Shown piece by piece: positions 1 to 64,000 of a stretch of 64,000 bases of DNA (position 1 is its first letter; each line of letters begins with the position of its first letter). A program made the position numbers and the translations under genes. Source of the DNA: Gaiellales bacterium (lineage in GTDB: Bacteria; Actinomycetota; Thermoleophilia; Gaiellales; JAICJC01); contig DASUHM010000054.1 in the NCBI GenBank assembly GCA_036273515.1, positions 16,277 to 80,276 on the forward strand, written 5' to 3'. A model generated the notes under the pieces. It saw only the letters and a list, made by a program, of their open reading frames with translations, did not search any database and had not been told where the DNA came from.

Positions 1-2
1 CG

Positions 3-113
3 CGGGGGACGTTCGCGATGCTCGACGGGGCGGGCCACGCGCTGCCGCACGAGCAGCCCGAGCTCCTGGGCGCGCTGCTCAGGGAATGGCTGCGCCGGGT
101 CGAGCGTCCCTGA
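3..113 (+). CDS. alpha/beta hydrolase, C-terminal end (partial)
   Basis: The last 36 codons of a gene that begins before the window. The readable peptide contains GAGHALPHEQPE, the usual setting of the catalytic histidine near the end of alpha/beta-fold hydrolases, followed by a short amphipathic helix (LLREWLRR). The substrate cannot be inferred. Its last 35 bases overlap the end of the convergent MFS gene. Family call is from the His motif only. Confidence 0.65.
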   Translation, partial: RGTFAMLDGAGHALPHEQPELLGALLREWLRRVERP

Positions 114-1323
114 CCGGCACCCGCCGGACGGCCGGCGCGACCGCCACCAGCAGCACCAGCCCGAGGCCCACGATCGCCGCGAGCAGCGCGAAGCCGCCGC
201 GCGCGCCGGCATGGTTCACCAGCGGGCCGACGCCCAGCGTCACGCCCACCTGGAGCAGCATCGAGACGAGCAGGAACGTCGACGACGTTCGCCCCATCAC
301 CTCGTTCGGGACGACCTTGAAGAGGTAGGCGTTCGTGATCACCCGGAACGCCGACGAGCAGAAGCCGGCGACGAAGAGCAGCGCGTAGAAGACCGGCACG
401 GACGCCGAGGATGAAGCGGCCAGCGTGACGTAGCAGCCGATCAGCACGATCAGCACCGCCGTCATCGCCCGCCACTCGCCGAGCCGCAGGACGAGCAGGG
501 CGGCGAGCACGCCCGACACCATCGCGCCGGTGCCGTACGTCATGTCCGCCAGGCCGTAGGCCGTCGCGCCGAGCCCGAGCACGTCGAGCACGTAGGCGAC
601 GAGGACGACGTTCAGGCTGATCGTCGCCACCCACGGGATCACGCTCGCGACGCCGAATCCGGCGAGGGGCCGGTGGCGGCGCAGGTAGGCGAACCCCTCC
701 CGGGCCATGGCGAGGCCGGACTCGTGCGGCCCCTCGGCCGGTGCCGGGCGATGGTGGAGGGCGAGCAGCGCGAGCGCCGAGAGCGCGTACGTGCCGGCGT
801 CGATGGCAAACGCCGTCCCCAGCCCGAAACGGACGAGGATCGGCCCGCCGAGCGCCGCGCCGGTCAGGCTGCCCGCCTGCCACACGATCTCGACGAGGCC
901 GCTCGCGGCGGTCAGCTGCTCCGGCCGGATCACCTCCTGCAGGAGGGCGGTGATCGCCGGCCAGAACACGCTGTGCGCGAGGCCGATCACGAACGTGAGC
1001 ACGTAGAGGGCGGGCAACGACGGGGAGCCGGCGTAGGCGAGCGCCGCCATCGTCCCCACCAGCACGAGCCGCACGATGTCGGCCGAGACCGCCAGCATCC
1101 GGCGCGGGTAGCGGTCGGCCAGCGGCCCGGCAAACGGCAGCATGAAGATGCCCGATCCGAGCCCGAGCGCCCAGACGAGCGCCACCGACGTCGCCGATCC
1201 GGTGCGGTCGAGCAGGTACCAGCCGAGCGCGACGATGTGCAGACCGGCCCCCGCCGTCGAGAGCACCTCGCCGACGAAGTAGAGGCGGAAGTCGCGGTCG
1301 GCGAGCGGTGCGAACGGGTTCAT
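79..1323 (-). CDS. MFS transporter (enterobactin-exporter-like, 12 TM)
   Basis: A 414-residue major facilitator with the usual twelve hydrophobic segments. It begins MNPFAPLADRDFRLYFVGEV, the typical start of the EntS/macrolide-efflux branch, and carries the loop 2-3 motif GPLADRYPRRML. I chose the ATG at 1323: the reading frame is open 78 codons further upstream, but that part is Arg/His-rich nonsense lying over the trmO coding frame. The start overlaps the trmO stop by four bases, so the two are probably translationally coupled. It likely exports a small molecule by proton antiport; the substrate is unknown. Confidence 0.85.
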   Translation of the reverse strand: MNPFAPLADRDFRLYFVGEVLSTAGAGLHIVALGWYLLDRTGSATSVALVWALGLGSGIFMLPFAGPLADRYPRRMLAVSADIVRLVLVGTMAALAYAGSPSLPALYVLTFVIGLAHSVFWPAITALLQEVIRPEQLTAASGLVEIVWQAGSLTGAALGGPILVRFGLGTAFAIDAGTYALSALALLALHHRPAPAEGPHESGLAMAREGFAYLRRHRPLAGFGVASVIPWVATISLNVVLVAYVLDVLGLGATAYGLADMTYGTGAMVSGVLAALLVLRLGEWRAMTAVLIVLIGCYVTLAASSSASVPVFYALLFVAGFCSSAFRVITNAYLFKVVPNEVMGRTSSTFLLVSMLLQVGVTLGVGPLVNHAGARGGFALLAAIVGLGLVLLVAVAPAVRRVPVRDARPGAAIP

Positions 1324-1745
1324 CCGTCGGCCGACTCGGCCATGACCGGCTTGATGTCGACGACCGGCGTGCCGTCGACCGCCTCGAGCGCGCCGACCGC
1401 GAGCGAGCCGCCGGCCATCGCGGTGACCGTCACCCGGTGCAGGCCGATCGGGTTCGGCCGGTCGGGCGAGCGGGTGGCGAACACGCCCGCGAGCGGCAGG
1501 CTGAGATCGCCGCGCGGATGCGTGTGGCGGGCGGTGCGGTCGGACTGGTGGAGCCACGTGAGGACGATCACGTCGTCGCCGACCGCGATCCCGTCGAGCA
1601 GGTCGCGGTACTCGGGCAGGATCTCGACCCGGGCCGGCGGCGCGCCCTCGAAGGCCTGCCGCGGCGCCTCCCCACGGGCGCGCAGCTCCGACCGGACGAC
1701 TCCGATCGGGCGCAGCTCGTAGGTGTCGGTCCCGGTGTCGGCCAT
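1320..1745 (-). CDS. trmO: TrmO/TsaA-type tRNA m6t6A37 methyltransferase
   Basis: A 141-residue single-domain protein of the TsaA/TrmO (UPF0066) family, which methylates N6-threonylcarbamoyladenosine-37 in some tRNAs using SAM. It has the N-terminal PIGVVRSE strand and the signature RSPDRPNPIGLHRV. The C-terminal extension of larger TrmO proteins is absent, as in many short bacterial homologues, so the methyl acceptor is not certain. The ATG at 1745 is divergent from the GNAT gene at 1773, leaving 27 bases for both promoters. It is the first gene of an operon with the MFS transporter. Confidence 0.78.
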   Translation of the reverse strand: MADTGTDTYELRPIGVVRSELRARGEAPRQAFEGAPPARVEILPEYRDLLDGIAVGDDVIVLTWLHQSDRTARHTHPRGDLSLPLAGVFATRSPDRPNPIGLHRVTVTAMAGGSLAVGALEAVDGTPVVDIKPVMAESADG

Positions 1746-1772
1746 CGTTTTCACATACCGTGCGCGCAGCCT

Positions 1773-2522
1773 ATGCCCGACGCCGACCTTCGGACACGCG
1801 CCGCGGAGGCCAATGCGGCCAGCTTCTTCGCGATCGCGACGGCATCGGAGGGCGGACGCGCGCTGGAGGAGCCGGGCGTCCGGGCGATCGCGACGCCGGC
1901 GGCGCCGGAGCGGCCGCTCTTCAACGCCGCGTTCGGGCTCGAGCCGGGCGCGCTCGCCCGCGCCTACGAGCGGCTGGCCGGGTTCTATGCCGAGGCCGGC
2001 GTGCCCCGGTGGACGGCGTTCGTCGATCCCGCCGACTCGGAGTCCGTGGCGGCGCTGGCCGGGAACGGGCACGAGCTCGACGCCGAGCCGCGGCTGATGC
2101 TGGCCGAGGCCGGCGACATCGCGGACACCGACGCGCCGATGGAGCTCGATCCGGCGCCGACGCCGGAAACGATTGCGGCGCTGAACGACCGCGTCTACGG
2201 CTACCCCGGCAGCTTCGCCCGCACGCTGTGCTCGCTGACCGGGCTCGATCCGCTCGTCGCCGTCGTCGACTCGGAGCCGGTCGCCTGCGCGCTCAGCCAC
2301 GACGCGCGCGGCGACTGCCACATCACGCTGGTCGCAACGGTCCCGGCCCACCGCCGCCAGGGCATCGCCAGTGGCCTCATCCGCCGGCTCGTGCGCCGTG
2401 GCCGCGACCGTGGCTGCACGACGACCTCGCTCGTGGCCACCCGCGCCGGCGCGCCGGTGTACGAGCGGCTCGGCTACCGCGACCTCGGCTCCGTCCAGAT
2501 GTGGGAGCGTCCCGCGCCATGA
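1773..2522 (+). CDS. GNAT family N-acetyltransferase
   Basis: A 249-residue protein whose C-terminal half is a GNAT domain. The acetyl-CoA loop reads VPAHRRQGIASGLIRRL, followed by the typical late motif APVYERLGYRDLGSVQMWER. The N-terminal half (about residues 1-110) is a degenerate second GNAT-like lobe with no intact CoA loop. The substrate is unknown. The stop overlaps the start of the aldolase gene (ATGA), so this is the first gene of a three-gene operon. Confidence 0.85.
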   Translation: MPDADLRTRAAEANAASFFAIATASEGGRALEEPGVRAIATPAAPERPLFNAAFGLEPGALARAYERLAGFYAEAGVPRWTAFVDPADSESVAALAGNGHELDAEPRLMLAEAGDIADTDAPMELDPAPTPETIAALNDRVYGYPGSFARTLCSLTGLDPLVAVVDSEPVACALSHDARGDCHITLVATVPAHRRQGIASGLIRRLVRRGRDRGCTTTSLVATRAGAPVYERLGYRDLGSVQMWERPAP

Positions 2523-3280
2523 GCGAGAACGCGATCACGAGGGCGATCGCCGCCCGTGGCGCGGCGGTCGGCGCCATGCTGTTCGAGTTCGACACCCCGG
2601 GCGTCATGCGGATCCTGGCCGCCGCCGGCGCCGACTTCGCCCTGTTCGACCTGGAGCACACCGCCTGGGACGCCGGCTCGCTGCGCCGGGTGCTCGCCAC
2701 CGGCCGCGGCACGGGGGTGCACCCGCTCGTGCGGGTCGTCCGCGCCGAGTACGCGCTGATCGCCCCCGCTCTCGACGCGGGCGCGGGCGGGGTGATGGCG
2801 CCGATGGTCGAATCCGCGGAGCAGGCCCGGATGCTGGTCGAGTCGGTGCGCTACCCGCCGCAGGGCCGGCGCGGGTTCGGCGTCATCATGAGCGACGAGC
2901 TCGCCGACGGCGGCCCCGGCGCGCGCGCCGAGCGGGCCAACCGCGAGAACGTCGTGATCGCCCAGATCGAGTCGCCGCGCGGGATCGAGAACGCCGAGGA
3001 GATCCTCGCCGTCCCCGGCATCGACGTCGCCTGGCTGGGCCAGTTCGACCTCTCGCTCGGCCTCGGAGTGCCCGGGCAGTTCGACCACCCGACCTATCTG
3101 GACGCCGTCGACCACCTCGTCAGCGCCGCCCGGGCCCGCGGCGTCCCGCTCGGCCAGCTGGTCGGCTCGGCCGAGGACGGCCGGGCGATGCGCGAGCGCG
3201 GCTTCCAGGTGCTCGCGTTCTGCGACGTGTGGGTGTTCGAGCAGGGGCTGCGCGCGTCGCTGGACGAGCTGCGCCCGTGA
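2519..3280 (+). CDS. HpcH/HpaI family aldolase (class II, pyruvate type)
   Basis: A 253-residue TIM-barrel of the HpcH/HpaI family, which makes or cleaves 2-keto-3-deoxy or 4-hydroxy-2-oxo acids with a divalent metal. Visible landmarks are FDLEHTAWD near residue 40, the metal-binding IESPRGIEN and the DVAWLGQFDLSLGLG segment that corresponds to the usual IGPNDLS region. Start and stop both overlap neighbouring GNAT genes by four bases, an unusual context for a catabolic aldolase. The true substrate is not evident. Confidence 0.88.
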   Translation: MSENAITRAIAARGAAVGAMLFEFDTPGVMRILAAAGADFALFDLEHTAWDAGSLRRVLATGRGTGVHPLVRVVRAEYALIAPALDAGAGGVMAPMVESAEQARMLVESVRYPPQGRRGFGVIMSDELADGGPGARAERANRENVVIAQIESPRGIENAEEILAVPGIDVAWLGQFDLSLGLGVPGQFDHPTYLDAVDHLVSAARARGVPLGQLVGSAEDGRAMRERGFQVLAFCDVWVFEQGLRASLDELRP

Positions 3281-4092
3281 GGGTCGTCCCGGCCGCCGAC
3301 CTCGGTGCAGCGAAGCTGCTCGAGGTCTTCAACGCCGGCTTCTCGGACTACCTCGTCCCGCTCCGGCTCGACGAGGCCACGCTGCGCGCGCACGTGCACG
3401 AGAACGACATCGCGCTCGATCGCTCGCCCGTCGCGCTCGCCGAGGAGCCGGCGGCGTTCGCGCTGCTCGGCATCCGCGAGGGCGACGCCTGGATCGGCGG
3501 GATGGCGACCGTGCCGGCGAAGCGCCGCAGCGGCCTCGCCCGGCAGATGCTCGACGCCGCGATCGACTCGGCACGGGAGGCCGGCTGCTCGACGGTGTGG
3601 CTCGAAGTGGTCGATCGAAACGCCGCGGCGGTCGCGCTCTACGAGGCCCGCGGGTTCGCGCAGGTGCGCGACCTCGTGGTGTGGTCGCTGCCCGCCCTCG
3701 ACCGGGCCGGCGAGGCGACTCGGAGGGTCGACGAGTACGAAGCTCACGCGTGGATCGCCGCGCATCGCGAGGAGCGGGAGCCGTGGCAGCGGGCGGACGG
3801 GACGCTCGCGCGGCTGCGCGAGGCCGGAGCGGCGCTGCGCGGCCTCGTGCTGGAGCGCTCGGGCGAGGTCACGGGGGCCGTCGTCTATCGCGACGCGACG
3901 ACGGCCGGCGTCTTCCAGCTCGCCGCCGACGACGACGAGGCGGCCGCGGCGCTGCTCTGCGCCGCGGCCAACGGCCGCGACCTGCACGTGACGAACGCGC
4001 CCGTCGACGGCCGGGTGTCACGGGTGCTCGCCGAGCGCGGCGCGAACGCGATCGCCGGGCAGCGCGAGATGCGCCTGGATCTCAGCCCTTGA
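3277..4092 (+). CDS. GNAT acetyltransferase with two GNAT-like domains
   Basis: A 271-residue protein started by a GTG that overlaps the aldolase stop (GTGA). The N-terminal half is a good GNAT domain with the CoA loop VPAKRRSGLARQMLDAA and the late motif VALYEARGFAQVRDL. The second half (about 150-271) looks like a second, degenerate GNAT lobe ending RVLAERGANAIAGQREM. It ends with an 11-base overlap with the convergent ctaA gene. Substrate unknown. Confidence 0.83.
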   Translation: MRVVPAADLGAAKLLEVFNAGFSDYLVPLRLDEATLRAHVHENDIALDRSPVALAEEPAAFALLGIREGDAWIGGMATVPAKRRSGLARQMLDAAIDSAREAGCSTVWLEVVDRNAAAVALYEARGFAQVRDLVVWSLPALDRAGEATRRVDEYEAHAWIAAHREEREPWQRADGTLARLREAGAALRGLVLERSGEVTGAVVYRDATTAGVFQLAADDDEAAAALLCAAANGRDLHVTNAPVDGRVSRVLAERGANAIAGQREMRLDLSP

Positions 4093-5017
4093 CGGGCTGA
4101 TCGCCGCGCACGGCGAGGGCGCCGACCAGGCTCGCGATCGTGACCACCGCGATCAGGAGCGTCGCCGCGAGGGCGACGTGCATCGCGATCACGTCCCACG
4201 GCAGCCCGTTGCGGTACTGGTACTCGCCCACCGCCGCCTGGCAGCCGAGCAGGACGACGGCCACGATCGAGAGCCGCTGCGCCAGTGAGCCCTGGAACCG
4301 CCTCCAGAGCCAGACCGACAGCGCGACCAGGAGCACGGTGAACGTCGTCGCGACGCGTACGTGCACCCAGGCGGCGTCATAGAAGTTGCCGATCCGCTCG
4401 ATCGGCGTCGTCGTGCTGCCAGGGTGCGGCCCGGCCGCGGTCACGAACGCGCCGGACACGATCAGGGCCAGGTAGACGACCACCGCGGCCCAGGCCAGGA
4501 GGCCGATGCGCCCGCCGATGATCGACCGCGCCGCCTCGGGCCGGAAGATGGCCACGGTCGCCCAGGTCGACAGCGAGACGACGGCCATGGCGAGCAGGAA
4601 GTGCGACATGACCAGGTACGGGTTCAGGTCGAACGCCACCGTGATCGCCCCGAGCGGCACCTGCGCCACCGTGCCGGCGGCCGCGAGCGCGAGGGCGTGG
4701 GCGATGCGGCGGTCGACGCCGGCGACGCGGTAGGCCATGATGGCGGTGGCCACGGCGGCCAGCATCGCGATCCCCGAGATGGCCCGGTTGGAGAACTCGA
4801 TCAGCGCGTGGGACGAGTCCTGGGGCACGATCCCGTTCGCCTGGCAGGTGGGCCAGTGCGGGCAGCCGAGCCCGGACGCGGTCAGCCGGACGAGGCCACC
4901 CGTCGTGACGACGAGCCAGAGGATGACGAGCGTCGCGACCGCCGCGCGCTGCAGGGTGCGCATCGAGACGGTGCGCAGTCGCAGGCGGGAGAGCGACGGC
5001 GTATCGACGTGGGCCAT
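4082..5017 (-). CDS. ctaA: Heme A synthase CtaA (COX15)
   Basis: A 311-residue membrane protein with eight predicted transmembrane segments in two similar four-helix halves. It oxidises the methyl group of heme O to make heme A for aa3-type cytochrome oxidase. Conserved features are GLVRLTASGLGCPHWPTC with a Cys pair in the first loop, the heme-ligand EFSNR segment, MSHFLLAM, and HVRVATTF plus MHVALAAT in the second half. A TACACT box lies about 8 bases before the ATG, so the message may be nearly leaderless. No ctaB or oxidase genes are in the window. Confidence 0.92.
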   Translation of the reverse strand: MAHVDTPSLSRLRLRTVSMRTLQRAAVATLVILWLVVTTGGLVRLTASGLGCPHWPTCQANGIVPQDSSHALIEFSNRAISGIAMLAAVATAIMAYRVAGVDRRIAHALALAAAGTVAQVPLGAITVAFDLNPYLVMSHFLLAMAVVSLSTWATVAIFRPEAARSIIGGRIGLLAWAAVVVYLALIVSGAFVTAAGPHPGSTTTPIERIGNFYDAAWVHVRVATTFTVLLVALSVWLWRRFQGSLAQRLSIVAVVLLGCQAAVGEYQYRNGLPWDVIAMHVALAATLLIAVVTIASLVGALAVRGDQPVKG

Positions 5018-5162
5018 CTGCTGCCAGTGTAACCCGGCCCACGCCGCCGGCGGGCACTCCGCCGCGTCACCACTCCTTTACGGAAATATCACGCAAATAC
5101 CGCGCTCGGGTGGTTTCGGCCGATTGCAGATTGGGGGCCAGGAATGGCACAGTTTGGGATTA

Positions 5163-5357
5163 GTGGGTACGAGGTCTCCGGTAGCCGTGCAGGACGCGGC
5201 GGCGCAGCCGCTGCGTGCGCCCAAGGGCGAGTTCGTCTCGGGCGAGCTGGCGGCCGACTGCGCCCGTTTCCTGGCCGAGACGCGCCGCCGGGTCGAGCAG
5301 CGGCGCACCGTGGACGCCCGCCCGCAGCTGCGCGCGGACACCTGGCGCGCCCCGTAG
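5163..5357 (+). CDS. Small protein or frameshifted N-terminus of the nucleotidyltransferase
   Basis: A 64-codon frame (GTG at 5163, or TTG at 5154) in which nearly every third base is G or C, so it is truly coding. It includes GEFVSGELAADCARFLAETR, then an Arg-rich helix, and stops at TAG 5355. The nucleotidyltransferase frame begins in the next frame at exactly this point and has no good start codon. A run of four C at 5350-5353 sits at the junction. Adding one C would fuse the two as ...RADTWRAPVDPAVRG.... It is therefore either a separate small protein or the start of the next gene cut off by a one-base deletion. Confidence 0.55.
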   Translation: MGTRSPVAVQDAAAQPLRAPKGEFVSGELAADCARFLAETRRRVEQRRTVDARPQLRADTWRAP

Positions 5358-6079
5358 ATCCGGCCGTCCGCGGCTATGCCGACGCCCTCGCCGGCGTGCT
5401 CCGCGACGCCCTCGGCCCGGCGCTGATCGGCGTCTACCTGCACGGGTCGGCTGCTCTGGGGGACTACGACCCCGCCCGCAGCGACATCGACATTCTGGCG
5501 GTCTGCGCGGCGCCGCTCGGGACGGAGGAACTGGCGCGCCTGGGCGCCGGTCTCGGGCGCGACGCCCTCCCGTGTCCCGCGGACGCGGGCCTGGAGTTCA
5601 GCCTGATCACCGTGGCCGCAGCGCGCGACCCCGCGGCGGCGCCGCCGTTCGAGCTGCACGGCTGGGACGAGCACGGCCGGGTGCTTCCCGGGGAGGGCCG
5701 CGGCGACCCGGATCTGCCGCGGCACTTCGCGGTCGTCCGCCAGACCGGGCTGGTGATCCACGGGCCACCTGCGACCGACATCCTGCGCGACGTGCCCCTG
5801 GACGAGCAGATCGCACTCGTCACCGACGAGCTCGACTGGGCGGTCGGGAACGCGAGCCGGAGCACCCAGGTGCTGACCGCCTGCCGCGCCTGGGGGCTCT
5901 CCGTCGACGGCCGGTATCGATCGAAGCGCGACGGCGCGGAGTGGGCGGTCGAGCGGGGCGCTCCCGCGCTGGTCGCCGAGGTGCTCGCCGACCACAGGGC
6001 AGCCAGGGAGTCGCATCCGGACGCGGGGGCCGTCGCCGCGTTCGTGGCATCCGTCCGGACTCGCCTTCAGCACAAGTAG
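5342..6079 (+). CDS. Aminoglycoside adenylyltransferase-like nucleotidyltransferase (DUF4111 type)
   Basis: The protein has the polymerase-beta nucleotidyltransferase motif YLHGSAALGDYDPARSDIDI: the GS motif and the two metal-binding Asp residues (SDID) are intact. A helical C-terminal domain follows (TQVLTACRAWGLSVDGRY, then SKRDGAEWAVE), as in ANT(3'')/ANT(9) resistance enzymes and their DUF4111 relatives. They transfer AMP to aminoglycosides or to unknown targets. The frame has no ATG, GTG or TTG before the first helix except in a stretch with non-coding base use; the first usable GTG (5396) would remove that helix. The coordinates given begin at a CTG; the true N-terminus probably lies in the 5163-5357 frame. 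Confidence 0.7.
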   Translation: MARPVDPAVRGYADALAGVLRDALGPALIGVYLHGSAALGDYDPARSDIDILAVCAAPLGTEELARLGAGLGRDALPCPADAGLEFSLITVAAARDPAAAPPFELHGWDEHGRVLPGEGRGDPDLPRHFAVVRQTGLVIHGPPATDILRDVPLDEQIALVTDELDWAVGNASRSTQVLTACRAWGLSVDGRYRSKRDGAEWAVERGAPALVAEVLADHRAARESHPDAGAVAAFVASVRTRLQHK

Positions 6080-6088
6080 GCTTTGGCC

Positions 6089-6481
6089 ATGTCCGAGCCG
6101 GAGCGCCGCCACAGCCCTGCCGGACGGCGTGCGTTCGACGAGGCCCACGACGCCACCCGGCGCACGCGCCTCGCCAACGAGCGCACCTACCTCTCCTGGT
6201 GGCGCACCGGGCTCACCGCGCTCGCCGTCAGCCTGGCCGCCGGCCGCGTCGTCCCGACGCTCTCGCACCGCACGGCCTGGCCATACGAGGTGGTCGGCGC
6301 CGGCTTCGCCATCCTCGGCGTCGCCTGCATCGTGAACGCCTACCAGCGCGAGCGCGAGATCGACCGGGCGCTGCAGGAGGGTCGGTTCGCGTATATGGAC
6401 CCTCGCTCCACCGCGTTCCTGACGGCGCTCGGCGTCATCCTCGGCCTGCTCACGCTGGGGCTGATCGTGGTGAATCCGTAA
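6089..6481 (+). CDS. DUF202 (YidH-like) membrane protein
   Basis: A 130-residue integral membrane protein of the DUF202 family. The N-terminal cytosolic part contains RLANERTYLSWWRTGLTALA, which is diagnostic. Three hydrophobic segments follow, with a basic loop (YQREREIDRALQEGRF) between the second and third. I chose the ATG at 6089 over a TTG six bases upstream. It lies nine bases after the nucleotidyltransferase stop and is probably co-transcribed. Function unknown. Confidence 0.85.
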   Translation: MSEPERRHSPAGRRAFDEAHDATRRTRLANERTYLSWWRTGLTALAVSLAAGRVVPTLSHRTAWPYEVVGAGFAILGVACIVNAYQREREIDRALQEGRFAYMDPRSTAFLTALGVILGLLTLGLIVVNP

Positions 6482-7400
6482 CCGCGACGCCGTCGGTCTT
6501 CAGGATCTCCCGCAGCATCTCGGCGTTCGTCGGCGCCTGCGCGATCGGGCCCTCCGGCCCGGCGCTGCGGCCGTTGTTGTTGAACATGGCGTAGGTGCGC
6601 TCCGAGAGCGAGGACAGTTCGCGCAGCGGCGAAGACCACTCCGCGAGCTCCTCGGGGGAGTAGAGGTAGTCGAAGCGCTCGGCGGCGCTTCGGCCGCGCA
6701 CGTTCCAGGTGGAGGCGTTGCGGCCGTGCAGGCGCAGGTAGGCCGTGTCCGACGTGGCAGCGACGACCGTCGGCACCAGGTTGCGGGCGTCGGTGCGGGG
6801 CGCGTCGACCATGACATAGGTGGCGCCGAGCGAGCGCAGGAAGCCGAGCGTCTCGTCGGCGTGCTCCGGCTCGAGCCAGGAGCGGTGCCGGAACTCGACC
6901 ATCATCTCGTCGCCGCCGAGCTGCTCCTTGGCCCACTCGAGGTACTCGAGCGAGGCCTGCTTGCGAGTGATGTAGGGCGGGAACTGCATGAGGATGCCGC
7001 CGAGCTTGCCCGCCTCGCGGAGCGGTTCGAGCGCGGCCCGGAAGCGGGTGAACACCTCGCCACGAAGCTCGCGCGACGGCCGCTCGATGCGCCCCTTCGC
7101 ATCGGTCTCGGCCTCGTCTCGCAGGTCGGCCGGCAGCTGCTCGGGCTTCACCGGGTGGCGCGTCATCATCCCGAACGCCTTCACATGGAACACGAACCCC
7201 GGTGGCGTCCGCTGGGCCCAGGCGGCCGCGGCGTCGGGGCTCGGGAGGGCGTAGTAGCTCGCGTTCAGCTCGACCGTGTCGAACCGGGCGGCGTAGTGGC
7301 CGAGGCGGGCCTCGGACGTGCGCACCGAGCCCGGGTACCACACCTTCGTGAGCGTCTCGTCCGCCCACGAGCAGGTGCCGATGCGGACCGGCGCGCTCAG
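6450..7400 (-). CDS. DUF72 domain protein (YecE-like TIM barrel)
   Basis: A protein of about 316 residues. It begins with the conserved RIGTCSWADETLTK strand, followed by VELNASYYALPSP, FPPYITRK, VEFRHRSW and YLRLHGRN, all standard DUF72 motifs. No ATG, GTG or TTG precedes the conserved first strand at a sensible distance. The best start is a CTG at 7400 overlapping the rhodanese stop (CTGA). The family is widespread and its reaction is not established. The 3' end overlaps the convergent DUF202 gene by 32 bases. Confidence 0.85.
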   Translation of the reverse strand: MSAPVRIGTCSWADETLTKVWYPGSVRTSEARLGHYAARFDTVELNASYYALPSPDAAAAWAQRTPPGFVFHVKAFGMMTRHPVKPEQLPADLRDEAETDAKGRIERPSRELRGEVFTRFRAALEPLREAGKLGGILMQFPPYITRKQASLEYLEWAKEQLGGDEMMVEFRHRSWLEPEHADETLGFLRSLGATYVMVDAPRTDARNLVPTVVAATSDTAYLRLHGRNASTWNVRGRSAAERFDYLYSPEELAEWSSPLRELSSLSERTYAMFNNNGRSAGPEGPIAQAPTNAEMLREILKTDGVAVTDSPRSAPA

Positions 7401-7726
7401 AGCACGTACCCGCCGGAAGGCACGAGCGGGAGCGCCGCCGCGGCCCACGCGTGCAGTCCGCCGGCCAGGTTGCTGGCGTCGTAGCCCGCGGCCGCGAGCG
7501 CGTCCGCGGCGTAGCCGCTGCGCGCCCCCGACCGGCACACGATCACGAGCGGGCGGTCGCGAGGCAGCTCGCCGGCCCGGGCCTGGAGCTCGCCGAGCGG
7601 GATCCACAGGGACCCGTCGACGTGGCCGGCTTGAAATTCCTCCGGCTCACGCACGTCGACGGCGAGCGCACCCTCCTCGAGGGCCGTGCCGGCCTGCGCG
7701 GGCGTGAGCTGGGGGGCCAGATCCAC
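7397..7726 (-). CDS. Rhodanese-like domain protein
   Basis: A 109-residue single rhodanese domain. It has the CH2A-type strand AVDVREPEEFQAGHVDGS and the active-site loop CRSGARSG with the catalytic Cys around residue 64, so it could carry a persulfide. It starts with GTG at 7726 behind a G-rich stretch. Its stop overlaps the start of the DUF72 gene, so the pair is an operon. Likely a cytosolic sulfur-transfer protein; its partner is unknown. Confidence 0.88.
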   Translation of the reverse strand: MDLAPQLTPAQAGTALEEGALAVDVREPEEFQAGHVDGSLWIPLGELQARAGELPRDRPLVIVCRSGARSGYAADALAAAGYDASNLAGGLHAWAAAALPLVPSGGYVL

Positions 7727-7757
7727 CCCCGGAGTGTACGGGGCGCGCCCCTGCGGC

Positions 7758-8834
7758 TCAGGCGGGGCCGGGCTGGGTGGCGCCGACGTAGGTCGCCTGG
7801 AACCAGCCCATGGAGAACGGCGCCATGCGGACGAAGTCGCCCGTGTGCGGCGCGTGCACGACCCAGCCGTTGCCGATGTACATGCCGACGTGGCCGAGGT
7901 CGTGGAAGAAGACGAGATCGCCGGGGCGCAGCTCGGCCTTCGTGATCTGCGGGCCCATGTGGAACTGCGAGGCGGCGAAGTGAGGCAGCTCGACGCCGTA
8001 CTTCGCGTACAGCCACATGACGAGGCCCGAGCAGTCGAATCCCTGCGGCGTCGCCCCGCCCCACACGTACGGCACGCCGATCTGCTGCAGAGCGTCGAGG
8101 GCGACGTGGTCGCGCATCACCTGGCCGGGGTCGGCGGCGTCGAGGTGCATGTCGGCGGTGAGCCACTTCTGCGCCTGGAGCGCGAGGTCGGCCTGGCCGA
8201 TCCGGTCGGCGGCGGTCATGACGGTGATCTGGCGCCCGAGCTTCGCGACCAGGCCGCGGCGCCGGCGCAGCGCCCGCGTGATCTGGTGGCGGCGGATCGT
8301 GATCTCACGCTTGTCCTTGCGGGCCTTCACCTGGGCGGCGGCGATCGCGCGCCGCTCGGCCGCGATGGCCAGGCGGGCCGCGTTGATCGCGTCGACGGTC
8401 TCGGAGACGGCCGCGTTCAGGCGCGCCTTCATGTCCATCCCGCCCGTCACCTGGGAGAGCGAGGAGGCGGAGAGGACGAGGTCGATCGTCGCAGGGTCAC
8501 CGCCCTTGTACTGCTCGATGATGAGCTCGGAGAGGATCCCCTGCTCGTACTTCAGCTTGGCCCGCTCGACGATCAGCCGGTGGGTGGCGATGCGCATGCG
8601 CTTGCGCAGGACGCCCAGCTGCCACACCACGTGGTCGTACTGCTCGGTGAGGAACTCCGCCCGGTTGTCCAGGCGGCGGATGTCGGCGCGGACGCGCGCG
8701 TACTTGGCCCGCTTCGCGTCGAGGAGGTTGTCGGCCAGGGCGGGACGAGCGTGCACGCAGGTGCCGGCTACGACCGCGGCAAGTGCAACCGCGAGCAGCC
8801 AGGCCATGCGGCGGGGAGTCGACCCGAGCTCCAT
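7758..8834 (-). CDS. Secreted NlpC/P60 peptidoglycan endopeptidase with coiled-coil domain
   Basis: A 358-residue exported cell-wall hydrolase. A signal peptide (MAWLLAVALAAVVAGTCVHA) is preceded by a short basic stretch. Residues about 38-205 are charged and helical, the coiled-coil region of RipA/PcsB-like proteins. The C-terminal NlpC/P60 domain has the catalytic Cys268 in FDCSG, His315 in GHVGMY and the third polar residue His327 in VVHAPH. Proteins of this design cleave the D-Glu/diaminopimelate bond of stem peptides at division, and the coiled coil usually restrains the enzyme. It appears monocistronic. Confidence 0.9.
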   Translation of the reverse strand: MELGSTPRRMAWLLAVALAAVVAGTCVHARPALADNLLDAKRAKYARVRADIRRLDNRAEFLTEQYDHVVWQLGVLRKRMRIATHRLIVERAKLKYEQGILSELIIEQYKGGDPATIDLVLSASSLSQVTGGMDMKARLNAAVSETVDAINAARLAIAAERRAIAAAQVKARKDKREITIRRHQITRALRRRRGLVAKLGRQITVMTAADRIGQADLALQAQKWLTADMHLDAADPGQVMRDHVALDALQQIGVPYVWGGATPQGFDCSGLVMWLYAKYGVELPHFAASQFHMGPQITKAELRPGDLVFFHDLGHVGMYIGNGWVVHAPHTGDFVRMAPFSMGWFQATYVGATQPGPA

Positions 8835-8917
8835 CTCCCCGGTGTTCGGCCGGTGAAGGCCGGAATTGAGCGGGCGCTAAAGCCGGGCGCCCCTGCGGCC
8901 GATCCTTGAGCCTGAGC

Positions 8918-9253
8918 ATGCAGATCACCATCGACTGCCCCCGGTGCGACACGGCCAAGCGGCCGCTCCACGCCTGCGCTGCCTGCGGCGCACCCGGCGG
9001 CATCGCGGAGATCGCGGCCTGGCGGGAGCAGCTGCACCGCCACCACCTGGGCGTGATCATGGCCGAGCCGCAGCGCGCGCCCGTGCCTCCCGTGTCGCTG
9101 CCCCGGCCGCTGCGCGTCGTGGTCGCGATGGACGACCTGGTCGGGGCCACCGAGGCGATGATCGTCCCGGACACCGTCGGCCCGGCCACCGACCCGCTCT
9201 CGTTCGACTGGCACGAGCGCCGCGGCCTGCGCCGCCTGCGCCGCAGCGCCTAG
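8918..9253 (+). CDS. Small zinc-ribbon protein of unknown function
   Basis: A 111-residue protein with a compact N-terminal zinc ribbon: CPRC, twelve residues, then CAAC (CPRCDTAKRPLHACAACG). A helix (GGIAEIAAWREQLHRHHLG) and a Pro-rich stretch follow, then a strand RPLRVVVAMDDLVGATEAM and a basic C-terminus. I chose the ATG at 8918; a TTG four codons earlier is possible. Base use is fully coding. I do not recognise the family. The ribbon suggests nucleic-acid or protein binding. Confidence 0.7.
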   Translation: MQITIDCPRCDTAKRPLHACAACGAPGGIAEIAAWREQLHRHHLGVIMAEPQRAPVPPVSLPRPLRVVVAMDDLVGATEAMIVPDTVGPATDPLSFDWHERRGLRRLRRSA

Positions 9254-9255
9254 AG

Positions 9256-9810
9256 CTACCCGGCGACGCCGACCGCGTCCGGCCGCAGGTCGAGCAGGTC
9301 TTCGGACAGCTCGAGCGGCTCGACGGCGACGCCGCGGACGGCCATCTCGGAGATCAGGTCGGCGTAGGCCTCGGCCTCGACCGGGTCGCGCGGCACCCAC
9401 TCGTTCAGGTAGCGGACGCCGCGGACGCCGGCCTGGTAGAGCTCCTTCAGGCAGCCGAAGCAGGGCCGCAGCGTCGTGTAGCAGCGGGCCGACTGCACGG
9501 AGTATCCCAGCCGGGCCGCCTGGAGCAGGGCGTTCTGCTCGGCGTGGACGCAGATGCAGACGTCGTAGCCGCGGCCGCTCTGGTACTCCTCGGGGTGGGC
9601 GCAGCGGTGGCAGCCGCCCTCGTCGCAGTTGTGAAAGCCGGTCGGCGTGCCGTTGTAGCCGGTGGCGATGATGCGCTGGTCGGCCACGAGCACGGCACCG
9701 ACGTGGCGGCCGAGGCACACGGCGCGCTCACGGGTGGCGACGGCGAGCAGCATGAAGTACTGCTCCGGCGTCGGCCGCACGGTGGCCTTGCGGACGTTTG
9801 GGTCGGCCAT
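9256..9810 (-). CDS. dCMP deaminase-like cytidine/deoxycytidylate deaminase (ComEB type)
   Basis: A 184-residue zinc deaminase. The catalytic motif VHAEQNAL supplies the zinc His and proton-shuttling Glu; RPCFGCLK supplies the two zinc Cys residues. An internal Cys/His-rich insert (NCDEGGCHRCAH) matches the structural zinc site of deoxycytidylate deaminases. The expected reaction is dCMP to dUMP in dTTP supply. I chose the ATG at 9810; a GTG three codons earlier is also in frame. The gene sits 22 bases after the MscS stop and may be co-transcribed with it. Confidence 0.88.
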   Translation of the reverse strand: MADPNVRKATVRPTPEQYFMLLAVATRERAVCLGRHVGAVLVADQRIIATGYNGTPTGFHNCDEGGCHRCAHPEEYQSGRGYDVCICVHAEQNALLQAARLGYSVQSARCYTTLRPCFGCLKELYQAGVRGVRYLNEWVPRDPVEAEAYADLISEMAVRGVAVEPLELSEDLLDLRPDAVGVAG

Positions 9811-9832
9811 GGGGGCCACCCTATCGCGCCGC

Positions 9833-10735
9833 TCAGCCGGTGCGCTGGCGCATGCCGAGCGTGCGCGCGAACTGGCGCGAGGCCGACTCGTCGACCTGCC
9901 ACACCACCGGGCCGTGCACGATCACGTCCTCGCCGCGCTCCTTCATCAGGTCGGGGAGGAAGGTCTCGACAAGCCACTCCCGGCCGTGGGCGACGGTCGC
10001 CCGGGCGCGGACGCGCACCAGGTCGTCGTCGAGGTACTCGACCTCCTCGACCCAGGGCGCGCGGACGAACCGGGTCGACCCCGACGGCACCAGCCGGGCC
10101 ACCTCGTGGACGAGCTCGCGGCCGGCCTCCTCGCTCGCCGCGAAGAACTCGATCTCCGCCTCGCGGGCGCCGCGCGGCTGCACCCGCACCGACTGGATCT
10201 GGGAGTTGTTCACCCGGATCACCTCGCCGTTCACGGCCCGCAGCCGCGTCGCCCGCAGGCCGACCTCGTCGACCACGCCGCGGATCTTGAGCGGCTCGAT
10301 GGTGACGTTGTCGCCGACCGAGAACCAGCCCTCGAAGAACATGAAGAACCCGGCCAGGATGTCGGTCATGAAGCGCTGCGCGGCGAAGCCGACCAGGACG
10401 ACGATCAGCGACGCGCCGGCGACGGTGCCGAGCCGGTTGCCGAAGCTGAGGGAGCCGAGCGCGAGGATCAGTGCGAGCCCGTACGCCGTGTAGCGCACGC
10501 TCGTGCGCACGAGCGAGACGGCGGTCTCGCGCCGCTTGAGCGAGGTCATGACGCCGGTGTCGGCCGGGCCGTCCTCGCTCAGATGGCGCGCCTCGCTGCG
10601 GCGCACGATCCAGGTCGCCAGGCGGCCGGAGAGCCGCGAGACGAGCCACGCGGCGAAGAACACGCCGACCACCCACGCGGCGGTCTGCCACGTGGGGGTC
10701 GGCAACGCAGAGAGGAAGCTCGTGCCCGTGCCCAT
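9833..10735 (-). CDS. Small-conductance mechanosensitive channel (MscS family)
   Basis: A 300-residue membrane channel. Three hydrophobic segments lie at about residues 18-36, 80-98 and 102-130. The third is the pore helix with small residues (GTVAGASLIVVLVGFAAQR), followed by the conserved beta-domain EGWFSVGDNVTI and GVVDEVGLRATRLR. The cytosolic domain ends at residue 300. It opens under membrane tension to release solutes on hypo-osmotic shock. Confidence 0.88.
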   Translation of the reverse strand: MGTGTSFLSALPTPTWQTAAWVVGVFFAAWLVSRLSGRLATWIVRRSEARHLSEDGPADTGVMTSLKRRETAVSLVRTSVRYTAYGLALILALGSLSFGNRLGTVAGASLIVVLVGFAAQRFMTDILAGFFMFFEGWFSVGDNVTIEPLKIRGVVDEVGLRATRLRAVNGEVIRVNNSQIQSVRVQPRGAREAEIEFFAASEEAGRELVHEVARLVPSGSTRFVRAPWVEEVEYLDDDLVRVRARATVAHGREWLVETFLPDLMKERGEDVIVHGPVVWQVDESASRQFARTLGMRQRTG

Positions 10736-10776
10736 GTCCGCAGTGTGCCGCAGGCTGCCCTCCGATGCGTCGATCG

Positions 10777-11184
10777 CTACGGCGTGTTGGTGAGCGAGAA
10801 CGTCGCCGTGCGCACGGGTGTGGAGTGCAGGCTCGCGATCACCTTGTACGCCCCGGCGCTGCCGTTCGCCTTGACGGCAACCCGCACGTACCCGTGCTTC
10901 CCGGTGCGGTGCGTCCAGCTCGTGCGCCCGTTCGCGAACGTCAGGCTCGGCCCCGATCCGGGCGCCTTGAAGGTCACGAGGAGGCCCACCCGAGGATTGC
11001 CCTTCGCCCCCACGACGCGAGCGGAGAGCTTGTGAGGGAACGCGGTGTTCACCTTCGCCGACTGCGGTGTGCCCCCGGTCGCCGAGATCTTCGGCCCGGT
11101 CGCGGCGGCTGCGATGACCGCCGGCGTGAGGACGACCGCACAGGCGACCAGGCCGCCCCTCCGAGTGATCGACGTGAGTCTCAT
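10777..11184 (-). CDS. Secreted protein with one bacterial Ig-like domain
   Basis: A 135-residue protein with a signal peptide (basic start, then GGLVACAVVLTPAVIAAAA) and about 105 mature residues. The pattern KISATGGTPQSAKVNTAFPH, LVTFKAPGSGPSLTF and GYVRVAVKANGSAGAYKVIA is that of a Big_1-type Ig fold, as found in invasin-like and cell-surface proteins. There are no anchor motifs, so it is probably free or wall-associated. Confidence 0.75.
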   Translation of the reverse strand: MRLTSITRRGGLVACAVVLTPAVIAAAATGPKISATGGTPQSAKVNTAFPHKLSARVVGAKGNPRVGLLVTFKAPGSGPSLTFANGRTSWTHRTGKHGYVRVAVKANGSAGAYKVIASLHSTPVRTATFSLTNTP

Positions 11185-11298
11185 TTCCCTACCTCCTGGC
11201 GTCGAAGTCCTGGAGCCCGCCGTGCAGGGTCGCGCAGGGACATGGGAGGAGGGTTTGGCTGTCGTTTGCCCGCATCACGATCGGGTATCTCCTGCCAC

Positions 11299-11406
11299 AT
11301 GAGCACGATCAACGCGTTCCCGTGGCAGGAGGACATCCTGCGCAGCCTCCAGGGCGGCGCGTCCGTCACCCTCGAGGGCGACGTGGCCGCCTCCCGCCTG
11401 CCGTAG
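11299..11406 (+). CDS. Possible 35-residue small protein
   Basis: An ATG-to-TAG frame of 36 codons in which all but the start have G or C in the third position apart from the stop, strong coding-style base use. The product begins MSTINAFPWQEDILRSLQGG and ends VAASRLP. No clear ribosome site is visible. It could be a real small protein or the intact end of a lost gene. Family not recognised. Confidence 0.4.
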   Translation: MSTINAFPWQEDILRSLQGGASVTLEGDVAASRLP

Positions 11407-11479
11407 GGCGGCCGCGTCACACCGCCGCGGCCGGGCCGCCGGTAGAGTGGAAGCCAGGCCGCGACGGAGCAGGTGAGCC

Positions 11480-11698
11480 TTGCCGTATACCCACTTCTGG
11501 CACCAGTACGTGCAGCAGCACGCGAACGGGAGCGGATCGACGCTGACGTTCGACCCGGCGATGGCGTTCGCCGCGGCCGTGTGCCTGTTCCTGGTGGCAT
11601 GCTGGACGGCCTACCAGATCCAGTCCAGATGCGGGAATTGCGGCGCGATCCCGGCCCGGTGCCACTGCCGGCCGGTGAGTGATCGCGAGCCGCTCTAG
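11480..11698 (+). CDS. Small single-pass membrane protein with C-terminal CxxC/CHC motif
   Basis: A 72-residue protein with a TTG start preceded by GGAG and AGGTGA. The N-terminus (residues 1-27) is polar, a single hydrophobic helix follows (AMAFAAAVCLFLVACWTAY), and the tail carries CGNCGAIPARCHC, four Cys and one His able to bind one metal. Base use is fully coding. It resembles single-pass proteins with a cytosolic metal knuckle; I do not know the family. The 29-bp repeat element begins right after its stop. Confidence 0.6.
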   Translation: MPYTHFWHQYVQQHANGSGSTLTFDPAMAFAAAVCLFLVACWTAYQIQSRCGNCGAIPARCHCRPVSDREPL

Positions 11699-11700
11699 GA

Positions 11701-11756
11701 CGGCAATTCGCTAGCCTTACGGATCAATTCGTAGCGTCAGCGGATTTGCGTTTCGC
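11701..11756. repeat. Imperfect palindrome containing repeat copy A
   Basis: The right arm (11728-11756) is a 29-base element, TTCGTAGCGTCAGC followed by GGATTTGCGTTTCGC. The left arm (11701-11724) is an imperfect reverse complement of it (about 16 of 24 matches). Very similar 29-mers occur at 12463-12491 and, inverted, at 31925-31953. This copy lies directly after a gene end and before a decayed gene. Confidence 0.7.
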
Positions 11757-11807
11757 ACCCGATCAGACGGGCGAGCCCTGATCCGGGACGGCGGCGGGTT
11801 GGTCGAG

Positions 11808-12440
11808 ATGAGCGAGCGCGCCAACGCTGTCGTCTAGCTTCAACGCATCATCGAGTTCCTCGACGGCCAGATGGCGCAGGCCGAGGTCTTTGGGCGTCGA
11901 GATCCGCCAGTACGTGGCCTCTGACGGCGGGATGCGGACGCTCCTGCCCCGGCGCGTCGGTCAGACCGCCCAGGCGGCCCAGCAGAAGCGACGGGCGAGC
12001 GCGGGGAAGCAGCGGGACGAGGAGTCGTTCTTCGCCGATCTCGCCCAGCGCGCCGGGGCCGAGGCCGGCCCGGTCGCCCGCCGAATCCTGGAATGGGGCC
12101 ACGAACGTGGCCTTCGGATCTTCTGGAACAGCGGGGCGGTCGACGGCTCGCTCACTCCTGTCCTCGACAGCAAGGACACCGGGTACTGGCTCGCCACGGT
12201 GTGGACGTACGGTCGGATCGAGTTCGCGTTCCAGTCGCTGCGTACCCGCCCGCCCTTTGATGATGAGGTGCGCCGTCGTGGCTTGCTCGACCGCCTGAAC
12301 CAGATTCCAGGGATCACAGTCCCGGCCGACGCGTATGACCGGCGGCCTGCGGTACCGCTCGCGTCGATCGCCGCCGCCGGCTCGACTGATGAGCCGATCG
12401 GCTTTGGGACGAACTCCTCACCACGGCTCGCGCGATCGGC
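11808..12440 (+). pseudogene. Decayed gene: C-terminal part of a PD-(D/E)XK (NucS/DUF91-like) family protein
   Basis: A broken reading frame. Frame 3 gives MSERANAVV, then a TAG at 11835, then LQRIIEFLDGQMAQAEV. At 11889 one extra T shifts the frame, after which LGVEIRQYVASDGGMRTL continues through ARRILEWGHERGLRIFW, TVWTYGRIEFAFQSL and RLNQIPGITVP. From memory this is the C-terminal module of a family whose N-terminal half is a PD-(D/E)XK endonuclease-like domain; that half is absent. The C-terminus also runs into unrelated sequence. The stop, shift and missing half all point to a relic. The shifted part alone stays open to 12531. Confidence 0.65.
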
Positions 12441-12462
12441 GCTGAGCGACTCCCTCCGCCAT

Positions 12463-12491
12463 TTCGTAGCGTCAGCAGATTTGCGTTACGC
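12463..12491 (+). repeat. 29-bp repeat, copy B
   Basis: TTCGTAGCGTCAGC followed by AGATTTGCGTTACGC matches copy A at 27 of 29 positions in the same orientation. Copies A and B bracket the decayed gene. Copy B also lies three bases beyond the stop codon of the convergent peptide-binding lipoprotein gene, so a role at transcript ends is an alternative to an insertion footprint. Confidence 0.75.
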
Positions 12492-12494
12492 CCG

Positions 12495-14150
12495 TTACTG
12501 CGACAACCACATCGACGGGAACAGGTCGTAGTACGTCCCGTTGAAGACGAGGCCGTGCAGTCGGGCGGACACGAACTTGTAGCGGGCGGCGTTCATGAAC
12601 ACGACCCAGGGCGCGTTGGTGCGCATGTAGTCGGCGTCGAGCTTCGCCCAGAGCGCGTTTCGGGCGTTCCCGAGCGGCATCTCGCGGGCCTTGTCGATCA
12701 GCTTGTTGTACGCCGGGATGTTCACGTTCGACTGGTTGTTGTTGCCGACGTTCACGATGCCCTCGCCGTTCAGCTGGGTGTCGATGAAGTCCTCGCCCTC
12801 GGGGAAGTCCTGGCTCCAGTTGTTGTAGGCGATCTGGGGATCGTTCTTCTCGGTGGCGATCAGATCCCAGTAGACGGATGCATCGACGACCTTCACGCTC
12901 GCCACCATGCCGAGCGAGTTGAGGACGCTTGCCATGTACTGGGCGACGTTCGGATACGGGTCGGTGTTCAGCACCCAGACGGTGACGTGCGCGCCCGCGA
13001 CGCCGGCCTGCTGGATGAGCCGCTTGGCCTTCGCCGGGTCGTACGGGTAGAACGTGTGCTTCTGGTAGGCGGAGCCGAAGCTCGGCGGGATCACGTTCTC
13101 GGAGATGTCGCCCTGGCCGCCCTCGAGCTTCAGCATCGCCCGGCGGTTCGACGCGTAGTTGACGGCCTGGCGCACGGCGAGCTTGTCGAACGGGTACCGG
13201 CGCTCGTTCATCGAGAAGTACTCGATCTCGCCGGTCGCGCCCTTCTGGAGCTGCTTCGGGTACTGGCGCTCGATCTGCGCGAGACGGTCCGGCGGCGGAT
13301 TCAGGAAGTACCAGTCGAGCTGGCCGTCCGCCGTCTCGTTCACCGCCTGCTCCGGCGTGATCCCGACGGTGATCTTGACGCCCGCCAGGTGCCCGTCCGG
13401 CGTGTTCGGCCACGGGTGGAAGTTGGGGTTCCGGGTCAGCATGACCTGCTGGCTCGGGGTGTAGGACGAGATCATGTAGGGGCCGGTCGCGACGCGGTAC
13501 TGCGAGAGCGTGGAGACGTCACGCGCCGGCGTGCCGGCCGGGTAGACGAACGCCGGCGGCAGCGCCAGGTATTCGAGGAAGGTGCCGTCGGGCTTCGTCA
13601 GGTGGAAGCTGACCGTCATGGCCTTGTCGTTCGCGACGATGCCCGGCACGCTCTTCGCCTTGCCCGCCTCGTACGCCGTGGCCCCGACGATGCCGGTGTA
13701 CCAGCTGACGTTCGGCGAATTGATCTTGAGGATCCGCTCGATCGACCACTTGACGTCCGACGGCCGCACCGCCCGGTTGACCGGGGGCGAGAAGCGGACG
13801 CCCGGGCGGACATGGAACGTGTAGACCGTGCCGCCGTCGGTGATCTTCGGAAGCCCGGTCGCCAGGTCGGGCACGACCTGCGAGCCGGCGCCACCGCCGG
13901 CGCGGCGGAACGTCATCAGGCCGTCGTTCGTCGCCTCGAGGATCTCCCACCCCTCGGTGGTGGCCGAGAGCGCGCCGTCGAGGTGGTCCGGGTTCGACGG
14001 GATTCCCGCAAGCAGCGTCCCGCCGTTCACCGGCATCCCGCCGCCGGAGGCGCCACCCGAGGAGCTCGAGCCGCCTCCGCAGCCGCCCGCGGCGACCAGG
14101 GCGCACACGGCCGCCGGGACGGCGAGAGCTCGTAGTGAGAACGTTCTCAT
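12495..14150 (-). CDS. ABC transporter substrate-binding lipoprotein, family 5 (oligopeptide/dipeptide type)
   Basis: A 551-residue extracytoplasmic solute receptor. The lipoprotein signal ends ALVAAGGC (Cys24 probably lipidated) and a Gly/Ser-rich linker follows. Family 5 landmarks include LVAGIPSNPDHLDGA-like early sequence, TYTFHVRPGVRFSPPV, VVPDLATGLPKI, MLTRNPNFHP and NNWSQDFPEGEDF. Such proteins deliver peptides or nickel-like ligands to Opp/Dpp permeases, but no permease or ATPase gene is nearby, so it is an orphan receptor here. A TTGCCA / 18 bases / TAGACT promoter lies just upstream. Confidence 0.9.
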   Translation of the reverse strand: MRTFSLRALAVPAAVCALVAAGGCGGGSSSSGGASGGGMPVNGGTLLAGIPSNPDHLDGALSATTEGWEILEATNDGLMTFRRAGGGAGSQVVPDLATGLPKITDGGTVYTFHVRPGVRFSPPVNRAVRPSDVKWSIERILKINSPNVSWYTGIVGATAYEAGKAKSVPGIVANDKAMTVSFHLTKPDGTFLEYLALPPAFVYPAGTPARDVSTLSQYRVATGPYMISSYTPSQQVMLTRNPNFHPWPNTPDGHLAGVKITVGITPEQAVNETADGQLDWYFLNPPPDRLAQIERQYPKQLQKGATGEIEYFSMNERRYPFDKLAVRQAVNYASNRRAMLKLEGGQGDISENVIPPSFGSAYQKHTFYPYDPAKAKRLIQQAGVAGAHVTVWVLNTDPYPNVAQYMASVLNSLGMVASVKVVDASVYWDLIATEKNDPQIAYNNWSQDFPEGEDFIDTQLNGEGIVNVGNNNQSNVNIPAYNKLIDKAREMPLGNARNALWAKLDADYMRTNAPWVVFMNAARYKFVSARLHGLVFNGTYYDLFPSMWLSQ

Positions 14151-14162
14151 TCCGGGGCCGCG

Positions 14163-14192
14163 AGTCTACACCCGGGGGTGGCTCGGTGGCAA
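14163..14192 (-). promoter_or_regulatory. Candidate sigma-70 promoter for the peptide-binding lipoprotein
   Basis: On the minus strand TTGCCA (five of six to TTGACA) is followed after 18 bases by TAGACT, which ends 12 bases before the ATG at 14150. Hexamers and spacing fit a housekeeping promoter with a very short leader. Confidence 0.45.
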
Positions 14193-14343
14193 GGGCTGCG
14201 AGCGGAGACCAGCCATGGTCGCGTGGGCTGAGCACGGGAGATCCATCGAGCCGCGCAAGGGCCGCGGCGGGCGCGCTCCAGGCCGCCCCCTGCGGCGTCC
14301 GCGCGCCTGCGGCGGGATCCGACGATCGCCTCCACCCGGATCG

Positions 14344-14372
14344 TTGACACCAGGCAGCCCATGTGAGATTGT
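14344..14372 (+). promoter_or_regulatory. Candidate promoter for the TPR protein gene
   Basis: A perfect TTGACA at 14344-14349, a 17-base spacer ending TGA (extended -10), then GATTGT. It sits 64 bases before the ATG at 14437. The 286-base space between the lipoprotein and TPR genes holds this, the divergent promoter and no gene I can support. Confidence 0.45.
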
Positions 14373-14436
14373 ACGAGAGGTCACGATGTACCTCCCGAGG
14401 GCAGGGATGGCCGCGTCGGATCACAGGAGAGCGTGC

Positions 14437-17400
14437 ATGGCAACACGCGTCACCGTATTTCGATCGCGCTACCGCGCCGCGCGGTTCGCGCGCCGACTCA
14501 GCGGGGTTGTTGCGACCCTCGCCGGCGGCCCGTCTCGCATTATCGCTCCGCTGATTGTGTCGGCACTCGGGCTGTGGCTGACGACGAAGACCACCGGTGG
14601 CCGGACGCAAGCAACGTCAAGCATCTTACTGGATATTGTTGGCTATCTCATCGCGGGCTACGCGGCGTTCATGGTGGTGCGCTGGGGCGATCGCCTACGG
14701 CGAACGACGACCTTCGAGGAGTTCAGAGACGAGACAGGGGAGGGACTCTCCGCGTTCGCCAAGTCGTTGAGCGTGCGCGTGCCGATCGAATACGAACAAC
14801 TGCGTCGCTTGCATCGTCAGGCGGAAGAGACTGACTCGTACGAGAAGCCGATCGACGATGAGCGATACCGATCTCCTCGGGCAACCGTCAAAGCTGAGGA
14901 CGTAGCCACCTTCCTCGAGACCGCCTTCCAACCTGAGTCCACCGTGAGCGTTGGGTTCTTCCGAATCCCGATCCAGGCCCTGGGGACGGTTGTGGGGCGG
15001 CTCTTGCGAGGCCCTCGCATCACGGGGACGCTGCTGCGAGACAGCGATGGCATTCGCGTGGTCGCACAGTTCGTCGGGGGTCGGCGCAGCGAAAGTTGGC
15101 ACGTCATCGCGACCTCCGGAGACGTCCCGTCCGAAGACGTCGTACATGAGCTCGCGTGCCGCATTTTTACTGCCCTTGCCGACAACGGACCCGGGACATG
15201 GCAGGCTGCATCTTGCTTTTGCGCCGGCATGAGCGAATATCGAAAGTACGTTTCGGCGGAAGGGGGCTTGCGCAAGGTTCACCTGCAACGCGCCGAGCGC
15301 ATGTTCCATCGAGCTCTCGCGGAAGACCGAAACCTCGATTTCGCACACTATAACCTTGGGGTCGTCTACGCGAAGCTCCGGGAATTCCGCGCTGCCGAGC
15401 GCGCGTTCCTACGTGCGATCGCGCGCAACCCATCCGAACCCGCCGCCTACTATGCGCTGGCGCGTATCCGCTACTTCGACCTCGGCAAGAAGCACAGCGC
15501 ACGGGACCTCGCAGAGCGCGTTGCGAGTCGCAGCAAGGAGGCCGGAGAGCGAGCTCGCGCCCACGACCTCCTGGGTCTCATCAAACGGGGCGATGGCGAG
15601 CGCGGGAAGGCAATCCAGAGCCGCGAGCAGGCGGTGCGGGACGCATCGTGGTCGCTCGTCAGGGCGGAGCTCCGGGCGAACGAGCGCGAGGGGGTCACTC
15701 CGACCGTGCACCGCGAGTTGGCCGCTACCTGCATGATGAACCTGGCGATTGCGTACTCGTTCGAGGCCGAGGCGGGCCGAGCGGCCTACACGCGGCCGGG
15801 CGGCACACGCCGGGAGCGGCGGCAGGTCACGCATGTGGTGGACGCCGCCGAGTGCCTCCTGAAACAGGCTCTCGAGCTGTCCCGCGTGGACGGTGAGATC
15901 CATTTCGAATTGGCGAAGCTCTACGAGGCGGCCGCGAGGTACGCGGACGCACTGGAGCAGTACGAGTTTGCCATGCGCGCGACACCCGATAGCCCGTACT
16001 TCGCGGCGTACCTCGCCAAAGCGCGCGCTGACGCCTGGGAGCGTGACCGGTCAGTTCCGGAGGAGCTTGTCCGAGCAGCGTGCATGGCGACGCTTGACTC
16101 GCCGGAAGCGATCTTCCGGCCGCACGAGTCGACCCACGATGCAATAGAACGGCACATTCGAAAGCTCCGGGGAAGGCCGCAGTTAGCTCCCCTTAGCTTC
16201 TCGGATCGATCCGAAGACGTCCAAGAGCTGCTCGTTTCCGCAACGGTCGATCGAGTGGCCCAGGCGTTTGAGACATTGGGCGACCGCGGGGCGGCCAGGA
16301 GCGTGCGAGAAATGCCCCGAATCTTCGCCGAGCTTGAGTCTAGTTGGGACGAGGTGAGCCTCGACCGACTCGCGTCACGCTACGAGGCACAAGGGCGCGC
16401 ATGGGCGCATGGACGGGCACTTTTCCAGCGCGGCGTCCTCCGACTAGAGCGCGGAGAGCCAGCCTCGGCGCAGACGTTCCTCAAGGGAGCACTCACGAGG
16501 CTACGCGAACACCGTGGCGAGGTCAGGGAACTTGAGGTCCGAGCCTGGCGCGCACGTGCCTTCCGCGAGTGCGGCCGTCTCGGCGAGGCGCTCAGAGAGG
16601 CAGAAAGGGCAGTGGCGCTTGACCCGCTGAGCAGATATGAGCGGTACGAGCTGGGCCGCGTCTATGAGGCCATTGGTGACTGGCCAAAGGCACGTGACGC
16701 ATTCGCGGGGGCACTACTACTGTCGCCCGACGACCCGCTCCTGCACTGGCACGCAGGCCGCGCCACCTGGCGCCTCGCCTGCGGCAGTCGCGGCGATCCC
16801 AAGCTTGACGCCCTGACGACTGCCCAGAGTCATTTCGAGCAGTTGATCGAACTTGACGATCGACCGAAACGGCCGCTGATCGCACGGTATTGGCTTGGCC
16901 GGATCGCCACCTCACTCGGCGATCACGAAGCAGCACTGGATCACTACCGCGGAGCGCAACGGCTCCCCGATGCGAGACCCCAGGCAACGCTGTTCCTCGG
17001 CGAGGAGTATCTAAAGCTGGGCGCCCACAACGAGGCAACATCGACGTTCGAGGAGTGCCTCGGCGTTTCCGACCCGGACGGAGGCGGGGAGCTGGGAGGC
17101 GAGCTCGGCGCAGAGTTGCGAGCCGAACTGCGTGCGGAGTGGCCCACCGAGTTGCTTCACGCGTGGGCGCATGTTGGGATCGCCCAGTCATATGCCAGGC
17201 GTTGGCTCAGCACACGAGTTGCCCTGCGCCATCTGCGTGACGCCGAGCGATGCGTGGAAGACCTGACACCGACCGAACCGACGCGCGAACTCGAGGCCGC
17301 GGCCTCAGCGTGCAGGGGGGAGATATACCTGCACAAGGGGGACGCCGACCGGGCGATCCGGGCGCTCGAGCGGGCTGCATCCTTGCACGAAGACGGTCGG

Positions 17401-17649
17401 ACCCACGGGACGCTCGCCCTGGCGTACGAATCGAAGATGCGAACCTGCCAATCGGCTCCAGAGATCGTGCGCGCACTCCGAAGCGCACAGGGCCACGCCG
17501 CACTCGCGGACCGGGCGGAGCCCGCAGTTCTCGGAAAGGACGAGCAAAACATCGATCTCGAGCGGAGGCTCCGTGTATGGGAGCGGTATGCCCGTCGGGG
17601 ACCTGCACCTGTCCAGGAGCCAGCGAACGGAGCCTCTTCCGGATCCTGA
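14437..17649 (+). CDS. Large membrane-anchored tetratricopeptide-repeat protein
   Basis: A 1,070-residue protein. The ATG at 14437 has an AGGAGA ribosome site six bases upstream; earlier in-frame ATGs lack one. Two membrane helices lie at about residues 34-50 and 62-82, after a basic N-terminus. Residues 83-300 form a unique soluble domain. From about residue 285 on there are repeated TPR-like helices, for example FAHYNLGVVYAKLREFRAAE, YERYELGRVYEAIGDWPKAR and IYLHKGDADRAIRALERA. The TPR array suggests a protein-binding scaffold facing the cytosol. Codon use is clearly less GC-biased than in all neighbours and no operon partner is seen, both consistent with horizontal acquisition. Family not recognised. 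Confidence 0.8.
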   Translation: MATRVTVFRSRYRAARFARRLSGVVATLAGGPSRIIAPLIVSALGLWLTTKTTGGRTQATSSILLDIVGYLIAGYAAFMVVRWGDRLRRTTTFEEFRDETGEGLSAFAKSLSVRVPIEYEQLRRLHRQAEETDSYEKPIDDERYRSPRATVKAEDVATFLETAFQPESTVSVGFFRIPIQALGTVVGRLLRGPRITGTLLRDSDGIRVVAQFVGGRRSESWHVIATSGDVPSEDVVHELACRIFTALADNGPGTWQAASCFCAGMSEYRKYVSAEGGLRKVHLQRAERMFHRALAEDRNLDFAHYNLGVVYAKLREFRAAERAFLRAIARNPSEPAAYYALARIRYFDLGKKHSARDLAERVASRSKEAGERARAHDLLGLIKRGDGERGKAIQSREQAVRDASWSLVRAELRANEREGVTPTVHRELAATCMMNLAIAYSFEAEAGRAAYTRPGGTRRERRQVTHVVDAAECLLKQALELSRVDGEIHFELAKLYEAAARYADALEQYEFAMRATPDSPYFAAYLAKARADAWERDRSVPEELVRAACMATLDSPEAIFRPHESTHDAIERHIRKLRGRPQLAPLSFSDRSEDVQELLVSATVDRVAQAFETLGDRGAARSVREMPRIFAELESSWDEVSLDRLASRYEAQGRAWAHGRALFQRGVLRLERGEPASAQTFLKGALTRLREHRGEVRELEVRAWRARAFRECGRLGEALREAERAVALDPLSRYERYELGRVYEAIGDWPKARDAFAGALLLSPDDPLLHWHAGRATWRLACGSRGDPKLDALTTAQSHFEQLIELDDRPKRPLIARYWLGRIATSLGDHEAALDHYRGAQRLPDARPQATLFLGEEYLKLGAHNEATSTFEECLGVSDPDGGGELGGELGAELRAELRAEWPTELLHAWAHVGIAQSYARRWLSTRVALRHLRDAERCVEDLTPTEPTRELEAAASACRGEIYLHKGDADRAIRALERAASLHEDGRTHGTLALAYESKMRTCQSAPEIVRALRSAQGHAALADRAEPAVLGKDEQNIDLERRLRVWERYARRGPAPVQEPANGASSGS

Positions 17650-17759
17650 AAAGCACGGCCCGTATAGGTCGGGCAAGTGGCTGGGCTACGACCACGCGCA
17701 TCGCCCACACCGGTTGTCGCCGGCGGAAACCGGAATGAAATCGCTCCGTCCGAGCCGAG

Positions 17760-17832
17760 TGGGCGGTACTGGTCTCGAACCAGTGACCTCCTGCTTGTAA
17801 GGCAGGCGCTCTCCCAGCTGAGCTAACCGCCC
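17760..17832 (-). tRNA. tRNA-Val (anticodon UAC)
   Basis: The minus strand folds as a complete cloverleaf. The acceptor GGGCGGT pairs with ACCGCCC; the D arm contains AGCTCAGCTGGGAGAGC; the anticodon stem CCTGC/GCAGG encloses CTTACAA, giving anticodon TAC; the T arm has GGTTCGAGACC. The discriminator is A and CCA is not encoded. A TAGACT box about 15 bases upstream on the same strand could be its -10 element. Confidence 0.95.
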
Positions 17833-17874
17833 TCGCTCGAGGGACAGTCTAAATGCCGCCGGAATGCGGCCGGG

Positions 17875-17916
17875 CCTACCCGATTTCGGGGATGCGCCTC
17901 CCCGATTCGGCGTAGG
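17875..17916. other. Hairpin between tRNA-Val and the sensor kinase gene
   Basis: A stem-loop with a perfect 7-bp inner stem (TCGGGGA, loop TGCGCC, TCCCCGA) and a 5-bp outer stem (CCTAC/GTAGG) separated by an internal loop. It lies upstream of both divergent transcripts, 32 bases before the kinase ATG, so it could be a leader structure or a binding site. No U-tract follows. Confidence 0.5.
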
Positions 17917-17948
17917 CTCTGCCAAGACACCGCGAGCACAATCTGACC

Positions 17949-20900
17949 ATGCCCGACCCGTTCCCCTCCGAGACGCTGCGCGAGATCGCGGATCGCGCCC
18001 GTGTCGCGCTGGGCGCCGACCAGGCGCTGGTGCTGCCGCTGGCGGGCGGCGAGCCGCTGCCGCCGGGGCCCGAGGGCGGACCGAGCCTGTCCGCGCCGAT
18101 CCGCATCGACGGCGATCCGGTGGCGACGCTCATCGTCAGCCGCGATCCGGGCGGGGCGCCATTTGGCGAGGAGTCGGCGCTGCTGTCGACGGTCTGCGAG
18201 CTGGCGGCCCACGCCATCGCCGCCTCCCGCCGCGCCGACCTGCGCACCGAGCAGCTGACCCTCGTCCAGGCCGTCGCGAGCGCCGTCGGCGCGGCGACGT
18301 CGGTCGACGAGGCCTTCCGGATGGCGGCCACGGCCGTCTTCGATCACACCCGCTACTCCGGCGTCACGGCCACGATGGTCGACCGCGCGGCCGGCGAGCA
18401 GGTGGTGACCGTCGACCTCGGCGGCGACGTGACGACGGGGCAGACGATCCGCCGCCCGATCGACACAGGTCTCGTCGGCGCCTGCATCGCTCAGGGCACC
18501 CAGATCATGCTCTCCGACGCCACCGCCGACGAGCGCTACTCGTGGACGGCGGACGGCCGCTGGGAGTCGCTGCTCCTGACGCCCGTCGAGGTCGAGGGCC
18601 GCTGCGAGGGCGTGCTCGAGCTCGCCGACGTCGAGCGCGACCGCTTCGACGCCGCCGACGCCGCCCTCATGCAGGCGGTCGCCGACCAGGTGGCGACGGC
18701 GCTCGTGGGTGTGCGCATGCGCGAGCGCTCGCAGCGGCTCCAGCACGAGTCGCAGCGGCGGGCGCAACGCCTGGAGCTGGCGGCCGACCTGTCGCGCGAG
18801 ATCGCCTCCACCGGCAGCGTCGACGAGCTCCTGCGCACCGTGACGATCACCCTCCACCGCCACACCGACTACACGGCGGTGTGGACGGCCGGCGCCGACC
18901 ACCGCCACGGCACCCAACGGATGTGGACGATCACGCGCGGCCGCGACACGGTCGCCGTCTCGACCCACCCGCTCGACTCGGGCGTGATCGGCCAGGTCGT
19001 TCGCACGGGCAAACAGGCGCTGCTCGGGCGCTCGCACCTCGCCGACGCCGGCGGGGCGTGGGCGGCCGCCGGGTACGAGTCGCTGATCGCGACACCGGTC
19101 GTGGTCGGCCGCCGGTGCGAGGCGGTGATCGGCCTCTCCGACCTGCGTGCCGACCAGTTCGACGAGTCCGACGCGCTGCTCATGCGCACGCTCGCCGAGC
19201 AGGTCGCCGCCGCCCTGCGCGGCGCGGCGCTGCGCGAGGAGTCCGACCGCCGCGCGACCCGACTGAACGTCGTCGCCGAGGTGGCCCGGGCGCTGCGCTC
19301 GCCCGAGAGCGTCGACCAGGCCCTGCACGACGCCGCCCAGGCCATCAGCCGCTACACCGGCTACTCCGGGCTGACCGCCTGGGTGGTCGAGCCGATGCGA
19401 GGCGAGCGCCGGGCCGTGTTCGCGCGCGACCGCGGCACCGACGTCTACGTCGGCCTGCGCGTGCCCACGGCCGCCGGCATCCCCGGCGCCGCGATCACGT
19501 CGGGCAAGGTGCTGCGCCTCGGCCGGGCGGGCGACCATCCCGCCTTCTCCTGGCCGGGCCGCGACCCCAACAACTCCGTCCTGATCGCCCCGGTGATGGT
19601 CGAGGGCACGTGTGCCGCCGCCCTCGTGATCGCCGACGAGCACCCGAACTGGTTCGACTCGGACGACGAGGAGCTGGTCAAGGCGATCTCAGACCACCTC
19701 GCCGCCGCCATCCGCTCGGTGGAGCTGCGCGAGGAGTCCAGCCGGCAGGCGCACCGGCTCTCGCTGGCCGCCGAGATCGCCGCGCTGCTGCCGGCGCAGG
19801 ACACGCCCGAGAGCGCGATCCGGGTTGCCGCCGAGGCGGTGCACGAGCGCGGCCGCTACGACGCCGTCATGGCCATCACCGTGCTCGAGGCGAGCGACGA
19901 GCAGCTCGTCGTCGCCGACTTCGGGGCGTCGCGCGAGAGCTTCACCGGCCTGCGCCGGCCGATCGGCACCGGCATCACCGCGCGGACGATCAAGTCGGGC
20001 CGCCAGAACCTGATCAACGGCCACGAGCGCGACCCCGACTACGCCCCGTGGGGCGACGAGGAGTCGTTCGACTCGCTGCTCTCCACACCGGTCATGGTCG
20101 ACGGCCGCTGCGTCTCCGTGATCGAGGTGGCGAGCCGGCCGATGAACCAGTTCGACCACTCCGACGAGGCGCTCATGGCCGCCGTCGCCGAGCAGCTCGC
20201 AGCGGCGCTGCGCGGGGTGCGGCTGCGCAGCGAGTCGGAGCGGCGGGCGCAGCGTCTGGCACTGGCGGCGTCGGTGGCAAGCGCCGTGACGAACGCCGAC
20301 ACCGTCCAGAACGTCCTCCGCGCCGCGGCCGACGCGATCTTCGAGCCGACCGACTACGGCGCGGTGACGGCGATCGTGGCCACGCCGAACGCGGACGAGT
20401 ACACGGTCGTCACCGACCGGGTGCGCGTCGGCGGATCGATCGAGGGCACGCGCCTGCCGCTCGAGACCGGCGCGGCCGGCCGGGCGCTCGCGACCGGCGA
20501 GCAGATCGTCGTCGGCGACCTCGAGGACGGGGCGACCCCGCTCGCGTACCGGTCCGCGCTCGTGACGCCGGTGTTCGAGGGGCCGACCGCCGCCGCGATC
20601 GCCATCTACGACCATCGCCCCGATCGCTTCGACGCAGCCGACGCGACGCTCTTGCGCACCGTCGCCGAGCAGGTGATCGCCACGATGCGCGGCGTGCGCC
20701 TGCGCGACGAGTCCGAGCAGCGCTCGAGCCGGCTGGCGCTCACGACCGAGGTGGCCGGCGCGATCGCTTCGGCAGAGACGATCGACGAGGTGCTGGCCGC
20801 GGTCGTCGAGACGGTCTACCTCGGCCGCGGCTACTCGGCGGCGGTCGCGATCCGGGTGCTTCCCGAGGCGGGCGAGCAGGTCGTCGTCGCCAACCTGGGC

Positions 20901-21914
20901 AACGAGGGCACGACGGCCGCGGGCCTGCACCGGCGCATCGACGCGGGCACCGTCGGCACCGTCATCGCCTCGGGCGAGCAGGTGGTGCTGGGCGACGCCC
21001 AGGCCCACCCCGCCTACGAGTGGCCGGCGCCGATCCCGCTCCCGTCCGAGCTGCTCACGCCCGTCGTCGTCGACGGCGAATGCATCGCGGTGCTCGGCGT
21101 CTACGACGGCCTTCGCGACCGCTTCGACGCGGCCGACGCGCTGGCGATGCGCACAGTCGCCGACCAGGTGGCGGCCACATGCCGAGGCGTGCTCCTGCGC
21201 GAGCAGCTGGAGCAGCGGGCCGAGCGGCTGGCCGCACTCGAGCGGCGCCATCGCGAGCTCATGGAGCGGCTCGTGCGCGCGCAGGAGCAGGAGCGCTCGC
21301 GCGTCGCCGCCGACCTGCACGACGACACGATCCAGGTGATGTCGGCCTGCGTGATCTCGCTCGACAGCGTCCGCATGGCCGTGCAGGACGGCAACACGGA
21401 GCGGGTGCGGCGCGGGCTCGAGCAGGTGTCGGAGCTGATCTCGGGCGCCGTCGAGCGGACGCGGCGGATGACCTTCGACCTGCGCCCGGCGGTGCTCTGG
21501 CACCACGGCCTGGTCGTCGCGCTCGAGCAGGCGCTGCACACGCTCGAGAGCGAGACCGGCATCGCCACGAGCCTCGACGTGGTCGGCCTCGAGACCCGGA
21601 TCGACGCGACCATGGAGACGCTCGTCTTCCGCTCGATCACCGAGGTCCTCGCGAACGCGCGCGTCCATTCAGGCGCGACGACGCTCGACGTGCGGCTCGA
21701 GCGCGGCGCCGGCGTCCTGAACGTGCACGTGGCCGACGACGGCCGCGGCTTCGACCTCGAGCCGGCGCTGGCCCGGGCGCGGCGCACGAACCACCTCGGT
21801 CTCGAGTCGCTGATGGAACGGGTCGACGCCGCCGGCGGCCGGGTCGAGATCACGACGGCGCCCGGCAAGGGCACGGTCGTCGAGATCGCCCAGCCGCTGT
21901 GGCCGGGAGACTGA
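17949..21914 (+). CDS. Sensor histidine kinase with seven tandem GAF modules
   Basis: A 1,321-residue cytosolic kinase. Six full GAF domains of about 185 residues follow one shorter N-terminal GAF-like module (about residues 1-95). Each is introduced by a helix such as SESERRAQRLALAASVASAV and contains TPVMVDGRCVSVIEV-like strands. The end is a HisKA_3 dimerisation helix with the phospho-acceptor in VAADLHDDTIQ, then a HATPase_c domain (SITEVLANARVHSG for the N box and VADDGRGFDLEPAL for G1). This is the NarL/DegS type, which normally phosphorylates a LuxR-type regulator, but none lies next to it. There are no membrane segments. The GAF copies are similar enough to suggest internal duplication. 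Confidence 0.92.
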   Translation: MPDPFPSETLREIADRARVALGADQALVLPLAGGEPLPPGPEGGPSLSAPIRIDGDPVATLIVSRDPGGAPFGEESALLSTVCELAAHAIAASRRADLRTEQLTLVQAVASAVGAATSVDEAFRMAATAVFDHTRYSGVTATMVDRAAGEQVVTVDLGGDVTTGQTIRRPIDTGLVGACIAQGTQIMLSDATADERYSWTADGRWESLLLTPVEVEGRCEGVLELADVERDRFDAADAALMQAVADQVATALVGVRMRERSQRLQHESQRRAQRLELAADLSREIASTGSVDELLRTVTITLHRHTDYTAVWTAGADHRHGTQRMWTITRGRDTVAVSTHPLDSGVIGQVVRTGKQALLGRSHLADAGGAWAAAGYESLIATPVVVGRRCEAVIGLSDLRADQFDESDALLMRTLAEQVAAALRGAALREESDRRATRLNVVAEVARALRSPESVDQALHDAAQAISRYTGYSGLTAWVVEPMRGERRAVFARDRGTDVYVGLRVPTAAGIPGAAITSGKVLRLGRAGDHPAFSWPGRDPNNSVLIAPVMVEGTCAAALVIADEHPNWFDSDDEELVKAISDHLAAAIRSVELREESSRQAHRLSLAAEIAALLPAQDTPESAIRVAAEAVHERGRYDAVMAITVLEASDEQLVVADFGASRESFTGLRRPIGTGITARTIKSGRQNLINGHERDPDYAPWGDEESFDSLLSTPVMVDGRCVSVIEVASRPMNQFDHSDEALMAAVAEQLAAALRGVRLRSESERRAQRLALAASVASAVTNADTVQNVLRAAADAIFEPTDYGAVTAIVATPNADEYTVVTDRVRVGGSIEGTRLPLETGAAGRALATGEQIVVGDLEDGATPLAYRSALVTPVFEGPTAAAIAIYDHRPDRFDAADATLLRTVAEQVIATMRGVRLRDESEQRSSRLALTTEVAGAIASAETIDEVLAAVVETVYLGRGYSAAVAIRVLPEAGEQVVVANLGNEGTTAAGLHRRIDAGTVGTVIASGEQVVLGDAQAHPAYEWPAPIPLPSELLTPVVVDGECIAVLGVYDGLRDRFDAADALAMRTVADQVAATCRGVLLREQLEQRAERLAALERRHRELMERLVRAQEQERSRVAADLHDDTIQVMSACVISLDSVRMAVQDGNTERVRRGLEQVSELISGAVERTRRMTFDLRPAVLWHHGLVVALEQALHTLESETGIATSLDVVGLETRIDATMETLVFRSITEVLANARVHSGATTLDVRLERGAGVLNVHVADDGRGFDLEPALARARRTNHLGLESLMERVDAAGGRVEITTAPGKGTVVEIAQPLWPGD

Positions 21915-21921
21915 CCCGGCG

Positions 21922-23718
21922 CTAGCCCAGCTGGCGGTCGAGGTTCACGGCCGCGCTGATCAGCGAGAGGTGCGTGAAGGCCTGCGGGAAGTTCCCGAGC
22001 GCCTCGCCGGAGGGGCCGATCTCCTCGGAGTAGAGGCCGAGGTGGTTCGCGTAGGTGAGCATCTTCTCGAAGGCGAGCCGGGCCTCGTCGACGCGGCCGG
22101 CGCGGGCGAGCGCCTCGACGTACCAGAACGTGCAGATCGAGAACGTGCCCTCGTCGCCCTGGAGGCCGTCGGGCGACGCCTTCGCGTTGTAGCGGTAGAC
22201 CAGGCTGTCGGCGACGAGCTCGCGGCCGATCGCGTCGAGCGTGCGCAGCCAGCGCGGGTCCTTCGGGGCGATGAACTTCGTGAGCGGCATCAGGAGCAGC
22301 GACGCGTCCAGCACGTCCGAGCCGTAGTGCTGCACGAACGCGCCGCGCTTCTCGTTCCAGCCGCGGGTCATCACCTGCTCCGTGATCTGGTCGCGCACGT
22401 CGAGCCACTTCACCAGGTCGCCGGGCAGGCCGCGGTAGCGGCCCATGCGCACCGCCCGCTCGATCGCCACCCACGACATGAGCCGCGAGTAGGTGAAGTG
22501 CTGGCGGCCGCCGCGCGTCTCCCAGATGCCCTCGTCGGCCTGGTCCCAGTTGTCGCAGAGCCACTCGACGATCTTGCGCAGCTCCACCCAGGAGTCGTAC
22601 GAGATGGGATCGCCGTACTTGTTGTAGAGGTAGATCGAGTCGATCAGCTCGCCGTAGATGTCGAGCTGGAGCTGGCTTGCGGCGCCGTTTCCGATCCGCA
22701 CCGGAGCCGAGCCGGCGTAGCCCTCGAGGTGGCCGAGCACGTCCTCCGGCAGCTCGGCGCGGCCGTCGATCCCGTACATGATCTGGAGCGGCCCACCCTC
22801 GCCGTAGGAGGTCTCGCCGAAGCGGTCGGTCAGCCAGGTGATGAACGCCTCCGCCTCCTCCGTGAACCCGAGCCGCAGGAGCGCATAGAGCGAGAACGCC
22901 GCGTCGCGCACCCAGGTGTAGCGGTAGTCCCAGTTGCGCTCGCCCCCGATGTGCTCCGGCAGACTCGTGGTCGGCGCGGCGACGATGGCGCCGGTGGGCC
23001 GGTAGGTGAGCAGTTTGAGCGTCAGGGCGGAGCGGTTCACCATCTCCCGCCAGCGGCCCTTGTAGACGGAGTGGGAGAGCCAGCCCCGCCAGAAGCGCAC
23101 CGTCCGCTCGAACGACTCGGCCGCCGCGGCCTCGCTGATCGGCTTCAGCTTCTGGCCGCGCGTGTTCGGCTGGAGGAGGAAGGTGGCGCTGGCCCCGTTG
23201 GCGAGGTCGAAGTGGGCGGTGACGTCGTCGCCGTCGCGCTCGAGCGGCACGTTCGTCGCCAGGGTCAGCGAGAGGGCGGAGGTGTTGAACACGGCGCCGC
23301 CCTCGTAGAGCTCGACCCCGTGCGGCCGGCGGGCGTAGTCGAAGCGCGGCCGGCACTCGAGCCGGAAGCGCATCTCGCCCCGCACCGCCACCACCTGGCG
23401 CACCAGCCGGCGGGGATGACGCGGGTCGCGGTGGATCGGCATGAAGTCGTGCACCTCGCCGACGCCGTCGGGCGTCATGAAGCGGGTGATGAGGACGTTC
23501 GTGTCGGGGAAGTAGAGCTGGCGCACCGTGTGGCCGCCGTTCACCGGCGCGATCCGCCAGAAGCCGCCCTTCTCGGCGTCGAGGATCGACGCGAACACGC
23601 TGGGCGAGTCGAAGCGCGGGCAGCAGAACCAGTCGATCGTGCCGTCGGTGCCGACGAGCGCGACGCTGTGCAGGTCACCGATCACGCCGTGCTCGGCGAT
23701 GGGCAGGTAGGCGCTCAT
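21922..23718 (-). CDS. Glycoside hydrolase family 15 protein (glucoamylase/trehalase type)
   Basis: A 598-residue protein with the two-domain layout of bacterial GH15 enzymes. An N-terminal beta-sandwich includes [20 protein letters not shown]. The catalytic (alpha/alpha)6 barrel has [20 protein letters not shown], the first catalytic region, and [20 protein letters not shown], which holds the second catalytic Glu. No signal peptide is visible, so it is cytosolic. In actinobacteria such proteins are often trehalases or glucoamylases; the substrate cannot be decided here. It is convergent with the kinase gene, with only seven bases between. Confidence 0.9.
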
Positions 23719-23817
23719 CGTGCAGGCGGAGTCCTACAAGATGGGCCGGATGCGCACAAGCCGGGGCTATACTCTGCCGGCCGCCGGGCCGCCCTTCTGT
23801 GCCCGTGCGACGAACGC

Positions 23818-23891
23818 GGGGGCGTAGTTCAGCTGGTTAGAACGCCGGCCTGTCACGCCGGAGGTCGCGGGTTCGAGTCCCGTCGCTCCCG
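23818..23891 (+). tRNA. tRNA-Asp (anticodon GUC)
   Basis: Complete cloverleaf: the acceptor GGGGGCG pairs with CGCTCCC with one G-U pair; the anticodon stem GCCGG/CCGGC-type helix encloses CTGTCAC, giving GTC; the T arm contains GGTTCGAGTCC. The discriminator is G, as expected for tRNA-Asp, and CCA is not encoded. TATACT at 23768-23773, about 45 bases upstream, is a good -10 candidate. Confidence 0.96.
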
Positions 23892-23934
23892 CTCTTCCCA
23901 CCCGTGGCCGCGACGATGGACGTTGGCTTGGTCG

Positions 23935-24040
23935 AACCGTGCTGGATGCGGCGGATGTGGCGACGCCGATCGGGTGCTCGACTTCCGCCAGGCAGACGCT
24001 GAGAGCCTGCCATCGGCGAATGCGTCGTTCGACGCGGTGG
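23935..24040 (+). pseudogene. Relic of a class I SAM-dependent methyltransferase
   Basis: Just downstream of tRNA-Asp the sequence gives VLDA in one frame, then CGDADRVLDFRQADAESLP and ANASFDAVV in the next. These are methyltransferase motif I (VLDxGCG) joined, after an apparent deletion, to the ADAESLPxxxxSFDAVV segment typical of Methyltransf_11. No complete frame exists. The rest of the 253-base gap (23892-24144) holds nothing I can identify. Confidence 0.5.
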
Positions 24041-24144
24041 TGCCCGAGCTTCCTCGCCGCACGCCGCGCCCCTGAGCGATCAGAGGGAGGCCAGCGCGAC
24101 CAGCAACAGGGCGAACGCCGTCCACGCCGTCGGCGACCGCGCGG

Positions 24145-24795
24145 TCAGCGCCGCCGAGCCCGCAGCACCACGTCCGCGATGTGCGGCGTGCCCGGCGGCG
24201 GGTCGATGCGCGGCTCGACCGCGTGCAGCTCGACGATGAAGTCCGCCTCGAGCAGCGGGGCGAGGTCGTCGGCGCCGACGTAGTCGGCCGGGTCGTTGCC
24301 GCGCGCCTTCATGTGCTCTCGGTGCTCGTGGTCGAGGTCGTGGTAGACGGCGAGGACGAGGCCGCCGGGCCGGACCGCGGCGAGCAGCTCGCGCACGGCG
24401 CCCTCGCCGCCCGCCTTCGGCAGTGCCGGGTACTGCAGCGACACGAGATCGAACGACCCGGCCGCAAACGGCGTCCGCAGGGCGTCGCCGGCGGCCCACT
24501 CGACGGCGACACCGAGCCGTTCGGCGACCTCTCGGCCACGGCGGACGGCCACCTCGGAGACGTCGATCGCGGTCACGGTCCAGCCCTGCTGCGCGAGCCA
24601 GATCGCGTCGGCACCCTCGCCGCAGCCGACGTCGAGCGCCGTGCCGGGGCTGAGGCCCGTGACTTCGGCGACGAGCCGGCCGTTCGGCCGGCCGCTCCAC
24701 ATCGCCGCGTCGTGCTTGCTGTAGCGCGCGTCCCACTCGGAGGCCTGGCCCGCCGAGCCGAACCGGCCCTCATCCTGCTCGTCCACGGGCTGCAT
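24145..24795 (-). CDS. Class I SAM-dependent methyltransferase
   Basis: A 216-residue soluble methyltransferase. Motif I is ALDVGCGEGADAIWLAQQG, motif II TVTAIDVSEVAV, motif III/IV GDALRTPFAAGSFDLVSLQ and motif VI VRPGGLVLAVYHD. Early WDARYSKHDAAMWSGRPN is typical of the TehB/thiopurine-like branch (DUF of small-molecule methyltransferases acting on tellurite, thiols or antibiotics). The substrate is not predictable from sequence. It is divergent from a small gene at 24842. Confidence 0.9.
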   Translation of the reverse strand: MQPVDEQDEGRFGSAGQASEWDARYSKHDAAMWSGRPNGRLVAEVTGLSPGTALDVGCGEGADAIWLAQQGWTVTAIDVSEVAVRRGREVAERLGVAVEWAAGDALRTPFAAGSFDLVSLQYPALPKAGGEGAVRELLAAVRPGGLVLAVYHDLDHEHREHMKARGNDPADYVGADDLAPLLEADFIVELHAVEPRIDPPPGTPHIADVVLRARRR

Positions 24796-24841
24796 GGTAC
24801 GCGCGCCTCACCGGAACCACGTCGGCGGTTAAGGTGACCGC

Positions 24842-24964
24842 ATGCCCTTGATCAAGTCCGACACGTTCCCCTTCGGGAACCTCGCGGGTGAAGACCACGG
24901 CGCCGGCATCTCGCTGGTGTGCATCCACGCCAACCCGACGTTCGAGACGGAATGGCTCGAGTGA
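24842..24964 (+). CDS. Small 40-residue protein
   Basis: ATG to TGA, 41 codons, with a strong AAGGTGA ribosome site four bases before the start and mostly G/C third positions. The peptide begins MPLIKSDTFPFGNLAGEDHG and ends FETEWLE. A stable hairpin follows seven bases after the stop, which makes a complete small transcription unit. I do not recognise the family; it could also be a remnant of a larger gene. Confidence 0.5.
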   Translation: MPLIKSDTFPFGNLAGEDHGAGISLVCIHANPTFETEWLE

Positions 24965-24970
24965 GCCGGC

Positions 24971-24992
24971 CGCGCCCGGGAACCCGGGCGCG
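24971..24992 (+). terminator. GC-rich hairpin after the 40-residue gene
   Basis: CGCGCCCGG, loop GAAC, CCGGGCGCG: a perfect 9-bp stem with a 4-base loop seven bases after the stop. There is no T-run, so it may be an L-shaped actinobacterial terminator or an attenuator before the downstream lipoprotein gene. Confidence 0.5.
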
Positions 24993-25034
24993 GGATCGTC
25001 CGTCTCACTCGTGGTGACGTTGCTGCGAACACCC

Positions 25035-26216
25035 ATGCGCGCTGTGGGCCTCGTCGCCCTTGCGAGCGCCGTGGGACTGGCCGCCGCCGCGTGCTCAGCC
25101 TTCTCGAGCTCGACGACGACCATGGGGCAGGCAACGCCGGAGGCGATCGCGCGCGGCCCTGTGGCGTTCGTGGCGCCGGTGCCCGGCTCCGCGGGCGCCA
25201 ACGTCGTTGCCGTCTCCCCGCAGGGCGGGAAGGCCCGGCCCGTCACGCGGGGGCGGCCGCCGGTCGTCGACGCGGCCTGGAGCCGGGACGGCCGCGATCT
25301 CGTGTTTGCGCGCCGCAGCAAGAACCGCGTCGAGGTCTTCGTCGCGCGCGGGGGCGGACGGCCGCGCCTGATCCGGCGCTGCTCGCTCGCGTGCGATCCC
25401 CACGGGTTCGCCTGGTCGCCGGATGGGCGCCGGATCGCGTTCGTGACCGACATCGACTCGCACTTCACCGGGACGGCCGGCGAGATCGCGGTCATGAACG
25501 CCGACGGCACCGGCTTCCGGGCGGTCTGCGCCGAGGTCACCTGCGGGCAGGGCCTGGCCGATCCGCAATGGTCGCCGGACGGCTCGCGGCTTCTCTTCTC
25601 GAACATGGACGTGATCGACTTCTTCGGGCTCGGTCCACTTCCGAGCCGCATCTGGGTCGCTCGGCCGGACGGCACGGACGCCCACCAGCTGACGCAGCCG
25701 CACTGCCGGCCCGGCCACCCGCCGCTTCGGGCCTGCTTCTACGACTCGGCGGCCCGGTGGTCGCCGGACGGCCGCTGGATCGCCTTCAGCCGTCATGCCG
25801 TGCCGTTCGGCCACGCCCATCCCCGGCAGCCGTGGACGACGATCGAGCTGATGCACCCGGACGGCTCCGGCCTGCACACGCTGGCGACCTGTACCGGGAA
25901 CCTCTGCAACCAGATCATGAACCCGGCCTGGTCGCCCGACGGGTCCCGGCTCGCCTACATCCCCCGGATCGAGCGCAGCGCGAACGTGATCGTCGCCACG
26001 CCGGCCGGACGCCTCAAGGTGGTGCGGGCCTGCGCCGGGCGCCGGTGCATCACGCCGGACGGCCTGGCGTGGTCGCCGGATGGTCACGAGCTCGCGCTGC
26101 TCTCCGCGACGAAGGAGCCGGGTGCCTACCTCGTCACCACGGCCGGCCGCGATCTGCACGCCGTCGGTCGCGACGTGCAGTGCTGCCTCACGTGGCTGCC
26201 GTCGCTCGGGCCCTAG
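25035..26216 (+). CDS. TolB-like beta-propeller lipoprotein
   Basis: A 393-residue exported protein. The N-terminus is a lipoprotein signal with Cys20 (AVGLAAAAC). The mature part has at least five PD40/WD40-like blades, each with W-S-x-D-G: WSRDGRDLVFA, WSPDGRRIAFV, WSPDGSRLLFS, WSPDGRWIAFS, WSPDGSRLAYI and WSPDGHELALL. Paired Cys residues inside loops (RRCSLAC, CAEVTC, CTGNLC, CAGRRC, CC) suggest disulfides outside the membrane. It resembles TolB-type propellers but no Tol/Pal genes are near. The start at the ATG 25035 gives the best lipoprotein signal; a GTG upstream is possible. Confidence 0.85.
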   Translation: MRAVGLVALASAVGLAAAACSAFSSSTTTMGQATPEAIARGPVAFVAPVPGSAGANVVAVSPQGGKARPVTRGRPPVVDAAWSRDGRDLVFARRSKNRVEVFVARGGGRPRLIRRCSLACDPHGFAWSPDGRRIAFVTDIDSHFTGTAGEIAVMNADGTGFRAVCAEVTCGQGLADPQWSPDGSRLLFSNMDVIDFFGLGPLPSRIWVARPDGTDAHQLTQPHCRPGHPPLRACFYDSAARWSPDGRWIAFSRHAVPFGHAHPRQPWTTIELMHPDGSGLHTLATCTGNLCNQIMNPAWSPDGSRLAYIPRIERSANVIVATPAGRLKVVRACAGRRCITPDGLAWSPDGHELALLSATKEPGAYLVTTAGRDLHAVGRDVQCCLTWLPSLGP

Positions 26217-27166
26217 AGGTCGATGCCGTCGAGCGCGTGCGCGCGGGCCGGGAGGTCGCGCCCGAAGCTGTCTGGATTCGTTCCCAGCGACTCGGCGGCC
26301 TCGAGGGCGATGCGCTGCACGGCGGCGGTCAGCGGGAACACCGACAGGAGCTCGCCGCCGGCCTTGGCCTCGATCAGCCGCACCGTCACGCCGCACGACT
26401 CGGCGCCGCGGGCGACCGCGAGCAGCCGCTCCTCGCCCGGGCCGCCGCCGTTCAGGGCGACGAGGGTGTCGCTCGGCCCGACCGCGACCGACGGGCCGTG
26501 CAGGTACTGCTCGACGGCCAGTCCGGACGCCGCCACGTAGGCGGTCTCCCGGATCTTGAGCGCGCCCTCGGCCGCCGTCCACTGGTTGGGGCCGGCACCG
26601 ATGAACTCGAGCGACCGTGCCGGCGGTTCGACGCCGATCGGCGGGCCGTCGACGATGCCGGCGACGGCATCGGGCACGCCCGCCAGCGGACCCCCCAGGT
26701 CGCCGCCGAGCGCGACGCTCAACTGCGCCAGGCGCATCAGCGCGCCCAGATGGCTGGCGGTGAACGCGGAGGAGCGCTCCGGCTCGACGGTCTCGATGTC
26801 GGCGCCGGCGACCCCACGGGCCGAGATCGAGACGACGGCGGCGCCGGCCGATCGGGCCCGCTCGACGACGGCGGTCGTGTAGCGCTTGGTGCCGCGGTGG
26901 CTGAGCAGGATCAGGCCGTCGTCGGCCGCCGGCCGCGGGCACGACAGGGCCGCGTCCATCGCCTGCACCGCCCACGCCTCGACGCCGGCCGCGCGCAGGA
27001 ACCAGGCGCCGATGCCGGCGGCGTGCCAGCTCGTGCCCGTCCCGACCAGAAGGACGCGGCGGCCGCGCAGCCGCTCGGCGGCCGGGGCGATGGCCGCGTC
27101 GTCGTCCAGTAGCCGGCGCAGCTCGTCCGGCTGCGAGGCGATGGTCTCCTGCATCGCGCTCGCCAT
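26213..27166 (-). CDS. SIS-domain sugar isomerase (GlmS/AgaS-like, no glutaminase domain)
   Basis: A 317-residue protein with two sugar-isomerase (SIS) domains like the C-terminal half of glucosamine-6-phosphate synthase. First lobe: VLLVGTGTSWHAAGIGAWF and ILLSHRGTKRYT. Second lobe: LEFIGAGPNQWTAAEGALKI, then KIRETAYVAASGLAVEQYLHGP, the usual ketose-binding region. The glutamine amidotransferase domain is missing, so it is likely an aldose/ketose isomerase or deaminase acting on an amino-sugar phosphate. Its ATG shares one base with the LysE stop (TGATG). Confidence 0.85.
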   Translation of the reverse strand: MASAMQETIASQPDELRRLLDDDAAIAPAAERLRGRRVLLVGTGTSWHAAGIGAWFLRAAGVEAWAVQAMDAALSCPRPAADDGLILLSHRGTKRYTTAVVERARSAGAAVVSISARGVAGADIETVEPERSSAFTASHLGALMRLAQLSVALGGDLGGPLAGVPDAVAGIVDGPPIGVEPPARSLEFIGAGPNQWTAAEGALKIRETAYVAASGLAVEQYLHGPSVAVGPSDTLVALNGGGPGEERLLAVARGAESCGVTVRLIEAKAGGELLSVFPLTAAVQRIALEAAESLGTNPDSFGRDLPARAHALDGIDL

Positions 27167-27801
27167 CAGTGCCGCCGCCCAGTGACGACGATGCCGACGC
27201 CGAGCCCGATCAGCGCCAGGCCGCCCGAGCCGCCGACCATGGCGAGCCGCCGCGGCGAGCGCCCGAACCACTGCCGCGCCTGGCTTGCGGCCAGGCCCCA
27301 GACGGAGTCGGAGGCGAGCGCGATCAGCGCGAAGATCACGCCGAGCAGGAAGAGCTGCAGCGTGACGTGGCCGCGGCCGGGATCGACGAAGCCGGGCAGG
27401 ATGGCCGTGAAGAAGAGGATCGCCTTCGGGTTGGCGACACCGACGACGAAGCCGTCGCGGATCGCGTGCCACGGATCCTGCGGCTGGAGCTCCGCCTCGG
27501 AGATCGCCAGCCGGGCCCGCTCCCGCCAGGCCCGGACGCCGAGGTAGATCAGGTAGACCGCGCCGACGAGGCGGATGAGCGTCACGACCGGCTCCGACCG
27601 CTGCACCACCGGGCCGACGCCGACCGCGACCAGCGTCGCCAGCACGAGCATCCCTAGCTCGTTCCCGAGCGCCGATGCGAGCGCCGTCCGCCGCCCGTAG
27701 GCCAGCGCCCGGCCGATCACGAAGAGCACGCTCGGCCCCGGGATCACGATGATCAGGAACGACAGGGCCATGAAGGCCAGCAGCTGACCGGGCGAGCTCA
27801 C
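27166..27801 (-). CDS. LysE/RhtB family amino-acid exporter
   Basis: A 211-residue membrane protein with six hydrophobic segments. The first helix shows the family pattern FLIIVIPGPSVLFVIGRALA; GFVVGVANPKAILFFTAILP near the middle is the second diagnostic motif. It exports amino acids or related compounds. I chose the GTG at 27801 because the frame upstream is non-coding. It precedes and is coupled to the SIS gene. Confidence 0.9.
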   Translation of the reverse strand: MSSPGQLLAFMALSFLIIVIPGPSVLFVIGRALAYGRRTALASALGNELGMLVLATLVAVGVGPVVQRSEPVVTLIRLVGAVYLIYLGVRAWRERARLAISEAELQPQDPWHAIRDGFVVGVANPKAILFFTAILPGFVDPGRGHVTLQLFLLGVIFALIALASDSVWGLAASQARQWFGRSPRRLAMVGGSGGLALIGLGVGIVVTGRRH

Positions 27802-27814
27802 GGTGCGATCGTAC

Positions 27815-28070
27815 TCGCCGCGCGCCTGACCCGGTAGCGGATATGCATCGCGAACGGCGACTCGACCTCCGGACGAGAACACGTCCTCCATGTATGCCTG
27901 GTCGACCTCGGCCGGCGCGCCGCGGCCCTCGTTGCCGTACGTCCACGGGCCGCCGAAGACCCAGTAGTGCAGCCGCTCACCGCCGTCGCCGAGGCCGGCA
28001 CCGCGGCGGTCGTCGGGGCCGGTGATGTCTCGAGCACCTCCGTCGCGTCTCGGTCATCGCCAGGGTGACC
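27815..28070 (-). pseudogene. Decayed gene of unknown family upstream of LysE
   Basis: The 286-base gap between the LysE start and the fusion gene contains coding-style sequence broken over frames. GDDRDATEVLE is followed, one base short of frame, by DITGPDDRRGAGLGDGGERL and HYWVFGGPWTYGNEGRG up to DQAYMEDVFSSG; PEVESPFAMHIRYRV then continues in a further frame. Third-position G/C is high within each piece and drops at each junction. No start codon or full frame exists. I do not recognise the family. Confidence 0.4.
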
Positions 28071-28087
28071 GGGCGGGGCTCCCGATC

Positions 28088-29776
28088 TCATCGCACGTCG
28101 ACGTGGCGGGCGCCGAGCGCAGCCGCGAGCGTCCGGTGCGCGGGGGCTGTCCCGACCACGGTCGAGCGAGCCGGATCGAGCGTGTGCGCCCGGCAGAACG
28201 CAAGCGCGAGGCCGGGCAGCGGCGGCCGGCACCAGCACCGCGGCGGGCCGCCGGGATGCGGGCAGGCGGCGTGCTCGACCGGCCCTTGCACGGCAGTTTG
28301 GAGAACGTCCGCGGCTTCCTCTGCGGCCGACCCGCCATCCGGCGCCCAGTCGAAGACGAGGTGGGGCGCCGCCGGGTCAACCGCCGTGATCGCCCCGCGC
28401 CACGCCGGGCGCTCGAGGGCGGCCGCCGCCACGAGGACGCCGCCGGGCCGGACAGCTGACGCCACCCGCGCGAAGTCGATCTCCTCGACGGCCGCGAAGC
28501 CCTCGTCGAGCGCCGGCGGCTCCAGCTCTCGCACGGTCCGCATCTGCCCCGTCGGCGCGAGCAGCCATGGCTCCTTGCGAGCCGCCGCCCGCAGCTCGGC
28601 GGGCGTCGGCAGCGCCCCGAAGCGCTCGAGCAGCCGCTCCACCATGTTCACCTGGGCCTGGGCGAGCGGCGTCCGCAGCCAGACACAGCGCACCTCGAGG
28701 CCGTGGCGGGCGGCGGCGTCGACGACGTGGCTGCGCGCCGCCCGGGTCAGGTAGGTGTTGTCGAGGACGACCCGGCGGGCGCCCGCCGCCAGGCGCTCGT
28801 CGAGGGCCGTCGCAAGCGCTTTCAGCGACCCGCCGCGCTCGTCCCGGTTCAGGCGCTCGTAGCCGCGCTCGGCGTACTCACGCGCGAGGCGGGTCTTGCC
28901 CGCGCCGGGGATGCCCATGACGATCACCGCCTCCCCGCCGCCTGCTGCTTTGCGGCGCGGTGCCCGCCGGACCGTCCCAAACGCCCGGGCCAGGCGCTCC
29001 CGCTCGTCATCGCCGAGGATGACCGAGGCCGCCCGGGCCGCGGAGCGCGCCGTCTCCGGCCGGCGGGCGCCCGGGATCGGCACAACGAGCGGCGAGAGGT
29101 CGAGCAGCCAGGCCAGCGCCACCTCGGCCGCGGTCAGGCCGCGCGCCCCGCCGACCGCGGCCAGCTCGGTCCGGCGGGCCAGCGCCGGCGCGCGGCGGGG
29201 GCCGCCCAGCGGCGCATGGGCGATCACGGCGATGCCGGCCTCGGCGCAGCGCTCCACCACCCCGCCGCGCAGCGCCCGGTCGTCGAGCGGGCCGAGCGCG
29301 ACCGAGACGGCCGCGATCGGCGCGAGCGCGAGCGCCTCGTCCAGCTGGTCGCGGCTCACGTTCGCGACGCCGACGCGGCGCACGAGCCCCTCGTCGGCGA
29401 GCCGGGCGAGCGCCCGAAGCGACGTTCGCCACGGCGTGCGCGGGTCGGGCGCGTGGAGCAGGTAGCAGGCGATCGGGACGCCGTCCAGGGCGGCCAGGCT
29501 GGCCTCGCAGTCGGCCCTGACCGCCCTGGCCCGGCCGTCCGCGACCCAGGCACCTTCCGGCCGCGTCATCCCGCCCTTGGTGACGATGTGCGCCCGGTCG
29601 GCCGCCCCGCAGGCGCGCAGGGCGCGGACGAGCAGGCGCTCGTTGTGCCCGAGGTCGGCGGCGTCGAGCCCGTACGCCCGGGCGGTGTCGAACACCGTGA
29701 TCCCGGCGTCGAGCGCGGCCGCGATCGTCTCGAGCGCGCGGGCCTCGGAGCGATCCGGGTCGGTCGAGAGCCGCAT
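28088..29776 (-). CDS. Fusion: aldo-keto reductase, polynucleotide-kinase-like P-loop kinase, HAD-like zinc domain
   Basis: A 562-residue three-part protein. Residues 1-270 are an aldo-keto reductase with the full tetrad Asp30 (FDTARAY), Tyr35, Lys67 (IVTKGG) and His108 (YLLHAPD). Residues 280-440 are an AAA_33/Pnkp-type kinase: Walker A GIPGAGKT at 288-295, NRDERGGS and VVLDNTYLTRAARS. Residues 445-562 resemble the HAD phosphatases HisB-N and GmhB: the zinc knuckle Cys505-x-His507 / Cys514-x-Cys516 then RPPLPGLALAF and STVVGTAPAHRTLAAALGA, but the DxDxT nucleophile motif is absent. The reading frame is uninterrupted. The ATG at 29776 omits the usual first strand (SRVGLGC lies just upstream without a start codon). 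Confidence 0.8.
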   Translation of the reverse strand: MRLSTDPDRSEARALETIAAALDAGITVFDTARAYGLDAADLGHNERLLVRALRACGAADRAHIVTKGGMTRPEGAWVADGRARAVRADCEASLAALDGVPIACYLLHAPDPRTPWRTSLRALARLADEGLVRRVGVANVSRDQLDEALALAPIAAVSVALGPLDDRALRGGVVERCAEAGIAVIAHAPLGGPRRAPALARRTELAAVGGARGLTAAEVALAWLLDLSPLVVPIPGARRPETARSAARAASVILGDDERERLARAFGTVRRAPRRKAAGGGEAVIVMGIPGAGKTRLAREYAERGYERLNRDERGGSLKALATALDERLAAGARRVVLDNTYLTRAARSHVVDAAARHGLEVRCVWLRTPLAQAQVNMVERLLERFGALPTPAELRAAARKEPWLLAPTGQMRTVRELEPPALDEGFAAVEEIDFARVASAVRPGGVLVAAAALERPAWRGAITAVDPAAPHLVFDWAPDGGSAAEEAADVLQTAVQGPVEHAACPHPGGPPRCWCRPPLPGLALAFCRAHTLDPARSTVVGTAPAHRTLAAALGARHVDVR

Positions 29777-29828
29777 GCAACCCAGGCCGACGCGCGAGGC
29801 GTCCGGGCCCGGCCACGCGGGCTCGCCG

Positions 29829-30749
29829 CTAGCCGTCGTACCGCACCGCGGTCGTATACGCCGGGTCGGCGTGGCGCGCCCAGTAGCGCTCGCGCAGGTC
29901 GAGCGTGCGCGCGCCCGGCGCGCCCGTCCCGACCGGGCTCCCGTCCACGGCGGTCACGGGGATCACGCCCCCGGCCGTGGAGGTGACGAACACCTCGTCG
30001 GCCCGGCGCACATCGTCAGCCGGAAGGGCCCCCTCCTCGACCGGCGCGCCGGCCTCGCGCATGAGCTCGATCGCCGTGCGCCGGGTGATGCCGTGGAGCG
30101 TCCCGGCGGCGGGCGTGCGCCAGGCGCCGTCGACGAGCGCGAACACGTTGAAGCCCGGCCCCTCGGTCACGCCGCCCTCACGGTCGCGCAGGACGACGAG
30201 CTGGACGTCGTGCTCGTATGCGGCGAACAGGGCCATGTCCATGTCGAGCCAGTGAGAGTTCTTGACGAGCGGGTCGACGCTGTCAGGCGGGATGCGGGGG
30301 ATGTCCGAGATCCACAGGCCGACGCCGGTCGTCGTCTGCTGCTCGGGCGTCGCGATCCAGACGAACGGGACGGCGTAGCCGTAGAAGCTGTTCTTGGCCG
30401 TGCGCAGGTCGCGGCTGCCCTGGGGCAGGCGCCCGCGCGTGCAGGTCATCGACACGTAGGCCGATCGCAGGCCCGCGCGGCGCACACACCCGTGCAGGAC
30501 GTCCTCGATCGCCGCCCGGTCGACGCCCGGATCGAGCCGCAGACGGCGCATGTTCGCCGTGAAGCGGTCGAGATGCGCGTCGAGGCGGAAGAAGCGGCCG
30601 TCCCAGACGTGCACGACGTCGTACGTGCAGTCACCTCGCGTAACGCCGAGGTCGACCACCGAGATACGCGCCTCGTCGATCGGGCAGAACTCGCCGTCGA
30701 CGAACGCCGCACCCCGCTCCCAGAGCGCGTTTGCATCGCTCACGTCCAC
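29829..30749 (-). CDS. Class IV PLP aminotransferase (BCAT/D-amino-acid/amine transaminase type)
   Basis: A 306-residue fold-type IV enzyme. GVTRGDCTYDVVHVWDGRFF and LDAHLDRF near the N-terminus and VKNSHWLDMDMALFAAYEHD (with the PLP lysine) identify the family. GPGFNVFALVDGAW and THGITR-like LHGITRRTAIELM hold the phosphate cup. The combination FYGYAVPFVW is more like the R-selective amine or D-amino-acid transaminases than true branched-chain enzymes; the substrate is unresolved. GTG start, divergent from the MetE-like gene; 53 bases separate it from the downstream fusion gene. Confidence 0.85.
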   Translation of the reverse strand: MDVSDANALWERGAAFVDGEFCPIDEARISVVDLGVTRGDCTYDVVHVWDGRFFRLDAHLDRFTANMRRLRLDPGVDRAAIEDVLHGCVRRAGLRSAYVSMTCTRGRLPQGSRDLRTAKNSFYGYAVPFVWIATPEQQTTTGVGLWISDIPRIPPDSVDPLVKNSHWLDMDMALFAAYEHDVQLVVLRDREGGVTEGPGFNVFALVDGAWRTPAAGTLHGITRRTAIELMREAGAPVEEGALPADDVRRADEVFVTSTAGGVIPVTAVDGSPVGTGAPGARTLDLRERYWARHADPAYTTAVRYDG

Positions 30750-30883
30750 GTTATGTAACGACCTTCCAGGAGGTAAATCAGTGATCGCATCGCAACGATC
30801 AAATCGATTTCTGCTTACGCTTCGAATTGGCCGGCGACCGGTTCACCGCGGAATCCGGATGGGTCGTGTAGCGTTCCGGGGCG

Positions 30884-31930
30884 ATGGCGGCCCCGTCCCT
30901 CCCCGCGGCCCTTCCCACCAGCCTCGTGGGATCTTACGCCCAGCCGGACTGGCTGATCGACCGCGAGCGCCTCCGCCACCGGTTCCCGCCTCGGGTGCGT
31001 GCCCGCGAGTTGTGGCGGGTCGACCCGAAGTACCTCGAGCAGGCCCAGGACGACGCCAGCCTGCTCGCGATCCGCGACCAGGAACGGGCCGGTCTCGACA
31101 TCATCACCGACGGCGAGGCCCGCCGCGAGAGCTACTCCAACCGCTTCGCGACGGCGCTCGACGGGATCGACATCGACAACCCCGGCACCGCGCTCGACCG
31201 CAGCGGCCATCCCAACCCGGTGCCGCGGGTCGTCGGGCCGATCGCGCGCAGGCATCCCGTCCAGGTGCGCGATGTCCAGTTCCTGCGGGCGAGCACGAGC
31301 CGGCCGATCAAGATCACCGTGCCAGGGCCCTTCACGATGTCGCAGCAGGCCCAGAACGACTTCTACGAGGAGGACGCCGAGCTCGCGCTCGCCTACGCCG
31401 GCGCCGTGCACGACGAGATCGCCGACCTCTTCGCCGCCGGCGCGGACATCGTCCAGATCGACGAGCCGTACATGCAGGCGCGGCCCGAGAAGGCGCGTGA
31501 GTTCGGCGTGGCGGCGCTCCAGCGGGCGCTTGAGGGGATCGGGGGGACGACCGCGGTGCACATCTGTTTCGGCTACGCCGCGATCATCCACGACCGCCCG
31601 TCGGCCTACTCGTTCCTGCCGGAGCTCTCCGCGTGCCCGTGCGACCAGATCTCGATCGAGACCGGCCAGTCCGGGATCGACACGGCCGTGCTGGGGACGC
31701 TGCCCGGCAAGACGATCATCCTGGGCGTGATCGACCTCGACGACGAGTCGGTCGAGACGCCCGAGACGATCGCCGCCCGAATACGGCGCGCGCTCCCCTA
31801 CAAACGGCCGGAGGAGCTGGTCGCGGCGCCCGACTGCGGCATGAAGTACCTGCCCCGCGACTCGGCGTACGGGAAGCTCGAATCGCTGGTCGCCGGCGCG
31901 GCGATCGTCCGCGCCGAGTCGGCGGCATAA
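30884..31930 (+). CDS. MetE C-terminal-like methyltransferase (cobalamin-independent methionine synthase family)
   Basis: A 348-residue single barrel matching only the C-terminal catalytic half of MetE, as in the core MetE-type enzymes. Zinc ligands are visible as His and Cys in AVHICFGYA, Glu in QIDEPYMQ and Cys in APDCGMKYL. The early motif SLVGSYAQPDWL matches the substrate loop. Such short proteins transfer methyl groups from cobamide proteins or other donors to thiols, not necessarily homocysteine. The N-terminal folate domain is lacking. A 29-bp repeat begins at its stop. Confidence 0.82.
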   Translation: MAAPSLPAALPTSLVGSYAQPDWLIDRERLRHRFPPRVRARELWRVDPKYLEQAQDDASLLAIRDQERAGLDIITDGEARRESYSNRFATALDGIDIDNPGTALDRSGHPNPVPRVVGPIARRHPVQVRDVQFLRASTSRPIKITVPGPFTMSQQAQNDFYEEDAELALAYAGAVHDEIADLFAAGADIVQIDEPYMQARPEKAREFGVAALQRALEGIGGTTAVHICFGYAAIIHDRPSAYSFLPELSACPCDQISIETGQSGIDTAVLGTLPGKTIILGVIDLDDESVETPETIAARIRRALPYKRPEELVAAPDCGMKYLPRDSAYGKLESLVAGAAIVRAESAA

Positions 31931-31953
31931 CGCAAATTCGCTGACGCTACGAA
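31925..31953 (-). repeat. 29-bp repeat, copy C (inverted)
   Basis: On the minus strand TTCGTAGCGTCAGC followed by GAATTTGCGTTATGC, 26 of 29 positions identical to copy A. It overlaps the stop codon of the MetE-like gene on the plus strand and the last codons and stop of the TetR gene on the minus strand. Its position at gene ends recalls copies A and B. Confidence 0.7.
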
Positions 31954-32699
31954 TCGAGCGTTTCGCGCACGTAGGCGAGCTCGATTCCGTCGAGCAGGCG
32001 GGCGAGACCGATCTCGAAGCGATCGCGTTCCATCGTCTCTGCGGCCAGCTGTTCCCAGTTCGCGCGGATGTCGCCATCCCCCACCAACGCCCGTGTCTGC
32101 GGGAAATCGCCGTGCTCGAGCCGGTCTTCGACGTGGTCGAGGATCGCCTCGTAGGCCGCGGCGCCGCCGTCGTCCTCGTAGAGCGTCGAGCGGCCGGCGC
32201 TCATGCTGATGCAACATCCCATGACGTAATCGTCGACGATGCCGATCACCTCGAGACGCTGCACCGGTGTTAGCCGCATCGGCGCCACGGCGGCGAGCGA
32301 CTGCTCCACGTGCGCCATCGCGTTCGGGCCGAAGCGCTCGCCGCGCAGGGAGTCGATCGCCCAGGGATGCCGGGCCCACGCATCGCGGGTGCGGCGGGCG
32401 ATGGCCGTGAGCGCCTCGCGCCAGCCCTCCGGAAGCGCCTCCGCAGGCACCAGGAGCTCGCCCATGACGGAGTCGTCCATCAGCTCGAGCAGGTCGTCCC
32501 TCGTGCGCAGGTAGTGGTAGAGCGACATCGTGCCGACACCCAGCTCGCGGGCGAGCCGGCGCATCGAGACGGCGGCAAAGCCGTCGCGATCTGCGACGGC
32601 CAGCGCGGCCCGCGCGATGTCGTCACGTCGGATCCTGGCCCCGCGCCCGGCGGACTCGGGTCTCGTCCAGATCGGCCCTGGTGCGCTCTGGGAGGGCAT
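31947..32699 (-). CDS. TetR family regulator (TetR_C_1 / tetracyclin-type C-terminus)
   Basis: A 250-residue regulator. The helix-turn-helix is RDDIARAALAVADRDGFAAV, MRRLARELGVGTMSLYHYL. The C-terminal ligand domain contains RHPWAIDSL and MAHVEQSLAAV, as in the TetR class C branch, which often controls efflux or degradation genes. I chose the ATG at 32699 because upstream sequence is the operator region. Three dyad boxes lie immediately upstream, so autoregulation and control of the divergent gene is likely. Confidence 0.88.
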   Translation of the reverse strand: MPSQSAPGPIWTRPESAGRGARIRRDDIARAALAVADRDGFAAVSMRRLARELGVGTMSLYHYLRTRDDLLELMDDSVMGELLVPAEALPEGWREALTAIARRTRDAWARHPWAIDSLRGERFGPNAMAHVEQSLAAVAPMRLTPVQRLEVIGIVDDYVMGCCISMSAGRSTLYEDDGGAAAYEAILDHVEDRLEHGDFPQTRALVGDGDIRANWEQLAAETMERDRFEIGLARLLDGIELAYVRETLDS

Positions 32700-32701
32700 T
32701 C

Positions 32702-32767
32702 GTACAGCGTACCAACCGAATCGGCGGAGGTTAGAGCGTACACCGTACGACGCTACGTACGGCGTAC
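32702..32767. promoter_or_regulatory. Three GTAC-N3-GTAC operator boxes between TetR and STAS genes
   Basis: Three 11-base dyads share GTACxxCGTAC: GTACAGCGTAC at 32702, GTACACCGTAC at 32738 and GTACGGCGTAC at 32757. The last two are 19 bases apart and the first two 36. The first lies two bases from the TetR start codon. The arrangement is that of binding sites for the adjacent TetR protein. Confidence 0.75.
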
Positions 32768-32803
32768 GGTGACTCTGCGACCGCTGAATTCCGGGCGGCA
32801 CCG

Positions 32804-33115
32804 GTGTCTCAACGGGAGATGGGAGTCCCTCGCTCCAAGCCGGTCACCTTCGCGATCGGCGGACCGATCACCCGCGCCGACCTGACCGGGCTGTGCGACC
32901 GCGTCTGCGACCTGCTCGCGGGCGCCGACACCGACACGGTCCTCTGCGACGTCCGCGGCGTGGCGACGGACGTCGTCACGGTCGACGCGCTGGCCCGGCT
33001 GCAGCTGGCCGCCCGCCGCCGCGGCTGCCGGGTCGTGCTGCAGCACGCGTCGGACGACCTGCGCCGGCTGGTGCACTTCATGGGCCTCGCCGACGTGCTG
33101 GTGGAAGAGCCTTAG
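32804..33115 (+). CDS. STAS-domain (anti-anti-sigma-like) protein
   Basis: A 103-residue protein with the STAS layout: FAIGGPITRADLTGLCDRVC, VLCDVRGVATDVVTVDALAR (the strand and following loop that in SpoIIAA carries the phosphorylated Ser; Thr/Val here), then RVVLQHASDDLRRLVHFMGL. The usual phospho-Ser is not obvious. GTG start; a later ATG at 32819 is possible. It lies divergent from TetR and converges on an ECF sigma gene with a four-base overlap, suggesting but not proving a regulatory link. Confidence 0.65.
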   Translation: MSQREMGVPRSKPVTFAIGGPITRADLTGLCDRVCDLLAGADTDTVLCDVRGVATDVVTVDALARLQLAARRRGCRVVLQHASDDLRRLVHFMGLADVLVEEP

Positions 33116-34101
33116 CTCTCGAGCCGCGGCGGGAGCCCGAAGAGCGGGAAGATCGTCTCGGTGCTGAGGAAGAACGTGAGCTCGGCGATGCCGCCGTTCT
33201 CGATCTCGACGACCTGGAGCGCCCACGGGTCGAAGCCGCTGCCGGTCTCGCTCGGCTTGTACTGCCCGAACGCCGGCGAGCCGTTCGCCGCCATCGTGGG
33301 GATGACGCGCGAGCCGGAGCAGCCGATCCCGGGGCCGAGCCACCACTTGAAGATGTCGTCCCGGCCGCGCAGCCACATGTCGTAGGGCGGCATCGACTGG
33401 ATCGCGTCCTCGTGGATCAGCGCCGTCAGCTTCTCGATGTCGTACGCCTGGAACGCCTCCACGTAGCGGGCCAGCAGGTCTCGGTCGGCATCGCTCAGCG
33501 GCTGGGCCGGAGCGGCGGACACGACGTCGGTCTGGTCGAGGGTCGCGCGCGCCCGCTGGAGGGCGCTGTTCACCGAGGCCACGCTCGTGTCGAGCAGCTC
33601 GGCCACCTCGGCGGCCTTCCAGCGCAGCACCTCGCACAGGATCAGGGCGGCCCGCTGGCGCGGCGGCAGGTGCTGGAGCGCCGCGACGAAGGCGAGCCGG
33701 ATCGTCTCGCGCGACTCGGCCACCTCGGCCGGGTCGCCGTCGGAGATGGCGCCCTGCGGGATCGGCTCGATCCACGTCACCTCGGGCAGCGTGTTCAGGT
33801 TCGACACGACGGGCTCGACGGAGGGGCCCAGGTCCATCGGCCGGGCGCGACGCTCGCGGCTGTTGAGCATGTCGAGGCAGACATTGGTGGCGATCCGGTA
33901 GAGCCACGACCGAAGCGCCGAGCGGCCCTCGAACCGGTCGATGCTGCGCCAGGCCCGGATCAGCGTGTCCTGCACGGCGTCCTCGGCCTCGAACGGCGAG
34001 CCGAGCATGCGGTAGCAGTAGGCGGTCAGCTCGCGCCGGTGCTGCTCGAGCTCACCGAACGCAGGCGTGGCAGTGAGCGACGATCCCTCCACGGGCGACA
34101 T
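33112..34101 (-). CDS. ECF RNA polymerase sigma factor with SnoaL-like C-terminal domain
   Basis: A 329-residue sigma factor. Sigma region 2 reads ELTAYCYRMLGSPFEAEDAV then WRSIDRFEGRSALRSWLYRI; region 4 reads LQHLPPRQRAALILCEVL and AEVAELLDTSVASVNSALQR. The C-terminal 120 residues form a SnoaL/NTF2-like fold (LARYVEAFQAYDIEKLTALI, MWLRGRDDIFKWWLGPG). This is the SigG/SigJ-like (TIGR02960) group, in which the C-terminal fold replaces an anti-sigma factor. No anti-sigma gene is adjacent. Confidence 0.9.
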   Translation of the reverse strand: MSPVEGSSLTATPAFGELEQHRRELTAYCYRMLGSPFEAEDAVQDTLIRAWRSIDRFEGRSALRSWLYRIATNVCLDMLNSRERRARPMDLGPSVEPVVSNLNTLPEVTWIEPIPQGAISDGDPAEVAESRETIRLAFVAALQHLPPRQRAALILCEVLRWKAAEVAELLDTSVASVNSALQRARATLDQTDVVSAAPAQPLSDADRDLLARYVEAFQAYDIEKLTALIHEDAIQSMPPYDMWLRGRDDIFKWWLGPGIGCSGSRVIPTMAANGSPAFGQYKPSETGSGFDPWALQVVEIENGGIAELTFFLSTETIFPLFGLPPRLES

Positions 34102-34147
34102 GGTACCTCGCCCGGCGCAAAGCGGACGGCCCCTGTAGCGTCCGGGG

Positions 34148-34927
34148 ATGGAGACGGCTCCCCTGGCCGAGCTGCATGCGCTGCGCGCGTTCGCCTGCCG
34201 GCTCGACCCGGCCCGGGCGCTCCGATCCGTCGACGAGGCGGCCGACTTCCTGGCCGATCGGGGCATGCTCACCCGCACAACCGACTGCGCCCTGCCGAGC
34301 CTTTTCGAGGCCTGCCACCAGCCGCCCTACCGGGCCGGCCGCGGCGGCTTCGCGGAGTGGCCGGAGACCGCGTACCCGTGGTTCTGGGAGCTGGCGCAGC
34401 GCGACGGCGTCCACGAGCTCGCGATCCACGGCGGCAAGAAGCTGCTCGTGACCGAGGCGGTCGCCCGCCTGGCCGATCCGCTCTGCCGCGCAGAGCTGGC
34501 GCAGGCCGACGCGGGAACGGGCGAACCGGCCCGGCTGGCGCGCCATCTTGCCAGCGCCGGCCCGTCCGCCGTCGCCGACCTGAAAGTGGAGCTCGAGTGG
34601 GACGCCGGCCGCCTGCGCCGCGCCCGCCGACCGCTCGAGCGAACCGGCGCCGTGGTCAGCCACGGCGTCACCCTGCCCGGCGTCGAGTCGGGGCACGTCC
34701 ACTCGAGCGTGCTCGCCCGGTGGGATCAGGACATGCCGCACCCGTCCTCGGCCGGTTCGCTCGGCGACCTGGTCGTCGCCGCGGTGCGGGCGGCCGTGCT
34801 GGCGCCCCAGGCGGAGGTGGGTTCGTGGTTCTCGTTCACGCAGCGGGCTGATGCGGCGCTGGTGGACGGACTGGTGGCCGCCGGCCGGCTCGTGCGGCCG
34901 GCGCCCGGCTGGATCGCGCTGCCCTAG
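34148..34927 (+). CDS. AlkZ-related hypothetical protein
   Basis: A 259-residue soluble protein. The pattern ADFLADRGMLTRTTDCALPS, AYPWFWELAQR and KKLLVTEAVARLA resembles short AlkZ-related winged-helix proteins of unknown function. The C-terminal part (GSLGDLVVAAVRAAVLAPQA, GLVAAGRLVRPAPGW) looks like a second winged-helix segment. No catalytic motif is visible. It ends with a four-base overlap with the amine oxidase gene. Confidence 0.55.
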   Translation: METAPLAELHALRAFACRLDPARALRSVDEAADFLADRGMLTRTTDCALPSLFEACHQPPYRAGRGGFAEWPETAYPWFWELAQRDGVHELAIHGGKKLLVTEAVARLADPLCRAELAQADAGTGEPARLARHLASAGPSAVADLKVELEWDAGRLRRARRPLERTGAVVSHGVTLPGVESGHVHSSVLARWDQDMPHPSSAGSLGDLVVAAVRAAVLAPQAEVGSWFSFTQRADAALVDGLVAAGRLVRPAPGWIALP

Positions 34928-36840
34928 CCGTCGTGGTGGCAGGCATGCCCGGCCGACGGCGGCGGCACGTCCAGGGCGGGATTGCGGTCGAAGAACCCGA
35001 CCGGCCGCAGCTGGAACCCGCACCGCGCGATCGGCATCACCGGCCAGTCCTCGAGCCGGGGGAAGTGGTGGGCGCCGAACACGTACCAGAGCACGATGTC
35101 CTCGTCGACGAGGTTGCGGTCGGCGGCCGTCCAGCGCGGCAGCCCGTCGCCGCCCGCATCCTGGTTGGGGTACTCGCCGGCCGGATAGCGCTCGTCGCGC
35201 CTGTACGGCGTCACCCATACGTGGTGGTCGAGGAAGCGGGCCCGCTCCCGCACCTGCGAGTCGGGCTGCTGCATCGGCCGCACGTTGTCGCCCGGGACGA
35301 GTTCGTAGGCGACCGGGTCGCCGATGCGGTTCCGGCGGGCGCGGTTCTCGACGCGGAAGCGCCGGGCCGTGTCGGGCGAGACCGACCGCTGCGCCTGCGA
35401 CTCCCGCTCGTAGGTCAGGCGCACCGGGCGGAACGCGCTCCCGTCCGGGTTCTCCGGGCCCCACGGATCGGCGGCGGCCTCGACGTCGCAGGCCACGTTC
35501 GCGGTGCCGTCGATGTCGACGTCGAGCCGGGCGCAGAAGAAGTGCTGGTGGTGGCTCGTGACGATGCCGTCGCCCAGCGGCAGCGAGTGGGGCGAGCGCT
35601 CGGCCGAGACGCTGCCGGCCGTGTGCAGGATGCCGGTGAGCTTGCCCTCGAACTCGATCGAGGCGTCCTGGTGGAAGTACCAGAAGAAGCCGTACTCGTA
35701 GTTTCCGACCGTGACGATGCACGAGACGACCAGCCGCCGCGACCGGGCCCGGTCGACCCGCCCGGAGTGGTCGTCGGTGTGCTTCCAGAGCAGACTGGCG
35801 TCCTCCTCGTGGATGCAGATCGCGTTTCGGATCGTGCGCGGCTCGCCGTCCCAGCCGTTCGTCACCCCGTCGAGGTAGGCGATCTCGCCGAGGCAGTCGC
35901 AGCCGAGCTCGAGCGAGTTCGTGAGCGGCCCGAGGCCGTACTCGCCGATGTCGAACACGTTCTTGAAGTGCGTCGTCGGGCCGGGGTCGCCGTAGGGGAT
36001 GACGAGCTCGGCGATCGACGCCCGGTGGCAGATCGCGCGGCGCTCGCCCCCGTCCGTGTAGCCGATGTCGTGCAGCACGAGCCCCTCGCGCGGGTGGAAT
36101 CCGACCCGCATGTCCCACCTCTGCCACGCCAAGTGGCGCCCGGCCAGTGTGAAGCTCGGTCCCTGCGGTTGGGTGATCTCGATCGGGCGCAGATCGTCGC
36201 GGTAAGGGTCGCCGCCGCCGCCGCGGTAGTCGCCGCCCTCCCCCGAGGGCACCGGCGTGCCCGGCGAGACGTCGTCGACGCGGAGGACGCGCATCTCGTC
36301 GAGGTCGACGACGGCGGTCAGGCCGTGCAGCGGCCGCGAGTACGGGTTGTCGCCGTGGTCGTCCCGGCGCACCCACGAGATCGCGCGGGCCTGGCGGGCC
36401 GGACCTGGCTCGAACGTCCCGCTCGACCACGGCTCGACGTGCACGTCGGCGGGATCGACGCCGCGCCGGTGCAGCGCCTCGAGATAGCGCGGGTCGGCGC
36501 GGACCGCGTCGATGACCGCGACGAATTCCTCGATGTGGATGGCCGGCTGCACCCCCTCGGGCAGGTCGGTGATCGCCACCTCGCCACCGCCGAGCGGGAC
36601 GACCGCCTCGACGCCGCGGCGGCGCACCTGGTCGAGCAGCACGCAGAAAGCCTCGCGGGGCGGCAGCGGGCCGCCGCCCTTCCAGGACAGGTAGTCGGCC
36701 TTGTCCGGCTCGCGCAGCTCCACCGACACGACCCGCACCCGGTCGGACAGCCCCGGTGCGGCCAGCGCCCGCCCGGCCGCCGCGGCGACCTCCTCCGCGC
36801 TCAGGGGATCGAGCGGGTGCGGCGCGGCCTCACTCGTCAC
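34924..36840 (-). CDS. Copper-containing primary amine oxidase
   Basis: A 638-residue enzyme that oxidises primary amines to aldehydes with release of ammonia and hydrogen peroxide. The topaquinone precursor is Tyr381 in VGNYEYGFF. The catalytic base is the Asp in VFDIGEYGLG. Copper His ligands appear as HxH in TSHHQHFF, with the third His probably in FGAHHFPRLEDWPVMP. No signal peptide, so cytosolic. The GTG start lies 11 bases inside the end of the DUF1028 gene. It is the last gene of the four-gene operon starting with the HpaB-like gene. Confidence 0.93.
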   Translation of the reverse strand: MTSEAAPHPLDPLSAEEVAAAAGRALAAPGLSDRVRVVSVELREPDKADYLSWKGGGPLPPREAFCVLLDQVRRRGVEAVVPLGGGEVAITDLPEGVQPAIHIEEFVAVIDAVRADPRYLEALHRRGVDPADVHVEPWSSGTFEPGPARQARAISWVRRDDHGDNPYSRPLHGLTAVVDLDEMRVLRVDDVSPGTPVPSGEGGDYRGGGGDPYRDDLRPIEITQPQGPSFTLAGRHLAWQRWDMRVGFHPREGLVLHDIGYTDGGERRAICHRASIAELVIPYGDPGPTTHFKNVFDIGEYGLGPLTNSLELGCDCLGEIAYLDGVTNGWDGEPRTIRNAICIHEEDASLLWKHTDDHSGRVDRARSRRLVVSCIVTVGNYEYGFFWYFHQDASIEFEGKLTGILHTAGSVSAERSPHSLPLGDGIVTSHHQHFFCARLDVDIDGTANVACDVEAAADPWGPENPDGSAFRPVRLTYERESQAQRSVSPDTARRFRVENRARRNRIGDPVAYELVPGDNVRPMQQPDSQVRERARFLDHHVWVTPYRRDERYPAGEYPNQDAGGDGLPRWTAADRNLVDEDIVLWYVFGAHHFPRLEDWPVMPIARCGFQLRPVGFFDRNPALDVPPPSAGHACHHDG

Positions 36841-37507
36841 CGGGCACCCCGTAGCTCGGCGCGCTCGCGGGGTCGAGCGCGCGGGCGACGTAGACGGCGG
36901 CCAGCGGCTGCCACCGCGCCCACAGGTCGGCCAGCGCGGCGACCGGGTCGGCCTCGGTCCAGTCGACGCGTAGATCGGTGACCGGCCATGTGACGGCGTC
37001 GCACACGAGCATCCCGGCCGAATGCACCGGCCCCGCCTCGCCGCCGGCGTCACGCCCGGCCGTGAGCGCGGCCACCAGGCGGTCGCCCAGGTCCGCGTCC
37101 GGATCGGCCGCAAAGGCCTCGGCCATCGCCGCGGGCACGGAGTCGTCGGCGAGCAGGTTGCCCGCCGCAGCGCAGCCGGCCGCGGTGAAGTCGCCGTGGC
37201 GGCCGAGCGTGCACTCGCCGGAGAAGGCCGCAGCGCGGCCGAACGCGTCGACGACCGTCAGCTGACGGTAGGCGGCGAGCGGGGTCGCCGCCGTGACGGC
37301 CGCCAGCGCATCGGCCGCCGAGGCGCCCGCCGCGATCCGGTCGAGCAGGGCCGGGCCGAGCGACGGGTCGGTGATGTTCTGCGAGCACGCGGCGCCGACG
37401 CGGGCCCGTGCCCGGGCGCAGCGGGAGGCGACCGCGGGGCTGGATGACGCCACGATCGCGCCCAGCATGCCGGTGCGCCCGCAGCAGCCCACCAGCGAGA
37501 GCGTCAC
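36830..37507 (-). CDS. DUF1028 protein (Ntn-hydrolase-like)
   Basis: A 225-residue protein matching DUF1028: TLSLVGCCGRTGMLGAIVAS, RVGAACSQNITDPSLGPALL, TVVDAFGRAAAFSGECT and AAAGNLLADDSVPAAMAEAF. The family has an Ntn-hydrolase-type fold and often sits next to RidA-type deaminases in catabolic clusters; its own reaction is not established. The GTG overlaps the RidA stop (GTGA). Confidence 0.85.
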   Translation of the reverse strand: MTLSLVGCCGRTGMLGAIVASSSPAVASRCARARARVGAACSQNITDPSLGPALLDRIAAGASAADALAAVTAATPLAAYRQLTVVDAFGRAAAFSGECTLGRHGDFTAAGCAAAGNLLADDSVPAAMAEAFAADPDADLGDRLVAALTAGRDAGGEAGPVHSAGMLVCDAVTWPVTDLRVDWTEADPVAALADLWARWQPLAAVYVARALDPASAPSYGVPGDE

Positions 37508-37935
37508 GGCAGCACCGCGACCGCGGTCACCTCGACCGCCCACTCCGGCCGGGCGAGGCCGGACACGACGAGGCCGGTGAACACCGGGTGGACGCCGGCG
37601 AGGTGCTCGCCGAGCACGCGGTAGACCGGCTCGCGGTGGCGGATGTCGGTGAGGTAGACGTGGCAGGAGACGATGTGCTCGAGCCCGGCGCCGCACTCCT
37701 CCAGGAGCCGGGCGATGTTGCGCATCACCTGCTCGGCCTGGCCCACCGGATCGCCGACCGCGACGCTCTCGCGCGTGTCGAGATCCTGGGCGACCTGGCC
37801 GCGCAGGTAGATCGTGTTGCCCGCGATCACGGCCTGGCTGAGATCGTTCCCGAGCCGCTGCTCGGGATAGGTGTCGCGGGTGTTGAACGGCCGCACCCGG
37901 ACGTGGCCGCCGACGGTGATGCGATCGCCGCTCAC
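37504..37935 (-). CDS. RidA/YjgF family enamine-imine deaminase
   Basis: A 143-residue RidA-family protein: LSQAVIAGNTIYLRGQVAQD, QAEQVMRNIARLLEECGAGL, SCHVYLTDIRHREPVYRV and PEWAVEVTAVAVLP. RidA proteins hydrolyse reactive imines or enamines; those in catabolic operons often act on aminomuconate or similar intermediates. The Arg of the usual R-x-x-E active site near the end is not seen (PEWAVEV has Glu only), so the activity could differ. GTG start and GTGA overlap with the HpaB-like gene. Confidence 0.88.
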   Translation of the reverse strand: MSGDRITVGGHVRVRPFNTRDTYPEQRLGNDLSQAVIAGNTIYLRGQVAQDLDTRESVAVGDPVGQAEQVMRNIARLLEECGAGLEHIVSCHVYLTDIRHREPVYRVLGEHLAGVHPVFTGLVVSGLARPEWAVEVTAVAVLP

Positions 37936-39386
37936 GTGCCCTCCACCAGCGGCTCGGACAGGCCGGCGTAGCGGCGGACGAGGTCGGCCGGGCCGGCGAA
38001 GTCGTAGGTGTTGTAGACGTGCAAGAGGTGGGCGAAGGCGGGCGACTGGGCGAAGAGCTGGAAGGTGAGCCGGTGGCCGGCGTAGTCGGAGTTGAGGAGG
38101 TCGCGGGCGAACGCGAACAGCCGCCGGCGGTCGTCGGCGCCGAACCGGCCCACGCGATAGTACTTGTGCAGGAGCGGCCCGATCTCGGGGGCGTCGAACG
38201 AGGCCGCGTCGGGCGTGACGCAGAGCTGGCCGCCGCACAGGTCGCGGGCCAGGTGCATCATCGCCGGAAGCTGGGTGCAGGCCACCACGCGCCCGGTCGC
38301 GAGCAGCGGCTGGTTGGGCATGAAGAGGCCGCCCGGGCTGCGCTCGCCCATCTCGATCGCGGCGGTCAGGTGGGCGTTGATGCTCTCCCGGTAGCAGGCG
38401 AGCTCCGCCAGCTTCTCGCGCACGCCCTGGTGCATCTTCACCCCGGTCTGGGTGGCCCCGGTGTAGGCGGTGCCCACCAGCAGGTCGGCGAAGCGCAGGT
38501 GGCGCTGGACGAACGGGAACATGCTGTAGCGGTGCAGGGTTGCCCGGATGAAGGCCGCCGCCCGCGTGTGCTGGTGGAAGAACACGTTCCCCCACGGGAT
38601 CTCGACGTCGTCGAAGACGATCATCGTGTCGATCTCGTCGAACCCGTTCGAGAGCGGATAGTCGGCGGCCGGGCCCTTGCCGGCGAAGGCCGAGCGGCAG
38701 ATGTGGGTGATGCCCGGCGCGCCCATGTCGGCGATGAAGCCGACGGCGTACTCGGACAGCTGCGCGTTGCCCCAGTCGCCGATGGTCGGCTTCACGAACG
38801 CCTGGTTCGCGTAGGCGGCGGCGGTCTCGAACTTCGCGCCGCGCACGACGATGCCGGAATCGGTCTCGCGGACGACGTGGAGCAGGACGTCGGGATCCTG
38901 GTCCTGCGGCCGCCGCGAGCGGTCGCCCTTGGGGTCGGTGTTCGCGGAGACGTGGAACGGATCGGCCAGCGCAGCGTGGCGGACGTGGTGGCGGATGTGC
39001 TCGGAGTAGGCCGGGTCGATCTCGTTCAGGACGTCCTGGCCGTCGAAGAGCGACCACATCTCGCCGACCGTCTCGTCGCCGACGCGGGTGACGATGCCCC
39101 CGACGTCGTCGAGGACGGTGTCGACCGCCGCCCGCTTGGCGTGCCAGTCCTCCTTGGTGAGCGGGAGCTTCGGGCCCACCGGGCAGCGCTCGCCGGTCTC
39201 GGCGTCCGCGTAGGACATCCGCTCCCGCGTCGCCGCCTCGTGGGCGAGGTCGTAGATGCGGGCCCGGACGTCGACGATCGGCTTGAACGCGCGATGGGAC
39301 GGCACGTCCTCGACCCGCTCCCCGTCGATCCACACCCGGCGCCCGTCCCGGATCGATTCGCGATATTCGGCGCCAGTTCTGATCAT
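37932..39386 (-). CDS. HpaB-like flavin-dependent monooxygenase (4-hydroxyphenylacetate 3-hydroxylase family)
   Basis: A 484-residue enzyme of the HpaB family, which uses reduced FAD from a separate reductase to hydroxylate phenols or other aromatics. Landmarks are the start TGAEYRESIRDGRRVWIDGE, the FAD-binding FETAAAYANQAFVKPTIGDW, DDVEIPWGNVFFHQH and the end LLNSDYAGHRLTFQLFAQSP. The partner reductase (HpaC) is not in the window. The ATG at 39386 is chosen because it begins the conserved MIRTGAEY; an earlier in-frame start lies 17 codons upstream within the regulatory region. First gene of the operon, divergent from LysR. Confidence 0.9.
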   Translation of the reverse strand: MIRTGAEYRESIRDGRRVWIDGERVEDVPSHRAFKPIVDVRARIYDLAHEAATRERMSYADAETGERCPVGPKLPLTKEDWHAKRAAVDTVLDDVGGIVTRVGDETVGEMWSLFDGQDVLNEIDPAYSEHIRHHVRHAALADPFHVSANTDPKGDRSRRPQDQDPDVLLHVVRETDSGIVVRGAKFETAAAYANQAFVKPTIGDWGNAQLSEYAVGFIADMGAPGITHICRSAFAGKGPAADYPLSNGFDEIDTMIVFDDVEIPWGNVFFHQHTRAAAFIRATLHRYSMFPFVQRHLRFADLLVGTAYTGATQTGVKMHQGVREKLAELACYRESINAHLTAAIEMGERSPGGLFMPNQPLLATGRVVACTQLPAMMHLARDLCGGQLCVTPDAASFDAPEIGPLLHKYYRVGRFGADDRRRLFAFARDLLNSDYAGHRLTFQLFAQSPAFAHLLHVYNTYDFAGPADLVRRYAGLSEPLVEGT

Positions 39387-39458
39387 GCCCCGCAGCGTCG
39401 CGCACACGGTTACATCGGTCAAATCGGGCTTTCGCATCCACTATCATCGGAAACGACG
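39387..39458. promoter_or_regulatory. Divergent control region between HpaB operon and LysR gene
   Basis: Seventy-two bases separate the two starts. It is more AT-rich than its surroundings and ends in a near-palindrome ATCATCG / GAAA / CGACGAT at 39443-39460 that overlaps the LysR start codon. This is the expected place for LysR-type binding and autoregulation. Confidence 0.5.
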
Positions 39459-40385
39459 ATGAATGACCCGGCCGGACGGTTCACGCTCCGCCAGCTCTCC
39501 TGCTTCGTCGCGGCCTGCGAGGGCGGCGGGATCGGCGCCGCCGCCGGCCGCCTGCACCTGGCCCAGGCAACCGTCTCGGCCGCCATCGCCGACCTCGAAC
39601 GGACGCTCGGGGTGCAGCTGCTCGTGCGCGGGCGGCGACGGGCGGCCACGCCGTCGCCGGCGGGACGCGAGCTGCTCGCCCAGGCGAGCGACGTCCTGGC
39701 CGCGGCGGCCCGGCTGGACGAGCGCTCCGCCTCGCTGCGCGGCGAGGTGTCGGGCGCGCTGCCGGTCGGCTGCCTGGTCACGCTCGCCCCCGCCGTCGCG
39801 CCGGCCGTGTGCCGCGCCTTCGAGCGGCGCTGGCCGCGCGCGCTCGTCAAGCTCGTGCCCGCCCACCAGGCGGAGCTGCTGGCGCGCCTGCGCGAGGGCA
39901 CGATCGCCGTCGCGATCACCTACGACCTGGGCCTGAACGCCGCCGTCGAGTTCGCGCCGCTCGCGCCCGCGCCGCCCTATGCGCTCCTGCCGGCCGACCA
40001 TCGCCTGGCGACCGCGGACTCGGCGGACCTGGCCGACCTGGCGGATGACCCGTTCCTGCTGCTCGACCTGCCGCTCTCGCGCAACTACTTCCTGGGCCTC
40101 TTCCGGTCGGCCGGCGTCGAGCCCGCCGTGGCCCGGCGGGTGGCCGACCCGGAGCTCGTGCGCAGCCTGGTCGCCTGGGGGTACGGGTACACGCTCGCGA
40201 ACGCCCGCCCCGAGCCGGTGCGGGCCGTCGACGGCACCCCGATCAGGGCGCTGCCGCTGCGCGGCGGGCCGGCGCCGCCCCGGGTCGGGCTGGCCCGCCG
40301 GGCCGGCCTCGAGCAGACCCGCACGGCGACCGCGTTCGCCGACACGTGCACCGAGGTGCTGACGACCCGCTGGGGGCGGCCGTGA
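39459..40385 (+). CDS. LysR family transcriptional regulator
   Basis: A 308-residue LysR regulator. The N-terminal helix-turn-helix is FTLRQLSCFVAACEGGGIGA, AAGRLHLAQATVSAAIADLE and LGVQLLVRGRRRAATPSPAG. The C-terminal effector domain has GALPVGCLVTLAPAVAPAV and RPLL-like strands. The divergent position over the HpaB/RidA/DUF1028/amine oxidase operon suggests it controls that operon in response to a substrate or intermediate. Its stop overlaps the ligase start. Confidence 0.9.
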   Translation: MNDPAGRFTLRQLSCFVAACEGGGIGAAAGRLHLAQATVSAAIADLERTLGVQLLVRGRRRAATPSPAGRELLAQASDVLAAAARLDERSASLRGEVSGALPVGCLVTLAPAVAPAVCRAFERRWPRALVKLVPAHQAELLARLREGTIAVAITYDLGLNAAVEFAPLAPAPPYALLPADHRLATADSADLADLADDPFLLLDLPLSRNYFLGLFRSAGVEPAVARRVADPELVRSLVAWGYGYTLANARPEPVRAVDGTPIRALPLRGGPAPPRVGLARRAGLEQTRTATAFADTCTEVLTTRWGRP

Positions 40386-41947
40386 CCGCCTTCGCCGACG
40401 TCGCCGCGGCCTCCGAGGACGTGCGGGCGGAGTCCGGCCGCAGCGCCAAGGTCGTCCGCCTGGCAGCCTGCCTGGCCGCCCTCGACCCGGCCGAGGTGCC
40501 CGCGGCCGTCGCGTTTCTCTCGGGACGGCTGCTCCAGCGCCAGACCGGCGCCGGCTGGGCGTCCCTGCGCGACCTTCCGGAGGCGGCTTCGGAGCCGGCG
40601 CTGCAGGTGCTCGGGGTGGACGCGGCGTTTGCGCGCATGGCGGAGCTCGCCGGCGCCGGATCGGCCGGCGCGCGGCGGGCGGCGCTGCAGGAGCTGTTCG
40701 GCCGGGCGACGGCGCCGGAGCAGCGGCTCCTGCGCGGCCTGGTGGCGGGCGAGCTGCGCCAGGGCGCCCAGGAGGGCGTGATGGTGGCGGCGGCCGCCCG
40801 GGCCGCGTCGGTGCCGGTGGCCGAGCTGCGCCGGGCGCTGATGCTGCGCGGCGACTTGGGCGACGTGGCCGCGACCGCGCTGCGCGACGGCGTCGAGGGG
40901 CTGCGCCGCTACCGCCTCGAGGTGGGCCGGCCGGTGCTGCCGATGCTGGCCCAGACCGCCGGGAGCGTCGCCGCCGCGTTCGAGCGGCTCGGCGCGGCCG
41001 CAATCGAGTGGAAGCTCGACGGCGCCCGCATCCAGGTGCACCGCAGCGGCAACGACGTCGCGGTCTTCACGCGCACGCTGGACGAGATCACCGCGCGCGT
41101 GCCGGAGGTCGTCGAGGAGGCCCTGCGCCTGCCCGCGGACGACTGCATCCTGGACGGCGAGGCGATCGCGCTCACCCCCGACGGCCGGCCGCTGGCGTTC
41201 CAGATCACCTCGGCCCGGATCGCCGGGCGCAAGGACGTCGCCGCCCTGCGGGCGTCGGTGCCGCTGACCGCGGTCGCATTCGACCTGCTCCACCTCGACG
41301 GCGACGACCTGCTCGACCGGCCCGGATCGGAGCGGGCCGCCGCCCTGGCCGCGCTCGCGCCCAGCCTGGCCGTGCCGCGGCTGTCCGAGCCGTCGCCCGA
41401 GGAGGCGGAGGCGTTCGCCGCCGACGCGCTCGGCCGCGGCCACGAGGGCGTGATGGTGAAGGCCCTGGCCCAGCCGTACGAGGCCGGGCGCCGGGGCGCC
41501 GGATGGCTGAAGGTGAAGCCGGTGCACACGCTCGATCTGGTCGTGCTCGCGGCCGAGTGGGGCCACGGCCGCCGCCAGGGCGTGCTCTCGAACCTGCACC
41601 TGGGGGCGCGCGACCCCGAGAGCGGCGGGTTCGTCATGCTGGGCAAGACGTTCAAGGGCCTGACGGATCAGATGCTGGCATGGCAGACGAACGCCCTGCT
41701 CGAGCTCGAGACGAGCCGGGAGGGCCACGTCGTCCACGTCCGCCCCGAGCTCGTCGTCGAGATCGCCTTCGACGGCATCCAGGGCAGCCCCCGCTACCCG
41801 GGCGGCGTCGCACTGCGCTTCGCCCGCGTCAAGCGCCATCGCCCAGACAAGCGGGCCGAGGACGCCGACACGCTCGCGGCCGTGCTCGCCATCCACGCGG
41901 CTGTCGGCGGCGCTACGGGGCCGGCTGCGGCGCCGGATCCGGAGTGA
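40382..41947 (+). CDS. ATP-dependent DNA ligase
   Basis: A 521-residue ligase with all three domains: an N-terminal helical DNA-binding domain (to about residue 190, including RLLRGLVAGELRQGAQEGVM), the adenylation domain with Lys211 in EWKLDGARIQ (KxDG), the later motifs DGEAIALTPDGRPLAFQ, EGVMVKALAQPYEAGRR and GWLKVKPVHTLDLVVLAAEW, and the OB domain. It resembles actinobacterial LigB rather than LigD; there is no primase or nuclease part. The GTG overlaps the LysR stop, an unusual operon partner. Confidence 0.92.
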   Translation: MTAFADVAAASEDVRAESGRSAKVVRLAACLAALDPAEVPAAVAFLSGRLLQRQTGAGWASLRDLPEAASEPALQVLGVDAAFARMAELAGAGSAGARRAALQELFGRATAPEQRLLRGLVAGELRQGAQEGVMVAAAARAASVPVAELRRALMLRGDLGDVAATALRDGVEGLRRYRLEVGRPVLPMLAQTAGSVAAAFERLGAAAIEWKLDGARIQVHRSGNDVAVFTRTLDEITARVPEVVEEALRLPADDCILDGEAIALTPDGRPLAFQITSARIAGRKDVAALRASVPLTAVAFDLLHLDGDDLLDRPGSERAAALAALAPSLAVPRLSEPSPEEAEAFAADALGRGHEGVMVKALAQPYEAGRRGAGWLKVKPVHTLDLVVLAAEWGHGRRQGVLSNLHLGARDPESGGFVMLGKTFKGLTDQMLAWQTNALLELETSREGHVVHVRPELVVEIAFDGIQGSPRYPGGVALRFARVKRHRPDKRAEDADTLAAVLAIHAAVGGATGPAAAPDPE

Positions 41948-41971
41948 GCGTGCCGTTTCCGTTCGCCGGGG

Positions 41972-42083
41972 GCGTACCCAGCAGATCAGACCGCCGATGC
42001 CGCCGATGGGGGTCTCGGCGACCCCGAGGTCGTCGCCCGCGCCGATCCCGTGGAACAGAGGCCCGCCGCCACGGTACTCCCCA
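41972..42083 (-). pseudogene. Nitrilase gene relic
   Basis: The 176-base gap after the ligase gene reads, on the minus strand, LFHGIGAGDDLGVAETPI followed by GGIGGLICWVRP. This is the catalytic-Cys segment of nitrilases (GxGxDLxVxxTPxGRIGGLICWE), with the Cys still present. Coding sequence is lost on both sides, and the essential Glu after Trp is Val. No start, stop or frame of useful length exists. Confidence 0.6.
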
Positions 42084-42123
42084 CGTCATGCGCGGGCAAG
42101 CTGGGCGCGGGTATGCTCGGGCC

Positions 42124-43131
42124 GTGCCGCTCTTCGACACCATCGCCGATCTTGCGGTCGGCATCGACGGCTACGAGATCGAGCGGGCGTCCCTGGACGT
42201 CTCGACCGGGTTCACGCGTATCACAACAACGGTTGTGATGAATGGAAAAGGCCTGCAGGGACGGGGGGAGGACGTCACGTACACCGGCCCCGACCACGAC
42301 GGATTCCCGCAGGATCTGCCCCTCGCCGGGAAGCACACCCTGCGGTCGGCGTCAGCCGCGCTCGACGGCCACGACCTGTTCGCGGCGGCCCCCGCGATGG
42401 AGGCCTCGCGCGACTACCGCCGGTGGGCGTTCGAGAGCGCGATCCTCGACCTCGCCCTGCAGCAGCACGGCACCTCCCTGGCGGCCGCAGTCGGCCGCGA
42501 GGCGCGGCCCGTGCGCTTCGTCGCCTCCACCCGCGCCGACGTACGTGCCTGGATCGACGTCGACCCGGCCCTCGAGTTCAAGCTCGACCCCGAAGAGGAC
42601 TGGGACGACGAGCTGATCGCGCGGCTGGCGGCGACCGGGCGTGTGCGGGTGCTCGACTTCAAGGCCTACTACCGCGGCACGACGGTGGACATGACGCCCG
42701 ACCCGGTGCTCTACCGCAAGGTCGCGACGGCGTTCCCCGAGGTCGTGATCGAGGACGCCTCGCTCGAGGGCGACTGCCGCGAGGCGCTGCGCGGCGCCGA
42801 GGACCGGCTCAGCTTCGACGCGCCGATCCACTCGCTCGCCGACGTCGACGCGCTGCCGGTGGCGGTGAAGTGGCTGAACGTGAAGCCGTCGCGGTTCGGC
42901 ACGATCGAGCGGCTGCTCGAGTGCATCGAGGCCTGCGAGAACCGGGGCGTGCGCATGTACGGCGGCGGCCAGTTCGAGCTGGGCGTCGGCCGCCGCCAGA
43001 TCCAGACGCTCGCGAGCGTCTTCTACGCGGACACGCCGAACGACGTCGCCCCGGCGATCTACAACGCGGGCGGGCCGCGGCCGGGCCTGCCGAAGAGCCC
43101 GCTGCCGGCGCTCGACCAGATCGGCTTCTAG
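42124..43131 (+). CDS. Enolase-superfamily protein (mandelate racemase/muconate lactonizing type)
   Basis: A 335-residue protein of the enolase superfamily in outline: a capping domain with AFESAILDLALQQHGTSLAA, then a barrel with RVRVLDFKAYYRG (Lys), EVVIEDASLEG (Asp), DAPIHSLADVDALPVAVKWL and NVKPSRFGTIERLLE (Lys), GGGQFELGVGRRQ. The Lys/Asp pattern is close to the dipeptide epimerase group, but not all metal ligands are evident. Substrate unknown. GTG start; the end overlaps the convergent cupin gene by four bases. Confidence 0.78.
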   Translation: MPLFDTIADLAVGIDGYEIERASLDVSTGFTRITTTVVMNGKGLQGRGEDVTYTGPDHDGFPQDLPLAGKHTLRSASAALDGHDLFAAAPAMEASRDYRRWAFESAILDLALQQHGTSLAAAVGREARPVRFVASTRADVRAWIDVDPALEFKLDPEEDWDDELIARLAATGRVRVLDFKAYYRGTTVDMTPDPVLYRKVATAFPEVVIEDASLEGDCREALRGAEDRLSFDAPIHSLADVDALPVAVKWLNVKPSRFGTIERLLECIEACENRGVRMYGGGQFELGVGRRQIQTLASVFYADTPNDVAPAIYNAGGPRPGLPKSPLPALDQIGF

Positions 43132-43673
43132 GCCTTGTCCCAGGGCAGGTTGAGCCCGTCAGGACGGGCGCGCACCGAGTCCGGGTACGGCGCGTACGCC
43201 TCGTCCGGCGACGGCGTCTCCCGCTCGACGCCGGCGCCGTGCCGGAGCGCCACGTCGGCCACGGGGTAGATGACCTCCGTGTCCGGCCGCGCGCCGACCA
43301 TCAGGACGACGCAGGGGCCGTCGCCGGCGCCGACGAACACGTGCTCGGTCCAGTCCGGGCAGTGCACGAAGTCCCAGGCCTTGAGCGGCCGCTGCTCACC
43401 CTCGACCAGCAGCAGGCATTCGCCGGAGAGGACGAGGAAGTCCTCCTGGATGTTCTCGCCGTGGTACATGCAGTTCGGCTTGCCCGGGTGCAGCACCGCC
43501 AGCTTCAGGGCGATCTGGGGGAACGGCCGCTCGCGGGACTCGAACGTGCAGCCCTCGCCGAAGGCGTCGTTGTGGAACCAGCACGCGTCGGCGGCGTTCA
43601 CGACGAACCAGCCGTCGGTCCGCGGCTCGAGCCCGCCCGGGGTCTCGGCCATGCGCGCCTCGGGGACCGGCAC
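43128..43673 (-). CDS. Cupin-domain protein
   Basis: A 181-residue single cupin. The metal-binding set is spread over CMYHGENIQEDFLVLSGECL (His, Gln/Glu and Glu of motif 1) and DFVHCPDWTEHVFVG (motif 2 His). An aromatic/charged N-terminus precedes it (RTDGWFVVNAADACWFHND). GTG start two bases after the ferritin stop with GGAGGGG upstream, so it is the second gene of the ferritin operon. Function unknown; iron-related redox chemistry is only suggested by context. Confidence 0.8.
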   Translation of the reverse strand: MPVPEARMAETPGGLEPRTDGWFVVNAADACWFHNDAFGEGCTFESRERPFPQIALKLAVLHPGKPNCMYHGENIQEDFLVLSGECLLLVEGEQRPLKAWDFVHCPDWTEHVFVGAGDGPCVVLMVGARPDTEVIYPVADVALRHGAGVERETPSPDEAYAPYPDSVRARPDGLNLPWDKA

Positions 43674-43675
43674 CG

Positions 43676-44206
43676 CTAGATCGCCCCTCCGGCGGCCCCG
43701 GGCGCGGTGGCGTCGGCGGCCTCGGCCGTCGCCTCGCGGGCCAGGTACTCCTCGGCCAGGAGCGGGTTCTCGCGGGCGCGCTCGACCACCCGGAGGAGGT
43801 CGGACATGCTCGACACCTCCTCGACCTGCTCCTTGATGAACCACTGCATGAACTGCTCGCCGGCGTAGTCGCCGGTCTCGCGGGCGATCCCGGCCAGGGC
43901 GTTGATCTGGCTCGAGACGCGCCGCTCCTGGTCGAGCGCAAGGGCGACCGGCTCGACCGTGTCGGCGAAGTCGGTGCGCGGCGCCTCGACGCCCGGGATC
44001 GCCGCCTTCTCGCCGGCGTCGAGCAGGTACTGCACCATCATCATCGCGTGGTTTCGCTCCTCGATCGCCTGGCGGTAGAAGAACGCCGCAAGGCGGGGGA
44101 GCGTCTCGTCGTCGTAGTGGACGGCGACCGCGATGTACTGCTGGCTGGCGCCGAACTCGTAGGCGATCTGCTCCGTGAGCTTGGCGACGAAACGGCTCTC
44201 TGGCAT
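43676..44206 (-). CDS. Ferritin (iron storage, FtnA/BfrB-like)
   Basis: A 176-residue four-helix bundle: EQIAYEFGASQQYIAVAVHY, FFYRQAIEERNHAMMMVQYL with the ferroxidase Glu and His, and EQFMQWFIKEQVEEVSSMSD with the third ferroxidase helix. The C-terminal 20 residues are Ala-rich and disordered. It oxidises and stores iron as a 24-mer. It forms an operon with the cupin gene and is divergent from MOSC, 42 bases apart. Confidence 0.92.
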   Translation of the reverse strand: MPESRFVAKLTEQIAYEFGASQQYIAVAVHYDDETLPRLAAFFYRQAIEERNHAMMMVQYLLDAGEKAAIPGVEAPRTDFADTVEPVALALDQERRVSSQINALAGIARETGDYAGEQFMQWFIKEQVEEVSSMSDLLRVVERARENPLLAEEYLAREATAEAADATAPGAAGGAI

Positions 44207-44248
44207 GGGTCCTCCTGCGAAGGGCGAGGCAGTAACCTACTCGCCACG

Positions 44249-45016
44249 ATGCCCCGGGTGCGCGCGATCAACGTCTCCGCGGTGAAGTCGCTGCACCTGG
44301 CGCCGGTCGCGGAGGCGACGATCGGCCGGGACGGGATCGACCACGACCGCGAGTTCATGCTGGCCGACGCCACGGGCCGCATCGCCACCCAGCGCAACAC
44401 CCGCCGGCTGGCGCAGATCTCGAGCACCTATGACGCCGAGGCCGGCGAGCTCGAGCTCGTCCTGCCCGGCGGCGAGCGCGTCCGCTCGACGCCGCGGCCG
44501 GCCGGCACGACCACGGTCGAGCTGTGGGGGCGGGAGTTCCCGGCCACCGTCATGAACGGGCCGTTCGCCGACGCTGTCTCCGAGGTCGTCGGCACGCCGC
44601 TTCGGCTGCTGCGTGCGCAGGCAGGGATCCGCGGGCTCGACTCGCACGCGGTCTCGGTGCTGTCGCAGGCGTCCGTCGACGAGGTCGGCCGCCACGGCGG
44701 CCGCGAGGCGCTCGATCCGCGCCGGTTCCGGCCGACCCTCCTGATCGACGGCTGCGAGGCGCACGCCGAGGATGCGTGGGTGGGCGGCCTCGTCCGCGCC
44801 GGCGCGGCCCGGCTGCGGGTGATCCGGCTCGACCCGCGCTGCGCGCTGACGACGCTCGACCCGGACACGGGTGAGTGCGACGCCGACACGCTGCGGTGGC
44901 TGGCCGGGTACCGCCGGCACGACGACGGCGAGGTGTACTGCGGGATCTATGCCGACGTGGACGAGCCCGGGCACGTGCGCGTCGGAGACGAGGTCGAGCC
45001 ACTGGAGGACGCATGA
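44249..45016 (+). CDS. MOSC-domain protein
   Basis: A 255-residue protein with an N-terminal MOSC_N beta-barrel (INVSAVKSLHLAPVAEATI, REFMLADATGRIATQR) and a C-terminal MOSC domain with RFRPTLLIDGCEAHAEDAW, DPRCALTTLDPDTGE (the conserved Cys) and GHVRVGDEVEPLE. These bind molybdenum-cofactor sulfur and belong to the mARC/YcbX line, which reduces N-hydroxylated compounds. There is no ferredoxin domain. The stop overlaps the next start (ATGA). Confidence 0.9.
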   Translation: MPRVRAINVSAVKSLHLAPVAEATIGRDGIDHDREFMLADATGRIATQRNTRRLAQISSTYDAEAGELELVLPGGERVRSTPRPAGTTTVELWGREFPATVMNGPFADAVSEVVGTPLRLLRAQAGIRGLDSHAVSVLSQASVDEVGRHGGREALDPRRFRPTLLIDGCEAHAEDAWVGGLVRAGAARLRVIRLDPRCALTTLDPDTGECDADTLRWLAGYRRHDDGEVYCGIYADVDEPGHVRVGDEVEPLEDA

Positions 45017-46170
45017 GCGCCGTCGCACCGTTCCGGAATCACCTGCCGGTCAAGATCCGCTTCGGCGAGGGCGTGGCCGCCGACCTGGCATCCGTCCTGG
45101 CGGAGGAAGAGGCGACGCAACCCCTGGTCGTGATCGACGAGGGCCTCGCCGGCCTCGTGCCGCGGGTGGGGGACGCGCTCGCGGCCGTGTCGAGCGCGAC
45201 GACGTTCGAGAAGGCGCCCGGCGAGCCGACGGTCGCGCTGGTCGAGCAGGCGGCAGAGGCGCTCCGGGCGGCCGGCTGCGACGCCGTCGTCGCGATCGGC
45301 GGCGGCTCGGCGATGGACACCGCCAAGGCGGCGCGGCTGGTCGCCGGCCAGGGCGGGCCGTACCTGCGCTACGCCGGGGGCGGCGCGGCCTACGAGCCGC
45401 CGAAGATCCCGCTCGTCTGCATCCCGACGACGGCCGGCACCGGCTCCGAGGTGTCGGGCGGCGCCGTCATCACCGACGAGGCCACCCATCGCAAGGCGGG
45501 CATCGCGAGCCCCCACCTGCGCGCACAGCACGCGCTCGTCGACCCGGCCCTGACGTGGGGCCTGCCGCCCGGCATCACCGCGCACACCGGCGTCGACGCG
45601 CTCGCCCAGGCGATCGCCGCGATGGTCGTGACCGCGCGGACGCCGATCGGCGACGGGGTCGCGCTCGAGTCGATCCGGCTGGCCGGCGGGGCGCTCGTGC
45701 GGGTCGTGCGCGACGGCTCCGACCACGAGGCCCGCTCGCAGATGGCGTGTGCGAGCCTGCTCGGCGGCCTGTGCATGAACATCTCCGACTGCGGCGCCGA
45801 GCACTCGCTGGCCCAGGCGCTGGGCGGCCGCTACGGCATGCCCCACGGGCTCACGATCGGGCTCGTACTGGCCGAGACGATGGACCGCGACCGCGCCCAC
45901 GTCCCCGGGCAGTTCGAGCGGATCGCCGACGCGCTCGGCGAGCCGGGCTCCGGGACCGACGGCGCCCGGGCGGTGCAGGCCGTGCGCCGCATCCTGGCCG
46001 AGCTCGACTTCCCGACGGCGGCCGCAGCGGGCGTCCAGGAGTCCGACCTCGACGAGCTGACCGCGGCCGCGCTCGAGGACTACTTCATCTCCGTCGCGCC
46101 GGCGCCGTGGACGCCCGCAGAGGTGCGCGCGGCATACGAGCAGGGGCTCGCGCTCGGTGACCGCCGGTAA
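45013..46170 (+). CDS. Iron-containing alcohol dehydrogenase family protein
   Basis: A 385-residue FeADH-family enzyme. The nucleotide-binding loop is AIGGGSAMDTAKAAR; CIPTTAGTGSEVSGGAVITD follows. Metal ligands expected as Asp, His, His, His are Asp195 (TGVDAL), His264 (GAEHSLAQAL) and His278 (MPHGL), but the second position is Gln199 (DALAQA) instead of His. A Gln there may weaken or change metal binding. The substrate is unknown. ATGA overlap with MOSC; the membrane protein gene starts 14 bases before its stop. Confidence 0.88.
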   Translation: MSAVAPFRNHLPVKIRFGEGVAADLASVLAEEEATQPLVVIDEGLAGLVPRVGDALAAVSSATTFEKAPGEPTVALVEQAAEALRAAGCDAVVAIGGGSAMDTAKAARLVAGQGGPYLRYAGGGAAYEPPKIPLVCIPTTAGTGSEVSGGAVITDEATHRKAGIASPHLRAQHALVDPALTWGLPPGITAHTGVDALAQAIAAMVVTARTPIGDGVALESIRLAGGALVRVVRDGSDHEARSQMACASLLGGLCMNISDCGAEHSLAQALGGRYGMPHGLTIGLVLAETMDRDRAHVPGQFERIADALGEPGSGTDGARAVQAVRRILAELDFPTAAAAGVQESDLDELTAAALEDYFISVAPAPWTPAEVRAAYEQGLALGDRR

Positions 46171-46465
46171 GCGGGGGCCGCGGCGCTGGTGGGCCGCGTT
46201 CGAGACGTGGCTCGCCGAGAAGACCCGTCCCACGCTCGTGCGCTGGGAAGCCCTGCCGGGGCAGGCGCAGTTCATGGTCACGCTGCCGGTGGCCGTGGTG
46301 CTGCTCTTCGTTCTGCACGTGATCGCGTTCCACCTGTCCGCGTTCCGGTCGTTCTTCTACGCGCTGTTCTGGGGCATTCCGTTCGCGCTCATCGTGGTCG
46401 CGGCGTCGCGCAACGAGTCGCTCAAGCGCGGCCGCGGCCGCAACGGCGACCCGCCCGCCGAATAA
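46157..46465 (+). CDS. Small membrane protein, two helices
   Basis: A 102-residue protein started by GTG inside the end of the dehydrogenase gene. Two hydrophobic helices (FMVTLPVAVVLLFVLHVIAF and FFYALFWGIPFALIVVAAS) lie between a basic N-terminus and a basic tail (KRGRGRNGDPPAE). Base use is coding. I do not recognise the family. Probably co-transcribed with the three genes before it. Confidence 0.7.
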   Translation: MTAGKRGPRRWWAAFETWLAEKTRPTLVRWEALPGQAQFMVTLPVAVVLLFVLHVIAFHLSAFRSFFYALFWGIPFALIVVAASRNESLKRGRGRNGDPPAE

Positions 46466-46467
46466 CG

Positions 46468-46480
46468 GGGGTCAGACCCC
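46468..46480. repeat. REP-like palindrome
   Basis: GGGGTCAGACCCC: arms GGGGTC/GACCCC around one A, with outer C/G also paired. It lies directly after the membrane protein stop. A related CGGTGCCAGGCACCG lies at 53296. Palindromes of this form are typical of dispersed extragenic repeats. Confidence 0.6.
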
Positions 46481-46508
46481 GTTTCCTCATCGGGTAGGCT
46501 TCGCCGGC

Positions 46509-47084
46509 ATGGCGACGCGCGCAGAGACCGAGCTTCACTGGACGCCCGACCCGGAGGCCAACCGGCTGATCGCCTCTGACGGCAACGCGCTTCTGATCGG
46601 CTTCGCGCTCGATCAGCAGGTGCCGGTGCCGAAGGCGTTCTCCGGGCCGATCGAGCTGCAGAAGCGGCTCGGCCACCTCGATCCCGGCCGCATCGCCGCG
46701 ACCGATCCCGACGAGCTCGTCGAGGTCTTCGTCCGCCGCCCCGCCATCCACCGCTTCCCGGCCGCGATGGCGAAGCGGGTGCAGAGCCTGTGCGCCGTGA
46801 TCGAGCGCGACTACGGCGGCGACGGCTCGCGGGTGTGGACCGAGGCCGCCGACGCGGCCGACCTGAAGGCGCGCCTGGCGGCGCTCCCGGGCATCGGCGA
46901 CATGAAGGTGCGCAGCCTCTTCGCCACGATCGTGAAGCGGCTGGGCTACCGGCCGGACGGCTGGGAGGAGGCGCTGCCGAACCACCCCACGCTCGGCGAC
47001 GTCGACAGCGCCGAGGCGCTCACGACCTACCAGGCCGAGAAGCGGGCCTACAAGGCCGCCCAGCGCGCAGCCAAGTCGTCGTGA
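46509..47084 (+). CDS. HhH-GPD family DNA glycosylase-like protein (TIGR03252 type)
   Basis: A 191-residue protein with an N-terminal GFALDQQVPVPKAFSGPIEL and the helix-hairpin-helix LPGIGDMKVRSLFATIVKRL. It belongs to the HhH-GPD base-excision superfamily, but the usual GPD region is short (NHPTLGDVDSAEALTTYQAE) and a catalytic Lys is not evident. DNA repair is the likely area. GTGA overlap with the next gene. Confidence 0.85.
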   Translation: MATRAETELHWTPDPEANRLIASDGNALLIGFALDQQVPVPKAFSGPIELQKRLGHLDPGRIAATDPDELVEVFVRRPAIHRFPAAMAKRVQSLCAVIERDYGGDGSRVWTEAADAADLKARLAALPGIGDMKVRSLFATIVKRLGYRPDGWEEALPNHPTLGDVDSAEALTTYQAEKRAYKAAQRAAKSS

Positions 47085-47809
47085 TCCTCGAGCGCAGCAT
47101 GAACCCGGGGTGGCTGTCGAACTCCTACCTGGTCGGCGACGAGTCGGGCGGGACGGGCGTCATCATCGACGCCGGCGGGCCGGTCGCGCCGCTGATCGAG
47201 ACGGCCGACGTGGAGCGCCTGACGGTGACACACCTGCTCATCACCCACTCGCACGGCGACCACATCGACGAGGCGGGCGTGATCATCGAGCGGTTCCGCC
47301 CGCGGGTGCTGGCACACGAGCTCGAGGCGGCCCGCATGTCCGGCGTCACCGGGCACATCGGCGACGGCGACGTCGTCACGGCCGGGGGACTCGAGATCAG
47401 GGCGCTGCACACGCCCGGCCACAGCCCCGGGCACCTGGCGTTCCTGGTCGACGACAACTGCTTCACCGCCGACGTCCTCTTCAAGGACACCGTCGGCGGC
47501 ACGATGAACGACAGCTACGAGAGCCTGCACCACTCGATCATGGACGTGCTCATGAAGCTGCCGCCCGAGACCCGCGTGCTGCCCGGCCACACCGACCCGA
47601 CCACCATCGGGGACGAATGGGAGCAGAACCCGTTCGTGCGCGTGTGGCGGGGCGTCGACGAGCCGGGCGACGACGCGTGCACCGTCGCCGGACGGCCGGC
47701 GACCCTCCTGCTGTTCGCCGGCGATTACGACGGCGGCCACAAGGGGTACGTCCGCTGGGAGGACGGCTCCCACGACATCGTCCCGGGCAGCCGGGTCGAG
47801 CGAATCTGA
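47081..47809 (+). CDS. Metallo-beta-lactamase fold hydrolase
   Basis: A 242-residue MBL-fold protein. Zinc ligands are His56, His58, Asp60 and His61 (THSHGDH), then a later His in HTPGHSPGHLAF, Asp in CFTADVLFKD and His in VLPGHTDPT. It is of the glyoxalase II-like branch. A C-terminal tail (TLLLFAGDYDGGHKGYVRWE) extends beyond the core. GTG start coupled to the glycosylase-like gene. Confidence 0.9.
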   Translation: MILERSMNPGWLSNSYLVGDESGGTGVIIDAGGPVAPLIETADVERLTVTHLLITHSHGDHIDEAGVIIERFRPRVLAHELEAARMSGVTGHIGDGDVVTAGGLEIRALHTPGHSPGHLAFLVDDNCFTADVLFKDTVGGTMNDSYESLHHSIMDVLMKLPPETRVLPGHTDPTTIGDEWEQNPFVRVWRGVDEPGDDACTVAGRPATLLLFAGDYDGGHKGYVRWEDGSHDIVPGSRVERI

Positions 47810-47838
47810 CCCCAACCCGGGGGCGAAAGGATCTCGAG

Positions 47839-48762
47839 ATGACCGCTGACGCTCCCGATTTGCCGCTTCGCGAACGCAAGACCAACATCGCGATGATCGT
47901 GATCACGGTGCTGCCGTTCATCGGGCTGCTCCTGGCCGTGACCATGTCGTGGAACGAGGCCGTCGGCCCGACCGACCTGCTGCTGTTCTTCGGCCTCTAC
48001 GTCATCTGCGGGTTCGGGATCACCATCGGCTTCCACCGCATGCTCACGCACCGGGCCTTCGAGGCGATCGCCCCGCTCAAGGCGGCCCTGCTCGTGGCCG
48101 GCTCGCTGGCCATCCAGGGCCCGGCGATCGACTGGGCGGTCGACCATCGCACCCACCACGCCTTCTCCGACAAGGCGGGCGACCCGCACAGCCCCCATCA
48201 CGGCTTCTCGAGCTCGATCTGGGGCCGGCTGCGGGGCCTCGGCCACGCCCACGTCGGCTGGATGTTCGACCACAGCCGAAGCGACGTCGAGCGGTACGCG
48301 AAGGATCTCCGGCAGGACCGGCTGGTGGTCGGGATCTCGCGCCTCTTCCCGCTCTGGGTCGTGCTCTCGTTCGCCATCCCGTTCGCGCTCGGCGGCCTGA
48401 TCACCAGGAGCTGGACGGGCGCGTTCACGGGCCTCATCTGGGGCGGCCTCGTGCGCCTCTTCTTCAACCACCACGTGACCTGGAGCGTGAACTCGATCTG
48501 CCACGTGTTCGGCCGCCGGCCGTTCGCGGCCAGCGACCGCTCGACGAACAACTGGGTGCTCGCCCTGCCGTCCCTCGGCGAGGCCTGGCATCACAACCAC
48601 CACGTCTTCCCCACCTCGGCGTTCCATGGCCTCGGCTGGCGGCAGGTCGACCTGTCCGGCCTCGTGATCGCCACGTGGGAGAAGCTCGGGCTCGTGCGCA
48701 ACGTGCGCCGGCCCAGCGCCGAGCAGATCGGCCGCAAGCGCACCGCAGCGATGAGCGCGTAG
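47839..48762 (+). CDS. Acyl-CoA/fatty acid delta-9 desaturase
   Basis: A 307-residue membrane desaturase with four membrane helices and the three iron-binding His boxes: HRMLTH, HRTHH and HHNHH. It introduces a double bond into saturated acyl chains and needs electrons from a ferredoxin or rubredoxin not found here. An AAAGGA ribosome site lies eight bases before the ATG. Not coupled to its neighbours but in the same direction. Confidence 0.93.
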   Translation: MTADAPDLPLRERKTNIAMIVITVLPFIGLLLAVTMSWNEAVGPTDLLLFFGLYVICGFGITIGFHRMLTHRAFEAIAPLKAALLVAGSLAIQGPAIDWAVDHRTHHAFSDKAGDPHSPHHGFSSSIWGRLRGLGHAHVGWMFDHSRSDVERYAKDLRQDRLVVGISRLFPLWVVLSFAIPFALGGLITRSWTGAFTGLIWGGLVRLFFNHHVTWSVNSICHVFGRRPFAASDRSTNNWVLALPSLGEAWHHNHHVFPTSAFHGLGWRQVDLSGLVIATWEKLGLVRNVRRPSAEQIGRKRTAAMSA

Positions 48763-48795
48763 AATCCGGCCCCCGCGCTCGCGTGGAGGACTCTC

Positions 48796-49773
48796 GTGCC
48801 GGGTCGTCGGATCGTCTTCTGGGTGGTCGCCGCCGCCGCGGTGAGCGGCACGGCAGCGGTGCTCGCGACGCACGCCACCGCCGAGCATGCCCCGCCGCAA
48901 CGCGTCCGCATGCCGCAGGCGCTCGACGTCCGCGACCTGCCGGTGCCCGTGCCGATCCCGCGCCGGCCGTTCCACGGCCCGGCGCTGCGCACGCCCGTGC
49001 CGGTGCTCATGTACCACGTGATCGGCACCCCGCCGCCGTCGGCCCCCTACCCGGAGCTCTTCGTCTCGCGACAGGCCTTCGCCGCGCAGGTCGCCGCCCT
49101 CGCGCGGGCGGGCTACCAGGCGATCACGCTCGAGAGGATGTGGCAGGCCTGGCACGGCCGGGCAACGCTCCCGGCGCGGCCGATCGTGCTCACATTCGAC
49201 GACGGCTACCGCGGCGACTTCGGGGCGGCCATGCCGATCCTGCGCCGCCACCACTGGCCGGGCGTCCTGAACCTGCTCGTCGCGAACCTGCACCGGCACG
49301 GCTGGGGCCTCAAGACCTGGATGGTGCGGCGGATGATCCGACGCGGCTGGGAGGTCGACTCGCACACGCTCACGCACCCCAACCTGACCACCGTGAGCCG
49401 GCAGCAGCTGTGGAACGAGGTGCACGGCGCCCGGGTCGTCCTGCGCCGGCTGTTCCACGTGCCGGTGCGGTTCTTCTGCTACCCCTCGGGGGCGTATAAC
49501 CGCGCCGTGATCGCGGCCGTGCGCCGGGCCGGCTACCTGGGCGCGACCACCGAGCTGCCCGGCCTGGCCCGGCGCTCGGCGCCGTTCACGCTCGCCCGCG
49601 TGCGCGTGGACGGCGGTGAGCTGCCCGCGGCGCTGATGCAGACGATCCGCCAGTCCTCGCGGGAGCGGCTCCGACCGTCGCGGCGATCATGCTACGCGGC
49701 GTGGACGGCGAGATCGTGCTCGGCGACAACCTGGACGTCATGCCGTCGTTGCCCGACGGCGCATTCCGGATGA
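48796..49773 (+). CDS. Polysaccharide deacetylase (exported)
   Basis: A protein of up to 325 residues with an N-terminal signal anchor (IVFWVVAAAAVSGTAAVLA) and a NodB-type catalytic domain: VPVLMYHVIG, PIVLTFDDGYRGDFGAAMPI (metal Asp), DSHTLTHPNLTTVS (two metal His) and FFCYPSGAYN. It removes acetyl groups from wall or surface polysaccharide outside the membrane. From about residue 297 the reading is arginine/serine-rich and overlaps the next gene by 85 bases with the base use of that gene, so the natural end is probably near residue 290 and its stop may have been lost. Confidence 0.88.
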   Translation: MPGRRIVFWVVAAAAVSGTAAVLATHATAEHAPPQRVRMPQALDVRDLPVPVPIPRRPFHGPALRTPVPVLMYHVIGTPPPSAPYPELFVSRQAFAAQVAALARAGYQAITLERMWQAWHGRATLPARPIVLTFDDGYRGDFGAAMPILRRHHWPGVLNLLVANLHRHGWGLKTWMVRRMIRRGWEVDSHTLTHPNLTTVSRQQLWNEVHGARVVLRRLFHVPVRFFCYPSGAYNRAVIAAVRRAGYLGATTELPGLARRSAPFTLARVRVDGGELPAALMQTIRQSSRERLRPSRRSCYAAWTARSCSATTWTSCRRCPTAHSG

Positions 49774-50528
49774 TCTACCTCGACCCGCCCTTCAACACGG
49801 GCCGCGAGCGCACCGCCCGGCGGCTGCGGACGGTGGCGGCGAGCGACGGCGACCGCACCGGCTTCGGCGGCCGCCGCTACCGCAGCCAGCTGCTCGAGAG
49901 CTCGTCCTACCGCGACCGCTTCGACGACTACCTCGGCTTCCTCGAGCCGCGCCTGCGCGAAGCGCGGCGGCTGCTGGATCCGGAGGGCACGCTCTACCTG
50001 CATCTCGACTACCGCGAGGCCCACTACGTGAAGCTCCTCTGCGACGAGATCTTCGGCCGCGACTGCTTCCTGAACGAGCTCGTCTGGGCCTACGACTACG
50101 GGGCGAAGCCGCGCCGGCGCTGGCCGGCCAAGCACGACACGATTCTGGTCTACGTGCGCGATCCCGACGGCTACTGGTTCGACGCGGAGGCGGTCGAGCG
50201 GGAGCCGTACATGGCGCCGGGCCTGGTCACGCCGGAGAAGGCCGCCCGCGGCAAGCTCCCGACCGACGTCTGGTGGCACACGATCGTGCCGACGTCGGGC
50301 CGCGAGCGCACTGGCTACCCCACCCAGAAGCCGGAGGGCCTCCTGCGGCGGATGGTGCTCGCGTCGAGCAGGCCCGGCGACCGCGTCGCCGACTTCTTCG
50401 CCGGCTCCGGGACGCTCGGCGCGGTGGCGGCCGCGACGGGGCGCCGCTACGTGCTCGTCGACGCGAACCCGGAGGCCGTCGCGATCATGGAACGGCGGCT
50501 GGGCGCGACCCGCGCTCGAGCACTCTGA
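49689..50528 (+). CDS. DNA methyltransferase, N4/N6 amino type (beta class order)
   Basis: A 279-residue enzyme. Motif IV is DPPF (MIYLDPPFNTGRER) near the N-terminus and motif I is FAGSGTLGAVAAATGRRYV near the C-terminus, the beta-class order. KHDTILVYVRDPDGYWF and YPTQKPEGLLRRMVLASS are typical of the family. No restriction gene or specificity subunit lies beside it, so it looks like an orphan (regulatory or epigenetic) methyltransferase. The ATG at 49689 lies within the deacetylase reading frame; the 3' end overlaps rpiA by 44 bases. Confidence 0.88.
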   Translation: MLRGVDGEIVLGDNLDVMPSLPDGAFRMIYLDPPFNTGRERTARRLRTVAASDGDRTGFGGRRYRSQLLESSSYRDRFDDYLGFLEPRLREARRLLDPEGTLYLHLDYREAHYVKLLCDEIFGRDCFLNELVWAYDYGAKPRRRWPAKHDTILVYVRDPDGYWFDAEAVEREPYMAPGLVTPEKAARGKLPTDVWWHTIVPTSGRERTGYPTQKPEGLLRRMVLASSRPGDRVADFFAGSGTLGAVAAATGRRYVLVDANPEAVAIMERRLGATRARAL

Positions 50529-51194
50529 CGCCGTCGCTCGTCCCGACGACGACCGCCGTCGCCATGCCCAGGAAGAAGCCGTGCTCGACCACGCCGGGCA
50601 CCGCCTTCACGGCGGCGGCCAGGGCGGCCGGGTCGGCCCAGTCGGCGCGGCGGCAGTCGAGGATGGCGTTGCCCTCGTCGGTCACGAACGGCCTCCCGTC
50701 GGGTGCAACCCTTCGGATCGGCTCCCAGCCGAGATCGCGCAGCGGCCGCTCGCACACCGGGAGCGCGAACTCGACCACCTCCACCGGCAGCGGCGCACGC
50801 TCGCCGAGGTGCGCGACCAGCTTCGACTCGTCGGCCACGACGATCATCGTCCGCCCCGCGCTGGCGACGACCTTCTCGCGCAGGTGCGCGCCACCCAGGC
50901 CCTTGATCAGGTTCAGGTCGGGGTCGACCTCGTCGGCGCCGTCGATCACGACGTCCAGCTCGGGCGTCTCGGCGAGCGTCGTCAGCGGCACGCCGAGGCG
51001 GTCGCACAGCGCTGCGGTCGCCTCCGACGTGGGCACGCCGGCGATCTCGCGGACGTCACCGGCGGCGAGCCGGGCGGCCAGCGCCTCGATCATCGCCGAA
51101 GCCGTCGAGCCCGTGCCCAGGCCGAGCCGCATGCCGTCGCGCACATAGCGGGCCACGGCCTCCTCGCCGGCCGCCCGGCGCAGGGCCTCGGCGT

Positions 51195-51198
<4 letters not shown>
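50485..51198 (-). CDS. rpiA: Ribose-5-phosphate isomerase A
   Basis: A 237-residue enzyme interconverting ribose 5-phosphate and ribulose 5-phosphate. [16 protein letters not shown] holds the phosphate loop, [20 protein letters not shown] the catalytic Asp pair, and [13 protein letters not shown] the Lys/Glu. GTG start with GTGA overlap to the DUF255 gene upstream. Confidence 0.93.
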
Positions 51199-53195
<1,997 letters not shown>

Positions 53196-53229
53196 GCGCC
53201 CACCATACCCGCGCGCGATCGGGAACCCT

Positions 53230-53310
53230 CCCCGTGCCGGCACGGGGCCCACACGATCCCGCCCATCCCTTGGCGTTCGTGACCGCCGGGCTGACCGGTG
53301 CCAGGCACCG
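53230..53310. repeat. Two palindromes in the DUF255 / GDH gap
   Basis: CCCCGTGCCGGCACGGGG (53230-53247) is a perfect 18-base palindrome. CGGTGCCAGGCACCG (53296-53310) is a perfect 15-base odd palindrome, related in form to that at 46468, and a half copy GCCAGACACC follows at 53321. The 241-base gap also has CCTCCTAAGGAGG at 53392 and the GDH terminator; no gene is evident. Confidence 0.6.
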
Positions 53311-53410
53311 CATTCGCGGAGCCAGACACCACCAGCTGCGAGCGGAGGCGAGACCGCGCTCTCGCCGGAGCGCCACCAGCGCCCCGCGGCGCCTCCTAAG
53401 GAGGGGGCTC

Positions 53411-53435
53411 GCGGGGGAACCATGGGTTCCCCCGC
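53411..53435 (-). terminator. Hairpin after the glutamate dehydrogenase gene
   Basis: GCGGGGGAACC, loop ATG, GGTTCCCCCGC: a perfect 11-bp stem one base beyond the GDH stop codon. No T-run follows, but position and stability fit an intrinsic-type terminator or 3' stabiliser. Confidence 0.65.
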
Positions 53436-53436
53436 G

Positions 53437-56400
53437 CTAAGCGATCACCTGGCGGATCTGGTGGACGGCCACCATGATCACCGAGGCGTCGTCGCCCGGC
53501 GCCGCGGCGAGCGTCGTCATCAGCGACGCCAGCCGGCCGTACGGGTCGGTGCGGGCCGCCAGATAGCGGTCGACGGCATCGTCGATCGACGCGTCGCCGG
53601 TCTCGGCCAGCACCGCCGAGGCGATCTGGCGCCGCAGGAGCCGCAGGTCGTCGGCCAGCGACGCCCAGGCCAGCCGCTGCCAGCGCGTGTCGGCGGGGAG
53701 CTCGGACGCGCGCCGCTCGATCACGTCCAGATAGAGCCGCTCGCCGATCACGAAGAAGGCGTGGGCGACGTCGGCGATCGGGCGCGAGTACGTCTGGGCG
53801 ACGGTGATGATGTCGGGCGCGTAGACGAGGTCGGGCGCGATGGCCGCGAAGCGGGCCGCCTCGCGCGGCACGCCCTGCTCCAGCAGCCGCTCGAGCCGCT
53901 CATCGCGGGCCAGCCGCCAGGCGGTCGTGGCGACGTCACCCATCGACGCGACCAGCTCGGCGAACGGCCCCCGGGAGCGCTCGACCTCGGCCTGCAGGTC
54001 GATCTGGGGCACGTGGGTCAGATACCAGCGGGCGAGCTGCGCGACCACGGTGTCGACGCCGTCCATCAGGTCGGCCTGGACGTCGTTTGCGACCACCCGG
54101 TCGAGCTTCTCGACCGCGTCCCACGGCTCGCGGGCGTTCGACACGTCGCGGGCGACGATGAATCCGGCCGCCACCTCCTCCGGCCCGGCGCCGGTCTCGG
54201 CCACCATCCGCGACACGAACGTGATCCCCATCGAGTTGATCACGTCATTCGTGACGATCGTGGCCACGATCTCGCGCCGCAGCGGGTGCGCCGCCATCAG
54301 ATGGCCGAAGCGCTCGACCACGGCCGGCGGGAAGTACTCGGCCAGCGAGGCGTCCAGGTACGGGTCGTCCGGCAGCTGGGAAGCCAGCACCTGCTCCCGC
54401 AGCAGCCGCTTCGCGTACGCCAGGAGGACGCACAGCTCCGGCCGCACGAGGCCGTTCCCGGCCGCCCGCCGCTCGGCCATCTGCTCCGGCGTCGGCAGGA
54501 ACTCGAGCGTCCGCTCGAGCAGTCCGCGCGCCTCCAGCTCGACCATCAGGTCCTCGTAGGCCTCCATCCGCTGGGCCGCAACGGCGGTCTCCTGGCTCAG
54601 GATCTGCACCTGGAGGTAGTTGTCGTAGAGCACGTGGGCGACGACGTCGTTCGCGACCGACTGGAGCACCTCGTTGCGCTCCTCGAGGGTCAGCTCGCCC
54701 GCCTCGATGGCCAGACCGAGCAGGATCTTCAGGTTGACCTCGTGGTCGGAGCAGTCGACGCCGGCCGAGTTGTCGATCGCGTCGATGTTGATCCGGCCGC
54801 CGTGGCCGGCGTACTCGATCCGGCCCCGCTGGGTGAGGCCCAGGTTGCCGCCCTCGCCGACCACCTTGGCCCGCAGCTCGCGGCCGTCGGCGCGGACGGC
54901 GTCGTTGGTGCGGTCGCCGACGTCCGCGTGGGATTCCGACGAGGCCTTCACGTAGGTGCCGATGCCGCCGTTCCAGAGCAGGTCGACCGGCGCGCACAGG
55001 ATGGCGTGGATCACCTCGGTCGGGGTCAGCCGCTCGGCCTCGATCCCGAGCGCCTCGCGCGCCTGGGACGAGAGCGGGATCGACTTCGCGATGCGCGGCC
55101 AGATGCCGCCGCCGGCCGAGATCAGCTCGCGGTCGTAGTCGTCCCACGACGAGCTCGGCAGCGCGAACATGCGCGCCCGCTCGTCGAACGATGCCTCCGG
55201 GTCGGGATCGGGGTCGATGAAGATGTGGCGGTGGTCGAACGCGGCCAGCAGGCGCATCTGGCGCGAGAGCAGCATCCCGTTGCCGAAGACGTCGCCGGAC
55301 ATGTCGCCGACGCCGGCGGCGGTGAACGGCTCGGTCATGACGTCGCGGCCCATCTCGCGGAAGTGGCGGGTGACGCTCTCCCACCCGCCGCGGGCGGTGA
55401 TGCCGAGCGCTTTATGGTCATACCCATCCGACCCCCCGGACGCGTAGGCGTCGCCCAGCCAGAACCCGTACTCGGCGCTCACGCCGTTGGCCGTGTCGGA
55501 GAGATGGGCGGTGCCCTTGTCGGCGGCCACGACCAGGTACGGGTCGGGGCCGTCGAGGACGCGCACGTTCGGCGGATGGACGACCTCGCCGCTGACCATG
55601 TTGTCTGTCAGGTCGAGCATCCCGCGCATCAGGGTGATGTACTGGCGACGCTCCTCGTCGCGCAGCTCGGCCCGGTCGGCCGGCGGGTTCTTCAGCACGA
55701 AGCCGCCCTTCGCACCGACGGGGACGATGACCGCGTTCTTCACCATCTGCGCCTTCATCAGGCCCAGGATCTCGGTGCGGTAGTCCTCCAAACGGTCTGA
55801 CCATCTGATGCCGCCACGCGCGACGCTGCCGCCGCGCAGGTGGACGCCGGCCATGTCGGGCGAGTAGACGAAGATCTCCCAGAGCGGCACGGGCCGGGGC
55901 ATGCTGGGGACGTCCGCGCAACGCAGCTTGAACGAGAGGTGGCCGCCGTCGCGGACGTAGGCGTTCGTGCGCACCGTGGCCTGGATCATGCCCAGGTAGC
56001 CGCGCAGGATGCGGTCGTCGTCGAGCGAGGCGACGGCGTCGAGGTCGGCCGAGATCTCGGCCACGAGCGCCGCCTCCGGGTCCTCGCCCTCGGCGCCGTC
56101 CTCGGCTCGCTCCCGGTTCGGGTCGAAGCGGATCTCGAACAGCTCGACGAGCTTGCGGGCAATGCCGGAGTTCCGCACGAAGCAGTCATTCTGGTAGCGC
56201 GACGTGAACGTGGCGCCGAGCACCTGGCGGTACTCGCGGTAGGCGCGCAGGATGGTGATCTGCTGCCACGAGAGGCCGCCCGCCACGACCAGCCGGTTCA
56301 GCCAGTCGGAGCCGGCCCGCCCGTCCCACACCGCGCCCACCGTGGCGCTGACGATGTCGGCGTAGACGGCCAGGTCGAGCAGCCGGCCGTCGGGGCCGAG

Positions 56401-58263
56401 CACGCCGAAGTCGTGCAGGTAGCGGGTCTCGGCCGTGTCCCCCTGGAGCCGCGTCGGCACCTCCTCGACCACGGTCAGGCCGAGCTGCTCGAGGAGCGGC
56501 AGGAGCTCGCTCAGCGGGGCCTTGCCGCCGGTCTTGTAGAGCTTCACGCGCGTCAGCAGCGGCTCGGAGGGCCCGCTCTCGTTCTGGAGCGCGAGCACGT
56601 AGGGGCAGTCGTCGCCGATGCGCTCGAACTGCTGGACGTCGAACCTGGCCGCGCGGATCGACGAGGCGCTCTTGTAGTACTCGGGAAAGAGCGCGGCGTA
56701 GCGGCGGGCCAGCTCGTGGCCGCGCATCTCGCCGACCTCCTCTGCCAGCGCGTCCGAGAGGGCGTCGTCCCACGAGCGCGCCGCCGCGGCCACCTCGCGC
56801 TGGATGTCGACCGGCGAGACGTCGGGGATGCCGCCCTCGCCGACGTGGATCGTGAAGTGGAAGCGAGCCGGGTCGGTCGCGAACGAGAGCGCATAGTCGG
56901 CGACGACGCCCTGGTAGCGGAACTCGAACAGATGCTCGAGCCGCACGCGCAGGTCGGTCGACACCCGGTCGCGCGGCAGCGCCACCACCGCCCACACGGT
57001 GCGCCGCATCGGGTCGACGCGCAGGAAGACGCGCACGTTTCGCTCCTCCTGCATCGCGGCGAGCGACATGATCGTCGTGCGCAGCTCCTGGGCCGGGGCG
57101 GCGAAGAGCTCGTCCTTGGGAAAGCTGTCGAAGAGCTCGACCACGGCCTTGTAGTCGTGCGAGCCGGTGATCAGGTCCTCCCAGCGCATGATCGCCTCGA
57201 GCTTGCGCCGGATCAGGGGGATCTGGCGGGCGGACTCGGCATAGGCCTTGCTGGTGAAGAGGCCGATCATGCGCAGCTCGCCGACGACGGCGCCGGACTC
57301 GTCGAAGCGCTTGACGCCGATGTAGTCCATCCGGGCGCGGCGGTGGATCGCGGTCTCCCGGTTCGTCTTCGCGACTGTCAGGAGCGGCCCGCTGAAGAGC
57401 CGGTCGCGCACCGACTGCTCGAGCTCGGAGACGGGCACCGGCTCGGCGAACCGCGACCGGGAGTCGTCGGACATGACCCCGAGCCCCGAGCCCGGCACGA
57501 CGGCGATGGTGGCGTCGTCGCCGGCCCCGGAGATCGCGTACTCGCGGTAGCCGAGGTAGATGAAGCTGTCGTCGGTGAGCCACTGCAGGAACTCGGTCGA
57601 TTCCTGGATCACCGCCGGCGACCAGCGCGATCCGCCCATCTGGGCGGCCTCGATCATCGTCTCGACCCGCTCGACCATCGGCAGGAAGTCGCGCACCGCC
57701 AGGCGCAGGTCGGAGAGCACCGTGAGGAGATCGGCGCGCAGCTTCTCGAGCGCGCCCTCGTCGAGCCGGCGGTCGGCCTGGAAGTGCATGACCGACTCGC
57801 GCCGGTGGGCGCCGCGGGCCGGCGTGATCGCCTCGATGCGGCCGTCCTCGGAGCGTTCGACGCCGATGACCGGGTGCACGACCGCGCGCACCTGGACCCC
57901 GTGCACGTGCATCTCGGTCGTGACCGTGTCGACCAGGAAGGGCGCATCCTCGACGGCCACCTCGACGACGGAGCCGGCCGACTCCCAGCCGTCGCTGGCG
58001 AGGTCGGCGTTGTACGCGCGCACGGCCAGCTGGCCGGGCTCGCGCCCGCTCATGAACGAGTAGACATGGGCGACGTGGGCGGCCAGGCCGCTCGTCCCCA
58101 GCTCGGCCACGAGCACGGCCGGGACGCGCCGGACGTAGGCCCGCACGAACTCGGCCAGCAGGCCGACGCGGCTGGTGCCCAGCTCCTCGAGCAGCGTGTC
58201 GACGAGCGCAGCGTCGCTCGAGTCGGGCTCAGCCACGGCGGGCGCCTGAGGCTCGCTGCTCAC
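53437..58263 (-). CDS. gdhB: NAD-specific glutamate dehydrogenase, large (GDH-180) type
   Basis: A 1,608-residue enzyme of the L_180 class, found in actinobacteria and proteobacteria, oxidising glutamate to 2-oxoglutarate and ammonia with NAD. The N-terminal half (about 1-750) is the regulatory part with ACT-like folds ([20 protein letters not shown]) and NAD-GDH specific segments. The catalytic core includes [40 protein letters not shown] (catalytic Lys) and later [20 protein letters not shown] start with weak upstream signal. Sixteen bases separate it from the response regulator stop upstream. Confidence 0.94.
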
Positions 58264-58279
58264 AGGGGGTGATCGTATC

Positions 58280-59041
58280 TCAGCCGGTGCGCAGAGGCTG
58301 CGGATCCGCTTCCACCCCTGCTCCCTTCGGCTCGGCCGCGAAGCGGTAGCCGACGCCAGGGTGGGTGTGGATGTAGCTGTACCCGCGGGAGCGGCAGTCG
58401 ACCTTGGCCCGCAGCTTGCGGATGCAGACGTCGACCGAGCGGTCGCGCTTCGTATGCGGCATGCCCCAGACGCGCCGGCGCAGCTGGTCGCGGCTGAGCG
58501 CGCGACCGCTCTCGACGGCCATCGCGTGCAGGAGCCGGAACTCGAGCACCGTGAGGCCGGCGTCCTCGCCGTCGACGAAGGCCCGCCGCAGCTCCGAGTC
58601 GATCACGAGGCCGGGCGTCTCGATGGCGCCGTTCGAGCCCCGGAAGCCCCCGGCCGTGCTCCGCAGCGCCGACTCCACCCGGGCCACCAGCTCGGGCATG
58701 CCGAACGGCTTGCACAGGTAGTCGTCGGCGCCCAGCCGCAGGGCGTGGACGCGGTCACGTTCGGACACGCGGGCGCTCACGACGACGACCGCCGCCTCGA
58801 TCCCATCGGCGCGCACGGACTCGATCACCTGCCATCCGTCGGCGCCGGGCAGCATGAGGTCGAGCACGATCGCGTCGGGGCTGGCGTAGCGGATCCGGCG
58901 CAGCGCCTTCAGCCCGTCGTCGACCGCGTCCACCTCGTAGCCGGCCGCACGCAGGTAGGCGGCGATGGCGGTGGCGATGACGGAGTCGTCCTCGACGACC
59001 AGGATGCGGCGGCGGCGAGCCGTGGCCGGGCCGTTCCTCAT
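58280..59041 (-). CDS. OmpR-family response regulator
   Basis: A 253-residue regulator. The receiver domain has the acidic pair in LVVEDDS, phospho-acceptor Asp61 (IVLDLMLP), the switch Ser in VVVSARVS and Lys in DDYLCKPFG. The winged-helix effector domain shows LTVLEFRLLHAMAVESGRAL, VDVCIRKLRAKVD and GVGYRF. A partner kinase is not adjacent. The ATG overlaps the stop of the small upstream gene (ATGA). Confidence 0.92.
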   Translation of the reverse strand: MRNGPATARRRRILVVEDDSVIATAIAAYLRAAGYEVDAVDDGLKALRRIRYASPDAIVLDLMLPGADGWQVIESVRADGIEAAVVVVSARVSERDRVHALRLGADDYLCKPFGMPELVARVESALRSTAGGFRGSNGAIETPGLVIDSELRRAFVDGEDAGLTVLEFRLLHAMAVESGRALSRDQLRRRVWGMPHTKRDRSVDVCIRKLRAKVDCRSRGYSYIHTHPGVGYRFAAEPKGAGVEADPQPLRTG

Positions 59042-59307
59042 CCGACGGGCGTCCGCGGCCGGTCGTCCACGGGCCGCAGCAGCAGCCGGGCGGCCTCGGC
59101 GACCGCGAGCACGTGCAGCGCGACCCGGCGCAGGCGGGCGTCGAGCGTGAGCGTGCCGCCCGAGTCGCGCAGGAGCGGACGCTCGGCGGAGTCGATCGTG
59201 CGCGGCCCGGCGGTGCCCGGGCGGCGGGCGGCGACGCGCCGGCCACGGGCCACGACGGCCGATTCGAGCTGCTCGATCCGGCGGTCGTAGGCCGAGCGAG
59301 TACCCAT
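59038..59307 (-). CDS. Small protein upstream of and coupled to the response regulator
   Basis: An 89-residue, basic protein (MGTRSAYDRRIEQLESAVVA, GTLTLDARLRRVALHVLAVA, EAARLLLRPVDDRPRTPVG). It has no membrane helix or recognised motif and may be a helical accessory. The four-base overlap with the response regulator argues that it is translated. Family unknown. Confidence 0.6.
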   Translation of the reverse strand: MGTRSAYDRRIEQLESAVVARGRRVAARRPGTAGPRTIDSAERPLLRDSGGTLTLDARLRRVALHVLAVAEAARLLLRPVDDRPRTPVG

Positions 59308-59418
59308 GCAAGCATTGTGGCCGCCTGGAACGGAGCAGGGGTTTCCGCATGGTGACGATCGCGTGAAGCTTTGGAGAAAACCGCCCTTCGGAGGGGCGGG
59401 CCGGTGTCATGGCACCAC

Positions 59419-59461
59419 TTGACTTTGATCTGCAAAGTATGTTAGCTTTGTCGAGCAAAGC
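59419..59461 (+). promoter_or_regulatory. Promoter with two CTTTG-N5-CAAAG operators
   Basis: TTGACT at 59419 can serve as the -35 box, with TTAGCT at 59442 as a weak -10. Two dyads overlap it: ACTTTG-ATCTG-CAAAGT (59422-59438) and GCTTTG-TCGAG-CAAAGC (59445-59461), 23 bases apart (about two helical turns). The winged-helix protein encoded by the second gene is the obvious candidate repressor. Confidence 0.7.
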
Positions 59462-59476
59462 AAACCGAGGAGCACC

Positions 59477-60148
59477 ATGCAGGGAACACACGACATTCAT
59501 CAGAGCACGAGAAGCGACGACGCCGACGGGCTCGATCCGCGCGAGGCCGCGCGGCTGCTCGCTCAGACCGAGCGAGAGGCGCGGCGGCAGTTCAATCTGA
59601 GCCCGCAGTGGGTTACAGCGGTCACGGGCGCCGTGGTCCTCGTCGCCTACGGCTCGCTGTGGCTCTCGACCCGCGGGCAGCACCCCTACAAGGGGCCGAG
59701 CCTCGGCGTGGTCGCGCTGGTGTACGTGGCGGTCGCCGTCGCATTCGCCGTGTCGGTGAAGGCCTACCGACGCGCGACCGCGGGCGTCCGCGGACCTGCG
59801 GTGAGGCAGCAGCAGGCCGAGGGGGTCGCGATCCTGGTGTCGTTCGTACTCGGCAGCCCCGTGCTGCAGGGCGCCCTCAGGCACTATGGGGCAGGCGATG
59901 CGCTCGTCTACGGGGTGATCCCGGCCGCGGCGCCGCTGATCATCGTCGGCACGACGGCCCTCGGGATCGCCGCGAGCAAGGCCGACCAGCCGCAGTTCGG
60001 GGCCGCCCTGGCGGTGGTGATCGCCGGTGTTGTGGCCGCGTTCGCAGGGCCGAGCGGAGCGTGGCTTGCCGCCGGGATCGGCCTGTCTCTCGCGTTGGTC
60101 GGCTACGCCGCAGCGGACGCCGTGCGCCACCGCCGTGCGCAGGCGTGA
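59477..60148 (+). CDS. Multi-pass membrane protein of the two-gene wHTH cassette
   Basis: A 223-residue protein. Residues 1-45 are polar and acidic-basic (ARLLAQTEREARRQFNLSPQ); about six hydrophobic segments follow, e.g. VTAVTGAVVLVAYGSLWL, LGVVALVYVAVAVAFAVSV, LVYGVIPAAAPLIIVGTTAL and AALAVVIAGVVAAFA. The ribosome site GAGGAG lies five bases before the ATG. Its last codon overlaps the start of the winged-helix gene. Function unknown; the pairing with a small regulator is a common actinobacterial arrangement. Confidence 0.8.
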   Translation: MQGTHDIHQSTRSDDADGLDPREAARLLAQTEREARRQFNLSPQWVTAVTGAVVLVAYGSLWLSTRGQHPYKGPSLGVVALVYVAVAVAFAVSVKAYRRATAGVRGPAVRQQQAEGVAILVSFVLGSPVLQGALRHYGAGDALVYGVIPAAAPLIIVGTTALGIAASKADQPQFGAALAVVIAGVVAAFAGPSGAWLAAGIGLSLALVGYAAADAVRHRRAQA

Positions 60149-60444
60149 CGGCCGACTCGCTCGACCCGGTGATCCACGCCCCGGCGCGACTGCGGATCGT
60201 CGCGACGCTGGCCGCGCTCCCTGCCGGATCGAGCCTGTCGTTCACCCGCCTGCAGGGCATGCTCGAGCTGACCCCTGGCAATCTGATCACCCATCTGCGC
60301 AAGCTCGAGGAGGCCGGCTATCTCAGAAGCGAGACGACCGGCAACGGCAGAGCATCTCGCACCTCGATCGCGCTCACCGGCGAGGGCCGCACGGCGCTTC
60401 ATACCTACACCACTGCGCTGCGTGACCTTCTCGGGGGGCTGTAG
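60145..60444 (+). CDS. Winged-helix transcriptional regulator (HTH_34/MarR-like)
   Basis: A 99-residue regulator: LDPVIHAPARLRIVATLAAL, SFTRLQGMLELTPGNLITHL, RKLEEAGYLRSETTGNG and SRTSIALTGEGRTALHTYT. This is the compact family that often represses an adjacent membrane protein gene. GTG start with a GTGA overlap. The CTTTG-N5-CAAAG pair in front of the operon is the likely binding site. Confidence 0.9.
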   Translation: MTADSLDPVIHAPARLRIVATLAALPAGSSLSFTRLQGMLELTPGNLITHLRKLEEAGYLRSETTGNGRASRTSIALTGEGRTALHTYTTALRDLLGGL

Positions 60445-60555
60445 CCCCGAGCGTTGCACTCCGGTCACGAGCTGACCGCGTCGATCGGGCACGACGCCGC
60501 CATCACGACCTGAGGGCTCGCGTTCGCCAGAATCTGGATAGGCCTCGCGAATAGC

Positions 60556-61440
60556 TCAGGCCGCCGAGCGCTCGGCCAGGAGCAGGTCGGCCAGGCCCTC
60601 GCGCAGTCCGCCGCGGGCGACGATCAGCGGTACGCCGAGGACGGCCTGGGTCTCGCGCAGGATGAGTGCGCCGGCCAGCAGCACGTGGGCGCGCTCGATG
60701 TGGATGCCGTAGGTGCGGGCCAGCCGGTCGGCGGGCTGGCGGGCGATGATGCGCACGGCCCGGTCGAGCCGGCGGTCGTCGAGCGTGCGGCCGACCAGCT
60801 TGCGCAGGCCGCGGGCGCTGCCGCCCGTGGCGAGCGCCGTCGCGACGCGCACGCCGTCCAGGTCGCCGAGGTGGTCGCGCACCTCGTCGGCGGCCCGCTC
60901 GACGGAGCGCCGCGAGGGCGGGTCGCCCTTCAGGAAGCGGCTCGTCAGGCGCAGCGAGCCGATGTCGATCGAGAACAGGTCGTCCGGCGCCCGGTCGGGA
61001 CTGCCGACCACGAGCTCGGTCGACCCGCCGCCGACGTCGCAGACGCCGACCGGCAGCGCCAGCCCGGTGACCCCGGCCGTGGCACCCTCGAAGGCGTACC
61101 GGCCCTCCTCCTCGGCCGAGAGGACGCGCGCCGAGACGCCGGTCACGTGGCTCAGGCCGGCGACCAGCTCGGCGGCGTTCGCGCTCTGGCGGCCTGGGGC
61201 GGTCACGATCAGGTCGATGTGGACCGCGCCATGCGCGCGGGCGAGCGTCGCGTAGCGGCGGGCGCAGGCCATCGTCGGCTCGAGCTTCTCCGCGGAGATG
61301 GTGCCCGTGCACTCGATCTCGTGGCCGAGGCCGAGCACGGTGCGCTCGTTCCGCACCGCGACGAGCGCTGCCGTACTGCCCCTGCGCGCCACGAGCAGCC
61401 GGCCCGTGTTCGAGCCGATGTCGATGACCGCGACAGTCAT
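60556..61440 (-). CDS. ppx: Ppx/GppA phosphatase (exopolyphosphatase family)
   Basis: A 294-residue ASKHA-fold protein: AVIDIGSNTGRLLVARR (phosphate 1), DVGGGSTELVVGS (phosphate 2), LATGGSARGLRKLVG and ARGGLREGLADLLL. It is shorter than E. coli Ppx, lacking the extra C-terminal domains, like actinobacterial Ppx1. It hydrolyses polyphosphate or pppGpp. It lies 77 bases downstream of ppk1, consistent with joint control. Confidence 0.92.
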   Translation of the reverse strand: MTVAVIDIGSNTGRLLVARRGSTAALVAVRNERTVLGLGHEIECTGTISAEKLEPTMACARRYATLARAHGAVHIDLIVTAPGRQSANAAELVAGLSHVTGVSARVLSAEEEGRYAFEGATAGVTGLALPVGVCDVGGGSTELVVGSPDRAPDDLFSIDIGSLRLTSRFLKGDPPSRRSVERAADEVRDHLGDLDGVRVATALATGGSARGLRKLVGRTLDDRRLDRAVRIIARQPADRLARTYGIHIERAHVLLAGALILRETQAVLGVPLIVARGGLREGLADLLLAERSAA

Positions 61441-61517
61441 ACGCGGAGTCTTACCGCTCGGTCGGATGTCCCGCCCGCCGTCATGGTTCACCGTTTCGAC
61501 CTCGGCCGCAGCGCGGC

Positions 61518-63665
61518 TCACGGACGCGCGGCCTGGGCGGTCGAGCTGCGCCGGGCGCGCCGGATCAGCGCCAGCTGGGTGCCGCCCGTGCCGTCGCTCG
61601 GAAGCCGCTCCCAGCTCCCGTCCGGCAGCAGCTGCCACGAGTAGTCCGCGATCCCGAACAGGCTGTCGAACATCTCCGCGAGCTGCTTGCGCGGCGTCTC
61701 GTCCTCGACCGGCACGAGCACCTCGAAGCGGCCGTCCAGGTTGCGCGGCATGAGGTCGGCGCTGCCGATCAGGTAGGTGGCGACGTCGCCGGCCTCGATG
61801 ATGAACGCGCGGCTGTGCTCGAGCCAGCGGCCGAGCACGCTGCGGACGCGGATGTTCTCGGAGAGGCCCTCGACGCCGGGGCGCAGGGCGCACACGGTGC
61901 GGGCGACGATGTCCACCTGGGCGCCCGCGCGCGACGCGTCGTAGAGCGCGTCGATCATCTCGACGTCGGTGAAGTGGTTCACCTTGATCCGGATCCGCGC
62001 CCGCTCGCCCCGCCGGGCGGCGTCGGCCACCGACGCGAACAGCTCCAGCAGCCGCGGCCGCAGCGTGTACGGCGAGACGAGCAGCTTGCGGAACGTCTGC
62101 GGCCGGCCGAAGCCGGTCAGCAGGTTGAACAGGTCGGACACGTCGGCGGTGATGTCGTCGTCCGACGTGAAGAGGCCGAAGTCCTCGTACACACGCGCGG
62201 TGACGGCGTGGTAGTTGCCCGTGCCGATGTGCGCGTAGCGGCGCAGGCCGCGGCCCTCGCGGCGGACGATCAGCGTCGTCTTGGCGTGCACCTTGAGGTG
62301 CGGGAAGCCGTAGGCGACATGGGTGCCCGCCTCCTCCAGGGCCCGCGACCAGTGGATGTTGCGGCTCTCGTCGAAGCGGGCCTTGAGCTCGACGACGCAC
62401 ACGCTCTGCTTGCCCTCCTCGGCGGCCCGGATCAGCGCCGGTATCAGCGGCGAGCGCTCGCTGGTGCGATAGACCGTCGTCTTCAGCGCCACGGAGTCCG
62501 GGTCGCGGGCGCCGGCCTTGATGAACTCCTCGACCGTCGTCGCGAACGAGTCGTACGGCAGGTGGATGAGCACGTCGTTGGCCGCGATCGCCTGGAACAT
62601 CTCGCGCCGGTCGCCGCTCGCGAACGCCGGCGGGGCGACGCCCACCCATGGCTCGAACTTGAGCTCGGGCCGGTCGATGTCGGCCAGCTGGGAGACGTCG
62701 GCGAGGTCGAGCATGCCGTGGATGCGGAAGACCTGGCGGTCGCTCACGTCCAGCGAGTCGACCAGGCGCCGCTGCATGCGCTGGGACATCGCGTGGGCCA
62801 CCTCGAGCCGCACCACGTCGCCGAACCGGCGCCGGCGCAGCTCGACCTGCACCGCCTGGAGCAGGTCGTCGGCGTCGTCCGACACGTCGAAGTCGGCGTC
62901 GCGGGTGACCCGGAACGGGGCCGACTCGACCACCTCCATGCCGGGGAAGAGCCGCGGCAAGAAGTGGGCGATCACCTCCTCCAGCGGGAACATCACCTCG
63001 TCGCGGCCGACCGTGACGAACCGCGACAGGCCCTCCGGCACCTTCACCCGCGCCAGCCGCTCCTCGCCCGTGGCCGGGTCGCGCACGAAGACGCCCAGGC
63101 TGAGCGAGAGGCCGGAGATGTACGGGAACGGCTGGCCGGGGCCGATCGCAAGCGGCGTCAGCACCGGGTAGATCTCGCGCTCGTAGTGGGCGCTCAGGGC
63201 GCGCAGCTCGGCCCGGGTGGCCTGCTCGACCCGGCCGATCTTGATCTCCGCCTCGGCCAACTGCGGCAGGAGGGCGCTCTCGTACAGGTCGGACTGCATC
63301 CGCACCTGGTCGCGGACGCGGCTCGCGATCTCGTCGAGGGTCGTATGCGGGCTGCGGCCGTCGGGGGAGCGCACGTCGAGCCCGGAGGCCGCCTGGCGCT
63401 CCAGCCCGGCGACGCGCACCATGAAGAACTCGTCCAGGCCGGTGGAGATGAACGAGCACAGCCGGACGCGGTGGAGCAGCGGCACGGCCGCGTCCTGGCC
63501 GAGCTCGATGCAGCGCTCGTTCCAGTCGAGCCAGGAGAGCTCGCGGTTGAGGAACCGGTCCGGCGGCGCCTTGCGCCGGGTCGCGGCGGTGGCACGGCGG
63601 CGGCGAGGGGTTGCGAGGTCGGCCACGCCGGCTCCGGCCTCGCCCTTGTCCGCCGCGCTCGCCAC
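61518..63665 (-). CDS. ppk1: Polyphosphate kinase 1
   Basis: A 715-residue Ppk1. N domain: PDRFLNRELSWLDWNERCIE and LDEFFMVRVAGLERQ; the middle H domain; catalytic C1 domain with RYAHIGTGNYHAVTARVYED (autophosphorylated His) and C2 with the end region YLIGSADLMPRNLDGRFEVL (second His-associated motif LM.RN.D.R). It makes polyphosphate from ATP. GTG start five bases after the pstB stop, so coupled to phosphate uptake. Confidence 0.94.
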   Translation of the reverse strand: MASAADKGEAGAGVADLATPRRRRATAATRRKAPPDRFLNRELSWLDWNERCIELGQDAAVPLLHRVRLCSFISTGLDEFFMVRVAGLERQAASGLDVRSPDGRSPHTTLDEIASRVRDQVRMQSDLYESALLPQLAEAEIKIGRVEQATRAELRALSAHYEREIYPVLTPLAIGPGQPFPYISGLSLSLGVFVRDPATGEERLARVKVPEGLSRFVTVGRDEVMFPLEEVIAHFLPRLFPGMEVVESAPFRVTRDADFDVSDDADDLLQAVQVELRRRRFGDVVRLEVAHAMSQRMQRRLVDSLDVSDRQVFRIHGMLDLADVSQLADIDRPELKFEPWVGVAPPAFASGDRREMFQAIAANDVLIHLPYDSFATTVEEFIKAGARDPDSVALKTTVYRTSERSPLIPALIRAAEEGKQSVCVVELKARFDESRNIHWSRALEEAGTHVAYGFPHLKVHAKTTLIVRREGRGLRRYAHIGTGNYHAVTARVYEDFGLFTSDDDITADVSDLFNLLTGFGRPQTFRKLLVSPYTLRPRLLELFASVADAARRGERARIRIKVNHFTDVEMIDALYDASRAGAQVDIVARTVCALRPGVEGLSENIRVRSVLGRWLEHSRAFIIEAGDVATYLIGSADLMPRNLDGRFEVLVPVEDETPRKQLAEMFDSLFGIADYSWQLLPDGSWERLPSDGTGGTQLALIRRARRSSTAQAARP

Positions 63666-63670
63666 CGGCC

Positions 63671-64000
63671 CTACCCGAACCGGCCCGTGACGTACGCCTC
63701 CGTGCGCTCGTCGGACGGGCGGGTGAAGAGCTGCACCGTGGGCGCGTGCTCCACCAAGATGCCGCAGCGGGAGCCCGACTCGGCCACGTCGACGCTGAAG
63801 AAGGCGGTCATGTCGGCGACCCGTGCAGCCTGCTGCATGTTGTGGGTCACGATGACAATCGTATAGTCGTTCTTCAGCTCCGCAACCAAGTCCTCGATCC
63901 GCTGGGTGGCGATCGGGTCGAGCGCGGAGGCCGGCTCGTCCATCAGGACGACGTCCGGCTCGATGGCCAGGGCGCGGGCGATGCAGAGCCGCTGCTGCTG
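63671..64000 (-). CDS. pstB: Phosphate ABC transporter ATPase PstB (partial)
   Basis: The last 109 residues of an ABC ATPase running off the end of the window. [20 protein letters not shown] and DEPASALDP are the signature and Walker [21 protein letters not shown] holds the switch His; the end is [20 protein letters not shown]. This is the PstB form. Upstream pstSCA lie beyond the window. Confidence 0.93.

Follow-up and report, generated by a model that had tools for sequence, protein, structure and literature searches.

A conserved bacterial fusion of an aldo-keto reductase, a PNKP-like kinase and a HAD-like pseudo-phosphatase domain, and its possible role in DNA end healing

The window, a stretch of 64,000 nucleotides from a Gaiellales bacterium, holds on its minus strand a gene (28088..29776) of 562 codons plus stop which, as given, begins at the ATG at 29776. 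The frame is unbroken from 29776 to 28088, sits inside a 621-codon open frame, and encodes in one chain an aldo-keto reductase (AKR; residues 1-262, 28991..29776), a linker that is rich in Arg, Ala and Pro and varies in length (residues 263-281, 28934..28990), a PNKP-like P-loop kinase domain (residues 282-440, 28457..28933) and a HAD domain of the HisB-N/GmhB type (residues 441-562, 28091..28456), all on the minus strand. That a single continuous frame joins a reductase, a kinase and a HAD-like zinc part was the core of the original prediction for this gene, and it is borne out by the 562 uninterrupted codons and by Pfam and NCBIfam domain matches; the residues named in that prediction, namely Asp30, Tyr35, Lys67 and His108 of the reductase, GIPGAGKT at residues 288-295 and the zinc-ligand pattern Cys505, His507, Cys514 and Cys516, were also correct. 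The cluster representative of the protein (P0001) differs from the window sequence at residue 466. Upstream, a co-directional class IV aminotransferase gene (29829..30749, minus strand) abuts the fusion and is regarded here as a neighbor only.

The protein probably begins further upstream than the ATG at 29776, judging from the sequences of related loci and from the structure model. A conserved peptide (...AWLDPSELRIGLGC) stands in frame before the same Met in other loci, and its window version, AWPGPDASRVGLGC (29777..29818, minus strand), would be an N-terminal extension that supplies the first barrel strand; the predicted structure has a strand at model residues 11-13, within this extension. 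No ATG, GTG or TTG is found at the expected start of the extension in the window (29777-29831). In four other loci (L039, L040, L054 and L055) the in-frame NTG at the expected start place is CTG, and in a same-genus relative of the window genome (G001, locus L053) a SurE gene (8255-9100) shares one base with the probable GTG start codon of the fusion.

The AKR domain matches Pfam Aldo_ket_red (PF00248) at residues 10-262 with an E-value of 9.6e-40 and 136.9 bits against a curated cut-off of 24, and its tetrad (Asp30, Tyr35, Lys67 and His108) is kept in 238 of 238 proteins among the matches listed. The best matches by fold and sequence are perakine reductase (3v0s), AKR13B2 (8hnq), Tm1743 (5dan) and the pyridoxal reductase PdxI (8te8), which have the same barrel and tetrad as the fusion but are single-domain AKRs with chain lengths of 274-337, whereas the AKR of the fusion continues into the kinase. 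Given its invariant tetrad and the fact that its top matches in both fold and sequence are AKRs, the domain is predicted to be a working NAD(P)H-dependent carbonyl reductase. The top AKR match in NCBIfam is the PRK10376 oxidoreductase subfamily, at 86.9 bits and below its cut-off; a Kv_beta model matches weakly (22.4 bits).

The kinase domain contains a Walker A motif, GIPGAGKT (residues 288-295, 28892..28915, minus strand), in which Lys294 is kept in 238/238 proteins and a Ser or Thr at position 295 in 223/238, and an NRD motif (residues 310-312, 28841..28849, minus strand) whose Asp312, present in 238/238, aligns with the NRD of mammalian PNKP and is, by analogy with PNKP, presumably the catalytic base. 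Pfam AAA_33 covers residues 284-384 (E 2.9e-13), and the NCBIfam PNK-3'Pase family (TIGR01663) matches residues 281-438 at 59.2 bits, far below the 502.8-bit cut-off of that PNKP family. Compared with all PDB sequences at E ≤ 0.01, the domain has six distinct matches, five of which are mammalian PNKP constructs that amount to one protein (best E 4.2e-9), the sixth being a fungal protein (9d8a) named only 'kinase'; T4 Pnk is absent at this threshold. The PNKP alignment covers both the NRD motif and a post-core segment (RELEPPALDEGF versus KQFEPPTLAEGF). Since AKRs filled all of the best 50 rows of the full-length fold search, the kinase assignment rests on sequence. The fusion has a PNKP-type P-loop kinase sequence with its NRD motif, which suggests a putative activity on 5'-OH polynucleotide ends. 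In the few relatives without the P-loop Ser/Thr (15/238 among the matches listed), the kinase may be weak or inactive.

Structure prediction, which the original prediction had named as a check, confirms a HAD Rossmann fold for the C-terminal domain, with GmhB and HisB-N among the nearest folds; NCBIfam Histidinol-ppas also matches weakly at residues 502-558 (18.6 bits against a cut-off of 84.15). The zinc-knuckle pattern CPH...CWCRPPLPG (residues 505-522, 28211..28264, minus strand) is conserved, and the four predicted ligands of its C-x-H ... C-x-C pattern and Pro518 are kept in 238/238 proteins among the matches listed. The catalytic positions of a HAD phosphatase, by contrast with GmhB and HisB-N, have been replaced: VLVAAAAL (residues 447-454, 28415..28438, minus strand) stands in place of the hhhDxDxT nucleophile motif, with Asp at position 450 or 452 in 0/238 proteins, and VGTAPAH (residues 541-547, 28136..28156, minus strand) in place of the VGDxxxD of motif IV, with Asp in 1/238 at position 543 and in 1/238 at position 547. 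In the window protein these positions are Ala450, Ala452, Pro518, Thr543 and His547, Pro518 standing where two HisB-N-type proteins (L061 and L062) have Lys. The absence of the DxDxT nucleophile had been noticed earlier and holds, and the loss extends to the motif-III Lys and the motif-IV Asp. None of the 238 matches listed has the nucleophile Asp or the Lys, and each motif-IV Asp is missing from 237 of them, so the suggested likeness to a working kinase-phosphatase finds no support. The T4 polynucleotide kinase-phosphatase has an active phosphatase and no AKR, and it differs from the fusion in retaining the nucleophile motif; mammalian PNKP carries its HAD domain before the kinase, whereas in the fusion a HAD domain with a zinc-ligand pattern and no nucleophile follows the kinase, and an AKR is added. 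The GmhB/HisB-N zinc phosphatases (HAD-IIIA) share the HAD fold and the zinc-ligand pattern with the fusion. L061 and L062 were considered as an ancestral working form of the domain and set aside; they are HisB-N-like with motifs intact by eye and are not relatives over the full length of the fusion, and one of them shares its frame with a glycosyltransferase-like part (by eye).

The uneven retention of catalytic residues bears on the possibility that the AKR serves chiefly as a sensor of NADPH/NADP+ by which the kinase is regulated, much as Kv-beta AKRs are thought to regulate channels by redox sensing. The linker between the two, variable in length and sequence, and the weak Kv_beta match would fit such a redox-gated kinase. 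However, the catalytic four of the AKR are invariant (238/238) in a protein family whose HAD nucleophile and Lys were lost, so that their loss would have been easy had catalysis been unused, and we regard this reading as quite improbable.

The counts above come from two protein searches. At E ≤ 0.001 the first gave 4,228 proteins, many of which may match by the AKR alone, and its best 120 all have both Pfam domains at 66-100% identity; the second started from a diverged member, L060, which belongs to a different class of the phylum and shares 57% identity over the kinase-HAD part, and its best 120 again all have both domains, 118 of them being new. Counting the cluster of the window protein itself, the two sets combine to 238 distinct proteins; close relatives are over-represented among them, as each search contributed its best matches only. 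Searching relatives for the three-part architecture, as had been proposed, thus gave 238 listed best matches that have it, and judged by these sequences the AKR-kinase-HAD fusion is a conserved family. It is more than a chance joining, since 237 further homologues among the matches listed carry both Pfam domains and the same residues. The earlier statement that no case was known of a kinase-HAD protein with an added reductase has to be corrected, as public databases hold many, labeled 'aldo/keto reductase' or 'aryl-alcohol dehydrogenase-like predicted oxidoreductase/predicted kinase'. The family is thus much sequenced under these labels only. In open-licence papers we found no description of the AKR-kinase-HAD family and its architecture, of the invariant pseudo-HAD or of the association with LigD described below; the parts themselves are of known kinds.

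Among genomes the distribution is patchy, the fusion occurring in 10/399 sampled genomes of the class (the window's own included), in 9/146 of one family and in 5/103 of another. The sample of the phylum gave 4/396, consisting of the window's own genome, the fusion of L060, and L061 and L062, which match only by their HisB-like C-terminus. Four named genome contigs have the fusion, one from Thermoleophilia, two from Solirubrobacterales and one from a Dormibacterota metagenome-assembled genome (MAG). All or part of the fusion is carried by 17 genomes of the whole-genome set, which together with the Dormibacterota contig make 18 loci; AKR, kinase and HAD-like part lie in one open frame in 13 of these, two are cut by contig ends (L057 and L075), and three are broken. 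Purifying selection acts on all three domains: the median pairwise dN/dS is 0.27 in the AKR, 0.28 in the kinase and 0.36 in the HAD-like part, whose zinc region has 0.23, compared with 0.74 in the linker (Nei-Gojobori method; 10 of 12 loci, L040 and L041 being excluded by a motif filter although not broken; the values are rough because synonymous change is high, with pS about 0.5). The C-terminal domain is therefore an example of a HAD phosphatase fold in which the zinc-ligand pattern is kept under selection and the nucleophile is lost. As to the broken copies, L043 (G377) has an in-frame TAG, L058 (G343) a split frame, and L059 (G283) a frame of 256 codons in which the AKR and zinc motifs are present and no P-loop or NRD motif was found between them. 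These copies may be accessory genes in decay, or the assemblies may be in error.

Could gene calling have read two separate proteins as one? A search with the kinase-HAD part only, under a length rule that keeps out full-length proteins, yielded 120 shorter models. Of these, 62 lack a precomputed AKR domain and 13 begin at the P-loop Met; together with the three broken loci among 18, they are what would speak for such an artefact. The starts of the models are scattered, however: 79/120 fall within the AKR, 31-290 residues before the P-loop, 17 in the first strand of the kinase and only 6 in the linker (5/120 have no P-loop by pattern), for which reason the models look truncated or fragmentary and not like a separate kinase gene; a start at the P-loop Met would, moreover, delete the first kinase strand. 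Homologues encoded as two genes had been named in advance as evidence against a fusion, and the pattern found was a different one, 13 of 18 loci reading through as a single frame and 6 of 120 shorter models starting in the linker. Separate genes are disfavored on both counts, and an artefact is very improbable.

A gene for a LigD-type polymerase of non-homologous end joining (NHEJ) lies beside the fusion in 3 of the 17 carrier genomes, in two independent arrangements. In two genomes of one genus (G371 and G773) a LigD primase-polymerase gene (PF21686, E 6.7e-87 and 3.6e-88) follows the fusion on the same strand, overlapping it in G371, and a convergent ExoIII-type gene stands beyond it in both. 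In a genome of another family (G329) three genes stand ahead of the fusion and on its strand, namely a LigD polymerase gene (E 1.1e-90), which ends 2.1 kb upstream of the fusion, a PolX-like gene and a TfoX_N gene; the PolX-like protein, which is named so by our own reading, has HHH_8, PHP and HHH_5 domains. The fusion thus adjoins, in these three genomes, a component of bacterial LigD/Ku end joining. In the other 14 carriers, the window's included, no LigD polymerase was found on the contig of the fusion, some of these contigs ending close by. Co-occurrence in the genome was dropped as evidence, as LigD polymerase is present in 296/399 genomes of the class and in 17/17 carriers (Ku in 13/17, several genomes being incomplete), and adjacency alone was used.

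As a control, AKR genes within 5 kb of a LigD polymerase were counted in the same genomes, giving 3/14 for the fusion AKRs versus 2/136 for the other AKRs listed (one-sided Fisher p = 0.006, loci being treated as independent). This p is too small, and G371 and G773 count as one event, because 6 other genomes of their genus have the LigD-polymerase/ExoIII pair with no fusion next to it (partly by eye). The two background AKRs (L077:3770-4801 and L078:3115-4278; genomes G367 and G779) lie about 3 kb from a stand-alone LigD polymerase, and both genomes carry the fusion elsewhere; they have no match to the AKR of the fusion at E 1e-3 and were kept in the control as background. Stand-alone LigD polymerase genes convergent with an ExoIII-type gene were seen in 8 genomes of one genus (L055, L071 and L077-L082; by Pfam for two, by eye for the rest), and it is possible that the pair is a two-gene repair unit by itself.

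Nucleic-acid end processing, one of the functions suggested originally, is the better supported, because PNKP is the PDB relative of the kinase and LigD polymerase adjoins the fusion in two independent arrangements; the comparison with a working kinase-phosphatase was not supported, and for a 'moonlighting' fusion, also suggested, nothing was found. We propose, with a probability of about 0.4, that the fusion is a reductive DNA end-healing enzyme that would convert a 5'-aldehyde, its inferred substrate, via 5'-OH to 5'-phosphate. By the chemistry of its family, the AKR would bind NADPH and reduce a terminal aldehyde (-CHO) at C5' to -CH2OH, and the kinase, acting like PNKP, would phosphorylate the resulting 5'-OH with ATP; this order is suggested because the product of the reductase belongs to the substrate class of the kinase. 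The pseudo-HAD would remove no 3'-phosphate and might instead serve as a docking module for the DNA end or for the partner strand, and the 5'-phosphate end would be handed to gap filling and ligation in end joining of the LigD/Ku type.

DNA ends with a 5'-aldehyde arise from oxidation at C5', for example by radiation, and are the major product of neocarzinostatin (PMC12564780). A nucleoside 5'-aldehyde lasts for days, and the passages of that source on such ends describe only non-specific repair, in vitro (PMC12564780); a 2012 review of mammalian repair states, where it treats them, that the resolution of 5'-aldehyde double-strand-break ends is essentially unknown (PMC3825254). If the proposal is right, this would be a new repair chemistry, and the conserved pairing of an AKR with a PNKP-like kinase offers a definite candidate, one that can be cloned, for a direct-reversal route. 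A fuller version, in which the fusion would be the first reductase known to act on DNA termini, reversing the damage directly from 5'-CHO through 5'-OH to 5'-phosphate so that ends broken by radicals or enediynes could be religated without nucleotide loss, with the HAD domain as a zinc-stabilized DNA-end clamp, is tentative and on the doubtful side. Open-licence papers on LigD, PNK, AKR and end joining contained, by title or beginning of the abstract, no pairing of LigD with an AKR-kinase.

Other aldehyde termini in DNA or RNA have to be weighed against the 5'-aldehyde. In that case the AKR would quench reactive ends and the kinase would restore 5'-phosphates separately, with a 3'-unsaturated aldehyde, 3'-phosphoglycolaldehyde and an abasic or 5'-dRP aldehyde as candidates; the PNKP-like kinase and the LigD adjacency fit equally, and an ExoIII-type gene is near two loci. 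Reduction of 3'-, abasic and 5'-dRP aldehydes leaves blocked ends that are not substrates of PNK, so that the fusion of reductase with kinase is less well explained, and we consider this healer of other aldehydes rather improbable. End types of these kinds are covered, as far as the relevant passages of the two reviews go, in PMC12564780 and PMC3825254, and of the termini in both we infer that reduction alone yields a PNK substrate only for the 5'-aldehyde, which is why it is the one proposed.

The main rival to DNA end healing is a small-molecule reductase-kinase, in which the AKR would make a primary alcohol from a metabolite aldehyde, the kinase would phosphorylate the alcohol and the HAD-like domain would bind the product. 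Against end healing and for this rival speak the AKRs of closest known structure, perakine reductase, PdxI and others, which act on small molecules, and the best NCBIfam match to PRK10376, under cut-off as it is; GmhB and HisB-N, among the nearest folds of the HAD domain, likewise have small-molecule substrates. The window copy abuts a class IV aminotransferase and most loci have no repair gene next door. End healing is also weakened by the 14 of 17 carriers in which no LigD polymerase was found on the fusion contig, by the two unrelated AKRs about 3 kb from a LigD polymerase, by the 15/238 relatives with another residue in place of the P-loop Ser/Thr, by the patchy distribution and by the 3 broken loci among 18. 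On the other side, the PDB relatives of the kinase are all PNKP, post-core segment included, except for the fungal 'kinase' 9d8a, and the two independent LigD-polymerase adjacencies point away from metabolism. Neighbors vary, being the class IV aminotransferase in the window and SurE in the same-genus relative G001, and BLAST clustering found none common to most fusion loci and none that could be read as a metabolic enzyme and is found next to the fusion repeatedly across unrelated genera; in four loci an ABC-transporter ATPase lies within some kilobases of the fusion. We regard the small-molecule reading as unlikely, yet as one to be taken seriously, and retain DNA end healing as the preferred one.

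The flanks of 8 of the nearest unfused AKRs, read by eye, revealed nothing telling. A plasmid-borne gene was set aside, as the kinase-HAD part has no match in the plasmid collection, and for an anti-phage defense system PADLOC models gave only two weak matches (E 0.0069 and 0.0095). In three genomes of one genus a small ORF (...VTDHAAERYRQRVRG...) lies on the opposite strand downstream of the fusion (L039:6731-7069, L040:6719-7150 and L054:1333-1641). In G777, about 1.4 kb downstream of the fusion fragment at a contig end, there is a RecC gene (L075:1607-5026, by Pfam) followed by a RecB-like ORF (by eye).
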